A stretch of DNA of 64,000 nucleotides from Ananas comosus (taxonomy: Eukaryota > Streptophyta > Magnoliopsida > Poales > Bromeliaceae), in the NCBI RefSeq assembly GCF_001540865.1, contig NW_017893399.1, forward strand, positions 13,345 through 77,344. Reading direction: 5' to 3'. Of this stretch, positions 1 through 64,000 are shown piece by piece. Made by a program: the position numbers and the translations under genes. Numbering within the stretch: the stretch's first letter is position 1; each line of letters begins with the position of its first letter. The notes beneath the pieces are model-generated. The model made no database searches, was not told the origin of the DNA, and was given only the letters and a program-made list of their open reading frames with translations.

Positions 1-275
1 TAACTGGCATCAGACCCAACGTGGAAATCCACGTATAGATAACGGTGAGAGCAGTCTTAAGCTCTATCATCTTTGATCGGGTTCATATATACCACTCGGT
101 CTTGGATTAAACCAAGACAGTGGAGAATTTTAATGCTGGTACTTTTCATTTTCCAAAGCAGCTTAAGAGATATTATTTTTCAGACACCTGTTTATTAGGA
201 TGACAATACAGTGTTTTATCAAAACTTAAAGTCTTTTTATTGTCATTCTATAAGATACAAAATAAGTCCCTCTAA

Positions 276-279
<4 letters not shown>
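1..279. other. Unrecognised leading stretch
   Basis: No coding frame, RNA gene or repeat family was recognised in this AT-rich sequence. It abuts the (TA)n/(TC)n repeat and the mirror-image block. I could not decide by eye whether it is in normal polarity or belongs to the mirrored segment. Confidence 0.3.

Positions 280-366
<87 letters not shown>
280..366. repeat. Compound (TA)n(TC)n microsatellite
   Basis: About 19 TA dinucleotides run into about 25 TC dinucleotides. The complement, (AT)n(AG)n followed by MITE sequence, resembles the (TA)n(GA)n plus MITE arrangement at 58136-58293. This fits the idea that the mirrored block starts here or earlier. Confidence 0.9.
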
Positions 367-369
<3 letters not shown>

Positions 370-527
370 ACGTTCTTATGATAGCCATCATCCGAGCCAA
401 ATGATGGCTAAACAAAAACTACTATCTCGAAGGTTTAACTACTAGCCGTGGCAATTTGTACTAGATTTGATAAATTTGATAGACCTTTAGTTTAAAGTGT
501 GTAAAAGCTATAATAAGAGAACAGGTA
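367..527. repeat. Mirror-image fragment of the 550-bp foldback MITE
   Basis: Read as its simple complement (not reverse complement), this stretch resembles the MITE sequence at 58211-58293 plus 59872-59960, including the TTTGATGATAGAGCTTCC-like and ATTTTCGATATT-like segments in the same order. It ends where the mirrored LTR begins. Read normally or as reverse complement it matches nothing here. Confidence 0.7.
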
Positions 528-1295
528 ACAGTGCGGGGCCCCAGGGAAAAATAAACTTGTGTCGCCTTTTTCGCAGATTTTAAAAAAAAAAAAACTTTTG
601 GACTGGGGTCTCATACGGTCTAGGCGGTGTTTATGTCCTTAAGGTGACAAGTGTGCCTGTCTCAGAGGGGACATAAACGTGCCGCAGCGTGTTCATGTTG
701 CCATGTTTGTCCTATGTTGGTGTTGATTTACTTATATCTTTATTAATAAGTAAGTATGTAAGTATGTAAGTGGTAAGTGTAGTGTCTAAACGTAAATTAT
801 AAATTTGTATTTAGGTGTCTTTTAAAAAAACTTTTGACAAAGGATATGTCTTTGGAAATAAGAAATTTTTGTGATGGTGCTCCCTATCTTTTGGAAAGGT
901 AAAGTGTTTTAAGTGTTTAGGTAAATAATGTAAGTACTTTTAGGTATAAAAGTTTACATTATTTTATATGACTTGGTATATTTGATAGATTCGATATAGT
1001 TGTATTATCATTCCCATCTTGATTTGGCTTATTGGACCCAGCCTTCGAGATAGCTGGCGATGCATAGAGTGCAGGTCAGAGTTGGGAGTGGCGGGCGCTA
1101 TGGACTTTTTATCACCCCCTCCACTCTTGTACATTTATACAGAGGGGAGGGTCACCCATGGCGTTCGGCTTCTTCCGCTCCTCATGAGTGGCCTAGTGCT
1201 TCTCGATATGTTGTTGTGGCCAGCATCTTTATATCATCCTTGTTATTATTTGCTTTCTCTACATATTCCACTACTCGTTTATATGACTTATGTCA
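528..1295. repeat. Mirror-image copy of the 3' end of LTR family B
   Basis: The base-by-base complement without reversal reproduces the start of the antisense LTR at 19496. Bases 601-620 (gactggggtctcatacggtc) complement exactly to 19572-19591 (ctgaccccagagtatgccag), and the match continues past the 20 bases. Bases near 1095-1190 complement to the 20065-20165 segment. Open frames here (such as 1019-1330) are therefore not genes. The part covered corresponds to roughly the first 0.75 kb of the antisense LTR. Confidence 0.9.
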
Positions 1296-3860
1296 ACATT
1301 CCTGACTCTAAAAACGTCACGTTGATTTGAGAGACAACTGCTACAAATACACACATTAAATTAATGTATTCGTGAGCAGTTCAAAGTCTTCTTTTACTCG
1401 ATCTTACCTCTTCAATGCGCTAAAAATTTAAAGTGAATTCACTTATCATTGAGGCCAAAAAGCCTCTCCGGTTACGCACTTCATCCGAAGACCGCACATA
1501 GCCTGAGACAAGTATCGCTAGGTTATCGAGCAAAGCTAGCCAAGTCGATAAGACCTTGGTTACCGTGATTGCCTAAAGTCTAGACTACGTGCCAAAAGCT
1601 CTTTTTCTCTAAAATAGCTTTTCTCCCAAAAGCGAGAAACGACAAGAACGAATTACTCTGAGGAGCACGAGACACAAACACTGGATCTCATTCCACTCCC
1701 TACAATGTACATGGATGATCATCATCCTCTAAGTTTAAACTTAAACTTAATTTTCAAAATCCCAAATATGAAACCATATACACGCTATATGCCTAATTAA
1801 TCTCTCGCCAACCCAAGGCAGCGCTTAGGCACTGGTTTAGACTGCTTTGTTCTACCATCAAAACTACGGGAGCAGCATGACTTGCGTTACCACGTTAGGC
1901 AAGCCTTTAGGCTACTTGCCTAACAGCCTATAACGAACTTCAAGCGATTCCCCAGCTCTCACCTTTTAGCCCTTTGAGCGTTTTAAGCATTATAAAATAC
2001 ATGGCTTAGTGCGCTCTAGTCTGAACCTCCACGCATTCACATTTTATGAGTGTGATACTTCCTGACTAAAAGATTATTAGTCAAATCTCCCTGAACACAC
2101 GTTTCAACTGTTAGTACATACCAAAAAGATCCCAAACTAGTACCTATTGGGATTGAAACCAAGTGGAAGAGGGAGTCGGCTGGAGGGACGCTGTGGAGAC
2201 GTGTAAACGGGATCGGCACGTGCGTGGTGCCGGCGGCCGTCCACGAGGCCGGCGGCTTTTTGGGGCGTCGTGGTGGTAGAGGGAAGGAGAGCCGGTAGGA
2301 GAGAAGGAAGAGCCGGTATTTAGAGCCCCCCTCGAAGTCTTGTGGAAACCTTCGGAAGGGTACCGGCTCTAGGTAGAGGACGTAGTAGCGGCGGCCGGCG
2401 GCGGCAGGGACGGCGGGGGCTCGCGGCGGTGGTGGCGGGACCGGTTAACGCCGGTCTAGACTTGTCTAGACCGGCCCCAACACCCTAGAGAAAGGGGAGT
2501 ACGGCACCGGCGAGTTCTACCATTCGTGGTGGAAGGAACTTGGGGGGCCGCAGCAGTGGCGGCCGGGAGCGGCCAGGGCACCCGGCGGCTGCGGCAAAAC
2601 GAGGGACGCCGGTGGGAGCCAGTCGGGTCTGGCTCGTGCCCATCCGAGCTCTGGTCGCGCGGCGGCGGTGAGGTCTAGCCGGCGCGGCAGTAGAGAGTCG
2701 GAGGCCGCTGGAGGCCGATGGAGGGCGCGCGGAGGGGCGGCAGGGGCACGCGGCGGCCGGCGGCGAGAAGATGAGACGTCGGCGGGTCTTGAACACGCCC
2801 GGCTCCGGCTCGGTGGAGCCGGTGGCGTGCTGCGGCGGCGGGTAATAGCGCTCAAGTTGGAGGAGGAGCTGGAGGCCGCTGCTTGGTAGCGGCGGGGCCC
2901 GAGGAGGCCGGCGGCGAAGTGGCGGCCGCGGGAACTTGGGCTCTCCTTGAACCGCCTGAACTAGAGGCGGCGGCACGTTGGCCGGTGGAAGGCGGCGGCC
3001 GGTCGCCCACGGGGTCTGGGGTGGTTGGCCGGCGTGGGAGGGGACCGGCCTGGCGGGCGGCAGGCCGGCGGCCGCTAGTTGGGATCGAGGTGATGGATCC
3101 ATTCCGACATAACTACAATTGTCGTGATATAAAACCCTAAGGCCAGCGGAAAGGCCGCTAGGCTTCCGTGGGACTACTGTCATCTTCACTCGTGCTAGTA
3201 GCAATGAGGCACGACTCGTAGCACGAGTGGAGGCAGCCCCAGTAGCCAACGGGCCAAACGCACAATCTTCGCTTAATCCGCAACACGCGCGACAAAGTGG
3301 CTTAAAGCGTAGCGAGTATGCAAAGGGTGTCACCGGCTAAAACGAAGCTTTCCACTCGTGCCAGAGGCCGTGCGGCTCTGGATAGTCGCCCACGGAGCCG
3401 AAGTGACTAAGTAAAGACCAAACACGTCTGCCTGGTATTTTCGCGGCTTTAGCGTACTTTATTACGCTAAAGCCCATTAGCCCTCCCGAAAATACATAAA
3501 ACCCAACAACGCCGACGACAACCGTCGTACCCACTCATCACCCATTGGAGACCTGACTAACAGGTTCCGGGGTTCGGGAATGCCTCTGGCATTTCACTAA
3601 AGGCTACGCAAAGAGCCGCTTTAGGCAGCTGCCTTGCGCCCAAGCCAAGCCTTAATAAGGCTGCCACGAAGCACTCGATAACACATCAGCGGCTCGGAAC
3701 AAACGACCAGTGAACGCAGTAAAGCTCTCAAGTCTTTACTGCTCACTCGCTGCCACCCAAGGCCACAGCTTTAACTGTGAAGGTCCTTGGGCCTAGGGTT
3801 GTTAATAGGTGGTTATCAACAAACCAACACATAGGAACACAAACGGTCAACAGACCGATT
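1296..3860. repeat. Mirror-image copy of the 5' 2.5 kb of LTR family B
   Basis: This is the simple complement of the sense LTR. Bases 1296-1313 (acattcctgactctaaaa) complement to tgtaaggactgagatttt, the LTR start at 60206 and 62296. The GC-rich block 2160-3100 equals the antisense LTR (22400-23000) read backwards: ggcgtgggaggggaccggcc at 3032-3051 is the exact reversal of 22442-22461. Bases near 3430-3780 reverse onto 21690-22060. The frame of 282 codons on the minus strand is an artefact of this. The right edge, against copia sequence, is approximate. Confidence 0.9.
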
Positions 3861-3901
3861 ACTCGAAGCCAAGCCCAGGCTGATCCACTCCTCCCTCCAC
3901 T

Positions 3902-4700
3902 GAAAATGCAACTACATCTACACCTAGAATTGTACCTCCTATTGACCATAACATGATCAACTACCATTGTTTAAACCGAATTCTTAGTACCCTATCTGAC
4001 AAATTGTATGACATATACTATAGTGCTAAAACAGATAGGGAACTTTAGACATCCTTAGAAAATAAGTATGGTCAAGTTGATCCTACCCAGAAGAGATACC
4101 ATGCGTCAGATCTAATTAAATTTAAGTTGGTAGATAATAAGTCCATGTCTGACAAACTTCATGATTTTGAGCATATAGTTGAGCAGTTTAGATCTAGTGG
4201 TATAGATCTTCATGAGAGTTTCTTAGTTGCCGCCCTTATAGATAATAGTGGTATAGATCTAGTGGTATAGATTTTGAGCATATAGTTGAGCAGTTTAGAT
4301 CTAGTGGTATAGATCTTGATGAGAGCTTCATGACATAATAGTTTAGATCTAGTCGAACCCTACAAACGATCTTAACCACAATCAGAGAGAGCTATCTTTG
4401 AATTATGTCCTAAGATCCATAGGATAGAAGAGTCGAACAGAGTTAGGGATAAGAAGCCCAGTGAACCTACAATCCAAGCCAACCTAGTAGAGATCCAAAA
4501 AATAAGGATAGAAATTTTCATCCTCATAGGAACATTAAGAAGAAGTCTTTCCACCCTAGAAAGTTCAACCCAAATTTAAAGAAATCTAAACCTGAGGAAA
4601 GTGGAGGCAACTCTGGTTGCTTTGTGTATGGAAAGACGAACCATTTTGCGAAGGATTGCTACTTCCGCAAGACTCGACCTTCCATACCAAAACAAAATAA
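3902..4700 (+). pseudogene. copia gag with altered zinc knuckle
   Basis: The frame from 3902 reads as a copia-type gag (capsid) region with internal stops. A local duplication repeats about 55 bp of 4162-4220 at 4269-4324. The nucleocapsid zinc knuckle is at 4618-4662; the CX2CX4HX4C pattern is kept except that the second cysteine is tyrosine (TAT). In the family this protein packages element RNA into virus-like particles. The mutated knuckle and the stops make function unlikely. Confidence 0.8.
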
Positions 4701-4789
4701 GGAAGCTCCACCGAAGCGCCAGATGAATACGCTGACTGCTGGGTCTGACCCTTCTTACTCCACTATCAGGTTTGGATCTAGTTTACCTA

Positions 4790-5080
4790 ATATTAACCTT
4801 GCCTATAGTTCTTCTGATTGGTTGATTGATACTTGAGCTAATGTTCATGCATGTTCTGATCGTTCGTGATTTTCCACCTATCAGGACTTATGTGGAGGAT
4901 AGATGAACATGGGGAATGCCGCCTCTTCTCACGTGCTAGGGACAGGTCGAGTGGACTTGAAGCTAACCTCCGGGAAGACCCTAACCTTGCACGAAGCCCA
5001 CCATATTCCAAACCTTAGGAAGAATTTGATTAGTGGTTCTCTTTTAGTTCAGCAGGGTTTTAAGTTAGTTTTTTGAATGT
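4790..5080 (+). pseudogene. copia aspartic protease, active-site codon broken
   Basis: The translation contains an IDT-stop-ANVHACSD segment, the place where the family has the D-[ST]-G-A active site. The glycine codon is TGA (near 4835). The downstream part, with an [22 protein letters not shown] stretch, is typical of the copia protease C-terminus. The enzyme would normally cut the Gag-Pol polyprotein. This copy also has other stops. Confidence 0.8.
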
Positions 5081-5715
5081 AATAGGGTAGTTACAACAAA
5101 ATGAGTGAATTCTATAGGTAAGAAATTTTTGAGTGATGATTTATTTAAATTATTTGTATCTTCTCCTTCTATTAATGAAAGTGCTCTTATTATGAATATT
5201 ATTTCTCCTAATATTTGGCATAAAAGATTGAAACATGTGAATTTTAATACTATCAAAAGATTGATGTATCTTGATTTGATTCCTAAATTTGATTTACCTG
5301 ATCTTAGACGTGAAATATGTGTGCAAGCTTAGGAGCGTAGGAAACCATTTAAATCTGTAGATAGAGATTGTGATCTTTTAGAACTAGTGCACAGTGATGT
5401 TTGTGATGGAAGTAGATCTAGTAGTGGTGGAAATAAATATTTTGTGACATTTATAGATGATCATTCAAAGTATTGTTATATTTATTTGATCAAATCTAAA
5501 GATGAGGCTTTAAGTAGATTCAACATTTATAAGACTGAAGTTAAAAATCAATTAAATAAGAAAATCAAGATTTTGAGGTCTGATAGAGGTGGTGAATATA
5601 CTTCAAATGAGATGACTGCATTCTATCAAGAGTTTGGAATTGAGAATCAAGTGACTGCTCCTTACACACCTTAATCTAATGAAGTTGCTGAACGTAAGAA
5701 TAGAACTTTGATAGA

Positions 5716-5881
5716 TGTGAGACCCCAGATAGTCCTATATATGAGATATAATAGGGCTAAACTTTTAACCCGGCTTAAGCATTTTGGGTGGTGGCAAGGC
5801 CCAAGAGGTTAAGAGAGTTAAGCGTGCTAGGACGGGAGTAGTCCTAGGATGGGTGACCCCCTGGGAAGTTGGGGCGTCACA
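5716..5881 (+). repeat. Cassandra 5' LTR
   Basis: 166 bp starting TGTGAGACC and ending CGTCACA. Its 3' third is 5S rRNA-like. Confidence 0.93.
5816..5869 (+). ncRNA. 5S rRNA-like segment with Pol III internal promoter (5' LTR)
   Basis: The stretch starting agttaagcgtgct (box A-like) and running through agtcctaggatgggtgacc to cctgggaagt (box C-like) closely matches the 3' half of plant 5S rRNA as I know it. It is a transposon-borne fragment, not a full 5S gene, because the first half of 5S is absent. Confidence 0.8.
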
Positions 5882-5883
5882 GA

Positions 5884-5896
5884 TGGTATCAGAGCC
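5884..5896 (+). promoter_or_regulatory. Cassandra primer-binding site (initiator-Met tRNA)
   Basis: tggtatcagagcc lies 2 bp after the 5' LTR. This is the standard complement of the plant initiator-Met tRNA 3' end used to prime minus-strand DNA. Confidence 0.9.
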
Positions 5897-6033
5897 AATT
5901 ACCAGCCGGAAGTGTGAGATGAGTCTCGGCTGAGCCAGGGTCTGGATGACGGGCTAGCGAGATGAGTCTCACATCGCCTGGTACTTGTGAGTCTGAGCCT
6001 GACGAGGACGTCAGGGCTTAAAGGAGGGGAGAT

Positions 6034-6199
6034 TGTGAGACCCCAGATAGTCCTATATATGAGATATAATAGGGCTAAACTCTTAACCCGGCTTAAGCAT
6101 TTTGGGTGGTGGCAAGGCCCAAGAGGTTAAGAGAGTTAAGCGTGCTAGGACGGGAGTAGTCCTAGGATGGGTGACCCCCTGGGAAGTTGGGGCGTCACA
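6034..6199 (+). repeat. Cassandra 3' LTR
   Basis: Same 166-bp length as the 5' LTR and near-identical to it. The copy of the 5S-like segment is at 6134-6187. The target duplication ATAGA follows immediately. Confidence 0.93.
6134..6187 (+). ncRNA. 5S rRNA-like segment (3' LTR copy)
   Basis: Second copy of the 5S-derived segment, 318 bp downstream of the first, with the box A-like and box C-like elements unchanged. Confidence 0.8.
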
Positions 6200-6639
6200 A
6201 TAGATATGATGAACTCGATGATTATTAGTTCAAATACACCCGAGAACTTGTGGGGGGTGGGGGGGGAGCTTTGATTTCTGCATGTATGATTTTAAATTTA
6301 ATTTTTCACAAGAATTCTAATATGTCTCCCTATGAGCTTTGCAAAGGTAGGAAGCCTAATCTGAATTATTTTAAAGTGTGGAGGTGTCTAGCTAAAGTGA
6401 ACATACCTGAGAATAAGAAGAGAAAGATTAGACCTTAGACTGTGGATATAGTTTTTGTGGGTTATGCACAGGATAGCAATGAAAATAGATTTTTGGTGAT
6501 GAATTATGAAATTAGTGAGATTTCTAACAATACTATTAGTGAAGCTAGAGGTGTACTATACTTTGAGAATGTTTTTCCTTTAGGATTATAGTAGATAGAC
6601 CTATTCAAGCTGAATCTATAGGTAGCTCTAGCAGACTTA

Positions 6640-7490
6640 GAATAAGTGAACCTATATGAGAGATTGAACCTAGGAGCAGTAAGTGTTCTAAAGTAGCGAA
6701 AATTTTTGGTGATGATTTTTGTGTCCTACTAGTAGAAGATACTCCATCTACCTTTGACTAAGCTATGAAGTCTGTAGATGCATCGTTTTGGAAAAAGGCT
6801 ATTAATGTTGAGATGTAGTTTATTTTATAGAATCATACTTGGGAGTTGACTGATTTACCTTTAGGATGTAAGCCTATAGGTTGTAGATGGATCTTTAAGA
6901 AGAAGTTGAGACCTGATGGATCCGTAGATAGGTATAAGGCTAGATTAGTGGCATAAGGATTTGCACTAAAGCCTGGGGTAGATTTTTTTGATGTTTATGC
7001 TCCTGTTGCTAGAATTACTTCTATTAGAGTGTTGATTGCCTTGGCCTCTATCCATGATTTGATTGTTCACCAAATGGATATTAAGACAGCCTTTCTGAAT
7101 GGTGATTTAGATGAAGACATTTATATAAAGCAACCAAAAGGCTTTATTGTTTCTGGGAATGAGAACAAAGTGTGCAAATTGAATCGATCTTTATATGGAC
7201 TTAAGCAAACTCCTAACCAATAGCATTTGAAATTTGACTTTTTGGTTGTATCAAATGGTTTTTATGTGAACATGTCTGATGAATGTGTATATTCGAAGAA
7301 ATATGATGGACAAATAATAATCTTATGTATGTATGTTGATGACATTTTAATTTTTGGTACCAATATGAATGTGATAAATGATGTGAAGAAATTACTAAAT
7401 AAAAATTTTGATATCAAAGATTTTGGGCAAGCAGATGTTATTCTCAACATGAAAATCATTAAAAAATTAGAAAAAATTATTATGAGCTAA
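6640..7490 (+). pseudogene. copia reverse transcriptase
   Basis: From about 6720 the frame shows the copia RT N-terminal signature (WKKAINVEM, then CRWIFKKK and YKARLVA). QMDIKTAFLNG (near 7070) contains the first catalytic Asp, LNRSLYGLKQ follows near 7180, and MYVDDILIFG (near 7330) is the YVDD active site. Several stops occur (6763, 6815, 6953, 7221). In the family this enzyme copies element RNA to DNA in the cytoplasmic particle. Confidence 0.9.
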
Positions 7491-7699
7491 TCTCACTACA
7501 GTGAACAGTTATTGAAAACGTTTGGATACTTTGATATTAGACCTGTAGCAATACCTTATGATTCTAGTGTGTATCTTAAAAAAAAATAGAGGAGATTCAA
7601 TAGGTCAAAATAGATATTCACAAATTATTGGATTCTAGGATATCTGGTAGATTACATTACACCTGATTTGACTTATATTGTGAACCGATTGAGAAGATA

Positions 7700-8380
7700 T
7701 ATCTATATCCAAATATAGAGCATTGGAATGGCTTAGAAAGAGTTTTGAGAAATTTGAAAGGGTTTGTATCTTATGGATTATATTATACTGATTTTCCTGC
7801 AGTATTGGAAGGATATAGTGATGCTAACTGGATTAGTGATATAGCTGATATAAANAAGGGGTTTGTATCTTATGGATTATATTATACTGATTTTCCTGCA
7901 GTATTGGAAGGATATAGTGATGCTAACTGGATTAGTGATATAGCTGATATAAAGTCGACTACTGGATTTGTTTTTCTCCTAGGAGGAGCAGCTGTTTATT
8001 GGAAGTCAACTAAACAATCTTATATTGGTAGAAGTACTATGGAATCTGAACTTATAGTTTTGGATACTACTATAGCAGAAGCTAAGTGAATTAGAGAGTT
8101 TCTATATGATTTGCCACTTATGAAGCAACCTTTACTACCTATATATATTTATTGTGATTGTAAATCTGAAATAGATAAGTATGCCAAGAGAATGTGGAGA
8201 CTAAGATGAATAGATTCATGAAAATGAGACATAAATTCATTCGGCAGAATTTGAAGAAAAATGTGATTAGATTGGAATTTGTGAAATCTACAAAAAAAAT
8301 AGTTGATCAGCTTACAAAGGGATTATCTAGGACAGTGATCTTAGAATCGTCGAGGGGGATGGGGCTCAGCCCACAATAGA
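7700..8380 (+). pseudogene. copia RNase H, with assembly duplication
   Basis: The [17 protein letters not shown] and YCDCKSE segments provide the acidic residues of the copia RNase H. The first of these is present twice because of the duplication around the N at 7855. The frame stops near 8087 and is broken afterwards. The tail up to 8378 still resembles the end of copia Pol (KFIRQ, KKIVDQLTKGLS). Confidence 0.85.
7757..7953 (+). other. 98-bp exact direct duplication around a single N
   Basis: The bases on each side of the n at 7855 are the same about 98 bp (starting gggtttgtatcttatgg). This is the pattern left when two overlapping contigs are joined without merging the overlap. Confidence 0.8.
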
Positions 8381-8927
8381 AGTTACCGGCGACGACAACC
8401 CAACCTGCTGCAGGTTCAATGGGTCGAAACAAGTCAAACGGGTAGCTGTGAGGAGCATTGTTTTATATCCTCAGCCCTATAGCGACAGTGCTCATATCTG
8501 CAAGTGGATAGAAAAGGCGTTAGCCTTGAATGATTCCGAGACCTACAAGACAGGGTGTGACCTTGCAGATATCCTTTGAGGACCTACTATATGTGTGGAG
8601 TCGTGAGGCCGTGACTATAGGAACAGGGCGGTTCTCTAAAACACACACAAAGCGATACTAGCGTATGGCTATAAAAGCGCTCACCCGCTTAGAACCTAAA
8701 CAACTATACTGTGTGCTGTTTGTGAAAATCCGATTCATCGGCCTTGGTTCAAGGGATAGTCCACTATCGTGCCCTCGTACGTACATTGATAAGCACTAAG
8801 TGAAGGTTCAAACTCGAAAGGTACCTTTACTAAAAACGTGGTATAAGAGATCCAGCATTCTTTTGAGTTGTTTTGAATTTTAGTTTATTTACTTTCTTTA
8901 TTTGAAGTTTTTAGTCATGTGGGGGAA
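8381..8927 (+). other. copia 3' untranslated region and polypurine tract
   Basis: Non-coding sequence between the end of Pol and the 3' LTR. It ends in gtgggggaa (8919-8927), the purine tract that primes plus-strand DNA. Confidence 0.75.
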
Positions 8928-9667
8928 TGTTAGAGTTTATTGGATTTTTGGCAATTTAAAACTTATTAGGCCTCTTGGGCAGCCCAATACATAATGGGCT
9001 TTGCCTGGGAGCCCAACTAAGGCTTTCATATGTGAGGTTTATTCCTACATTGGAAACTAAAGGTGTATTGTTGTGATTTATATATTGCTTCATTTTCAAG
9101 GTAGTTACTTGGGAGAAAAAGAGAGTTATACTCTCGACAAAATACACGCACGCACGCACGCACGCACGGCAGGAGCACGAGCACATGCAGAGCAGCGGCG
9201 CGCGCGGTCCTTACACCCGGTTTATTTTTTATTTTTTATTTTTTATTTTTTGGTTTTATTTTTATCCTAATCCTAATCCGTATCCTAATCTGTATTCCGT
9301 ATAATCTTAGGCTTATCTTGTTCTACACGGAATTGGCGCGTTGAAGCAAGATCCTTGCCTTGGTTATATATATTGGAGGAGGTTGAATAAGTTCAACCTG
9401 AGCCCGAGCATACCTAAGAGCATAACCCCATCCTCTACCTCGCTTTTTCTGTTTTCTCGCCATTGATCTTTTGCGCCGATTTCGCTGGGCTTTCTGATAT
9501 TTTGTTGGATCTAAAGTTTATTGGGTTCGTCTTGCGCCACCTTGAAAACGTGCCGACGGAGTGGAAGTAATTGCCGAGAAGCCTCCGACGTTGAAGGGCA
9601 ATTTCGCTTCTAGAATAGTGTTCTGCACGTCTCGATCCACAGGCATTTTCTACTCATTTTCTCTACA
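8928..9667 (+). repeat. copia 3' LTR
   Basis: It begins TGTTAGAG directly after the purine tract. A TATA-like ttatatatattgg occurs at about 9363. The end is placed at the CTCTACA at 9661-9667 only because copia LTRs end in CA; no second LTR is available to confirm this. It contains a (CACG)n microsatellite. Confidence 0.6.
9145..9168. repeat. (CACG)6 microsatellite in copia LTR
   Basis: Six tandem cacg units inside the copia 3' LTR. Confidence 0.9.
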
Positions 9668-9837
9668 GTATTTATTATTTAATTTCTTTTCAATTTTTTT
9701 TTTAAAACTGGAATTAAACTTTCGAATTGTTATTAAAGAATATTTAATAAAAGATCAGAAAGATTTTCCAGCAGCTCTTACGACTATAATTATGTTTATT
9801 TAATGAGGTATTGTGTGAGGTTCTAGATGAAAAGATT

Positions 9838-10884
9838 TTTTTTTGAGAAAAAGGCAGCACGCTACCTACTTCATTCATTTAGAAAATGAATTTGGCTACA
9901 GTGATTGAGGCAACGTGGCCTCGAAAAATATTAAAGGTAAGCAAAACAGAAAATACAAATAAAAGCAAAGAGGAAAAATTATAGAAAAACGACTAATTCT
10001 ACTCTTCATTCAAGAGCAAGTCACTAAAAGCTGCAAAACTCAACCCATTTCTGGCTCACTTCCCAAATTTGTCTAATTGTTAAAAAAGGGTCAAATGATT
10101 GGTTCCTAAAAATTATATCGTTTCTTTCCGGCCAGATCATCCACCAATAAGTTGCAACCCTTATTAGATCCCTCACTATTGCCCCTCGGGGGCGGTCCCC
10201 AACCAGAAGTTCCCAAACACCCCTGACCTCCATCCAATGCTGTGGAATGTGCCTACCTTCTAGGATGTTGAACATTAAAAATCTGCTAATTACGCATCCA
10301 ATATGCAGTTGATCAACAGTCTCAACATCGTTGCTGCACATCACACATTGTTAATTCCTAGACCAGCCTCTTTTAAGTAAGTTGTCAAACGTAGGTATGC
10401 ATTTCTTAAGTGCTAACCAAGTAAAAGTTCTAACTTTAGATGATATTTTCAACTCCCGAACCTTCAGTGAAAGAAAATCTCATACTCCTGCATCTCAGAT
10501 CAATACATATATAGACTTAATGGTAAAGCACCTTCCAACATTCCATCTCCATCGAATTTCATCTGACCTGTCGACTACGTGGAAACTTGAGAAAAACTCC
10601 TTGAATTCTTTGATTCGGCAGTCACCCCTCGACAACCCAAATCCCGTTCCTCATAGGACTTTTCTCCATCTCCAACTTTGTAAGGAGCGACACTCCTTGA
10701 TTAAAAGTTCATTCCTAGCTACTTTCTCATAAATATCGAAAAAAGCTTCAGATGAGCGTCACCACACCATCTATCAGACCAAAAGTCAATAGACCGCCCA
10801 TCGCCGAGATCAAAGCATGTGCCACTTTTAAAGATATCTTTAGTAGAAAGCGCACTCTTCCACCATTGTGAAGCTAGTTTTTTC
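9838..10884 (-). mobile_element. LINE (L1-type) 3' fragment
   Basis: On the minus strand this is the 3' end of a plant LINE: ORF2 C-terminus, about 180 bp of 3' UTR, then poly(A) (the T run from 9836). An 11-bp direct repeat atgaaaagatt (9827-9837 and 11046-11056) brackets the LINE together with the adjoining SINE-like sequence. The 5' end is truncated at about 10884, as is common for L1 insertions. Confidence 0.85.
10024..10884 (-). pseudogene. LINE ORF2 C-terminus with zf-RVT domain
   Basis: Reading the minus strand from 10884, the decayed frame gives DLGDGRSIDFWSDRW (near 10800). After frameshifts and stops comes KKCIPTFDNLLKRGWSRN-stop-QCVMC (near 10400-10340) and then an open frame of 106 codons. 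This is the reverse-transcriptase zinc-binding region that follows the RT domain in plant LINEs (C-x2-C, then H and C). The WWMIWPERN motif near 10130 is typical of the family. The RT domain itself is absent. Confidence 0.85.
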
Positions 10885-11045
10885 ATCACTAGCGCAAAGT
10901 GGCAAAGGGCTTGATGGTTGGTACCTGGGGTCCCAAGTTCGAATCATTGTTGATTCACATTTCCAACTAAGTTTATTTCTAAAATGGAATAAACGAAGCT
11001 AGCTAGTAACATACTACCTATCTCTCAAAAAAATATATATTATAA
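10885..11045 (+). mobile_element. tRNA-derived SINE, joined head-to-head with the LINE
   Basis: It contains a box B-like agttcgaatc (10948-10957) and an upstream gcgcaaagtggcaaagggcttgatgg-like box A region. The 3' tail is aataaacgaagc...actacctatctctcaaaaaaa. A second copy lies at 44782-44938. The 3' tail matches the LINE tail (reverse complement of 9838-9900). No separate target duplication of its own was found. Confidence 0.75.
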
Positions 11046-11056
11046 ATGAAAAGATT

Positions 11057-11456
11057 GTTGAAGGGTTAGGGCTTATGTTGGAGTCTCTCTATATGACAAA
11101 ATCTTTCGCCAACAAACTCTATTTGAAGAACAATGACAAGAATCAAGGTCAGAAAAAACTAATATCGAGGCAGAAGCAAATGTAACAGTAGGAGAATCAG
11201 ATGACAATAATATTATTTTTATAGTTACGGATAAGATATGCAGACAAGATAAGTGACTTATGGATTCCGTATGTTCCTACCATATTTGTAATCACAGGCT
11301 CTATTTGTTTTTGGAGTACACAGGGAACAACAAAAAATATTCTCGCTATTCTACCAAATACTATACAAAAATAGCAAAAATAGTTATTTCGATCAAACAG
11401 GATTATTCTAGATAATCCTAAAATAATCCAAAAACAACTATTCTATCTTTTTAGAA
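11057..11456. other. AT-rich intergenic sequence
   Basis: No gene seen. From about 11298 the sequence (ctatttgtttttggag) looks like the end of a PIF/Harbinger-type MITE, but no partner end was found. Confidence 0.4.
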
Positions 11457-11777
11457 GAATAGAATTATTCTCAAGCTATATTTAGCTAATTAAGTTTTTA
11501 AAACAATATACAAGTGTGGTTATATATATTATTTTAAAATATATTAAAGTAACTTATAATATAGAATAGAATTATTCTCATGCGATATTTAGCTAATTAA
11601 GTTTTTAAAACAATATACAAGTATGGTTATATATATTATTTTAAAATATATTAAAGTAACTTATAATATAGAATAGAATTATTCTCATGCGATATTTAGC
11701 TAATTATGTTTTTAAAACAATATACAAGTATGGTTATATATATTATTTTAAAATATATTAAAGTAACTTATAATATA
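11457..11777. repeat. 3 x 107-bp tandem repeat
   Basis: Units start at 11457, 11564 and 11671, each beginning gaatagaattattctca. They differ by only a few bases. The unit is AT-rich and non-coding. Confidence 0.95.
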
Positions 11778-12001
11778 AAATAATAGTAATTTAATTATTA
11801 TTATTATTGGAACAATTACTAGTACTACTATTATATCATATTATATTATATTATAGTATATTATATATTATCTTATAAAATACCATATAATATAAAATAA
11901 AATATTATATAAGATAATAAATATATTAAATAGATATTCTAAATATACTGTCATTAATAATTTTATATATTATTTTTTATATGTATTATTGTACATATTA
12001 A
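11778..12001. other. Nearly pure A/T stretch
   Basis: TA and TAA-rich sequence with no other recognisable content. Confidence 0.5.
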
Positions 12002-12490
12002 AGGGATAATATCTAATATGCCCATGAAAACTTCTAAACTATTTAATTTACCCCTTTTTTTTCTTTCAAATATACTCCTTGCTATTTGTAATGTTAATAC
12101 CGTTAAGTTATATCTGATTAAATCCGAATTAAATTTCTACTGAAGTTAAAAAAAAATCGAAATATCTCTTTTTTCCTTAACTTAAGGGCAAATAAGAAAA
12201 CCTGGTGATGATGGAAAGATATATTTGAAAAGATAAAAAATCAAAATACTTTTTTTGTCCCTATACTAAGGACAAATAAGAAAAGTAAGTGACAGTGAAA
12301 GAGTATATTTGAAAGGGCAAAACTAATAATTTCACAAGATAACGGTTGTTGCTAATAATTTACTAATAAAATTTAACTCTCGAGATATATTTGAAATAAC
12401 TTGGAACATTAAAATGGTATTTTTAATATAAGCCTTTTAAGAGTGTCAATCAGAAAGTCAGGAAATTTTTCAGGAATATATAAATAATTG
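12002..12490. repeat. Dispersed AT-rich repeat (family E), copy 1
   Basis: It shares an ordered set of segments with 40212-40630: ggataatatctaatat near the start, ctttcaaatatactcc-like, aaatcgaaatatctc-like, a 'tactaataaaatttaactc' segment, and an ending near 'taagccttttaagag'. The class is unknown; it is probably a MITE. Confidence 0.6.
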
Positions 12491-13180
12491 CTCCTATATT
12501 AAATATTCTATAAATCAAAGATATAGATAAGGGCAATCTTGTCATTTTAAAAAATTTTAATCTATATCTTCTACTATTTTTCATTATTCTTAATAATATC
12601 TAACAAAATTTTAACTATCCTAAAAGTAAAGAAATATCAAATCAAACAAAAATTTATTATATTCCTCCGTATCCTAGAATAGTCATCTTCATCTACCAAC
12701 TTTTGTGTGCATCAAGTGACTCTGCACAGCCACCTTTGCAGAAAGAAATTGAAGGGCTAAAAGGAAGCAGTGTTACAAAAAATTTGAAACTAGACTCTGA
12801 TAGGACACTCTCTAGCTTCAACTCTCTATATAAGTTTCCAACATGTTTAAATTCTCTCATTGGTTGTCTCAGTTTTGCTCAGAATTAATTTCTTGACGAA
12901 TTGAGTAAAATTTGAGCAATTTTTTGGCCCTCTAACACCGTCCTCTGATAACTTAAATTTAGTTTGGTATTCATGTCCATTTGACGCTATTAGATAAAAT
13001 AAAGTTGGGATAAAAGTATATAGAGATATACTTCTGTGTTTTTCGGTAAACTGCAGAAAATATATCGTAACCGACTCATCGTGATATGCGGAACACAACA
13101 TTACCCATGAAAACAAACTGGGCATCTTTCTCACCGCACGTAATGCAATTTCCTGCAATTCCAAACAAAACGTTAAGCTT
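12491..13180. other. Intergenic sequence, nothing recognised
   Basis: Moderately AT-rich. Short open frames (such as 12847-13164 on minus, 105 codons) show no family I recognise and are not supported as genes. Confidence 0.4.
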
Positions 13181-13544
13181 TTAAAGCTTTGTTTGGTTCA
13201 GGTATAAATAAGAACTACTTATTTCAATAATAGATGTTTTTCGAAAATAAGATAAATAGTATTTATATGGTTAGATTAGAATAGCGGGAATAAAAATAAT
13301 TACAATTTTAAATTACAAATATGTTATCCGATTAATTAATATCAAAATATTAATTAAAAAAAATTCAATAAAGAGAAATGCTCAAACTCCGTATGTTGTT
13401 GTTGCTGGGGCTGATATGAAAATTACGTACGGAGGTGAGGCCGCGTTCTACCGTCTACAATTAATGCGAGGAAGTAAATGATCATCTTTGTAATAATATC
13501 TCAAGTACTACTAACCGCTGGCCTCCAATAATAATAGATGTGAT
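13181..13544. repeat. One-ended PIF/Harbinger-like MITE fragment
   Basis: The start ttaaagctttgtttggttcaggtata resembles the GCGTTTGGTTCGGGTATAAG-type inverted end seen at 43786-43809. The other end is not found before the foldback MITE fragment. Confidence 0.45.
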
Positions 13545-13878
13545 ACATTTGTAAATTTAACAGTGTAAAATAATTCAAATTTTATAAAATTTTTATAGAA
13601 AATTCTTTTCACTATTTAGAGTAAGATCAATATCTCTGATCTTAAATTCAAGTATTTTATTATTATTTTTTATAAAATTTTTATTTTTAATAGTTCATTT
13701 TTAGACTATTCGTTTGATAGATAAATGATACCGAAAAATTATGAATTTAGTTTTTAAATATTTTCAATAGTGTAATCAAGTCTAATGGAGCCGATCGTCG
13801 ATTTGGAAGCCGCATCATCGAAAACAACTTGGTGGCACGGAGACCTCCGTGCTACCGATAGTATACCAACCTAACTCC
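13545..13878. repeat. 550-bp foldback MITE, right half only
   Basis: This matches the second half of the MITE at 49404-49951 (attttataaaatttttatagaaaattcttttcac ... catcgaaaacaac ... acctccgtgctaccgatagtata) and ends at about 13878. The left half is missing. Its right side abuts the truncated 5' LTR of the gypsy element. Confidence 0.75.
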
Positions 13879-15366
13879 TCAAATTAATGGATTTGCATGC
13901 TTATTGAAATCTGAATTTAGAGTTTAAAATGTCAGTTTAAATATACATGTTGGACTTGAAATTGACTTAGAAAAAAACTAGCGATTCTATACCGTCATAT
14001 ATTAAAACTATCAGATTTAGTTTTAGAAGTCGTAGCTTGTATCACCGCAGTTTGTGGGTGGTGGATACCCATATTAATGTAGAATGCATTTAGTGCTGGG
14101 ATGCCGAGCTCCAGTAATCTTCAACTGTAGGTTCTACACTGTCAAGTCTATAAACTATCAGATAGCTTCTTAAACTGTTGCGGTTCGTATCCACACTGTT
14201 AGTGCGCATTTGATACTCAGATCGTTTCTGAAGCTGTTGCATTTCGTATCCACGCTGTTAGTGCGTATTTGATATTTGGATAGCATCTGAAGCTGTTGCA
14301 GTTCGTATCCACGCTGTTGGTGCGCATTTAATACGCGGATAACTTAAGAGTTGTAGTTTGTTTGTATCGCTGCAGTTTGTTGGCAGTGGATACCCAAGAT
14401 AGTGTAGAATGTATTTACGCTAATGCTTAGATGCCAAGCTTATTTTTACAGCAGTGTTTAGGCTGTTCCGGACTGTCGGGTGCCGTTGAGGTTGACGGTG
14501 GACCCAGATTACTGTATTTGCATCAGATTGTGCCGAGAGCACGTGAGTTGGGTTGTTAGACCCTGTTTACTTTGACTATAGCCTATGAGAGCCTAATTGA
14601 GCTCGACAGAGATACGCTTGCATACTCGGTTGGGTAGCGCCTACGAGTGCCACTCCGGAATCGGGCTTTGTGCTTTTGCATTGGTATCGTTGTGTCCTGG
14701 TTGGACTTGCTCTCCACGAACGGCCTAGCGTGGAGGTAGCTGTGTAACTTCGACAAGTGGGACAGGTGTATTCATAGTCCCTAGTAAGATTGGGACAGAG
14801 ATCGCATTATTTTATAGATAGTTAGTTTGGATCATGATAGTATAGTGGCATATAACTGTACATTGTTTCTAGTTCCTTTACTATCATTAAGCATACATTC
14901 TGTAAACTTAGTAGGTGAGCCATTGAGGTCAGTAGCGGTACCCACTGAAAACTACTTCTTTTTGCAGTAGTTCTCACACCCAGTTGTGGATCTTTTGCAA
15001 AGCCCTCTTCTTCGGCTACTGCTGCTCCGGAGACCAATCATGGAAAGAGAGTCGTGAGTTAGAACCCTTCCCATTTTGCTGCTGAACTAGAGACACACCA
15101 GCTACAGGTAGTTGTAGTTTTTTGTTCTTATACATACTGATATTTGTATCTCGCTGGAGTAAGTGATTTTGTATACCAGGATCCTATGTATGTATAGTGA
15201 ACCTTTGTTATTATATATGTTTTCTTTTAGCAGCTCTATACTACTGGTTGTAGTGTTGTATGATTACAGATACAGATACAACTATCGCTTTGTATTCAGA
15301 AAAAATTTTTATGTATACGGCGGGTATGTTAGCGTGCCCGGAAAAAAGAGAATACGGGGCGCGACA
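13879..15366 (+). repeat. gypsy 5' LTR (family A), 5'-truncated
   Basis: Aligns with 25272-26092 plus 28534-29216 of the 3' LTR (for example the attaatggatttgcat start) and ends CGGGGCGCGACA. Its beginning was lost at the junction with the foldback MITE fragment. Confidence 0.9.
14160..14345 (+). repeat. 59-bp tandem repeat inside LTR A
   Basis: The segment ctgttgcggttcgtatccac and its variants recur at 14177, 14236 and 14295 with a period of 59 bp. The same array is in the 3' LTR at about 25568-25760, so it belongs to the LTR and predates the insertion. Confidence 0.85.
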
Positions 15367-15374
15367 GATTAAGT

Positions 15375-15386
15375 TGGTATCAGAAC
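15375..15386 (+). promoter_or_regulatory. gypsy primer-binding site
   Basis: tggtatcagaac lies 8 bp after the 5' LTR end. It matches the initiator-Met tRNA 3' end except near the last bases. Confidence 0.8.
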
Positions 15387-15653
15387 TTAGTATTAGGTCG
15401 TTGGGACCTAGGAACCCTAAGTTTGGCAAACCTTAGAAAGGCAAGACGCAAGAGGCATGATTTATCGCGAAAGTCAGTGAGTGATTAGTTTTAACTCCTA
15501 GAGTGGAGTGAGTGACTGAAGGAGTCTCTGTTTCGGCCAAAAAAATTATGTCGGCTACGGATGACATAATTTTGAGGAGAAACTAGACTTTCGCTTGATT
15601 GGGTCGAAAATGTTTGTGTTTGGTATCTGATCCTTATGTCTTTTCATGTAGTT

Positions 15654-16181
15654 ATGCATCGACACCGAGGTCGACCGCAGACCCGGGATCGTGCCACACC
15701 ACCGGAGATGCCTGAGCAGGCAGGACCGATTACACCCGCAGATTTGAGAGAGCAGTTGGCTGCCTTGACAGAGGTAATCAGGTAGCAGGGTGTGGTATTG
15801 CAGAGGATGTGCGAGACTGTCACTTAGCAGTCGGGCATTGGGCCAGGATCATCGGTGCAGCAGGCACCCCGGGTGGAGCACGGAGCTATATCAGTCCAGG
15901 AGCGGACAACAATGCCGGGGCAGAGGCAGGATAGGAAGCGTACGGTTCCAGATGACGAAGGACAGTCGAGCAGTAGACGTCCGCTGAAACCTCCACGATC
16001 ACGCTCTCAGGGTAGTGGGGGACGTCAGCGTTGTAGAAGATTTCGTCAGCAGGGACAGCAGCAAAGGACTCCGCTGTGCATTATTTGTGTTAGACCGCAC
16101 TGGCCTCGACAGTGTAAACAGAGAGAGGGCCGGTGCTATAGATGTGGACAACCTGGACATATGAGGGCGGCTTGTCCCTGA
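15654..16181 (+). pseudogene. gypsy gag, core capsid region deleted
   Basis: The frame from the ATG at 15654 encodes a basic, Gln/Arg-rich protein with in-frame TAGs near 15783 and 15825. Near the end are two cysteine-rich stretches: a CIICVRPHWPRQC segment and a proper CCHC zinc knuckle, CYRCGQPGHMRAAC, at about 16134-16175. At about 176 codons it is far shorter than the usual roughly 400 or more. The Retrotrans_gag-type capsid core expected between the N-terminal leader and the Arg-rich linker is missing, so this copy carries an internal deletion. Confidence 0.85.
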
Positions 16182-16249
16182 GCAGCATCACCAGCACCAT
16201 CGACAGCTTCAGCACAGCCAGGGCCTCAGCAGTCTGTTGGAGCAGCACC

Positions 16250-16700
16250 GAGTCACTGCCAGGAAGACTCTACAGCAGTCGACCGAGCGGTGGCAGCCAT
16301 CATTTTGATTCTGACATTAGAGCTCGTACTTTATTTGATACCTGTGCATCATATCCTTTTATTAGCCGAGCTTTTGCATCATTCCATGGTCTAGAGATAG
16401 GGCCATTGTTGCATGCACGAGATGTGCAGATTCCCGACTATGTTTTGCATGTGGTAGACTGTTGTAGGTTATGCCCAGTACAGTTGGACTCGTGGTTCAT
16501 GCCTGCAGACCTGTTGGTCTTAGGGTAGTTGCAGGACTTTGACGTGGTCCTCGGCATTGATTGGCTTGCGCGGTACTATACTACTATTAACTGTGGAGCG
16601 AGAACTATGACTTCTGCGAGCCTGACTAAGAGGAGTTCACTTTTAGAGGTTGCAGGAGTACGTTGTTTGCTACTTGGATATCGTCAGCGAGGGCTCGATA
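16250..16700 (+). pseudogene. gypsy aspartic protease
   Basis: TLFDTCASYPFISRAFA (near 16330) is the retropepsin active-site region; the usual Gly after D-T is Cys. The flap and second half follow (LDSWFMPADLLVLG, a TAG at 16526, then LQDFDVVLGIDWLARYY). The enzyme would cleave Gag-Pol, but the active-site change and the stop imply that it cannot. Confidence 0.85.
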
Positions 16701-16701
16701 G

Positions 16702-17380
16702 TTGATGAGTAGAGAATTTGTTGCTTTCATCGCTACGGTTGTGGAGGTGCCTATGGTGGCGCCGGGACTCGAGGATATCCCTATAGTCTGCGAGTTTTCG
16801 GATGTTTTTCTCCCGGAGTTGACGACGATACCGCCGGATAAAGAGATCAAGTTTGTGATTGATGTAGTTTTTGGAACTGCACCAATCTCGAAGGCACCCT
16901 ACCGGATAGCACTGGCAGAGCTGAGAGAGCTAAAGGCGCAACTTCAGGATTTGATAGATAAAGGGTATGTGGGACCCAGTGTATTGTCTTGGGGAGCGCC
17001 GGTGTTATTCGTGAAGAAGAAGGATGGTTCACTTAGATTGTGTGTCGATTATCGGGAGTTGAATAAAGTGATCATCAAGAACAAGTGATGATCTGTTTGA
17101 TCAGCTGAAAGGATCTTGTGTCTTCTCGAAGATTGATTTTCAGTTAGGTTACCACCAACTGAGGGTGGGGACCGAGAATATTCCCAAGACGGCTTTTTGG
17201 ATTCTGTACGGGCATTATTGGGTTACTGTAATGCCGTTTGGATTGACGAATGCCCCTGCCGTATTTATGAATTTGATGAATAGAGTGTTCAAGCCATTCT
17301 TGGATAGATTTATGGTTGTATTCATAGATGATATTTGGATATACTCCCGGAGTGATGCAGAGCATGAGGAGTTTCCTTGG
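16702..17380 (+). pseudogene. gypsy reverse transcriptase with internal deletions
   Basis: [26 protein letters not shown] and [11 protein letters not shown] (fingers and palm) are intact until 17088. There the frame breaks and a few codons are missing before [23 protein letters not shown] and [11 protein letters not shown] (the active-site DD) follow near 17230-17350. After EHEE the sequence jumps straight to the linker before RNase H, so about 65 residues of the thumb are gone. Confidence 0.9.
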
Positions 17381-17920
17381 ACTTAGCTGGATATTACCAT
17401 CGGTTTGTGGAAGGCTTTGCGAAGTTTTCCATACCCCTTACTCGATTGACTCAAAAGGGAATTAAGTTTATTTGGAGTGAGGATGGTCAAAAAAGTTTCG
17501 ATGAGTTGAGACAGAGGTTGATGTCAGCTCCTATCCTTGCCCTTCCAGTGATCGGGGAAGGATTTGTGATCTACAGTGATGCATCACACAGTGGTTTAGG
17601 TTGTGTGCTAATGCAGCATGGTAGGATAATTGCTTATGCTTTACGGCAATTGAAGGATTTACGAGAATAATTACCCTAAGCATGACTTGAGCTTGCCGCA
17701 GTGGTTATTGCTTTGAAGTTGTGGCGGCATTATCTGTATGGTGAGCACCGTGAGATTTTCACTGATCATAAAAGTCTCAAGTATCTGTTCATCCAAAAGG
17801 AGTTGAAGCAGAGGCAACGCCGGTGGTTAGAGTTGTTGAAGGACTAGGACATTAGTATTCAGTATCACCCCGGTAAGGCGAATGTGGTAGCAGATGCGTT
17901 GAGCAAGAAGTCAGTGCAGA
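17377..17920 (+). pseudogene. gypsy RNase H
   Basis: [15 protein letters not shown] is followed by the RNase H domain: YSDASHSGLGCVL (first Asp), [10 protein letters not shown] (Glu, after two stops), [12 protein letters not shown] (Asp) and NVVADALSKK (last Asp). Stops at 17668 and 17845 interrupt it. Confidence 0.9.
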
Positions 17921-17959
17921 GCTTAAGCATGATGATTACGTAGTAGAGGCCGTTACTTG

Positions 17960-18760
17960 AGGAGCTGTAGCGGTTGAGACTTATTATTTTCCTTATACGG
18001 TTCACCCTGGTGGAACCAAGATGTATAAGAATTTGAAGGCACAGTTCTGGTGGAATGGAATGAAGAGGGACATAGGCAGATTTGTGGCTCAGTGTCTGAC
18101 TTGTCAGCAAGTAAAGGCAAAGCATCAGATACCTGCTGGCAAACTTCTGAGTCTGCCAGTGCCCGAGTGGAAATGGGAGCAGATCACGATGAACTTTGTC
18201 GTGGGATTACCTAGAGCACAGGGTGGTTTCGATGCTATTTGGGTGATAATGGACAGACTGACTAAGTTTGCTCACTTCCTACCAGTACTGACCACCTGGT
18301 CCAGGGAGAGGCTCGCTCAGTTATATCTGGATGAGAATGTGAGGTTACATAGAGTGCCTAACTCGATAGTATCGGATCGAGACCCGAAGTTTGTTTCGCA
18401 CTTCTAGAGGAGTCTTCAGACAGCCTTAGGCACCCAGTTGCATTCAGCTCTGCGTTTCCTCACAGACGGATGGTCATTCCGAGCGGACCATTCAGACTCT
18501 GGAGGACATACTGAAAGCATGTGGCCTGGACTTTGGAGGAGGGTAGCATCGACATTTGAGATTGGTTGAGTTTGCGTACAACAACAACTACCAAACGAGC
18601 ATTCAGATGGCTCCGTTTCAGGCGTTGTATGGACGCAGATGTCGATTTCCTTTGTACTGGAGTGATGTGGGTGAAAGGAAGATTTTAGGGCTTGAATTAC
18701 TGTTGGAGGCTGAAGAAAAAGTTAAAGCTGTGCGATGACATATTTTGACAGCCCAAAGTC
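17960..18760 (+). pseudogene. gypsy integrase, catalytic residue changed
   Basis: The HHCC zinc domain appears as HPGGTKMYKNL ... CLTCQQVKAKH (near 18001-18125). The core has QITMNFVVGLP (18180-18212), where the usual first catalytic Asp of the family (MDF) is Asn (aac, near 18192). VSDRDPKF keeps the second Asp. A stop at 18403 and a frameshift destroy the Glu region. The later part (FAYNNNYQTSIQMAPFQALYGRRCR) is readable again from 18556. Confidence 0.9.
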
Positions 18761-19227
18761 GACAGCGGAGCTACACTGATACCAGGAGACGAGACTTCGA
18801 GATCCAGATTGGAGATCATGTGTTTCTGAAAGTCTCGCCGTCCAGAAGGATACGCAGATTTGGAGTGCGTGGAAAGTTTAGTCCACGCTTTGTAGGCCCT
18901 TTTGAGGTATTGGAGCGAGTTGGGCCAGTTGCTTACAAGATTGCTCTACCCCTCGACTGGGCGATATTCATGATGTTCTCGACATTGAGGAGATAGGTGT
19001 TCGACCCCTCTTACGTGATTGACTTCACTCCGTTAGAGCTTGACAAGAACTTGAGATATGAGGAACGACCGGTGCGAATTCTGGCTCGTGAAACGAAAGT
19101 ATTACGCAACCGGGTCATTCCATATGTAAAAGTGCAGTGGAATAATCACGAAGAGCGGGAGGCGACTTGGGAGCCGGAGACAGTGATGCGGGAGTCCTAT
19201 CCCTACTTGTTTGAGTCTCAGGATTGA
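18745..19227 (+). pseudogene. gypsy integrase C-terminus and chromodomain
   Basis: The GDHVFLKVSPSRR ... GKFSPRFVGPFEVLERVG stretch is the usual integrase C-terminal fold. A chromodomain-like segment near 19045-19220 includes YVKVQWNNHEEREATWEPE. Such chromodomains mark chromoviruses and are thought to steer integration to particular chromatin. A stop separates the two parts near 18994. The stop at 19225 is the normal Pol end. Confidence 0.85.
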
Positions 19228-19237
19228 GGTATGTCTT

Positions 19238-19274
19238 AAGTTTCGAGGACGAAACTTTTTGTAGTGGGGGAGGA
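19238..19274 (+). promoter_or_regulatory. Inverted repeat and polypurine tract before the 3' LTR
   Basis: aagtttcgaggacgaaactt (19238-19257) is a perfect 8-bp-arm inverted repeat with a 4-nt centre. It is followed by the purine tract tgggggagga (19265-19274) directly before the LTR start TGTAGTG. The same motif precedes the family-B LTR at 62258-62277. Confidence 0.85.
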
Positions 19275-19495
19275 TGTAGTGTTCCGAAGTTTTGGATAAG
19301 ATTTGCTACAGTATTAGTGACTGGTCGACATCTCTGGAGAGTGTCAGACTGAGTCGGAGTCATTTCTGCATGAAATGGATGCAGAAATAGACTCGGTGCA
19401 TTCAAATAAGCAAAACTTGAGTTTTGCCAATTTCGGGCGCCCAGAACTGGGTTTGGGTCGCACAGAACTTGAGTGTTGGTCTGAGCATAACTAGA
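19275..19495 (+). repeat. gypsy 3' LTR (family A), segment 1
   Basis: Starts TGTAGTGTTCCG directly after the purine tract. It contains cgacatctctggagagtgtc, shared with the solo LTR at 33937. Interrupted at ctaga by the antisense LTR-B insertion. Confidence 0.88.
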
Positions 19496-20649
19496 TGTCA
19501 CGCCCCGGGGTCCCATTTTAGTTTGAAACACAGCGGAAAAGCGTTTAAATTTTTTTTTTTTTTTTGAAAACCTGACCCCAGAGTATGCCAGATCCGCCAC
19601 AAATACAGGGAATCCACTGTTCACACGGACAGAGTCTCCCCTGTATTTGCACGGCGTCGCACAAGTACAAAAGTACAAACAGTATACAACCACAACTACA
19701 TGAATATACAGATAGCTACACCTTCATACATTCACCATTCACACCGTAGTTTTACATTCGATGTTTAAACAAAAGTCCACGAAAAATCTTTTGAAAACTG
19801 TTCCATACGCGAAAACTTTTATCTTTTATAAAAGCTACCACGAGGGGTAGAAAACCTTTTATTTTACCAAATCCAGAAATCCTTTTATTACATTCATGAA
19901 AGTCCACATATTCCAATGTAATAAAAATACTGAACCATATAAACTGACTAAGCTATAACAACAGAATAGTAGGGATAAAACTAAACCGATAACCTAGGTC
20001 GGAAGCTCTATCGACCGCTACGAACGTACCTCACGTCTCGTCCCAAAACTCAACGCCTGTAATACCTGAAAAATAGTGGGGGAGGTGAGAACATGTAAAC
20101 ATGTCTCCCCTCCCAGTGGGTACCGCAAGCCGAAGAAGGCGAGGAGTACTCACCGGATCAGGAAGAGATAAACAACAGTATGGGTAAGTAAAATACAGTA
20201 GCAACGATAATGAACGAATGAGATATATATATGAAAGCACAACTACCGCTACTGTAATGTACAACTGCAAGCATACAAGGATATCAAAACTATAGTAGCA
20301 AGACAACTGTAAAGAAAGAACTAGAAGTATATATGCAACAACCGCTACTATAGCTATATGCGTCAACCGGACGAGAAGTCCAAAAGTACCCAATCTAAAC
20401 CGCCGTGTCGGTCTAAGGACCTCAGGCAAAAGCCACTACCTGCTCACACCTGGCATGTAACCCTAGCACAAAGAGAACACCGCTGGGCTCACGGGTCGGA
20501 TGTACGACCACTTTTCCGGAAAAGAACACCCTCCTGCGGGGGATCAACCCGCTGGTGTACGTGAAATGCACTCGAGCTGTGGCGATCAATGCGGATATGA
20601 TCAATAGCCAACCGTCGGCAATCAGCCGACAATCACTGCCCCTCTGGGC

Positions 20650-21185
20650 ATACCGACCGTGTAGGTCATCAAGTAACAACGTGAACCGACCGAGATAGGT
20701 CAATGTACGGAAAGTAACGAACGACCAAACAGGTCACCGATGCAAATAGGAGAACCGACCAACCAGGTCACAAGTATAGTATATACGAATGCCATCTACT
20801 CTACCCCTATACAGGATACTACACATAGAACAACCAGGCAGAGTAAATAAAGATAGTATGTAGATACTGCTCGATGTCAACTAAAAGTACGAACGCAAGA
20901 ACCGACCGATAGGTCACAGGAGTGTATTCGATATAGTCCAGAACTACCGTCAGCACCAGCCGACAATCCTACCCCTCAGGGTACACCGACCTCAAAGGTC
21001 ATCGAACGACAGAAGTCAAGAAACAGACCAACCCAATACATAATGCAACAACCGACCAACCAGGTCAACAGATATAAGATAAAAGCACCGATCAACTAGG
21101 TCACCGAAACGAAGTACGAGAACCGACCAATCAGGTCACCGGAACAAAGTACGAGAACCGACCAATCAGGTCACCGGTATCACAT
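20650..21185 (-). repeat. Array of GACC...GGTC short inverted repeats in LTR B
   Basis: Variants of gaccgaccaatcaggtcacc occur repeatedly (near 20735, 20755, 20905, 21050, 21085, 21120, 21155), spaced irregularly by about 35 bp or more. Each unit can pair GACC with GGTC. The array recurs in the copy at 53450-53700. Confidence 0.8.
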
Positions 21186-22223
21186 ATGGATAAACTACTC
21201 TACTCCTACACATGATACTAAGCATAGAAACATATGAGTAGAGTATAATAGAAACAACGGGGATGCAAGCTCAATATATAATACGAAAATAGCAACAGAA
21301 GAACAGGGATAGAAGAAATATCACCGAGCGTGCACCACTGTACCGACTTCGGATCGAAGTACCCACCTGTACAAATGCTGCGCCTGTCTCCTGACTGCAA
21401 AAGGACGTCAACCGGACCTAAGGAAGGTCCACCGGGTTAGTGTCTAACCCACAGCTAATAACCACTAGATCCACAACCTACAAGCAAACCCATGGAGATC
21501 GGTTTCCCAAACCGATCGCCGTAATACGCCGGAAGTCCCGTAATCGCACGGGGACTCCGCCGGGAGCCACGAACTGTCCCGGAACATACCGACTCGAGCT
21601 ACGAGTCACCTGCTGCCACTAAACATAAATAATCATGCATCATGGCAGCGAACACAACTCCTCGTGTCGAAACAATTATCGTCGGATAATCGTTTCGATT
21701 CGGGTTCCCGGAAGTGTCTAATTCGACACCGGAACCCACCGTCGCTCACCCGTCATTTCCGAACTCTCGAAATGACGCAAGTGACCAGCCAACAAGGCTC
21801 AGCGACTACGCAAAAGCTCACGAAGCACCGTCGGAATAATTCCGAACCGAACCCGCGTTCCGTCGGCGGATTTCGCCGAAAAACGCACCGGAAATGCATT
21901 TCCGATCTTCGCAAGGGTCTGGGGCCTTGGACAATCAGTCCAGAGGTTATCCTCAACCAACACTTGCTGCCAACAGCAGCTACGACGAACCAAAATGCAT
22001 AAAAGCCCTCCTGAATACCTGAAATCGCATTATTTCATGCGATTTCGGCGCTTTTATGGTCCGACAACGCAAACCAGAGGTCAAACAGCCAAGACGAGAC
22101 TCCCGCTGACTGGTCTCGGCGTGCCGGAGGCCGTGCTCACCTTTCGGAGCACTGCCGGCCACTGTGGCACGCGCACGGGCGACGCAAAATTAGTGAAACA
22201 GCGCGCACAGTAGGAAAAGCATG

Positions 22224-22316
22224 CTTATCTCGCTAACCAGGGGCTCGTTGACCCTAAGTGAGGTGAGCACTGTGATCAGGACTGACTGACGATCACCGTG
22301 CTCACCTCCGGAGGCA
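22224..22316 (-). promoter_or_regulatory. Conserved hairpin in LTR B (GTGAGCAC stem)
   Basis: aggtgagcac...gatcaccgtgctcacct (about 22259-22312) forms a long stem. It is conserved in the copies at about 54835-54885 and 63652-63700. Confidence 0.65.
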
Positions 22317-23145
22317 TCGGAACAGCCTCAGGTCGCCGGAACAGTGAGTAGAACAGGAAACACTGCGCAGAAAGGCTGAAAACAAGCTTACCGGCCAGGG
22401 GAGAGCTAGGGTTGGCCGCCGGTGGCTGGACGGCGGGCGGCCCGGCCAGGGGAGGGTGCGGCCGGTCGGTGGAGTCCGGGGCACCTGCTGGCCGGCGGCG
22501 GGAGGCGGCCAGTTGCGCGGCGGAGGAGATCAACTCGATCTCTTGCTCTCGGGTTCAATGCTTCCCGGCGGCGTGGCGGCGGTCGGAGGAGGTCGGGGCG
22601 GCGACGGTACGTCGGCGGAGGTCGAGGAGGAGGTGGTGCTCCCGACGGTGGGCGGCGGCGGCCCTCGAAGGCCGTACTGGTCCAAGCAGGGCCCGCACGC
22701 GCTCGGGACGGCCGCAGAGAGCTCGGGTGGCGGCCGGCGGCGTGCGGGGACGGCGGGGAGGCGCGCGCGAGGTCGCCGGAGGTCGCCAGAGGGCGGCGCG
22801 GCCGATAGGGAGCGGTGGCGGCGCGCGGATGCAAAGATGACCCAAGCTCGGCCTGGGTGCATGCAGGTGGCCGCAGAGAGCTGGGGCGGCTCCGGCGGCG
22901 TGCGCAGGGACGACGGCGGCGACGAGGGGAGTCGCCGAAGGCTGGGCCACGGCCAGGGGACAAAGGTGCTCGAGCTAGGTGGCTACCAGGGTCCGCAAAC
23001 CACAATGCGGTGAAGGGGTTGGCCAAAAGGGAGAGAGAGAGAGGTGATGCAGGGATTTCCGGCGGCCGGAGGAGCTCGCCGGCGGCCGGAGCATGCGCAC
23101 GGGGAGGGCAGGAGATGGCTGAGGCGGCTGGTGGACTAGGGCTAG

Positions 23146-23200
23146 CAGGAACGACCTAGGGTTAGGGTTTCCAAGCAAAAAAATCTAACATCAACTTATA
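23146..23200 (-). promoter_or_regulatory. LTR-B core promoter region: TATA and telo-box
   Basis: On minus, a ttataag element (about 23190-23196) is followed by aaaccctaaccctag (about 23157-23171). The sense copies have the same order: TATA at 60874 and 62964, telo-box at 60909 and 62999. Confidence 0.6.
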
Positions 23201-23879
23201 AATGTAAGTGTAATTTTGCCGAAAAGTCCTCCAAGACTCAACCATTTAATCTTAGTCCCTCACCGCACGAATAAAACGTGCATAAACCCCTCCACGTGCG
23301 ATTTCACGCGAAACGGTACATAAAATGTCGCAACTTTTGCGAAATTACCGTTTTGCCATCACCGACCTCTCCTCGATCAACGCGCGATCTCCGCAGATCC
23401 GTCCGTCAGATTTGCGAACGGATTGCACCAGTGCGATCAGCACCTCGGAGACAACAAAGCTACACTTTCGATTCATCTCGATCGACCACGGATTCACAAC
23501 AAAATCCAACCTTCTTCCAATAGAAGGAAACACACACACAAATACATATAAAACATGTATTTTTGGATTTTCTCGAAATCCGTGCGTCAAACTCAAAATC
23601 CATCAGCGCCACTAGTTCCAGAACAGCTGAACCGGTCGAAACGAGCTATTGGACTGATATGAACGGAGTCCGATACGCACCAGAAGCCCACTCTACTCCG
23701 TGGCTTCTCCGGAAAACCGGAGTTACTATTCACTTAAGTGAAAACTAAAAATCGCGTATCTTTTCCATTTTAGCTCAGTTTCTCCTGAAACTTGACGAGT
23801 GCTTATGTAATTAAATTACACACATAAACATCATCAACAGAGAGTTTAGTAGCACTGTCAAAAAATCTCAGTCCTTACA

Positions 23880-26092
23880 CTGGAAGCCAATTCGGATCCT
23901 GGTTTCGGGCGTCCAGAAGTGGATCCGAAAATTCACATCGTGAATATCGATTGTGTTGACACGTAGGTGTGGTAGGTGAGATCCGCCGGAACCGAATAGC
24001 GGTGTAGCAGACCGTCGGACGGAGGAGCCGAGGTACTGTTTTTGCAGGCTGGAAGTTCTGGGCGCCCAGAACTGGGTTTAGGGCGCCCAGGTCTTGATTT
24101 TTTTGCAGCAGTGCAGATTAGTAAAGGTTATTCTTGAGGCTCAATGCACCTAACCCCTACCTCTATAAAAAGCTGTGGACGACCTCAGTGAACCCTTTTC
24201 ACCTCTTTTTCACAAGGAGCCTACAATTTTGCATTCTAGCCCTCCGAACCTTCAAATTTCTACTTTTGGCATTGAGGACTTGGAAACTCAGCAGGATTCT
24301 AGCAGCGACCTTTAGAGGTTTGGTTCATGTGTGGCGTAGGAGCATCCAAATCCTGTGAAACTTGATTTGGAGGATTGTGGACTCGTGGGAGAGTGTGTGG
24401 AACCCATTTAAGCAGCAAGTAATTGAAGTTAGTATAATCAAATTGCTGTTTCTTGGGATTTTGGTGTTCTTGAGCTGAAATTAAGATTTTCTTGGTGTTT
24501 TTGGATTCGAATGTCTTGGGAGCTGGATTTTTGATGTGGAAATTGGCTTTCCATCATCCTTTACTGGTTTTGAAGCTTTTCCCACATGAATTTGAGATTT
24601 GAAAGGTGAGTTTTAAATCAGTTTTGGATATTTGAGTTTATATGCTATTTTTAAGGTTTTGATGGAAAATCTTGGATTTTTTTTTTTAGTCCAGATTTTT
24701 ATGGAAAGTTTAAGGTTGGATTTGGATTGATTCTACACTTCATTTGGGAGGTTTGTAACCCGACTCCACTAGTTTATAAGCCAAAATCCTCATATTTTAG
24801 TTGAGCTGCAAAATTACTTAAGTGCTGAAGTTCTGGATGCAGGTTCTAAGCATCCAGAAGTGGGTACGAATTGGTGTGAAGGCTTTTTGGTGATATTTTT
24901 TAGCTTGAATTTGGTGAGGAACCTGGGGGATTATTCTTGAGCATCTAGAGGTGATGGGTGGAGTTTCACTGCTTTTGGACTTCAGAACTGGATTTAATCC
25001 CATGCTGAAATCATGTAGGTTGTAGCTACCAGCTTGCTGTTCTGGACCCTTGTTCTGGGCGCCCAGAAGTTGGCGCAGGAGGGTCCAGATCTTGACAGCA
25101 ACTTGATTTAGCCTATTTTGAGGCATGTCTTTTCCAGGATCTTCTCCAGTGACTTCTTACCTTTGTTGGAGTCGCGTTTAAGGTAGGTTAATGGTGCTTA
25201 CCGAAATTTTCGGATTTCCTCCTAAGTTTAGTTGTTGTCGGCATGTATGTTGGTCATTGTATATCATGTTAATTAGCTCAAATTAATGGATTTGCATACT
25301 TATTGAAATCTGAATTTAGAGCTTAAAATGTCAGTTTAAATATACATGTTGGACTTGGAATTGACTTAGGAGAAAACTAGCGATTCTACACCGTCATATG
25401 TTAAAACTACCAGATTTAGCTCTAGCAGCCGTAGTTTGTTTGTATCACCACAGTTTGTGGGCGTTGGATACCCATATTTGTGTAGAATGCATTTACGCTC
25501 GTGCTGGGATGCCGAGCTCGAGTAATCTTCAACTGTAAGTTCTACACTATCATGTCTAAAAACTATCAGATAACTTTTTAAACTGTTGCTGTTGGTATCC
25601 ACGCTGTTAGTGCGCATTTAATACTCAGATCGTTTCTAAAGCTGTTGCATTTCGTATCTACGTTGTTAGTGCGCATTTGATATTCGGATAGCTTCTGAAG
25701 CTGTTCCGGTTCGTATCGACGCTGTTAGTGCGCATTTGATACGCGGATAGCTTAGGAGCTGTAGTTTGTTTGTATCGCCGCAGTTTGTTGGCGGTGGATA
25801 CCTAAGATAGTGTAGAATGTATTTACGCTCGTGCTTAGATGCCGAGCTTATTTTTACAGCAGTGTTTAGGCTGTTCCGGACTGTCGGGTGCCGTTGAGGT
25901 TGACGGTGGACCCAGATTACTGTATTTGCATCAGATTCTGCCGAGAGCACGTGAGTTGGGTTGTTAGACCCTATTTACTTTGACTATAGCCTATGAGAGC
26001 CTGATTGAGCTCGACAGAGATACGCTTGCATACTCGGTTCGGTAGCGCTCACGAGTACCACTCCGGAGTCGGGCTTTGTACGTTTGCGTTGG
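23880..26092 (+). repeat. gypsy 3' LTR (family A), segment 2
   Basis: Resumes after the LTR-B insertion and includes the part homologous to the 5' LTR from 25272. A TATA-like ctataaaaag occurs at about 24161. It is interrupted at gttgg by the family-C solo LTR. Confidence 0.88.
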
Positions 26093-28528
26093 TGTCACGC
26101 CCCGGGACCTAGCGTAAGCCCGCCCGGTGCATGTCCAGACCCGCCATACGTCTAAAACATATAATGCGTCTATAATAAAACGATAAATAAAGCAATAGAA
26201 GAAAAACATTTAGGAGTATCAGAGCAAAGTACAACTAGATTCTACAATAGAGAAATAAGCCAAAGGCTAAAATCTACTAAATAAAATCATAAAGTAGTAC
26301 ATCTGAAATCCAAATACAAGTGCTATAAGTAATGCAGGGTGGTCTCTATACATGGTAACAAAACTCTCTCTCTACAAAACACAAAAAGAGAGTAGACCAC
26401 CTAGGAGCAAGAGCAAGCTCCGCTATCTAGCTCCGCGACCCCTTTGTCGCGATCCCGTGCCTCCACCGGTGCTGAAGGCTCTGAAATAAAAATCATAAAA
26501 TAGATGGCGTAAGAACTATTAGATAATAGTTCCCAGTGGGCAATTACTGACTTCAATGAAAAGTGCCACTAGGCCCGAAACTAAGCAGATAAGTGTGAAT
26601 AATTAAGCAATATGAATGACAAGTATTTAAACATGAATACTTACTAAATCATGATATCTCTACTTAGCATGAATTTGCACAAGTATGATACTTTTCTAAA
26701 ATGTATAAGCATGAACATACAACCAACATGATATCCACAATGTAATCAGTAAGATGTCATTGTTTACTATTATAATCAATGTCCACTTGGTATGTCATGT
26801 CACTAGATTCCCAATCCTGTAGGACCTACCCATAGGTAATCCGGCCTGCGCCGTGCCTAATAGCCCCGTGGTAGTCAACACCTCCACTCTAGGAATGAGC
26901 CTCCCCAACGGTATCCCATTTCAACGCACAATCCCGCACGGGCGAGCATGTGTCGCGATGTCTATCTCCGAAGTGCCGGCTTGTGGGGAGCGACCCTCAC
27001 AAGCATATGCGAATGAGCACAATAGCAAGCAAGCGTAAAAGTCGGTCTCAAGTCTCAAGTCATCATGTCTAAAACATGGAATAAAGCAAGTGTCTCAATG
27101 GCCTATCACTATGTCATCATGTTTAAAATATGGAATATAGTCGATGTCACAATGGCCTGTCACTATGTCTCTATATTGCAGTTTCACAGTTTACTAAGTC
27201 GGTGCCCCTTTATGGCACTTTTGTTCACTTTGTCCAAACATGAGTTAGGAGTTCAAGAGTACACAATTCTAGTTCTTTTCATCACATGAGACATATTTCC
27301 AACTTGCAATAAAGAATACTTTTCACATGCATGCAGAATACACATATGACTCTACTATATAGAGTTGAATTTTCATAATACATAACACATACATTTTAAG
27401 TATTCTAAAATTCATAAAAATCCTATCTAGCATGAATATGCATGCATTTCGATGAAACGACGAGTACAAATCACATAGGAGACATTTCTCCCCTAATCTA
27501 TGAAGTAAAACCCACCGTGACTCTCGCAATCCTTCGTTTCGCCGAACGAAGTTGCCCACCACTCTCCTAGCACCCTAAAGATATAGAAAAGAGAGATATA
27601 CGAACGTTACGAACAACCCATTGCTCAAACATTAAGCAACTCAAGCAAAGGTGAAGGAAACTCACCGAATGCGAAGGAAACTCTCACAATCTCCAAATGG
27701 GAATTAGAGTCCTTCTAAACCAACCTAAACAAAGGTTCTAAACCCATCAATTGAGATCAAAAAGCCTCAAATCAAAAATCTCCATTTTAAACCCTAAGTT
27801 CCAATTTTAGGGTTTCATTTAGTAAAAGCTACAAAAACATGAATCAAGAAGTAGATTAGGCTTACTAACCTCTCTAAGGCCCCACTCCAAGCTTGCAAGT
27901 AAGCTAGGGTTGAAGTTCTTCCTTTCCACAAGCTCCAATCCTCACTCTAGTGCTCTCTTCAAGGAGGTATCCCAACCAAAAGCAAAGAAGAGCAAAGGGA
28001 GGAGATCAAAATGAGCCAAAACACAAGAAAAAGGAAAGAAAAATAAGAGAGGAGCTCTTACCTCTCTTCTCCACAAGTCAGGGCTCAAAAAAGCCTCTAA
28101 GGGCTGTGGGGTGCTTTATAGATAGGTTACAATTATAAAAACACCCCTCAGATCACGCAGACTGAATTCTGCACTGTGTACCGGTACACGGGAAAGTGTA
28201 CCGGTACAAAACCTTGTGCGCGCAAACCCGAGGCTCGGGTTGGCAGAAAAATCTATTTGTACCAGTACAACCATCGAGTTGTCACCCGTACACTTTCTGT
28301 ACCGGTACAACCATCAAGGTGTACCGGTACACAGCCCAACAAAATACAAGCCGAAAGCAGCCTAAGTCCATCACTTCGGTGACCTTAGCGCTACTTTAAA
28401 TACTACAATTCTCGGGATATGAGCCATAGGTCGGAACACTGTCAACGACCCTCCAGAATATCTGGAACAACTCAGAACACTGATCAAACACTCGAACCTC
28501 ACAATTTGCAAAGGTCCAGTGTGTTACA
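26093..28528 (-). mobile_element. Solo LTR, family C, antisense, 2436 bp
   Basis: On minus it runs TGTAACACACTGG ... CCGGGGCGTGACA. The target duplication GTTGG is perfect (26088-26092 and 28529-28533). Removing it restores the gypsy LTR sequence, which reads continuously in the 5' LTR at about 14690. A cluster of TGTACCGGTACA palindromes lies at 28175-28335. Confidence 0.93.
28175..28335. repeat. Cluster of TGTACCGGTACA palindromes in LTR C
   Basis: Four perfect copies of tgtaccggtaca and one variant (tgtaccagtaca) occur within about 160 bp. One is followed by accatc, as in the unrelated solo LTR at 34120. Confidence 0.9.
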
Positions 28529-29216
28529 GTTGGTGTCGTTGTGTCCTGATTGGACTTGCTCTCCACGGACGGCCTAGCATGGAGGTAGCTGTGTAACTTC
28601 GACAGGCAGGACGGGTGTATTCACAATCCCTAATGAGATTGGGTCAGAGATCGCATTATTTTATAAATAGTTAGTGTTGGATTATAATAGTATAGTAGCA
28701 TATAGCTGTAGATTGTTTTCAGTTCCTTTACTATCATTAAGCATACATTCTGTAGACTTAGTGGGTGAGCCGTTGAGGTCGGTAGCGGTACCCACTGAAA
28801 ACTACTTCTTTTCGCAGTAGTTCTCACGCCCAGTTGTGGATCTTTTGCAGAGCCCTCTTCTTTGGCTAATGCTGCTACGGAGACCGATCGTGGAAAGAGA
28901 ATCGTGAGTTAGATCCCTTCCCGTTTTGCTGCTGCGCTAGAGACACACCAGCTACAGATAGTTGTAGTTTTTTGTTCTTATACATACTGATGTTTGTATC
29001 TCGCTGGAGCGAGTGATTTTGTATACCAGGATCCTATGTATGTATAGTGATCCTTTGTTATTATATATATTTTCTTTTAGCAGCTCTATACTACTGATTG
29101 TAGTATTGTATGATTACAGATACAGGTACAGCTATCGTTTCGTATTCAGAAAAAATTTCTATGTATACGGCGGGTCTATTACGTGCTCGGGAAAACGAGA
29201 AATCCGGGGCATGACA
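28529..29216 (+). repeat. gypsy 3' LTR (family A), segment 3
   Basis: Corresponds to 14690-15366 of the 5' LTR and ends CCGGGGCATGACA at 29216. (TA)n follows. Confidence 0.9.
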
Positions 29217-29238
29217 ATATATATATATATATATATAT

Positions 29239-29467
29239 GAACTAGGTTGGAATACTATTAATAGCACCAATGACTTGGTGCTATTAAGTTTTCTACCCTT
29301 GGATTAAAAGATGTGTGGTTAGGATGATGTGGGCCCCTAGGGTTGAGTGAGTGGTTGGTTGAATAGTATAACCTAACAGGTAAAATTAATCAAAGGATTA
29401 AATCTAATGGTGGAAATCTCGAAAGCACCAAATCCTTGGTGCTATCGATAGTACCCCAGCCGGACTC
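29239..29467. repeat. MITE-250, well-preserved copy
   Basis: A roughly 230-bp foldback element between (TA)n runs. Ends pair as an AGTCCGGCT-type terminus. Each arm contains its own small palindrome (tagcaccaa...ttggtgcta). The middle carries gatgtgggcccctagggttgagtgagtggttg. Used here as the reference for the family; no coding capacity. Confidence 0.85.
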
Positions 29468-29526
29468 TATATATATATAATAGTAACACGAGAGAGGAGA
29501 GAGCGAGAAGAGAAGAGAGAGAGAGA

Positions 29527-29757
29527 GAACTGACTGGAATATATTAATAGGCAACCAAATAATGGTGCTATTTAGTTTTTTAATCTTGATTGAAAATGTG
29601 CGGTTATAGGATGAACTATGGCCCTTAAGGTTGAGTGGGTGATTGCTTGATATATGTATATTTAACAGGATAAAAAGTAATCAATAGGTTAAAATCTAAC
29701 GTGGAAACTTGATAGCCATAAGCGCCTTGTCTATCGATAGTATCCCAGGCCGACTCT
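29527..29757. repeat. MITE-250, degraded copy
   Basis: Same orientation as the copy at 29239, with the middle motif readable (cccttaaggttgagtgggtg). Many single-base indels. Preceded by a GA-rich stretch (29490-29527). Confidence 0.7.
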
Positions 29758-29837
29758 ATATATACATAATATATATATATATATATATATATAATTAATA
29801 TATATATATAATATATAATATAGTATATATATATATT

Positions 29838-30064
29838 GAAGTCTCCTATGCTTTTAAAAGTACCAAGTCATCTGGTACTTGTAAGTTTTCGACCCTTTGG
29901 ATTAAGGATGTGCGGTTGAAGATGATTGGCCCCTTAGGGTTTAGTGGTGGTTGGTTTGAATATAATATCTAAGGTAAAAATAATGCAAAGGCGTAGATCC
30001 TAACGTAAAAAATTTAAAGCAGCCCAAGTGCTTTTGTACTTTTACCAAGACCGTAGCCCGACTA
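29838..30064. repeat. MITE-250, divergent copy
   Basis: Arm palindrome variant gtaccaagtcatctggtac and middle motif ccccttagggttta are recognisable. Flanked by (TA)n on both sides. Confidence 0.65.
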
Positions 30065-30117
30065 TAATATATTATATATATAATATATATATATATCATA
30101 TATATATATATATATTG

Positions 30118-30370
30118 TAAGAGCTACAATGGGCTATCAGTCAGGCATAAGAGATCCTGATTCTCCAACTTGTTGACGACATTGAATCAAAATATACGTT
30201 GCATGATGCGTCCACCAGGTTTTGTAGATAACCGCTATGGTTGATGGTCCCATACAGGTTTAATTAGTATTACATTAAAGGTTAGAATAATTAAAGACTT
30301 GATCTAAGGCTAAAAAATCGAGAAGCAACAAATATCCTCCTATGCTTCTGATATAATGTTGCTCTACTCT
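30118..30370. repeat. MITE-250-like, strongly degraded
   Basis: Similar length and (TA)n flanks, with only remnants of the arms (gagctacaatgggctatc ... gatataatgttgctctactct). Confidence 0.45.
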
Positions 30371-30474
30371 AATATATAATTATATATATAATATACTATA
30401 TATAATAATGCAGAAGAGAGATAGAGAAGAGAAGAGAGAGGAGAGAGAATTGTTGACATATCTGATTTTACATA

Positions 30475-30998
30475 GGGTGACAATACGCAACTCGTCGTTC
30501 GCGGTCAGACCAACTCATGTTCGCTCGAAATGACTCGAGCATCGGAATCGGCTCATTTAGTAAACTGATCGAACACGAACTGAAATTTTCAGCTCAATAT
30601 AATAAACAAGCGAATACGACTGAGGTCCACTCGCTCATTTCAGGCTCGATAACAACTTGAATACATATAATTTTAAATTATATATATATAGTAAATATAA
30701 TTAATATGTATATAATTTAATTTTTATTACTCGATTTTTAGGCTCAACCTAATATATGAAGCCAACTCAATATAAATAATCTTATTATTGTAAAATTTTG
30801 ATTCATTAGATCAAAATATAACGAATAAGATCTTATAAATTTATTTGCTATAATATTTTCTCTAATCCTTTAACATATTTCTTCATAAACCGCTCGCTAT
30901 TCGGTCTCGATACTAACGAGCTAGCCGTTTCGCTCGTTTAATAAACGAGCCGAACACGAGCCGACCCCAGCTTGCTCGTGTTTGGCTCATTGACACCC
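30475..30998. repeat. Foldback MITE with GGGTG(T/A)CAAT ends
   Basis: The left end gggtgacaat and right end attgacaccc are imperfect inverted repeats. Degenerate inverted arms rich in gctcg and cgagc motifs extend inwards (for example ctcgtttaataaacgagccgaacacgagcc near 30935). The interior is AT-rich. The class is not assigned. Confidence 0.55.
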
Positions 30999-31159
30999 CT
31001 AGATGTACATATGGATTTGTTGACCTGTCAACATGGGTTTTAGATTTCTGTGGCTGCTGCCCACAAAATTTTCCTAATTTATTTATGATTATTATCACAT
31101 TATTATCAGTTGATTCTTTAGTTTATAAAATATTAAATTTTAGATTGGTTCAGTATTAA

Positions 31160-32132
31160 GGGTCTGTTTCGCTGAAAAAAATTACTGTTATAACTGCATG
31201 CAAATCTAAATTCAACATTTGGTTAGATATAATTGAATCCAATTGTTACAGTTGAAACTGTATAAGCTCAACTGCACTAACTGGAGCTACGCCCATATTA
31301 ACTGTAATTCCAACTATAAATTACTGTTATAACTATATACAAATATAAATAGGTAAACTTCAAATACCTTTCCTGTAGTTTCGCACTTTCCCACTTTAGT
31401 ACCATGTGGTCTAAAGTATATCAAGTTAGTGTCTGTGGTATTATTTTTATTTTTTCGTCAGTTTTTCTATTAATATTTCGTTAAATTATATACAAAAAAA
31501 ACTTCAGATACTCCACCTAGATTTATCGAATATTCACTTTAGTATCTTTTACTTTTAACTTTGTCACTGATTTAACGAAAAAAATTAGTAGAATCGATAA
31601 TAAAAAGATAAAAATGCAACCATAGGGCAATAAATTAATACACTTTAAAATACAGGATACTAAAGTGAGGAAGTGTGAAACCATAGGGATGATATTTGAA
31701 GTTTTCTCAATATAAATTTGACATTTGGTTAGATGTAATTGAATTTTACTGTTACAGTTGGAATTGCATAAGAAAACTCAACTACACTAGTTGGAGCTAA
31801 GTCCATATATATTAACCATAGTTCTAACTATAATAGTTGACTAGAGTAATTTGAACTCAAAAATAAACTTACTTTCATAATAACCTTTCGGATAGAAAAT
31901 AAATTTTTTATTTATATAAGTTGTAACCTCACCGCGGCCTATATAAAATAACAAAATTTTATAAATGTACTTTTCAATAACATATAACTAAACAAGTTAT
32001 ATATTGTTCTTAAGCTTTCTATTTCGTTTAACTAAAAAATATATATAATTATATATAATTGATATATATGCTTTCAAGTGAATTTACTTTTAATTATATT
32101 GCATTTATACTTGCATCTAACCAAATAGCCTC
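31160..32132. repeat. PIF/Harbinger-like MITE containing a nested Mutator-like MITE
   Basis: Ends gggtctgtttcgctg and ...ctaaccaaatagcctc are imperfect inverted repeats flanked by TAA (31157-31159 and 32133-32135). A 358-bp element sits inside at 31351-31708. Confidence 0.55.
31351..31708. repeat. Mutator-like MITE with 9-bp target duplication
   Basis: Inverted ends aggtaaacttcaaatacc and ggatgatatttgaagttttctc, flanked by aatataaat (31342-31350 and 31709-31717). A 9-bp duplication is typical of Mutator-superfamily elements. Confidence 0.85.
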
Positions 32133-32136
32133 TAAA

Positions 32137-32540
32137 TTTGTCGAACCCATAAAAAGTAATATTTTGGGGACCCACTAATTTAACATAGTTGGATAAGGCA
32201 CCAAATTGAATAATTAGGTTTAGGTTTGAGGGTTTAGTATTTGGCATTATTATTATTATTATTTAAAAGTACTAAGTTTATATAATTTAATGTGCTGATA
32301 GACAAAAAAATTTTTCTTTATTGTCATTATTTATTAGTTTATAATGCACTTAGTCAAGTAACAACTAACAAATCACAACGAAAAATAATTTTGTAAACAA
32401 AAAGAAAATATTATTTTCAAATTTTATTTTTCATTATCAAATAAATATCTTGAAAGAAAGAATTGCAAGTTATTTTTTGTCACTTCTTGAACTTTTTAAA
32501 TAAAATAGAAAATAAAAAGGTTTTTTTTTTGCAATTGGTC
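32137..32540. other. AT-rich intergenic sequence
   Basis: No gene or recognisable element. Confidence 0.4.
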
Positions 32541-32544
32541 TCAT

Positions 32545-32935
32545 GAAATAATTTTATTTTAAAAATAGCCATACCCCTGCCACACAGGCGCCACATAAGC
32601 ACCACGCGGGCGGGCTGGATGGCAGGTCTGGCAAGTTGAACACGGTGAACCATTCACCGTGTTCAAACACGGCGAATGGTTCACCGTGTTCAGTTAGTTA
32701 TTCTACCCCGAAAATGATGGTGTACAATACGTTTAGGGTTTATATCAAGCGGTGCGAATAACCAAAAGAAACACGGTGAACCATTCACCGTATTTGAACA
32801 TGGTGAATGGTTCACCGTGTTCAACTTGCCAAGCAGGTGCCCAGCCTGCCCACGTGGAGCTTGCGTCGCAGGGGTAACGCCATTTTTGCAATTATAAATT
32901 TGTCAAAACTATTTTAAAATAAAATTTTTTCAGGG
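32545..32935. repeat. Foldback element with palindromes inside its arms
   Basis: Two inverted arms (about 32545-32690 and 32770-32935) share acccctgc...ggcaagttgaacacggtgaa. Between them is a unique spacer of about 80 bp. Within each arm, gaacacggtgaa and ttcaccgtgttc also pair locally: 32638-32664 is a perfect palindrome with 12-bp arms and a 3-nt centre. It could fold as one long hairpin or as several small ones. No coding sequence. Confidence 0.85.
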
Positions 32936-32967
32936 GGCCATCTGCAGAAAAAGCCCAAATAAAAATG

Positions 32968-33850
32968 ATACATTGGCCACTTCTTGGTAAATACATAAAG
33001 CAAGATTTGAAGAGAAATTTTCGTGAGACTACGGCACTCACCGGACCAGGCAAACGGATGGGTTGGGTAATCTGCATCCGGGTCACAATATCCGCGAATT
33101 AGAGGAGGATGAATAAAATTTACTCATACATCTTTGGGTAATCAACATTTTTACCTATATCCATCCACATGCGGGCAGGTCGGTATGCGAGTTACCCACA
33201 ACTTTTTTTCTTTTTCCTACTCCTATACTTTCTAAATACAAAACATATATATAAAATTTTTAAAAGCGTAACATAATTCAATACTTAAAATATCACAAAA
33301 TACAATAAAAATATTTAAAGTCTTAAAGCGAATAAATTTCATAATATAAAAATATTTTACCATCCCAAATTTTCATGATATCAAATTAATAAATTTTTCA
33401 TAATTATAGAGTCAATATAACAATACATATTTTTTAATTAAAAAATATATATGCCGGTATTCGTGGGTACCTGCGGATTTGTCTAAAATCATCAAGCTCA
33501 ACGGGTACTATCGTTTTACCATATTAATTTTTTTGTGCTAAAAAACTAAGTATTCATATCCATAATTTGCAGATAATCAGCGAAATCCGTGAGTATGGTA
33601 AAGATTGTTCAGGTCTAAGGCCACTAAGGCACTAACATGCTTTAAAACAAAATTTAAAAAAAGGAAAGAAAGAAAAATAAAACTTGGTGAACCAAAAGCA
33701 CACTCTGAATCCCTTTCTCCTAGCCAGAGGTAAAAAAAATATATGAAGTTGGCGCCTCACTTTGAGATATTTCTGAAACACGCCATTCCAATTTTAATTA
33801 CTTAATTGAAAATTCCTATTAGGTGCGTTTGGTTCGTATTATATTTTTAC
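32968..33850. repeat. Roughly 870-bp duplicated segment, left copy
   Basis: Starts atacattggccacttcttgg and is collinear with 36211-37085 with scattered differences and indels. Includes gtaatctgcatccgggtcacaatatccgc. Its right end runs into the start of a GGTGCGTTTGGTT-type MITE. Confidence 0.9.
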
Positions 33851-33936
33851 ATCCCGTTGGAATGGGTACAGAGGGGGGGATAAGGGGGTTATCCCCCTCT
33901 TGTACCAAACACAAATTTTGGGGGGGGGGGGGGGGG

Positions 33937-36165
33937 TGTGAGATCCCTGGTGTTCTGTTGTGGAGGCTTGTCGACAGCTCTGGAGAGTGTCGGGACAAGT
34001 CCGAGTCGCGTTGGCGTCAAATAGACGTAAAACAGACTCCGTGCGACGCGAGGGCAGCTTATCGCGATGAATTCTACGAAACAGCAGCATTTTCTGCTTG
34101 CTGTACCGGTACAAGCAGAGTGGCTGTACCGGTACAACCATCGCGCAGAGGCTTAGCAGCTCTCGGGTTGGCTCTTGTACCGGTACAAGAGCCCGTGTAC
34201 CGGTACAAGGGGGTAGGTGAGAGGGTATTTGAGTAAATTTCCACCTCGTTTGTATCAGCAGCTCTCCCTCTCTCTATATAGCTTCGTGTAGAGAGAGAGA
34301 GAGAGGGCTTCCTGTTGCTCTTCACCATCTCTCTCTCACTTTTATGCGGTTGAAGGTAGGGAAGAAGCTTGGGTATAGTTTCCGTCGCCGACGTCGCGCC
34401 GCGGGATCGTTCGAGCACGTATTTGATGTCGGGACATTGCGAGGAGACCGGGCGAGCGTGCGACTTCGCTGTTCTTGACGTCGCGCCGGTGCTAGTCGCT
34501 GTTGAGGTGAGTGTTCTGTTGGAATGGCTTCGAATACTTCGGGTATCATCAAACTTAAGCTTAAATGCTGTTTTGCTGTTTTTCGCCGTCGACCGTTGGC
34601 GTTTCAGCTCGTTCTTCGCATAGGAGCATCGGATTTCGACGAGGCTTGGTTCGTTGGATTCGAGACTGCGAGAGGAATCCACGAAACCCCTACTTGTGAA
34701 TTTTGGGGAAGGTTAGCTTGGTCGAATCCCTGTTGTACCTCACTGCTGCAATTTCTGGACTGAATTGGTGAATTTTGTTACATAGAGCTCGAGATTAGGC
34801 GATTTCTGTACTCGGCGGGTTCCGGGTAATCCAGCAGGTTGCTCTTCACCAGTGGGAGTCCTTCGCTGCCATAGATTAGCGTTTGAGGTGGGTTACATCG
34901 GTTTTACTCCTAAGTTCACATTCGTCGACATGTATAGTTTCGATTTTTGGATAATCTATTCTAGCTCGAATTCATGGATTTAATGGTAGATTTCATATCT
35001 GAATTTGGAGCATGTGGTAATAAATTGAATAGGTTATACATGTTGGACTTGGAAATTGAATTAGGAGAAAACCTGCGATTTGGACCTGTCACTTGATTAA
35101 ACTGCCTGATTTAGCTCTAGGAGCCGTTATTAAATTGTACTGTCGCGGTATCTTCGAGACGAGTACTCCAGATAGTTTAGAGTATATCTACACTCGTGCT
35201 GTTTCGCCGAGGGGATTTTATAGGGTCGTTCAGGCTGTTCCAGACTGTAGGGTGCCGTTGAGGTTGACGGTGGACCCGTATCGCCTTTTTGGCGTCTGAT
35301 TGTGCTGAGGGCACGTTACTTGTTGGTTGTTAGACCAGTTAGAGTCGATTTCTTGACTTTGGCTTTTCAGAGCCTGTTTGAGCTCGACAGAGATACGCTG
35401 CATACTCGGTTGGGTAGCGCCCACGAGTGCCACTCCGGAGTCAGGCTTTGTGCTTTCGCGTTGATGTCGCTCATGCCAGTTGGACTTGCTCTCCACGGAC
35501 CAGTTAGTGTGGATAGAGCTTGATAGTCGCAACGGGGCAGGGACGGGTGTATTCACAGTCCCGGGGACGGGTATGCTTACAGTCCCGATTGGATTGGGTC
35601 AGATTTGACATGTCCTACAGTTGGTTAATATAGAGCATGATAGTGTAGTGATTGATAGCGGTAGAGTGTACTTCCTGCTTTTCCTACTATTCTTGCTCCC
35701 TTCTGTAGACTTAGTGGGTGACCGATATTATTTTGGGCGGTACCCACGGAGGACTACTTGTTTTTACAGTAGTTTTCACGCCCAGTTGTTACCTATGTTT
35801 TTGTAGAGCCACAGGTTCCGGCTGCTGCACCGTCCGTGGATCAGGATCGAGGCAAGGGCGTCGCGAGTTAGAACCCTACCCGACGTGCTGAGCTAGAGGT
35901 GCCCTACTGCAGGTAGATGTTTTGTTTCGAGTTTATGTACATAGTTGACTTAACTCGCCAGTGCGAGTAGCTCTGTATTTTGGATCTGAACTATGTATAT
36001 GAAACTCTGTTTGTTTAACTTCTATTTTCTCTAGCAGCTCTCTACTACTGTTCGTAGTAGTGTTTGATTTACAGGTACAGCTGTCACTTCGTATATAGGA
36101 AAAATTTCTTTGTATACGGCGGATTTGTCGGCGTGCCCGGGGAACGTGTAATCCGGGGCGTGACA
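33937..36165 (+). mobile_element. Solo LTR related to family A, 2229 bp
   Basis: TGTGAGATCCC ... CCGGGGCGTGACA, flanked by GGGGG (33932-33936 and 36166-36170). The last kilobase (from about 35200) resembles the gypsy family-A LTR, as does gctctggagagtgtcgg near the start. It inserted into a G-rich part of a MITE, so the exact duplication length is uncertain. No internal domain is left. Confidence 0.88.
34100..34212. repeat. Cluster of TGTACCGGTACA palindromes in the solo LTR
   Basis: Four perfect tgtaccggtaca units within about 110 bp. The second is followed by accatc, as in LTR C. Confidence 0.9.
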
Positions 36166-36210
36166 GGGGGAACAAGGCCCTGGTAGAGAGAGAGAGAGAG
36201 AGAGAGAGAN

Positions 36211-37085
36211 ATACATTGGCCACTTCTTGGTAAATACATAAAGCAAGATTTGAAGAGAAATTTTTGTGAGACTACGGCACTCACCGAACCAGGCAAACGG
36301 GTGAGTTGAGTAATCTGCATCCGGGTCACAATATCCGCTAATTAGAGGAGTATGAATAAAATTTACTCATACATTTTTGGGTAATCAATATTTTTACCCG
36401 TATCCATCCACATGCGGGCAGGTTGGTATGCGAGTTACCCACAAGTTTTTTTCTTTTTCCTACTCCTATGCTTTCTAAATACAAAACATATATATATATT
36501 AAAAACATAACGTAACTCCTTATTTGAAATATCATAACATATAATTAACAATATAAAATCTTTAAAGTATATACATTATATAATATAAAAGTATTTTATC
36601 GTCCCAAATTTTTAAGATACAAAATTAATAAAATTTTTACTATTATAGAGTCAATAATATAAAAAATACATATTTTTTAATTAAAAAATATATATGCGGG
36701 TATCCGTGGGTACCTGCGGATTGTCCTAAATATCCATCACTCAACGGGTACCCACTCGTTTTACCTATAATTTTTTGGCTAAAAAAAACTAGTATCCATA
36801 TCCATAAATTTGCAGATAATCTGCGAAAACCCGTGAGTATGGGTAGAGATTGCCGGGTCTAAGGCCACTAAGGCACTAACATGCTTTAAAAAAAAAATTA
36901 AAAAAAAGAAAGAAAAGAAAATTAAAACTTGTGAACCAAAAGCACACTCGATCCGTTCTCCTAGCCAGAGGTAAAAAAATATATGAAGTTACCCTCAACT
37001 TTAAGACATTCTGAAACACGCCATTCAATTTTAACTTCTTAATTGAGATTTCCATTAGGGTGCGTTTGGTTTGTGTTATATTTTT
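36211..37085. repeat. Roughly 870-bp duplicated segment, right copy
   Basis: Starts immediately after the single N at 36210 and is collinear with 32968-33850. It continues into an intact MITE (37058-37726), whereas the left copy continues into a different tail. Confidence 0.9.
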
Positions 37086-37726
37086 AAGATTCCTAATAAT
37101 CTAATAGAAATAATAAAATATGACGGTGTTTGGCTAAACGCATTAAGTAATCTAATTGGTAATATTATATTTACTTGGGAATGAGATTTATCCCAAAGTA
37201 CAAATCTCATTCCCTTGAGAGAGGGTGGGTATCCTCATATTAATGAATTGAGGTAATCATAATATGTCTAATATCTTTCTTTCTTCCAATCCGCCAGTTA
37301 GTTGGTATTATTTTTCTTTACACTCTAACCTCATATCTCTCTCTAAACTTCAACTCTTTTTCTCTCTCTAAACTAAGCTCGCTCTCCCCCTTTTTCCTAA
37401 AATCTCAATTCTCTCACTCCCTCTAATCCCGATTCTATTTCTTTTCCTATTTTTGTAATTATGCTTTCTCTCTCTAACCTATGTTCTCTCTCCTTTTTTT
37501 TCTAAAAAGATGTTAAAATTTATTGTAGCATTATCTAAAATTAATTAAAGAAATAAATAAATTAATTGTATATTTTTTTGTAATCTTAAATAACATGATT
37601 AAATAATATGACCATACGAACCAAAGACAGTAATACCATATTCTTAGTAATAGGATGAGTATGAATAAAATTCTCTGATATTTTTTTATTCCTAGTAATC
37701 TTTCATAGTGCCAACCAAACGTACCC
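37058..37726. repeat. PIF/Harbinger (Tourist-like) MITE, 669 bp
   Basis: Inverted ends gggtgcgtttggtttg and ccaaccaaacgtaccc, flanked by TTA on both sides (37055-37057, 37727-37729). The interior is AT-rich and non-coding. Confidence 0.85.
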
Positions 37727-38044
37727 TTAACTTTTTAAATTTTTATTCAAGTTTTTATAGTTAATTAAGTTAAAAATATTGTTAAATTTTGTTGTTCAAT
37801 TAACTATCACCAGCTAATTAATTTAATTTTCATACATACTCACCCAGCTCCCAAATTGATGTGTGACCATATCATGTCGTCAAAATGACTCGTTCAAAAT
37901 CGTTCCACCGAATCTAAGGAACTTAATTGGATGGAAATTATGACATCTAATTTTATTGGTAGGAGCAATCACCATCAATTTTTATCAAACCCTAGACTCA
38001 TACGCAATCAAAGTATACCCCTTAGACCAATTCTTGTTAAAATA

Positions 38045-38545
38045 AAAAAAGAAAAAAAAATACAAATACCCCCCTCAACTTTAGTACGTTCGCAAATTGA
38101 CATCAGAACTTTTAATTTTGATAATTAGATTTTCTAATTTTTTTTTATCAAAGTTTAATAAACCGCTTCCTTTCAGCAAAATTACTAATTGAGTAGTGGT
38201 TTTGATTATATGTCTTGCACATAATTTTACATAAATTTAAAATATTTATTTTTCTCTTCTAGTTATATTGCTGAGTACTAGAATACTTATGAATAAAATG
38301 AATCCATTTTTAATTTTTATTTCTGTTTTTATGTGTTAGATAACAAAAATAGATTTTTATATAATTTTAAAATTGTATAAAATTATGTACAATATAAGTG
38401 ACCAGAATGATTATATGATTAGTCATTACAATTAAAGAGAGAGAGAGGTACATTTAAATATTTGATAAAGTTTAGATGATTTAGTTATCAAAATTAGAAA
38501 TTTAGAAGCCTACTTGCAAAAAAAGAATTATTAAAAGTGTGTTTG
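38045..38545. repeat. Foldback MITE family F, copy 1
   Basis: Inverted arms centred on ttttgataattagattttc and ttagttatcaaaattagaaa, related to 44975-45372. Boundaries are uncertain. Confidence 0.5.
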
Positions 38546-38823
38546 TACATTTTTTTCTAAAAAATTATTCAAAACGTCGTAGAAATATCTAGGCAAAGCA
38601 ATTGATGTCATGGCTTTGGTACCAGGTCATAAATTCAAAATTTTCTCAGTTAAAAGTTCTACCTTTATTCCATGTATCTCTTAATCTTAGAGGAATCAAC
38701 TGCTATATTGCTTACTGCAGAAGTATCAATAGAGAATTTTGTTTTGGTATCCCAATCCTAATTTAACTCAACAAGTGCTAAAGTGATTATTTTAGAAATA
38801 TCAGTAAAGAATTAGGGTTTGAT

Positions 38824-39052
38824 GAGTCCTGCTGCTATACTATCAATAGTACTAAACGTTTGGTGCTATCGAGTTTTCCCCCATTAGATCTACCTTTTTA
38901 ACCATTTCCATCCGTTAGATTATACTATTCAATTAATCACCCACTCAACCCTAGAAGATCGCTATCATCCTAACCGCACATCCCTTCATTCAAGGATCGA
39001 AAACCTAATAATGTCAAGCGCTTGGCACTATTAATAGTATAGTAGCCTAATT
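38824..39052. repeat. MITE-250, opposite orientation
   Basis: Reads as the reverse complement of 29239-29467, with tttggtgctatcgag and ccactcaaccctag. Not flanked by (TA)n here, unlike most other copies. Confidence 0.8.
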
Positions 39053-40211
39053 CAGGGTTGGATATCTCAGTCCTGATTTAACTCCAATACACATTATAAT
39101 CTATCTTAGTTTGGCATTCATATCCTGTGTACAAAGCTTTATGGAATTTAATTTATTATCTATGAAAGCTAAGCACTCATCCAGCTTAAGATTTGCTTGG
39201 CCTTACTTTTATCTTTATTTTGATTTTTCCTAGTAGTTAACATTTAACATATATATATACATAATTTTTAGTAGAGTACTCTGCAGTAAAAAAAAAAAAT
39301 TAAAAACATAAAAACTGTGAAGCTTTCTGCGCAATTAAATAACATGAAATGAACTGTTTGTCTTCAAAAACTTAAATTACCAGAGAATATTATTTTGCAT
39401 ATTCAAGTTATGGATTTGAATTTAATAGAGAAAAATTAAATGAAGGAGCTCAATGGAATTTGGACTTAAGAACTCCACCCTTTATAGCTATCTGAAAATA
39501 GTGTTTAATATTTTTATATTTCAATTTCTCAAATCACATCGTGTGAAATTCAAATTTAGAATCTTCTGTTTTGATATTATGATAAACGACTTAGGCCAAC
39601 AATTAGGCCAATTACACAATGCATCGAGGTCAAGCCACGCGATTATTGGGCTAACTACAAATTAGGGTATGCAAAGTATGCTCTGATATTGCATTAAATA
39701 ATATAAATAATAATCATTTATCACTAAAAACTTAATTTAGAAGAGAACAGTATTTTTATATTTTATATTTAATAATAACTTAAAGATAAGATAGTAATTG
39801 AAAAAACTAGAAGTTACTATCGTGCAATCTTGTATTAGCTGAATTAGATATCACATTATTAATTACAACAAACTATGCTGTACAAATAGTAAATATAAAA
39901 CTCATATTAATTTAGAGTAAAAAGAAAATAGATTCACAAAAAAAGCATAATGTATTTTTAGTTTTGGCTAATTATTTATTATGATTAATATGAGACCCAT
40001 TATATTGATAAAAAAAAAAAAAATTGAGTACAAAGAATGCATTCATAAATTGAATTATAAATAAAAATTGAGTTATATATTTTGTGATAAAAATAAATTT
40101 ATTAGCCCTATATGATACTACATAATTATTTATAATTTACTAATTTATAGAAGCAAAAGTAATATTTGCGATATTTTATAACTTTGAGAGACACATTTCA
40201 AATTACCCCTA
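39053..40211. other. AT-rich intergenic sequence
   Basis: Poly(A) and poly(T) runs and short frames only. No gene or element recognised. Confidence 0.5.
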
Positions 40212-40630
40212 AATTCTATGGGAATAATATCTAATATACCTCTCAAAATATTTGAAATATTTTATATACCCTACTATTTTTTTGTTTCAAATACATCTAT
40301 CATATATTTCTCCATTATTCAAAAATAACTCCGCTGCTAATAAATATTAAGTCATCTCGGATTAAACTTGGATTAAGTTTCTACATAATTAAAAAAAGTC
40401 AAAATACCTCTAACTTAACAGCAAATTAAAAGTGTTGATGACAATAAAAAAAAAATATTTAAGAGAGAAAAATAGTAATTTAACAAAAATAACGATTATT
40501 TTTAATAATTTACTAATAGAATTTAACTCCACTATTTTCTTAGAAATCACTTGAAATGTCAATATTCTTAATATTTGACTTTTAAAAAAAACTGGTAACT
40601 TCTCATATGTATATAAATAATTATCTCAAT
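40212..40630. repeat. Dispersed AT-rich repeat (family E), copy 2
   Basis: Ordered partial similarity to 12002-12490, in the same orientation. Confidence 0.6.
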
Positions 40631-40763
40631 TTTATATGCACGCAATAACTGTACTAAAGAAGACCAGCTTCTCTTAGTCCAAAACCAAATAAGTTTTTTT
40701 ATTTCGAAAAAAAAAAAAAACAAACAAACAAGCAAATTTTCATACAACTCTTCTTCTCTCCGT

Positions 40764-40775
40764 ATTATTATATAG
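40764..40775 (+). promoter_or_regulatory. TATA box of the gene at 41137
   Basis: tattattatatag followed by C-rich and CT-rich sequence, about 365 bp before the start codon. A transcription start near 40800 is inferred. The leader contains a (GTCC)n run at 40913-40934 and many CT runs, common in plant 5' UTRs. Confidence 0.55.
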
Positions 40776-41136
40776 CCCCGTGTGACGCCCCGTTTCTCTC
40801 GTTTCTTCAATCCCCCAGCCTCCCCCCGTCCACGGCTCCACCTTACATCTTCCATCCCCAAAAGCAAAAAAGAAGAGAAGCAGACCGCCCAGCAGCGCGT
40901 CCCCATCCATCTGTCCGTCCGTCCGTCCGTCCGTCAGTCCTTCTGTCCCCGACAAAAACCGCCGAGCCGAAAGTCCGACTCCCACCTACCACTCCTTTCC
41001 TCTCTCACCAACCTCTCCTAAACCCTCCTCCTCATCTCCCCTCCCCCTGCAGCCTACCCAAAACCCAACCATCATAACCACCTTCATTTCTTTTCAAACG
41101 GTTGGTGGCAGACGCAGACGCAGACTCCGAAAAGCG

Positions 41137-41547
41137 ATGAAAAAGCTCTACCACGGGAAGGCCGGCCGTCGGGTCCACCCGTCCGCTCCCCCGCCACCGC
41201 CGTCGGCGTCCCCAAAATTTCTGATTCAGCTGGCAGCCCTCCCCGCCGCCGTCCTGGCCCTGGCGGCCGCCCTCTCTCCCGAGGAGCAAGAAGTCCTCGC
41301 CTACCTCCTCTCCGGCGGCGGCGAAGGAGGAGGAGGAGGAAAAGGGCGGCGCCGCCGGCGCGGCGGAGGCGCCGTGCTCCACCCGCCGGAGCTGGGCTGC
41401 GGGTGCTTCGCCTGCTACAAGAGCTTCTGGGCGCGGTGGGACGCGTCGCCGAACCGCCACGTGATCCACCGCATCATCGACGCCGTCGAGGAGCAGGCCC
41501 TCGAGCCCCGCCGCGGGCGCCGCCGCCGCGGGAAGTGCGGTAGCGCG

Positions 41548-41578
<31 letters not shown>

Positions 41579-41865
41579 CGCTGGAGGCGGCGGCTGCGGA
41601 GGAGGACGGCGTTGAGGAGACAGCGGCGGCGGCCGAGGAGAAGGGGATTGCGATCGCCGATGATGAGCACGATGGCGACGATGATGGGGACGATGAAGAT
41701 GACGACGATGATGCCGATGATGCCGATGAAGAAGAAGAAGAAGAAGACGAAGAAGAAGAAGGAGAAGAAGGGGTTGGTGGGGGGCTTAGCAACCGTGATG
41801 GTGAGAGCAAGAGCACGGTGAGGAAGTTTGTGAGTTTTATTGTGGACAGGGTTTGGGGAAACTGA
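41137..41865 (+). CDS. Plant-specific protein of unknown function, acidic C-terminal region
   Basis: A 242-codon intronless frame, GC-rich at third positions unlike its AT-rich surroundings. Residues 26-60 hold a hydrophobic, Ala/Leu-rich helix ending SPEEQEVLAYLLS, probably not a full membrane span. A Gly/Arg linker (61-78) follows. The conserved core is residues 88-120: CGCFACYKSFWARWD, then SPNRHVIHRIIDAVEEQ. I recall this Cys-Trp-rich core from uncharacterised plant proteins but know no activity for it. Residues 139-147 are nine residues of mostly polyQ (CAG repeat). Residues 175-211 are almost all Asp/Glu. A basic-aromatic end (STVRKFVSFIVDRVWGN) closes the protein. The start was chosen as the first ATG of the frame, after an in-frame CT-rich leader with a TATA box. 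No stops or shifts; likely a functional gene, perhaps with a chromatin or nucleic-acid-linked role (inferred only from composition). Confidence 0.85.
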
Positions 41866-42300
41866 AAACCTAAAGTGATGGTAGAAGGTCGAAATTAGAA
41901 TTGAAGTTTTTCCTGGTTTGGAGATCAAGAAGGTCAGTTTCCTCTTCCTTCTTTTTTTGGCTAATTTTGGCAAGGAGAGGAGAGTTGCAAGTCGCAACTC
42001 CTTTCTCCTCTCTGTTGTGTAATATATTTAGATCCTGCTGGCTGAAATTAGAGAATTAATTAATTCAGGCCTACTTTTGCAATCTAAGTTGCCCTTTTGA
42101 TCCATGTAAAAAAAAAAAGGCGGGGATTGGAAAGCTTTTTCTATCTAATCTAATTTTGGTGAGGAGAGTTGTAGCTCCTCTCTGTTTTTGTAATATATTT
42201 TTCTGCTGGCTGAAATAAGAAAATTCAGGCCTACTTTGCTCCAATATTAGCCTCTTTGGTACTTTGCTGCGATATTTTTTTTACTCCATTTTTGCCCTTT
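41866..42300 (+). other. Probable 3' UTR with duplicated hairpin segment
   Basis: A segment at 41950-42080 is imperfectly repeated at 42150-42250; shared elements include taattttgg, the ctcctctctgtt...gtaatatattt stretch and ctgctggctgaaat. Each copy has an inverted repeat: aggagaggagagttgc with gcaactcctttctcct in the first, gaggag with ctcctc in the second. Possible polyadenylation signals (aatata-like) follow each. Confidence 0.55.
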
Positions 42301-42504
42301 TTTTTTTGTCTATGAATTGGACTTCTTGTGAAGATAATGCTAGCGAGAGAAAATTTTATATATTTTTTTACAGTGAATAACTAGTTTTATCTCTTCTTTT
42401 TTTGTTTTTTCTTTTTTTTTAAAAAAAAAAATTTAGTTTTGAGAGGAGGAAAAGAATGGAATGGGGATGGCATTGTTGTCATCCATTGCATCTTTCTAAA
42501 GAAT

Positions 42505-42560
42505 CAATGTAAGTTGATAGATGAGAAGTTGATAGATGAGAAGATAGATGAAGAGGCTTG
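42505..42560. repeat. Short minisatellite
   Basis: gttgatagatgagaa-type unit repeated two to three times with slight changes. Confidence 0.8.
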
Positions 42561-42761
42561 TGTCATATATAAATAGCTCAATAATCTCTCTAACTGTTAG
42601 AACAGTATAACACCATGTACTACTCCTCTCAACTATTCAATCTCATGTTCAATAGTTGTAGATAGAATCTTCATAATTGGTCCATTATTGTAAGTCGACC
42701 CAATTTTGTGCAAGTTAGATACTCCTTTTTTTTTTTCTTGAAAAATTGCTTTGTACCTTTA

Positions 42762-43809
42762 GGTACCGTTTGGTTGGGGAACAAGGGGGGAATAAGCCCT
42801 TGTTCCCCCCTTTGTTCCCAAACGCTATGTTTGGCTTCCGGGAACAGTAGTTTTCGGGAATCTGGAACTAGCTGGAATAAGGCTGGAACTGCTGTTCCAC
42901 CCGTTTCCTGGAACAAGCTTGTTCCTTGATGAGAACAAGATTAATTAAAATCTAAATTTAATTTTAATGGCAATAAATTATTAATTAATCTAATTAATAT
43001 ATTTAAATTATTATTTATTATTTTAATAATTAAATAATTAAATAATTTATTATTTATAATTAATTATTAATAATTAGATAATAATTATTATTAATTTATT
43101 ATTTATAATTAATTATTAATAATTAATAATATTTATTAATTTTTTATTAATAATTATTAATAATTATTATTCTTAATGATAATCGATATTATTATTAATA
43201 TATTATTTATAATTAATAATTAATAATTAATATTATTATTTATTAATAATTAATTAATAATTATTATTCTTAATAATTAGATAATCGATGTTATTATTAA
43301 TTTATTATTTATAATTAATTATTAATAATTATTATTATTATTTATTAATAAATATTAATATTAATTATTATTAATAATTAGATAATCAATATTATTAATA
43401 ATTTATTATTTATAATTAATTAATAAGAATAATTAATAATTATTATTATTTATTAATAATTAATAATAATAATAATTATTATTAATTAGATAATCGTTAT
43501 TAATAATTTATTATTTATAATTAATTATTATTATTAATTATTATTTATAATTAATTATTAATAATTAATTTTTTATTTATTTTTAAGTAATATTTTTATG
43601 TTAATTAATTACATAATATAATTTTAATTGCAAATTATAACGTTTATTCCTCTTGTTCCAATCTAATCATCCAAACACTTTTTACCTTATTCCCAGGAAC
43701 AACCCAATTTTCATCCAAACGCAAAATTGGTCTAGTTCCTGCTTATACCTGAACTTGTACCTATCCCTAGAACTAGCAGTTCTTACTTATACCCGAACCA
43801 AACGCAGCC
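42762..43809. repeat. PIF/Harbinger-like MITE, 1048 bp, with A/T-only core
   Basis: Ends ggtaccgtttggttgggg and ttatacccgaaccaaacgcagcc are inverted repeats flanked by TTA (42759-42761, 43810-43812). Sub-terminal ggaacaag and cttgttcc segments also pair. The central 650-700 bp (about 42950-43630) is almost entirely A and T (taataatt-type repeats). No coding sequence. Confidence 0.85.
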
Positions 43810-43978
43810 TTACTAGTTTTACAATTTCTTTTCTACAAATACAATAGTCTTGTGTTAGGCTTTTTTGTTACTATAATTATTTTTCTTCTTATAAATTAAA
43901 TTACTTATTTTTTCTCTTTTGATGCTCTCTTTATTGGTAAGTGGTATATTGTAAGTTGGCACTAAATTATTGGCAATT

Positions 43979-44305
43979 TGTGACACTCCTCATATTTATA
44001 ATACTCATATATATGAGATATATTATGATTAAATTTTTTAATCTAATTATAACATTTTGGATAGTTGTTCGGTTCAAATAATTAAGAGAACTAAATATAT
44101 TAGAGTCAGAGCAGTTTTAGAATAGATGATTTCTTGAGAAGTGAAACGTCACAGGTGATATTAGGATCAATCAATAGCCACAAGTGTGAGATAAATCTAA
44201 GCTAAGTCAGAAAGGTCAGCTAAGTCGAAAAGTTTAAGAAAGTTAAGAATACTAGGGCTTAAATAGTCCTAATATAGATAATCTCGTAGAAAATGGGACG
44301 TCACA
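43979..44305 (+). mobile_element. Old, decayed Cassandra TRIM relic
   Basis: Collinear with the intact copy at 5716-6199. A first LTR (43979-44153, TGTGACACT...CGTCACA) is followed by ggtgatattaggatc where the primer-binding site should be, then part of the internal domain (cacaagtgtgagataaatctaagc). The 3' end of the second LTR ends GACGTCACA at 44305. The second LTR's 5' part and most of the internal domain are deleted. The 5S-like part remains as gttaagaatactagggc...tagtcctaat, heavily mutated to A/T. Confidence 0.85.
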
Positions 44306-44781
44306 AAATTAATCATGTTGAATGTGTTTAAATGCTAATGATATTAATGGGTTCCCACTAAGCATGCACCAAATTATATAAAGCCTACTAAAGCTAACAC
44401 AAAATACCTACCTTTCTACGAAAAAGTAAACCAAAAGCATCAATCCCCCCTCACTTTTCTAAATAATGTGTCACAACTCACAAGTTGCTTTTCTCTAGCC
44501 AATTACAAGGTGAAAGGTAAGGGACATTGGTAGGGAGCGCCCTCTTTGTTTGTTCTTGCATTGGGGAGAAGGTAGAAAAGCCAACAGAAGGGGGGCTTTG
44601 TAGAAAGGTGTGAGGACAAAAGCGGTAAGCACGATGTCCCGGAAACATTGGTGGTGGTGGTGGTGGGGGCGGCGGCGGCGGCGGCGGCTTCGGTATTACC
44701 AAAAGGAGTGAAAGGGAGACTCGGGAATTATTCCACACACCAAATGCATCATTTATTGTGTTATAAAATTCCATCATTATT
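44306..44781. other. Intergenic sequence with (GGT)n(GGC)n repeat
   Basis: A trinucleotide repeat at 44650-44688 gives a polyproline stretch in a 99-codon minus-strand frame. Nothing else supports a gene. Confidence 0.5.
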
Positions 44782-44938
44782 ACCGATCATTCCTACAGCA
44801 AGTGGCAAAATACTTAGTGGTTGATATCCGATACCCAAGTTCAAACTCTAATTGATTCATATTTTTAGCTAAATTTATTTCTAAATAAAATAAACGAAGC
44901 AAGTAGCGTGCTACCTATCTCTCAAAAAAAAAAAAAAT
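44782..44938 (+). mobile_element. tRNA-derived SINE, full copy
   Basis: Same family as 10885-11045: agtggcaaaa...ttagtggttg, agttcaaactc (box B-like), and the tail aataaacgaagcaagtagcg ending in 14 A. Flanked by a 13-bp target duplication, ttccatcattatt (44769-44781) and ttccattattatt (44939-44951), with one difference. Confidence 0.85.
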
Positions 44939-44974
44939 TTCCATTATTATTTCTCCAGAGTTTAAAAAAAAAAA

Positions 44975-45372
44975 TGTACGAAGATCTCCTAATTAAACTT
45001 TAGCGCCACTATTCTAAATTTTTTAATTTTGATAATTAGACGACTTAATTTTATTAAATAGTTTAATAGATCATTTTCTTTAATCAATGATAAAAAAATA
45101 TTTTTTTATTCTAATAAATGAAAGAGTTATACAATTGAAGATAAATGCACTCTATCCTTTAATCTTAATATTTAGATATCTTAAGTAAAAAGAAAATATA
45201 TTTTTTTTATATTTTAAAGTTATAAAAAGTAATATGCAAGACATGCTATTATTAAAATAGCTATTCAATTAGTAACTTTATTCGAAATAGAGACGCATTA
45301 AATTATTTGATAAAAATTTAGAATTCTAATTGCCAATTAGAAGTGCAAATTATTTTACGAGATCTTCGTACA
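44975..45372. repeat. Foldback MITE family F, copy 2
   Basis: Perfect terminal pair gtacgaagatctc (44976-44988) and gagatcttcgtac (45359-45371), with longer imperfect arms inside (ttttgataattagacgac / aattctaattgccaatta). Confidence 0.75.
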
Positions 45373-45512
45373 CTTTTGCAGATCTATGTGTCACGGACAC
45401 TTCTGTAAGCCTAGCATATTCATGTCGGACACATGTCTGATGTGGACACTCATTGAACGCCCATTTAATACCGATCCATAACGCATACAACTAATATACA
45501 TATAATATATAT

Positions 45513-46056
45513 GAGTCCAGCTACTATACTCTTATGAATATGATCGCCCTCGTACTCATAAGTTATTTTCGATGATAGGGCTTTCGAATCGACAATCCAT
45601 ACCGTTAAATATTATCTAGAGCATTTAAAACTTCTAGAAATTAAATTTCATAATTTTCGATATCATTTACCTTACGATCAAAAGCTCACAAAATTGATAA
45701 TTTTTAACGGCCGGTATGGGATAGTTGTTAGTTTAAAGGTGTAAAAGAATTGGAATAGGTTGAAGTTTTGATAGAAAATTCTATTCACTACCTAGATAAA
45801 GATTAATAACTCCGATCTTAAATTGAAGAATCTGATCATCCATTTTTAAGACGTCGTTCGATTTTGACCGTTTATTTTATGTCCGTTTGATGGACTTTAT
45901 TATAATTTTGAAAAATTACGAAATTTATTTTTTAGAAGTTTCAAATACTCTAGATCATATTTAATGGAATGGATTGTCGATTTGGAAGCCCTATAATCGA
46001 AAACAACTTATGAGAACGAAGGGCCCAATACTCATAAGAGTATAGTAGCCCTACTC
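45513..46056. repeat. MITE-550, near full-length foldback
   Basis: About 545 bp whose two halves are inverted repeats: cagctactatactcttatga and tcataagagtatagtagccc at the ends, tttcgatgatagggctttcg and ccctataatcgaaaaca inside, with the arms continuing almost to the centre. Flanked by (TA)n-like sequence. Reference copy for this larger family. Confidence 0.85.
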
Positions 46057-46130
46057 ATATATATACTAATATATATATTATATATATATATATAATATAT
46101 TATATAGTATATACATATATATATATATAA

Positions 46131-46346
46131 ACACTAGGTTGAGCTAGAATATCGTCAACAGCACAAAAGGTTGGTGCTTTTGAGTTTTTTAACCCTTGGA
46201 TGGAGATAAGTAAGATTGGTGATGGTGGTAGTTGGTGGTAGGGAAATAGTATTTGATCAAGGCTTTAGTAATCAGGAGTAGATCAAGGGCTAAAACTAAT
46301 GAGCCACAGGTGATTACTTCTAAGAAGGATTTCTAGCTAATTATAT
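46131..46346. repeat. MITE-250, degraded copy
   Basis: ggttggtgcttttgag and the 'aacccttggatggagataag' core are present; the right arm is mostly lost. Confidence 0.5.
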
Positions 46347-46358
46347 ACTATATATATA

Positions 46359-46582
46359 GAGTCCGGCTATGGTATGTGTAAAAGCACTAAGCACTTGATC
46401 TTGTAAAATTTTTACGTTCAGGATATACACCTTTCTCCCGTTAGATTATTCTATTCAGATCAAGTCACCCACGTCAAACCTAGAGGGCCCACATCATCCT
46501 AACCGCACATCCCTTAATCTAAGGGCGAAACTTACAAGCATCAATAGACTTGGGTACTTTAAAAAATGAAGCTAAATCTCTA
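46359..46582. repeat. MITE-250, opposite orientation
   Basis: gagtccggctatgg left end; cctagagggcccacatcatcctaaccgcacatccc core. The right end is divergent. Confidence 0.7.
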
Positions 46583-46590
46583 TACATATA

Positions 46591-47142
46591 GAGTCGACTA
46601 CGGTATATCGTATGAGTAACGATCGTCCTCGTACTCATAAATATGTTTTCGATGATAGAGCTTCCGAATCGACTTAATCCACACCGCTTAAACTCTATTT
46701 AGGGCATTTAAAACTTTAGAAATCAATTTCATAATTTTCGACATCATTTAAACTTATGATCAAAAGCTTCAAAAAATTACAATTTTTACTGCGGTAAGAG
46801 ATACTTTTCTAGCTTTAACGGTGATGAAAAGAATCGGATAGGTTGAATTTTATAGAAAATTCTATTCATACCTTACATAAAGGATCAATAATCCAATAAT
46901 CTTAAATTGGAAGGATCGATCATCCATACTTTTAAGACGCTCGTATCGATTTTGACCGTTAATTGTTATGCCTGTGCTTAATGGACTTTATTATGATTTC
47001 GAAAATTATGAAATTATATTTTCTAGAAGTTTCCAAATTACTCTAGATATATTTAACGAAGTGGATCGTCAATTGGAAGATCCTCATCGAAAAACAACTT
47101 ATGAAGTATAAGGCCCATACTCATAAGATATAGTACCCTACT
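46591..47142. repeat. MITE-550 copy
   Basis: Starts gagtcgactacgg and is collinear with 45513-46056, with many one-base indels. Long (TA)n follows. Confidence 0.8.
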
Positions 47143-47156
47143 AGGTAATTATATAT

Positions 47157-47195
<39 letters not shown>

Positions 47196-47229
47196 TATTA
47201 TTATATATTATATAATATATACTATATAA

Positions 47230-47465
47230 CTAAGCTGGAATACTACTCAATAGCACCAATTATTGGATGCTATTTAGGTTTCGGCTGATAGATGAAAAGT
47301 TACAGTTACGATGATGGTAGGGTCATCTAGCGGTTAAGTGAGTTATTGGTTAAATAGTATAATTAATAGCGTTAAAATAATAATGGATTAAATCTAACGG
47401 TGGAAAAGTGTTTTGGTAGTACTAAGCGCTTAGGTAGTATCGATTAGTATTCCAGCCGGACTATA
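47230..47465. repeat. MITE-250 copy
   Basis: taagctggaatactactcaatagcacc left arm and agtattccagccgga right end. The core is readable (gggtcatctagcggttaagtgag). Confidence 0.75.
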
Positions 47466-47518
47466 ATATATATTAGTATATATATAGTAATATATAGTTA
47501 TATATAATATATAATATA

Positions 47519-47743
47519 TGCTACTTTACTATCAACCAACCGTTACTGTGTACTATTTGAACGTTTTCGGCGTTGGATGAAAGGATGTGAAGTGAGGATG
47601 ATAGTGTCCCTAGGGTTGAGTGGGTAGTGGTTGTTTATGTATAATCTAACTATGATGGAAATGATCAAAGGATCAGATCTAAACGGTAGAAAAGTCAATA
47701 TACCGAAGGCTTGATACTATCGATAGTATAGTAGCCGGACTCT
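47519..47743. repeat. MITE-250 copy
   Basis: Right arm ttgatactatcgatagtata gtagccggac is intact; core tgtccctagggttgagtggg. (TA)n flanks it on both sides. Confidence 0.75.
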
Positions 47744-47765
47744 ATATATATATATATATATATAT

Positions 47766-48302
47766 AGTGGAACTGGTATGCTTTTGGAAGCACGGAGCCC
47801 TCCTTGCTTCCAAGTTGTTTCAATGTTTCTCAGACTTTTGAATCAACGATCGGCTCTTGTTAGAGTTGCTAGAGTATTTGAAGTATCTAGAAAATAATTT
47901 TTACTTTTTCGATATATTTGATAGTGATCCGAAGGGGCCTCAAGAATAATAATTTTAATGGCGTGGTGAAGCATTTGCAATTTACCGCGTGTAGAAATAT
48001 CCAATCACATTGAAATTTTGATAGAAAATTCTTATACCATATAAAACAAAATCAATAACTTGATTTAAATCTTTTAATTCATATTATCATATTTTGTAAG
48101 ATTTTTATTTTCAACCGTTGATTTTGAGCCACTTCGATCGACTTAGGCAGCATGACTATCGAAAAATCACAAAATTTAGGTTTCTAGTGTACTTCAAATA
48201 CTCTAGAATCAAGTCACGGAGACCGTGTCGATTGAAAAGTTCGAATACGAGAAACAACTTTGGAAGCACGGAGCGCTGTGTTTCCGAAGATATCAAACGC
48301 GC
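47766..48302. repeat. MITE-550 subfamily with cttttggaagcac arms
   Basis: Arms ggaagcacggagccctcc and ggaagcacggagcgc pair. Relative of 57581-58130 rather than of 45513. Confidence 0.75.
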
Positions 48303-48346
48303 ATATATATATATATATATATTATTATATATATTATTTTAGGATA

Positions 48347-48573
48347 TAGACTGAAATACTATCAATAGCACCAAATTATTATTGCTATTAGATTTTCTAC
48401 CCTTGGATAAAAAAAATATACAGGTAGAATGATGTGGGCCCCCTAGGTTTGAGTGAGTTATTGGTTTAATAGTATAATCTAACGGATAAAAATAGTCAAA
48501 GGGTTAAATCTAACAGCGGAAAACTTGATAGCACCAAACGTTTGGTATTATCGATAGTATCACAGCCGGACAA
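48347..48573. repeat. MITE-250 copy
   Basis: agactgaaatactatcaatagcacc and gtattatcgatagtatcaca gccggac ends; core gatgtgggccccctagg. Confidence 0.8.
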
Positions 48574-48587
48574 TATATATATATATA

Positions 48588-48840
48588 TAAGCTGGGGCTA
48601 CTATACTCATATGAGTATAGATCCCATTGTACTCATAACTTTTCGGCCGTTCAGACGAAAAAATGTACGGTTAGGATGAGAGTCGTTACGACTAAGTTGA
48701 TAGTGGGCCCTCTAGGGTTGAGTGGGTGGTTGGTTGAATAGTATAATCTAACGGGTGAAAATAATTAAAAGGTAGATCAAGCGGCAAAAAACTTATTAGT
48801 ACAAGAGCCTCTATACTCATAAGAGTATAGTAGCCATACT
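48588..48840. repeat. MITE-250 variant with ctactatactcatatgagtat arms
   Basis: Its arms resemble MITE-550 ends (ctcataagagtatagtagcc), but its core is that of MITE-250 (ccctctagggttgagtgggtgg). This suggests recombination or shared origin of the two families. Confidence 0.75.
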
Positions 48841-48863
48841 ATATATATATATATATATATATA

Positions 48864-49381
48864 CACTACAACAAAAATGGTCTATAGCGACACTTTTAAA
48901 TGTCGATACAGGTCAAAAAAATTGTTGTTGGCTAAATTAGCAACACTTTTAAAAAGTGTTGCTATATGTGGGGTCGCTAGGTATATAGTGACTGTTAAAG
49001 AGTGTCGCTATAACCTAAAAAGAGTGCTGCTAATTTACCAACACTTATTTAAGTATTTAGCAACCACCGGAACTCTACCTCGTTGGCTGCGGTGGCGGAG
49101 GAGGACGAGAGGAAGGGATCTTCGTCTAGGATTTCAGTGGATTGAGTGAGGGGAGAAGGGAAAATGGTAATCGATTTTTCTTCCTTTTTTTTTTCTTTTC
49201 TGTTTGTAATCGGGTCGAATGGGCCAGGTGGGGTGCGTTGAGTAGAGTAACATTTTATTTTTGGTTGGATTTGGCTTTATATTTAGGCATTAGTAGATTT
49301 TGTTTAAAGTTTTGGTATCAGTGGGACGCTTATAGAAAAGTGTCCCAAACATGTGTCCCTATAACCTAATTCTGTTGTAGT
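48864..49381. repeat. Non-autonomous CACTA (CMC/EnSpm) element
   Basis: Begins cactacaacaaaaatgg and ends ctgttgtagt, the CACTA terminal inverted repeat (last base changed). Sub-terminal repeats of agtgtcgct/agtgttgct type occur near both ends. No transposase. Inserted in (TA)n. Confidence 0.85.
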
Positions 49382-49403
49382 TATATATATAAATATATAT
49401 ATA

Positions 49404-49951
49404 GAGTAGGTCTCCCGTACTTTCGAAAGTACGGAGGCCTCCGTGCTTGTAAGTTGTTATCGATGATAGGACATCCGATTTGACGATCGGCTCCGTTAGG
49501 CATAATCTACGCTGTTGAAACTATCTAGAAACCAAATTTTATAATTTTTCGACTTCATTTACCAAGCGATCAAAGGGTCTCAAAATTGACTATTTGAACG
49601 GCCGATGTGGCACGTTTTTAAGTTCAACGGTGTAGAAGTATCCAAATGACGATGAAAAATTTTATAGAATTCTTTTCACTATTTAGAATAAGACAGTATA
49701 TCCAGATCTTGATTTTAATATTCTTTATTGAGTCATTTTTTTATAAGATTATTTTCAGCGTTAAAATTTTAACACTACTGTTTGATAAGGTAATGATAGT
49801 CGAAACATTAATTTAAATTTTAGTTTTAATACTTTCAATAGTATAGATCAACTCTAATGGAGCGATCGTCGATATATGGAAGCCACGATCATCGAAAAAA
49901 TTGGTAAGCAACGGAAGCGCCAGTGCTATGATAGTATTAGTAGAGCCTACC
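49404..49951. repeat. MITE-550 copy
   Basis: gagtaggtctcccgtactttcg start and inverted end. Shares its right half with the fragment at 13545-13878. Confidence 0.8.
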
Positions 49952-49973
49952 TATATATATATAATACTATATA

Positions 49974-50328
49974 TAGTCCTGCCGATATCTAATCGATAGT
50001 GAAGAGTATTTGTGCTATCATAGTTTTCTGCCGTTAATTTGGCCAGTCTTTTATCATTTCATCCGTTTCAGATTATACTATTCGAACTAACCACACCACT
50101 CAACCCCTAGGAGGCCAATTTCCTAACATGAATTCTTTTAATCCAACGCAAAAATTAATAGTGCAAAGTCATTTGGTGCTATTTACCGTTCGATTTATGA
50201 CTATTCAACTAACATGCACCACTCAACCCTAGGGCCAACATTATCCTAACCATATATTCTTTTATCCAAATGCAAAAACTAAGTACACAAAGATCTGGTG
50301 CTGATTAATATATCTAAGCCTAGTTCTA
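49974..50328. repeat. MITE-250 with internal tandem duplication
   Basis: The core (actattcgaactaaccacaccactcaacccctagg) appears twice, at about 50080 and 50205, making the copy longer than usual. Opposite orientation to 29239. Confidence 0.6.
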
Positions 50329-50384
50329 TATATATATATATATATTATCTATATAATATATAATATATATATATATATATATAC

Positions 50385-50924
50385 GAATTAGGCTACTTAT
50401 ACTATCTATAGTTACCGGAGCTCGCGTTACTATAGTCTTGTTTTCGATGTTAGGCGTTTCAAATTAACATCCACACCGTTCATATGATTTTTAGGCGTAT
50501 ATGATTTTTAGAATAAATTTTGTAGTTTTTTCGACATCGTTTACTTAGTAATAAATTATATCAAACATATGACCGGTGATTGAATAATCTTTAAAATTTG
50601 AGCATAGAACTTTTAAATTCAAAATCAAGAATGTTAACCTTAATCTAGATAGCTTAAAATATTTTCTATCAAAATTTGAAGAAATTCAGATTCTTCTATA
50701 CCGTTAAACTCCAAACTCGCTATAGTAGCCCTTGAAAATTAACAATTTTGAAATTATTTGATCATAAAGTAAACTATGTCGAAAAAATATAAAATTTTAT
50801 GTCTAAAAACTTTAAATACCCTAGATCAGTTTTAACGGTGTGGATCGTTGATTTGAATACCCTAAAATCGAAAACGAGACTATAGTACCAGAGACCCGGT
50901 ACTATAGATAGTGTAGGAGACTAG

Positions 50925-50927
<3 letters not shown>
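50385..50927. repeat. MITE-550 subfamily with actatagtacc arms
   Basis: gttaccggagctcgcgttactatagtc left arm; gactatagtaccagagaccc right arm. Interior arms tttcgatgttaggcgtttcaaat and tgaataccctaaaatcgaaaac pair. Confidence 0.8.

Positions 50928-51000
<73 letters not shown>
50928..51000. repeat. Compound (CT)n(AT)n microsatellite
   Basis: CT dinucleotides to about 50978, then AT to 51000, between two MITE-550 copies. Confidence 0.95.
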
Positions 51001-51001
<1 letters not shown>

Positions 51002-51524
51002 GTAGGTCTTGTGTGCTACCGTGCTCTAAGCCGTTTTTGATGATGGAGCTTTTAAATCGACGATCGGCTCCGTTAGATTTGATTTAGCATATTTGAAATA
51101 TGTGGAAAATAAATTTTGCGATTTTTCGATATCATTTACCTAACAATCAAAAAAGTTCGAAATCAACAATTTTTAATGCTTGATGTATGTTGTTTGCAAG
51201 TTTAACAGTATAGAAGTATTCAAATCAGATAAAATTTTGATAGAAAATTTTTATACTATTTACTGCAAGATTAATATCTCTTATCGAAAATTTTAGTGCT
51301 ATATTATCAATTTTTTTTGAGATTTTTATTTTCAGCTATTGATTTTGAACCCTTTCAATCACTAGGTAAATGATATCGAAAATTTGCAAAATTTATTTGT
51401 CAAATACTTTAAATAAATTAGATTAAGTTTAACAGAGTCGATTGCTGATTCAGAAGTTCCATCATCGAAAACGACTTACGAGCATGGAGGCCTCTGTGCT
51501 CCTAATAGCACACAAGACCCACTC
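51001..51524. repeat. MITE-550 copy
   Basis: agtaggtcttgtgtgctacc start and agcacacaagacccact end are inverted repeats. Confidence 0.8.
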
Positions 51525-51530
51525 TATATA

Positions 51531-52040
51531 GAGTTTGGCTAAAATATTATTGATAGTATTTGCTTTCTTTTGCTATTAAAATTATAGGATTATGATGATA
51601 TTAGTCCCTTAAGGCTTCGTTTGGTTCGGATATAAGCAAAAACTAGTTATACCGGGAATAGGTACAAGTATAAATTTTCGTAGAAACAAGGATATTTTTT
51701 TGTTTGGATGAAAATGTGAGTATAAGCTGGAACTAGAAAAATTGCGTTTAGATGAAAATGTGAGTATAAGGTGGAATAGTTGGTAATTATAAATAGAAAA
51801 TAATAATATTACTAATTTAAAATTTAAAAACTAAAAATATCATATTTAAAATTTAAAATTTAAAAATATCAAATTTAAAATTTAGGTGTTAGGATTGAGT
51901 GCTCCCTCTAGGATTGAGTGGTCTTCACTAAGTTATAATATTTAATTCAGTGGTTAGAAATGATCAAAGAAATTAATCCAAAGGTTAAAAACATGATAGT
52001 AAAAGAGGGTAAATACTATTAATAATATTCTAGTCCAACA
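51531..52040. repeat. MITE-250 split by a PIF/Harbinger-like MITE piece
   Basis: The left arm (gagtttggctaaaatattattgatag) and right arm (aatactattaataatattctagtcc) belong to MITE-250. From about 51617 to 51890 a segment starting aaggcttcgtttggttcgga, with aactagttataccgggaata, interrupts it. Confidence 0.65.
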
Positions 52041-52140
52041 AGAGGATATGATCGCTCGTAACGTGAAAGAGGTATGATTGAAATGTTTCTCCGTCGATTC
52101 TGCACACAGTTCATCAGGATCTCTCCATACCAAGAGGAAG

Positions 52141-55100
52141 GAGGTCGGACAGCAGTCTCCTTTGTATTGCAACGCTTACTAACACTGATACCAAACAGAT
52201 CAACAACTACAATCTACATTACCCAATCAACACCAAGGCATGATACTGCATTTCATACAGCTTAATAATCCTTAGAAGGATGCATGCCTCTAAGCATTCT
52301 TAGGCGCTGGATAGATGGCAATGCAGACAATAACACAAACATCCTATTTAAAAGTGCTGCCCACGACGGAAGCTTTTGTTTTTGAAAACTCTATTCTTCC
52401 ATGTCATAAAAACCATTCGATAAACCTTTTTAAAACTGTTTCCCACACGGAAAATCGTACTTTTGAAATACCCGACTTACCTCGAGGCCGTAGAAATAAC
52501 CCGATAATATAAATAACAGAGGAAAATCGATATCCATAAAATCAATATCCAAAATCCACAAAACCTTAGTTTACATCATAAATATACGAAAGGCATGCGC
52601 AGAATGACTACGCAAACTCAGATCAGCCAAACAATTCAAAACAATATCATAAGATCAGCCTTAACAGTGAACCTATAAACTATTCTAAGCTATATCAACA
52701 GGACAGTAAGGGTAAGAAACTAAACCAAGTAACCTGAGTCGGAAGCTTCTAGCGCCACATACGAACAGTGTCTCACGTCTCCGTCTCTAACTTCTCACAC
52801 AGCCGGCCGATACTGAAAAATAGTGGGGAGGGTAACACAACTTTAAACATGTCTCCTCCCTCCCAGGTGGGGTACCGCAAGCCGATGAAGGCGAGAGTAC
52901 ACCGGATCCAAGGAAGAGCCTAAAAACAGTACGGGTCAAGTAAATACAGGAGCAATAATTAGTGAAATGAAGCAGAAACATAACGAAGAGAGTACAACTA
53001 CGCGCTACTGTAATGGACTAACTGAAATTAATACATGTAACAAGAGCATGTAATGAAAGAACGAAGGTATACAAGCAAGCTACAACCGCTACTATAGTTA
53101 TATGCACAACTCGGACTAACGAAGTCAAATATACCCAATCTAGTACGCTGCTATATCTTGGTCCGCAGACAACTCAAGCGCATGCCTGTCACGAACCTGG
53201 CACATCCGACCTGATTCACGACCTCGCGGAACCGCCACAGGAACACCCATCCGGATAAAGTACACCTCCGACGGTGCCAACCGAAATCCGTGTCCGTGTA
53301 ATACCTCCAAGTCTGTGACTGAAGTCATGATGGTAATGCTGCAATACACGGCTAACCCAGGTGCCTAAGGCCGAAGCCAGAAACAAGGACGTACATACGC
53401 GCGAACCTCGATCAACCACAGTCGAAACACAGTGACGAGAGAGTCGAATGCGTTACCTGACCGATAGGTCCCACAGAGTCCAACCCGACCCAGCAAAGGT
53501 CCACGATACGAAGTACGAGAACTGCCAACCAGGTCAACAGATACGAATGCACAACCCAATCCAACTAGGTCAACAGATACTTGAAGCACAAGACAGACAA
53601 GGCAGGTCAAGCAGAGTACTCCGAATGCAACAAACAGACCAAACTAGGTCAACAGATACAGAATGCAACAACAGACCGTCATAAGACCACTCAGGTCAAC
53701 AGATACACATGTAGAATAGAACTACCTATCCTACTCAGGATATCTAAGCATGCGAAACAACGAGTAGAGTTAAACGCAAATAAACAAGGGTGCAAGCTCA
53801 AATACTATGGGCGATAGTACAACAGAAGAGTAAGGGTAAGAAAACCGTCACCTAATGCGTGCACCACTGTACTCGACGTCGGATCGAATACCCAACTCTG
53901 TACGGATGTTCGCGTCTATCCTGACCTGCAGGAAGAGAATTGTCGACAAGACCTATAGAGGGTCCCCGGGTTAAGTATCGTAACTCCACAAACTAATAAT
54001 CACAGTACCACACCTCACAACGATTCCACAAAAGATCGTTCCCAATACCGATTACCTAATCGCCGAGAGTCGAAAACCACACCGGAGCGCCCCGGCGGAC
54101 GCACTAAAGTGTCCCGAACATCAACCGACTCACACCAACAGTCACCGCCCGCTGCCCCCAAAACATTCAATTTGGGATGCCTTTGGCAGCGAACACAAAG
54201 TCAACACAACGATATGATCATCGCCGGAATAATCGTATACATCGGGTTCCCGGAGTTGTCTATTCGACACCGGAACCTCACGTCGCTTCACTCTATGCCT
54301 CATCGAACCATACAAAATTGACGATGGTAGCCAGGCCGCAACAAGGCTCAGCGACAAAACACGAGCAACCAAACACCGTCGGAAAGGACCGAACACGGCG
54401 AAACCCGCGTTCTTTCGGTCGATTTCGCCGAAAAACGCACACCAAAAATCGACTCCTTCGATTTTCCGCGAAAACTACAGGATCATGACAATCATCCAGA
54501 GGTCAAAACTCACACCACTTGCCCCACATGAGCCACACATGATGCACAATTGCATAAAGCCAAAAAACGCTCAACTTATCATAAAATAACCATATTTTAT
54601 GTAAATGAGCGATAAGCGCGGCTCGATCGACAGCAAACCAGGACTTTCGAAGTCCGCAAGAGACAGCGTACTGACAGTCCTCGACGTAACCGGAGTCCGT
54701 GCTCACGTCGGATTGTACACGCTCACTGTGGGAAGTCGCGGGAGCAACGACCGAAGAGTTCAGCGAATAGCGGCGCAGTCAGGGTGAAATCGCGCCCGTA
54801 ACAGAATAACTCGGACCTTCTGATACCAAAGTGACGGTGAGCAACTGTGATCGGCTCTGACCACAACGATCACGTGCTCACCTCCGAGGCAGTCAGAAGC
54901 CTCCGGATCGCCGGATAAACAACACATCGGAACCCGAAAACACGGTGCAGCCAAAAAGGCTGAAACGGGGCGAACATCGCCGAAACAGCGAACGGGCCTT
55001 CCCGACAAAAACTAAAGGTGAGCAGAGTGATCAGATAACCTTCCAAGGAATCATCGTGCTCCCGTTCGCGCAGAGACGGGAGGCTCGGGAAGCTCAAGAA

Positions 55101-56501
55101 GCACAAACCCACATCATTAAGCCCTATTTCGGCTTGGCCGGAGCAAGCTTTGCTCCGCCGGGCCTCTCGGCGGCAACGACGGCGCGCGGCAGGCCCATAG
55201 TCGGGTTGAGGGGGAGGTTGAGGACACACGTGGCTCACCTTCAGACGGCGTGCGAGGAGCGGCGGCGGCGCGCGGAGCAAAGCCGACCCGTACCAACTAG
55301 AGCTCGGGTTCCGAGGAATCTCGAGCCCACGGGGCGGCCGGGAGCTCCGGGAGGCGGAGGCGGCTGCAGGAAGCTCGGCGGAAGTCTTAAACACGGGTGC
55401 CCAAGGTGGCGGCGCGCGACTGGGAGGAGCCGGCAGCACGGCTTCGGCTCCGGTCGCTCGGATTGGAGGGCTGCAGGCGGCTCGCGCAGGCAGCACCGCA
55501 GGCGCTCGGGCCGGCTCGGAGCAGAGGTGGCCGCGACTGCCTGAGTCGGGGAGATGCCCACAGGGTGCGGCCAAGGGCCGGCGGCGACCGCGGGGAGAAA
55601 GGCGCAGGGCTGCCGGACCGAGCGTGGGTCTGGGGCGGCCATACGGCTGGCCGTAGGCGGCAACTGGCGCCGCGTCGGGCGGCGGCGACGGCGAGGAGGG
55701 TGTCCCGGGCACTGGGGCGTGTCCCGGGAGAGGTCTCCATGCGCGGCAGGCGCGCCTGGCGCTGAGCAACCACGCTCGGCCTAGGCTCGCCAGCGGGGGC
55801 TGCTCGGCAGGCGGCTGGAGCGCTTGCGGCGGCGCATGGCGAACGGCGGCGGTCGGTGGGGGAAGAACGCACGGAGCACGGGGTGAACCCCGGGGGAGGG
55901 TCCGAAGTGGCGTACGGCACGGGCATTCCCTCACAAACCCGAGAAGAGAGAGATAAACAATAAGACAAGGAAAAACAGAGAGAGAACGAAAGGAGAAGTG
56001 GGAAGGAAGTGCTGCGCGGCGGCCGGGGCTCAGCCGCGGCGGCGCCGGGGGTGGTGGCGGCGAGGGTAGGGGATAGGAGAAGGTGGCTGGCGACTAGGGT
56101 TAGGTTAGGGGAAACCATAAACCGTGTTCTGCTAGAACTAATAAAACCAAGGTGTAACTTCGCAAAAAGGTCCACACAAAACACTCGGAATCAATCCGAG
56201 CGCCTTCACCGAACAGACTAAAACGCGAGAACGACCCTCCACGTGCGATCCTCGCGGAAAGACGGTAAAGCATAATAATACGCGACTTTCGCTGAAATAG
56301 ACCGTTTTGCCAGCTACCGACCTCTCCTGCGATAACGCGCCGATCTCCGCAGATCCGCCGTGCAATCGAAACGGATTGGCACCAGTGCGAATCAGCACCT
56401 TCGGAGACAACAAAAGCTATCCAATTGTCGTTTCGTGCTTGATCGACCACGGATTTCACGACAAATCCAACCTTCGTTCGAATAGAAATGAAACACAACA
56501 A
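52141..56501 (-). mobile_element. LTR family B, antisense copy, ending in the assembly gap
   Basis: Collinear with 19496-23879 from the ggacagcagtctcc segment onwards: the GACC/GGTC array at 53450-53700, gtgctcacctccgaggc at 54875, the GC-rich leader at 55130-56100 and tagggttaggtt at about 56093. The LTR 3' terminus is missing at the left. Its 5' terminus (about 350 bp) falls in the N gap. No coding domains. Frequent one-base indels compared with the other copies suggest low-accuracy sequence. Confidence 0.85.
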
Positions 56502-56526
56502 NNNNNNNNNNNNNNNNNNNNNNNNN
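56502..56526. other. Assembly gap (25 N)
   Basis: A run of n of round length, so the gap size is a placeholder. Confidence 0.99.
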
Positions 56527-56547
56527 TGCCTAATATAGTATATATAT

Positions 56548-56818
56548 AGGTGTTAGAGCTACTAATGCTAACGGAAGTATAGAGGATAGTTATGGGCTCT
56601 CAACTTATAATTTGACCATTTGATAATAAAATTATAAACGGTTGATGAATTTGCGCCCCGCCAGGTTTGAGTAGTAACTCCTAGGGTTGTGGAGAGTCCC
56701 ACCGATTAAAATAAGTATTAATCTAAAGGTTAAAAGCGATTAAAGAGGTTGATCTAAGGCGCAAAAAATCGGAAAACCAGATCCTCATATGCTTCCGATA
56801 GTAATAGTAGGCTTACTA
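56548..56818. repeat. MITE-250-like, degraded
   Basis: gtgttagagctactaatgc left end, cgccccgccaggtttgag core, agtaatagtaggcttac right end. Confidence 0.5.
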
Positions 56819-56901
56819 TATATATATATTATATATATATATAATATAATATATATAATATAGAGAAGGAGAGATAGATGAGAGGAGAGAGAAGAGAGAG
56901 A

Positions 56902-57455
56902 GAGTCCGATACTTAACTCTTTATGATTATGATACGCCTTCATACTCATAAGTCGTATTTTAATGATAGATGCTTCTAAATCGAACGACCATACCGTAAA
57001 CATTATCTAGAGTATTGTAAAAACTTTTAGAAAATAATTTTTATAATTTTTGACAATCATTATACACTTAAGAGATTTCAGAAATTAACATTTTAACGGC
57101 CAGATATGAAATTTTGCTAGTTTAACAGTTTGTATAAAGAATCAAAATCGGTTCAAATTTTTTATAGAAAATTCTATTCACTATCTAGATAGAGATCAAA
57201 ATTAACTTCCGATCTTAAATTGAAAGGATCGATCATCGCTATTTTATTAGGACGTTGTTTGATTTTGACGATTCATTTTAATGCCCCCTTGATGAACTTT
57301 ATACTTAATCGAAAATTATAAATTTATGTTAAAAAAGTTTCGAAATACTCTAAATCATATTGAATTCGAGTGGAATCGTCGATTCGGAAGCTCATCATTG
57401 AAAACTAATTTATGATAAGGAGGGCTCTGTACTATAATAGTAATAAGTACCCTTC
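56902..57455. repeat. MITE-550 copy
   Basis: gagtccgatacttaactcttta start; tttaatgatagatgcttctaaatcg and ggaagctcatcattgaaaac arms. Indel-rich. Bounded by GA-rich and CT-rich simple repeats (56855-56901, 57456-57565). Confidence 0.75.
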
Positions 57456-57580
57456 TCCTCTCTTCTCTCTCTCTCATCATCGTGGAAATTGAAGCCGATG
57501 ACCGTGAAATCTCTCTCTTTCTTTCTCTCAATAAGAATCCGCTCCGATCTTCACATCTCTCTCTCTATATATATATTATA

Positions 57581-58130
57581 GAGTGATGCTAGTATGGCTT
57601 CTGAAAGTATCGTAACCTTACTGCTTGCCAAGTCGTTTGGGATTTCAATGATGATGTCGGCTTCTGTAAAACTTGATCTAAAGTATTGAAGTGTCTAGTA
57701 AAATAATTTGGTGCTTTTCAATATTATTTACAGTATGATCGAAGAAGCTCAAAATCAAATAAATTTTAATGTCCGTGGTGAGCCGTTGCGAAGTTGAACG
57801 GTGTAAAAATATCCCAAATACGGAAATTTTTTGATAGAATTTTTATACTATTATAAAACAAGTCAATATTTTATGATTTAAGAATTTTAAATTCATAATC
57901 AATCATATTTGTAAGAATTTTATTTTCAGGCCGTTGTATTTTGAATGCACCACTTCGATCTACTAGCCAAAGATAACAAAAATTGCAAAATTTATTTTCT
58001 AGATACTTAAAATAACTGCTAGAATCAGTCTAACGGAGCTGATGCATCGATTCAAAATCCTAACATCGAAAACGACTTGGAAACAACGAAGCGCTCAGCA
58101 TGCTTCTAGAAGCTATACCAAGCCGGCACT
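57581..58130. repeat. MITE-550 subfamily with ggcttctgaaagta arms
   Basis: Collinear with 47766-48302. The right end gcttctagaagctataccaagccggcac pairs with the left. Followed by (TA)n(GA)n to 58210. Confidence 0.75.
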
Positions 58131-58135
58131 ATATA

Positions 58136-58171
<36 letters not shown>

Positions 58172-58210
58172 AGAGAGAGAGAGAAGAAGACTGGAGAGAG
58201 AGAGAGAGAT

Positions 58211-60205
58211 TTGGCTAGAAATACTAATCGATAGCATGCTCCGTTCCACCCATTTATTTCGATGATGGAGCCTCCAAATCGATGATGGATACCTGTCAAC
58301 GCCCCGGGCCGATTTTAAAAGCCCTTTTTAAAAATTAGAGTTGCGGAAAACGATGCCTTTTTTTTTTTTTTTTTTCAACCTGCCGCACGCGACGTACAGA
58401 CGCCGCCACAATACAAAGTCCTCTGTCGCACTCGGACAGCAGTCTCCTTTGTATTGCAGCGGCTTACAACTGATACACAACAGATCAACAACTACAACTA
58501 CCATTAACGCAATCAAACACCAAGGCATGATACTTCATTTCATACAGCTTAACAATCCTTAGAATGATGCATGCCTACTAAGCACTTCTATAGGCGCTGG
58601 ATGATGCAATGCAGCAATAATACCAAAAACATCCTATTTAAAAGTGCTCGCCCACGACGAAGCTTTTGTTTTTAAATACTCTATTCTTCCATGTCATAAA
58701 AAGCCATGTCGTAAACCTTTTTAAAACTGTTTCGCCACACGAAAAGTCTATTTTGAAATACCCGACTTACCCTCGAGGCGTAGGAAACAACACGATAATA
58801 TAAATAACAGAGGAAATCACGATATCCATAAAATCAATATCCAAATCCACAAAACCTTAGTTTACATCATAAATAAAACGAAAGCATCGCGCCAGAATCG
58901 TACGCAAAGCTCGATCACCAACATTCAAACAATTCATAAGATCATTAACGTGAACCTATAAACTATTCTAAGCTATATCAAACAGGACAGTAAGGGTAAG
59001 AAAACTAAACCGAATTAACCTGAGTCGGAAAGCTCTAGCCTGCAACTCACAACAGTGTCTCACGTCTCCGTCTCTACACTCTCACACAGCCGGGCGATCA
59101 CTGAAAAATAGTGGGGAGGGTGAACAAACTATGTAAACATGTCTGCCTCCCTCCCAGTGGGTACCGCAAGCCGATGAAGGGCGTAGGAGTACACCGGGAT
59201 CAAGGGAAGAGCCTAAACAACAGTACGGTCATAGAAATACAGGAGCAATAATTAGGAAATGAAGCAGAAGACATAGTAACGAAGAAGTACAACTACGCGC
59301 TACTGTAAGTGACTAACTGAAATGTAATACATGTAACAAGAGCATGTAATGAAAGAACGAAGGTATACAAGCAATTACAAACCGCTATAATAGTTATATG
59401 CACAACTCGGACAAAGAAGTCAAATATACCCAATCTAAGTACCATGTAGTATTTTGGTCCGCAGACGCTCAAAGCGCTGCCTGTCACGATACCTGGCACT
59501 CGACCTGATTCACAAACCCCCACAGACGAAATACATATAAAACATGTATTTTTGGATTTTCTCGAAATCCGTGCGTCAAAACCAAAATCCGTCAGCGCCA
59601 TTAGTTCCAGAATAGCTGAACCGGTCGAAACGAGCTATTGGACTGCTATGAACAGAGTCCGGTACGAGCCAGAAGCCAACTTCTCACCGCGGCTTCTCCG
59701 GAAAAACGAGTTACTATTCACTTTAAGTGAAAACTAATAATCGCGTAACTTCTCCGTTTTAGCTCAGTTTCTCCTGAAACTTGACGAGTGCTTATGTAAT
59801 TAAATTACATACATAAACATCATCAACAGAGAGTTTAGCTACACTGCAAAAATCTCAGTCCTTACAATACCGTTGAATATGATCTATATCACTTGAAGTG
59901 TTTAGAAATCAAATTTCATATATTTTCGATATTGTTCTCTTATCCATCGAGTGGATACAAAAATGAACGGCTAAAAATGAATATTCTTTAAAAAATGATG
60001 ATAAGAGTCTTGTAATTAAGATCAAGAGTATAGATCTTATTTTAAATAGTTTAAAAAATTTTCTAACAAAAAATTAAATGATTTCGGTATTTTTACGCCG
60101 TTAGACAAGAAAACGTCTCATATCGACCATTAAAATTACAAATTTTGAAATCTTTGATCATTAGGCAAATGATGTCGAAAAGATTTGAAATTTGATTTAT
60201 AAACT
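58211..60205. repeat. MITE-550 split by a solo LTR (left 58211-58293, right part 59872-60205)
   Basis: tttcgatgatggagcctcc leads to atacc (58289-58293), where the LTR-B solo insertion starts. The MITE resumes as ccgttgaatatgatc after the second atacc. It is interrupted again at 60206 by the sense-strand gypsy element; the remainder lies beyond the window. Confidence 0.8.
58294..59866 (-). mobile_element. Solo LTR, family B, antisense, internally deleted
   Basis: Termini tgtcaacgccccgg and ctcagtccttaca, with a perfect target duplication ATACC (58289-58293 and 59867-59871). Sequence up to about 59515 matches the first 1.2 kb of the antisense LTR. It then jumps to the last 350 bp (cagacgaaatacatataaaac), so about 2.8 kb, including the GC-rich leader, is gone. 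Confidence 0.88.
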
Positions 60206-61029
60206 TGTAAGGACTGAGATTTTGGCAGTGTAGCTAAACTCTCTGTTGATGATATTTTTGTGTGTATTTTAATTACAAAAGTACTCATCAAGTTTCGAAA
60301 GAAAATGAGTTAGAATAGAGATTTTACGCGATCTTCAGTTTTCACTTAAAATGAATAGTAACCCGGATTTTCAAAAAGGCCAATGAGGAGAGATGGCTTC
60401 TAGCGCGTATCGGACTCCGTTCATAGCGATCCAATAGCTCGTTTTTGCTAGTTCGACTATTCTGGAACCATTGGCACTGTTGGATTTCAAGTTTGACGAA
60501 CAGATTTCGAGAAAACTGATGATACATATATTATATGTATTTGTGTGTCGTTTTGCCATTTGGAGAGAGGACGGGTTTCGTCGCAAATCTGCAATCAAAC
60601 CAGGCAAAACAAAATTGTGGTTTTGTTGTCTCTGTCGTGCGGATTGCATTGGTGTGATCCGTTCGCAAATCTGACGGACGGATTTCCTGATATCGCACGT
60701 TGATCGAGGAGGGGTTTTAGATGGCAAAATGATAATTTTGCGTAAAGCTTGACATTTTATGTACCGTTTTGCATGAAATCGAATGTGGGGGTGTATTCAC
60801 GTGTTTTACTCGCGCTGTGAGGGATTAAGTGTTAAATACCGAGTTTCGGTGGACTAACTTGCAATTTTACACCTTATATATATAGCTCACCTAGGGTTTG
60901 CCCCATGCAAACCCTAACCCTAGCCCTAGCTGCGCCCCCAGCCACCTCCATCTCCCTCCCCTGCCCTCACTGCGTGCACCCCGGCCGCCAGCGCGCGCCT
61001 CCGGCCACTAGAACAAGCTGCATTGCCTC
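60206..61029 (+). repeat. LTR B, 5' 0.82 kb, sense
   Basis: Collinear with 62296-63119 with scattered substitutions. It stops at cattgcctc, where the TRIM begins. Confidence 0.9.
60874..60917 (+). promoter_or_regulatory. LTR-B TATA box and telo-box
   Basis: ttatatatatag (60874-60885), then aaaccctaa (60909-60917). Identical arrangement at 62964-63007. Confidence 0.7.
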
Positions 61030-61300
61030 TGTAACGACCCAGCCCACTAACAATAATAACTCGTTGGGCCCAACCACCGGCCCAAAATACTTAAGCCCAT
61101 TTATTATTACTAGTGTCTAAGTCTCTTATATACTCAATCATATTCTTATTCCTATCCGATGTGGAATTATTGGGGTGTGACAGACTCCCCCCGTTAAGAT
61201 CCTGACATCCTCGTCAGTCCAATCACACACACAACCCAAAATCACCAGGTAATGTGAGACTTGTCTCACTAGCCTTGTCATCCAGACCTTGGCATAGCCG
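61030..61300 (-). mobile_element. TRIM fragment sharing Cassandra's internal domain, no 5S segment
   Basis: On minus, a 153-bp LTR (61182 to 61030, TGTCACACCCC ... GTCGTTACA) is preceded by a purine tract and an internal domain (aggtctggatgacaaggcta, tgagacaagtctcac, gacgaggatgtcagg) that matches the Cassandra internal domain at 5925-6033. The LTR shares gggcttaagtattttggg with Cassandra's but has no 5S-like part. The internal side is truncated near 61300, before the primer-binding site. Confidence 0.75.
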
Positions 61301-62295
61301 GTCACCTTGTCACCTTGTCATTATCAAGGCTGATGTTTTGACTTTTTGTTGGTTCTTTGTCAGTATGGTGTGTGTCGAATCTGGCTAATGTACAGACGTG
61401 ATGTCAGATCTCTGTTCGTGCATTCTAGTGCATTATAGGATTATTGGTCGGCTTAGTTTTGTGTCGCGTCTCCAACTTTCTGTTGGCGATGGATCTGTGG
61501 GTATTTTACATTTCTTTCGATAAGTACGTTGGCTGCAGACAACGTAGTGTTGAAAGTTAGGACAAGATATCCTACTCCTTTTGGGGAATATCTGGATTGG
61601 GTTAGTATTTTTCTCTTGCAAGAGAGGTGATGATCACCTTTGATCATCTAGTGAGCCTGGAGGTTGGCTCAGAAGTCCCAGCTTGTGATATTATACAAGG
61701 TATACGTTTTAGTTTATCGTGGATACCTGGGATTGGATTGGATTGCTGTTCGGTCACTTGGTGAGAGGCATGTTGGAGTCTCAATGAGACTGGCATTTAA
61801 TGTTACTAGGAACATCGATCGCTAGGGTCTTTTGGGGGTGACAGCGACAGGATCTCGTAGAGACAGATGTTGGGCATCACTGGTGGTTATGATCACATGT
61901 TGCGAGTGGCAACTCTGTTCACCTAGTGACGGAAATGCATTAGTCTTATGTTGATTTGTTTGTACCCGAATGAGTGTTGAGCAGGCTAAATTATCGGGCT
62001 CAACTAATAGTGGCAGCCTTAGACCTTTTGGTCTAGGCAGAAGGTTAGGTCTTGGACCTAAGTGAGTCGGATTTCATCGGTGGGTTCCGATGGTTAAGGT
62101 TTGGCTTTGTCTGGTTATAGTTCGGACTGGTGGGAGATTGTAGCCACCGAGGTGAGTGTTGGTACTCTAGTTTAGGAGCTTTTTTGCCATGCCACAACAG
62201 CAGTGCTTGGTGCATTAGTGGTGTGTTATCCGAAATTATTTTCGGTGGTGTGTAAGCAAGTTTCGGGGACGAAACTTTCCTTAAGGGGGGGATGA
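61301..62295 (+). other. Non-coding gypsy internal remnant with polypurine tract
   Basis: No Gag or Pol motif was found in about 1 kb. It ends with aagtttcggggacgaaactt (62258-62277) and a purine tract (aaggggggga) immediately before the LTR. Probably the 3' untranslated part of a Tekay/Del-like element. Confidence 0.6.
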
Positions 62296-64000
62296 TGTAA
62301 GGACTGAGATTTTGGCAGTGTAGCTAAACTCTCTATTGACGATATTTTTGTGCGTATTTTAATTACAAAAGTACTCGTCAAGTTTCGAAAGAAAACAAGT
62401 TAGAATGGAGATTTTACACGATCTTCAGTTTTCACTTAAAGTGAATAGTAATCGGGATTATCGGAAAGGTGAATGAGGAGAGATGGCTTCTAGCGCGTAT
62501 CGCACTTCGTTCATAGCGATCCAATAGCTCGTTTTCATTGGTTCGACTATTCTGGAACCATTAGCACTGATGGATTTCAAGCTTGATGCACGGATTTTGA
62601 GAAAATTGATGATACATATATTATATGTATTTATGCGTCATTTTGCCATTTGGAGAGAGGATGGGTTTCGTCATGAATCTACGACCAAACCAGGCAAAAC
62701 TAAATTGTGGTTTTGTTGTCTCTGTCGTACGGATCAGACTGGTGTAATCCGTTCGCAAATCTGACGGACGGATCTCCTGATATCGCGCATTGATCAAGGA
62801 GGGGTCTTAGATGGTAAAATGGTAATTTTGCGAAAAGCTCGACATTTTATGTACTATTTTGTGTGAAATCGAATGTGGGGGTGTATTCGCACGTTTTACT
62901 CGCACTGTAAGGGATTTAGTGTTAAATACCAGGTTTCGGTGGACTAACTTGCAACTTTACACCTTATATATATAGCCCACCTAGAGTTTGCCACATGCAA
63001 ACCCTAACCCTAGCCTTAGTTGCGCCCCCAGCAATCTCCATCTCCCTCCATTGCCCTCACTGCGCGCACCCTGACCGTCGGCGTGCACCTCCGGCCACTG
63101 GAACAAGCTGCATTGCCTCCTTCTCCTTTATCACCTCCACCACCTTTGCCCGTGGACCACCCTGGGTGATCCTTACCTAGGGCACCCCCCTCTGGCAGTG
63201 TCCCTACCTCCGGCGACTCCTCCAACTTGTCCCTGCCGGCCACCGCCGCTCCCGCGCGCCGCCACTGCAAGCCCAAGGAGCCTGCAGTTTCCTGGAGCTG
63301 CTAGGCCGAGGAAGCCTTAGCTTCCTAGCCCCCGCACCACAGCCGTCAGGAGCCACTCCCGCGGCACCTCTCCGGCCTCAGGTGTTCCCCGCTGTCGCCC
63401 CTGAGAGCCCCACCGGCCACTGTGGCCTCGCCGCTCCTGGACCCGAGCCCTAGCCCGTATGGGCTCAAGTTGCTCCGCCGCGGCGGCCGTAGGCAGGCGG
63501 GAGCCTCGGCCTCCCCACGTCGACCACACCTGTCGGCCGCCGGCCGTGCCCTAGCCCCCTCTGCCCGGTAAGCCTTAATTAATGTTGTTTGTGCGTAGTT
63601 CTGGTTTGTGCTTATTTTTTCAGCGATCCGAGGCTGTTCCGATGCCTCCGGAGGTGAGCACGATGATCGCTGGTCAGTGCTGATCAAAGTGCTCACCTCA
63701 CTTTGGATCAGCGGACACCGAAACTGCATTTCCAGCACAGTTTTCCTTGAGTGCGCACTATTCGCTAAAAGTTCGGGTCGTTCCCGCGCCTCCCACAATG
63801 AACTGTTGTGCTCCGAATCATGAGCACGACCTTCGGTACATCGAGACCTGTCAATACGTGTCTCAGCGGACCTCGAAAGTCTTCGGTTTGCGTTAACAAG
63901 CCACAAAATCACCTGATTTACATAAAATGATAGGATTTTATGTAAATGTAGGGACTTTTATGCAATTGTGCATCTTGTGGCTACTGTGGGCAGTATGTAA
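62296..64000 (+). repeat. LTR B, 3' LTR, sense, incomplete at window end
   Basis: Starts TGTAAGGACTGAG after the purine tract. TATA at 62964-62975, telo-box at 62999-63007, GC-rich leader to about 63570, hairpin at 63652-63700. Roughly 1.7 of the expected 4.4 kb is present. Confidence 0.88.

Follow-up and report, generated by a model that had tools for sequence, protein, structure and literature searches.

A block of pineapple scaffold sequence that is very probably string-reversed in place, and similar blocks elsewhere in the assembly

Some database entries have been deposited, as whole entries, in a reversed but uncomplemented form. The string operation is the same as the one considered here; in the present case, however, it repeatedly affects pieces that lie within scaffolds and chromosomes. 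H-DNA mirror repeats, in which a single site carries a short symmetry with two arms, also involve reversal without complementing, but the block described below instead copies dispersed elements. Draft scaffolds that are misoriented or chimeric resemble the block in that they are bounded by gaps or seams and are cured by turning the piece. Ordinary misorientation, however, produces the reverse complement, which is real DNA in the wrong direction, whereas the block as written would correspond to no real molecule. Chimeric sequence has been reported in the F153 v7 pineapple reference (PMC8774480). A search of the open-licence literature found no report of assembly errors in which a piece is reversed but not complemented; such errors may be known elsewhere.

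The window, i.e. the whole stretch of DNA that was analyzed, comprises 64,000 nucleotides from Ananas comosus (C2914:13345-77344; contig NW_017893399.1 of assembly GCF_001540865.1). A mirror match is defined here as one in which the letters are read backwards without complementing them or, equivalently, are complemented without reversing them. The comparisons point to a block at 1..3851 that is almost certainly (probability about 0.98) genuine genomic DNA, string-reversed in place during scaffold building or gap filling. Mirror-only homology, a polarity HMM, its LLR, a seam test and the position of Ns all bear on this reading.

Mirror homology and composition of the block

Comparison of the whole window with itself produced 35 mirror alignments at E≤1e-8, and every one of them has one side inside 409-3845. 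Bases 2773-3823 align in the mirror sense with 21670-22719 (79%, 1056 columns) and bases 528-1266 with 19496-20229 (86%, 748 columns). Additional mirror alignments join 1295-1605 to 59557-59867 (88%), 1278-1605 to 60188-60515 (81%), 1296-1605 to 62296-62605 (82%) and 3123-3845 to 54189-54948 (63%). An earlier note on this DNA had proposed that the segment be reversed and realigned to 19496-23879 and 62296-64000, and within these regions the block does align in this sense with 21670-22719, 19496-20229 and 62296-62605. The same note had contrasted its reading with a better ordinary alignment; between 200-4000 and the sequence past 4000 there is no ordinary match at E≤1e-8. With laxer limits the ordinary matches consist of simple repeats, a 52-column match of 2390-2440 to 22729-22780 (E 4e-5) and two AT-rich matches near the left end, at 191-276 (E 1e-3) and 235-294 (E 4e-4). 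Two short exact matches that the note had given are also confirmed: 601-620 is the non-reversed complement of 19572-19591, and 1296-1313 has its exact non-reversed complement at 60206 and 62296. A third, 3032-3051 read backwards as 22442-22461, is a mirror match but was given one base too long, as the 19 bases 3032-3050 correspond to 22442-22460.

The control for these results used all 24 permutations of the bases, each in both directions, under a lenient and a strict scoring. The strict scoring gave 24 mirror alignments, all 24 of them between 1-3900 and the remainder of the window, and 181 ordinary (native) alignments, none of which connects these two parts. The class that exchanges C and G gave four and three matches in its two forms, and the other classes gave none. 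Two of the C/G-exchange matches link the block with the remainder; they are one pair counted from each side, 2656-3075/22417-22826, which is a GC-rich shadow of a true mirror pair. The lenient scoring, which lets alignments run on, gave matches in several classes that are neither native nor mirror (up to 11 after filtering of simple repeats); one of these filtered matches has its query within 1-3900. Those listed for the C/G-exchange class are mostly of sequence against its own diagonal, together with the same GC-rich pair.

The mirror homology allows the block to be divided into parts. A (TA)n(TC)n microsatellite (279..366) adjoins a mirrored MITE-like repeat (367..527). The earlier note had already held that this MITE sequence behaves like the rest of the block, which agrees with 14 mirror matches for 200-527 against one weak, AT-rich native match; bases 290-521 align in the mirror sense with 50767-51001 (75%). 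Several MITE copies in the window adjoin (TA)n. The Ac-mMITEs of pineapple are microsatellite-associated MITEs, and the (TA)n dinucleotide flank, which their description gives as a feature (PMC8449440), is present at the block's repeat. The repeat adjoins both (TA)n and (TC)n, and in this respect resembles the Ac-mMITEs. Bases 528..1266 are a mirrored LTR-like repeat; its complement starts with TGTCACGCCCCG, and it recurs as written elsewhere in the assembly. A second mirrored retroelement piece (1295..3845) is mirror-homologous to the opposite strand of 21670-23879 as well as to parts of 54189-54948, 59557-59867, 60188-61006 and 62296-63997.

Next to homology, the composition of the block was examined with a symmetrised 6-mer polarity HMM trained on window 3852-64000. 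The training sequence and the block have repeat families in common, so that this test is not fully independent of homology. The model labels 1-3833 as mirrored, and the LLR of the block is -49.5, while 150 equal-length windows outside it have a minimum of +6.4 and a median of 27.7. Out of fold, the only mirrored label within 3852-64000 covers 405 bases (58625-59029). This call is probably false, since 58951-59268 stands in mirror relation to the block. Polarity models of order 3 and 4 were noisier, with 14% and 12% of 239 outside windows of 500 bases being negative.

Coding evidence shows the sequence right of the block to be in its true polarity. Pfam families were found in four of the six native-polarity frames tested there, all on the forward strand: an integrase core (5333-5671; PF00665, E 4.1e-16), which belongs to the copia-type element described below, a zinc knuckle (15828-16178; PF00098), a reverse transcriptase (17072-17383; PF00078) and an integrase zinc-binding domain (17961-18404; PF17921). 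None of three frames tested inside the block gave a Pfam family at E≤1e-3. They include the 282-codon frame on the reverse strand at 2485..3333, which would be an artefact of the reversal. The fact that the native frames carry domains and the block frames do not indicates that the block is the odd piece. This is in line with the view that the block's frames are meaningless as written, although the absence of domains is weak evidence when taken alone because the elements are largely non-coding. The length of open frames in mirrored segments was also considered as a test of polarity and was uninformative, the elements being mostly non-coding and GC-rich.

Extent and seams of the block

Both ends of the block differ from the 367 and 3860 of the earlier note. 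On the left its first letter is base 1 of the window, and the 1177 letters immediately before it (C2914:12168-13344; L010 3169-4345) are all Ns. These are probably a scaffold gap, although stretches withheld from the genome copy analyzed would also appear as Ns. On the right it ends at about 3851, at a seam that contains no Ns and lies inside an element. The native sequence beyond this seam contains a frame on the forward strand (3884..4240; internal stop kept in the translation), which we take from its look to be the gag of an interrupted copia-type element. Elements of the copia type have the order gag-integrase-RT, and the integrase core at 5333-5671 lies downstream of this putative gag.

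The sequence that is expected to precede the gag can be seen in three other genome copies of it (L034-L036). The string-reversed bases 2-284, 1-290 and 1-297 align upstream of gag in L034, L035 and L036, with scores of 287, 388 and 382 respectively; the native and reverse-complement controls for this region score 23-33 in two of the copies and 70-77 in L036. Bases 1..297 thus represent, in mirrored form, the region just upstream of a copia-type gag, with a (TA)n tract at the end. In L035 and L036 the reversed base 1 falls one copy base before the match of window base 3852, and native homology begins at 3844; in L034 the string-reversed alignment stops at window base 2. At the seam (3844..3852) eight bases of the reversed end, CGGTCAAT, resemble those at 3844-3851, CGGTCAAC, so that the seam may be placed anywhere from 3843/3844 to 3851/3852. 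Reversing the block restores continuity at the right seam against all three copies. The earlier note was therefore right that the join is free of Ns, and the join becomes continuous to the base once the block has been turned. Since the sequence upstream of gag is matched by 1-297 when these bases are read backwards, and base 1 then abuts ~3852, the whole of 1..~3851 appears to be string-reversed in place.

The true order would accordingly run from letter 3851 down to letter 1 and then onward from ~3852. Read in this way, the region would be a retroelement mosaic, followed by a MITE that lies in (TA)n; the upstream end of a copia-type element would come next, ahead of its native gag.

On the same contig, to the left of the window, C2914 contains a stretch (L009 674-1201) that aligns with the window in the mirror sense at E≤1e-10 but that the polarity model did not call. 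The contig may have a second mirrored piece here.

Mirrored segments elsewhere in the assembly

The assembly that was searched, most likely that of pineapple F153, comprises 381,958,007 bases in 3128 contigs. With bases 528-1266 in their written form as the query, at least 45 matching stretches were found, the window included (best 40 of 96 candidates scored). Twenty regions were taken from these matches and represent 16 new places. All 16 places contain mirrored segments, a count to be read in the light of the query, which selects for such segments; native segments also occur in 14 of the 16, the two others being L024 and L027. The yardstick for native polarity was the window right of the seam. 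This yardstick took the place of a two-colouring of 100-base tiles by native and mirror links, which gave 254 conflicts in 8811 links and labels that swapped between sub-families.

In-place reversal was performed at four loci, which were chosen from 13 examined since their ends could be bounded. As written, native alignments span none of the eight seams of these loci. After reversal they span five of the eight (both at L016, the right at L020 and L023, the left at L025), with native alignments such as 20641-21537 at L016, 19496-22596 at L020 and 19489-22937 at L023. Three right joins are restored to the base, at 20960|20961 (L016), 20370|20371 (L020) and 21309|21310 (L023) in window coordinates. 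The three seams that were not restored (left at L020 and L023, right at L025) all adjoin Ns. More generally, several mirrored pieces have an end at a single N or at a short run of Ns, and 7 of 30 boundaries called by the HMM are at most 200 bases away from an N-run where 2.5 were expected. Ns are thus enriched at the boundaries without explaining every join, and many joins are N-free. Judged by these alignments, the same assembly carries the polarity error at further places. The processing error that the earlier note had favored, i.e. a piece reversed but not complemented, is supported as to its kind, but it would have happened a number of times in this assembly and not as a single accident.

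A second query provides an estimate of how often this occurs. The string-reversed sequence of window 3856-4160 was found at two places, C12:9147714-9148018 and C18:29494-29795 (both of two candidates scored), and the ordinary sequence in at least 41 stretches at 40 places, including the window (best 40 of 69 candidates scored). The mirrored rate for this gag repeat is 2 of 42 when only scored places are counted and 2 of 71 when all candidates are, roughly 3-5%, a figure that is very uncertain as it depends on two events. Gag peptides matched the two mirrored places (L039 and L040) only after string reversal, and they matched three native gag places only as written. A tblastn search with seven pol and gag peptides of the window against 29 string-reversed loci gave no match, so that the evidence for mirrored coding sequence comes from the two gag copies.

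A random sample of 70 kb consisted of 7 of 60 drawn chromosomal regions, taken in list order, and none of 20 unplaced scaffolds. In this sample the HMM labels one 1-kb piece as mirrored (L029 2982-3981), which is a candidate only. Two other stretches called by the model, L019 1150-2989 and L021 8551-9901, have little or no support from homology.

Origin of the reversal and its consequences

The step that is the likeliest source of the block would be the placement of a gap-filling or edge-extension contig, in which a minus-strand copy was complemented and not reversed or, equally, a copy was reversed and not complemented. We infer a placement of this kind because the reversed piece sits between Ns and a base-exact, N-free seam.

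Four other explanations can be considered. The present analysis rests on one copy of the genome, and the error could have arisen later, in this copy and not in the published assembly. This has only a small probability, as several mirrored pieces have an end at a single-N or short-N join in the manner of assembly pieces, and a copying step would presumably not produce such joins.

Less probable again is an error in the decoding of color-space (di-base) data, in which the decoding of a contig would have begun with a wrong base. In the SOLiD encoding a wrong first base can give the complement without reversal, and one of the three wrong starts yields exactly this. The transforms expected from the other wrong starts (A<->C with G<->T and A<->G with C<->T) gave no matches in the window, however, and Illumina, Moleculo, PacBio and BACs are the platforms listed for pineapple F153 (PMC6022998).

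A real mirror rearrangement, or a mirrored transposon family that was spread by a polarity-inverting mechanism, is far less probable than either of these. The presence of mirrored sequence at other genomic places and the lack of Ns at the block's right seam would both be compatible with such a family. However, the mirrored copies do not form a clade. A tree was built from 16 mirrored and 3 native copies, 19 in all, and support is weak for 10 of its 16 inner branches. In this tree a single mirrored clade is rejected with a p-AU of 8.06e-10 at a cost of 90.5 log units, and mirrored and native copies interleave with three label changes, the maximum possible with three native rows. Two copies in contig C61 (L013 3619-5300 and 6957-8638), one native and one mirrored, are 99.0% identical (1664 of 1681 aligned bases); they probably represent the LTR pair of a single young element, with one LTR mirrored. 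A perfect mirror palindrome was looked for in C61 and is absent. Furthermore, some mirrored segments end within elements, and in-place reversal rejoins their flanks to the base; the Ns at which several of them begin or end also argue against a biological origin. DNA is antiparallel, we know of no process that flips its polarity, and there is no known chemistry by which strands of parallel polarity would be joined.

Chance similarity or low-complexity mirror symmetry, of which the mirror-symmetric (TA)n(TC)n tract is an example, is already refuted by mirror alignments of 748 and 1056 columns at 86% and 79%, the absence of ordinary matches at E≤1e-8 and the strict permutation control.

A piece string-reversed during scaffold building or gap filling is not a biological novelty; it is of practical interest that the error recurs in an assembly which is probably a reference. 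On balance we lean towards the view that a reference plant genome contains a recurrent and apparently unreported class of error, in which the polarity of a few per cent of the repeat DNA is flipped. If this is true, it gives rise to repeat families and gene frames that are false and that escape ordinary BLAST checks, because mirrored letters match only mirrored letters; reads fail to map there. The as-is sequence taken alone resembles a dispersed family, and in this way mirrored pieces create spurious repeat families. They also create spurious frames, and they may lead to lost parts of genes and to false absences. A simple test of polarity, either the 6-mer LLR or a string-reversed query, reveals the error that is hidden from an ordinary similarity search.

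Other irregularities in the window concern its remaining Ns and the copia-type element. Neither the run of 25 Ns at 56502-56526 nor the single N at 36210, in a CT microsatellite, has a direct or mirror repeat across it within flanks of 400 bases. Around the single N at 7855 there is a direct repeat of 95 bases (7760-7854 and 7859-7953; score 95/95), which duplicates part of the coding region of the copia-type element and suggests that contig ends were joined here without merging their overlap. Two local duplications lie inside the same element, 4163-4222/4270-4329 (96.7%) and 5716-5881/6034-6199 (99.4%), and these could be real or be further duplications of the assembly.
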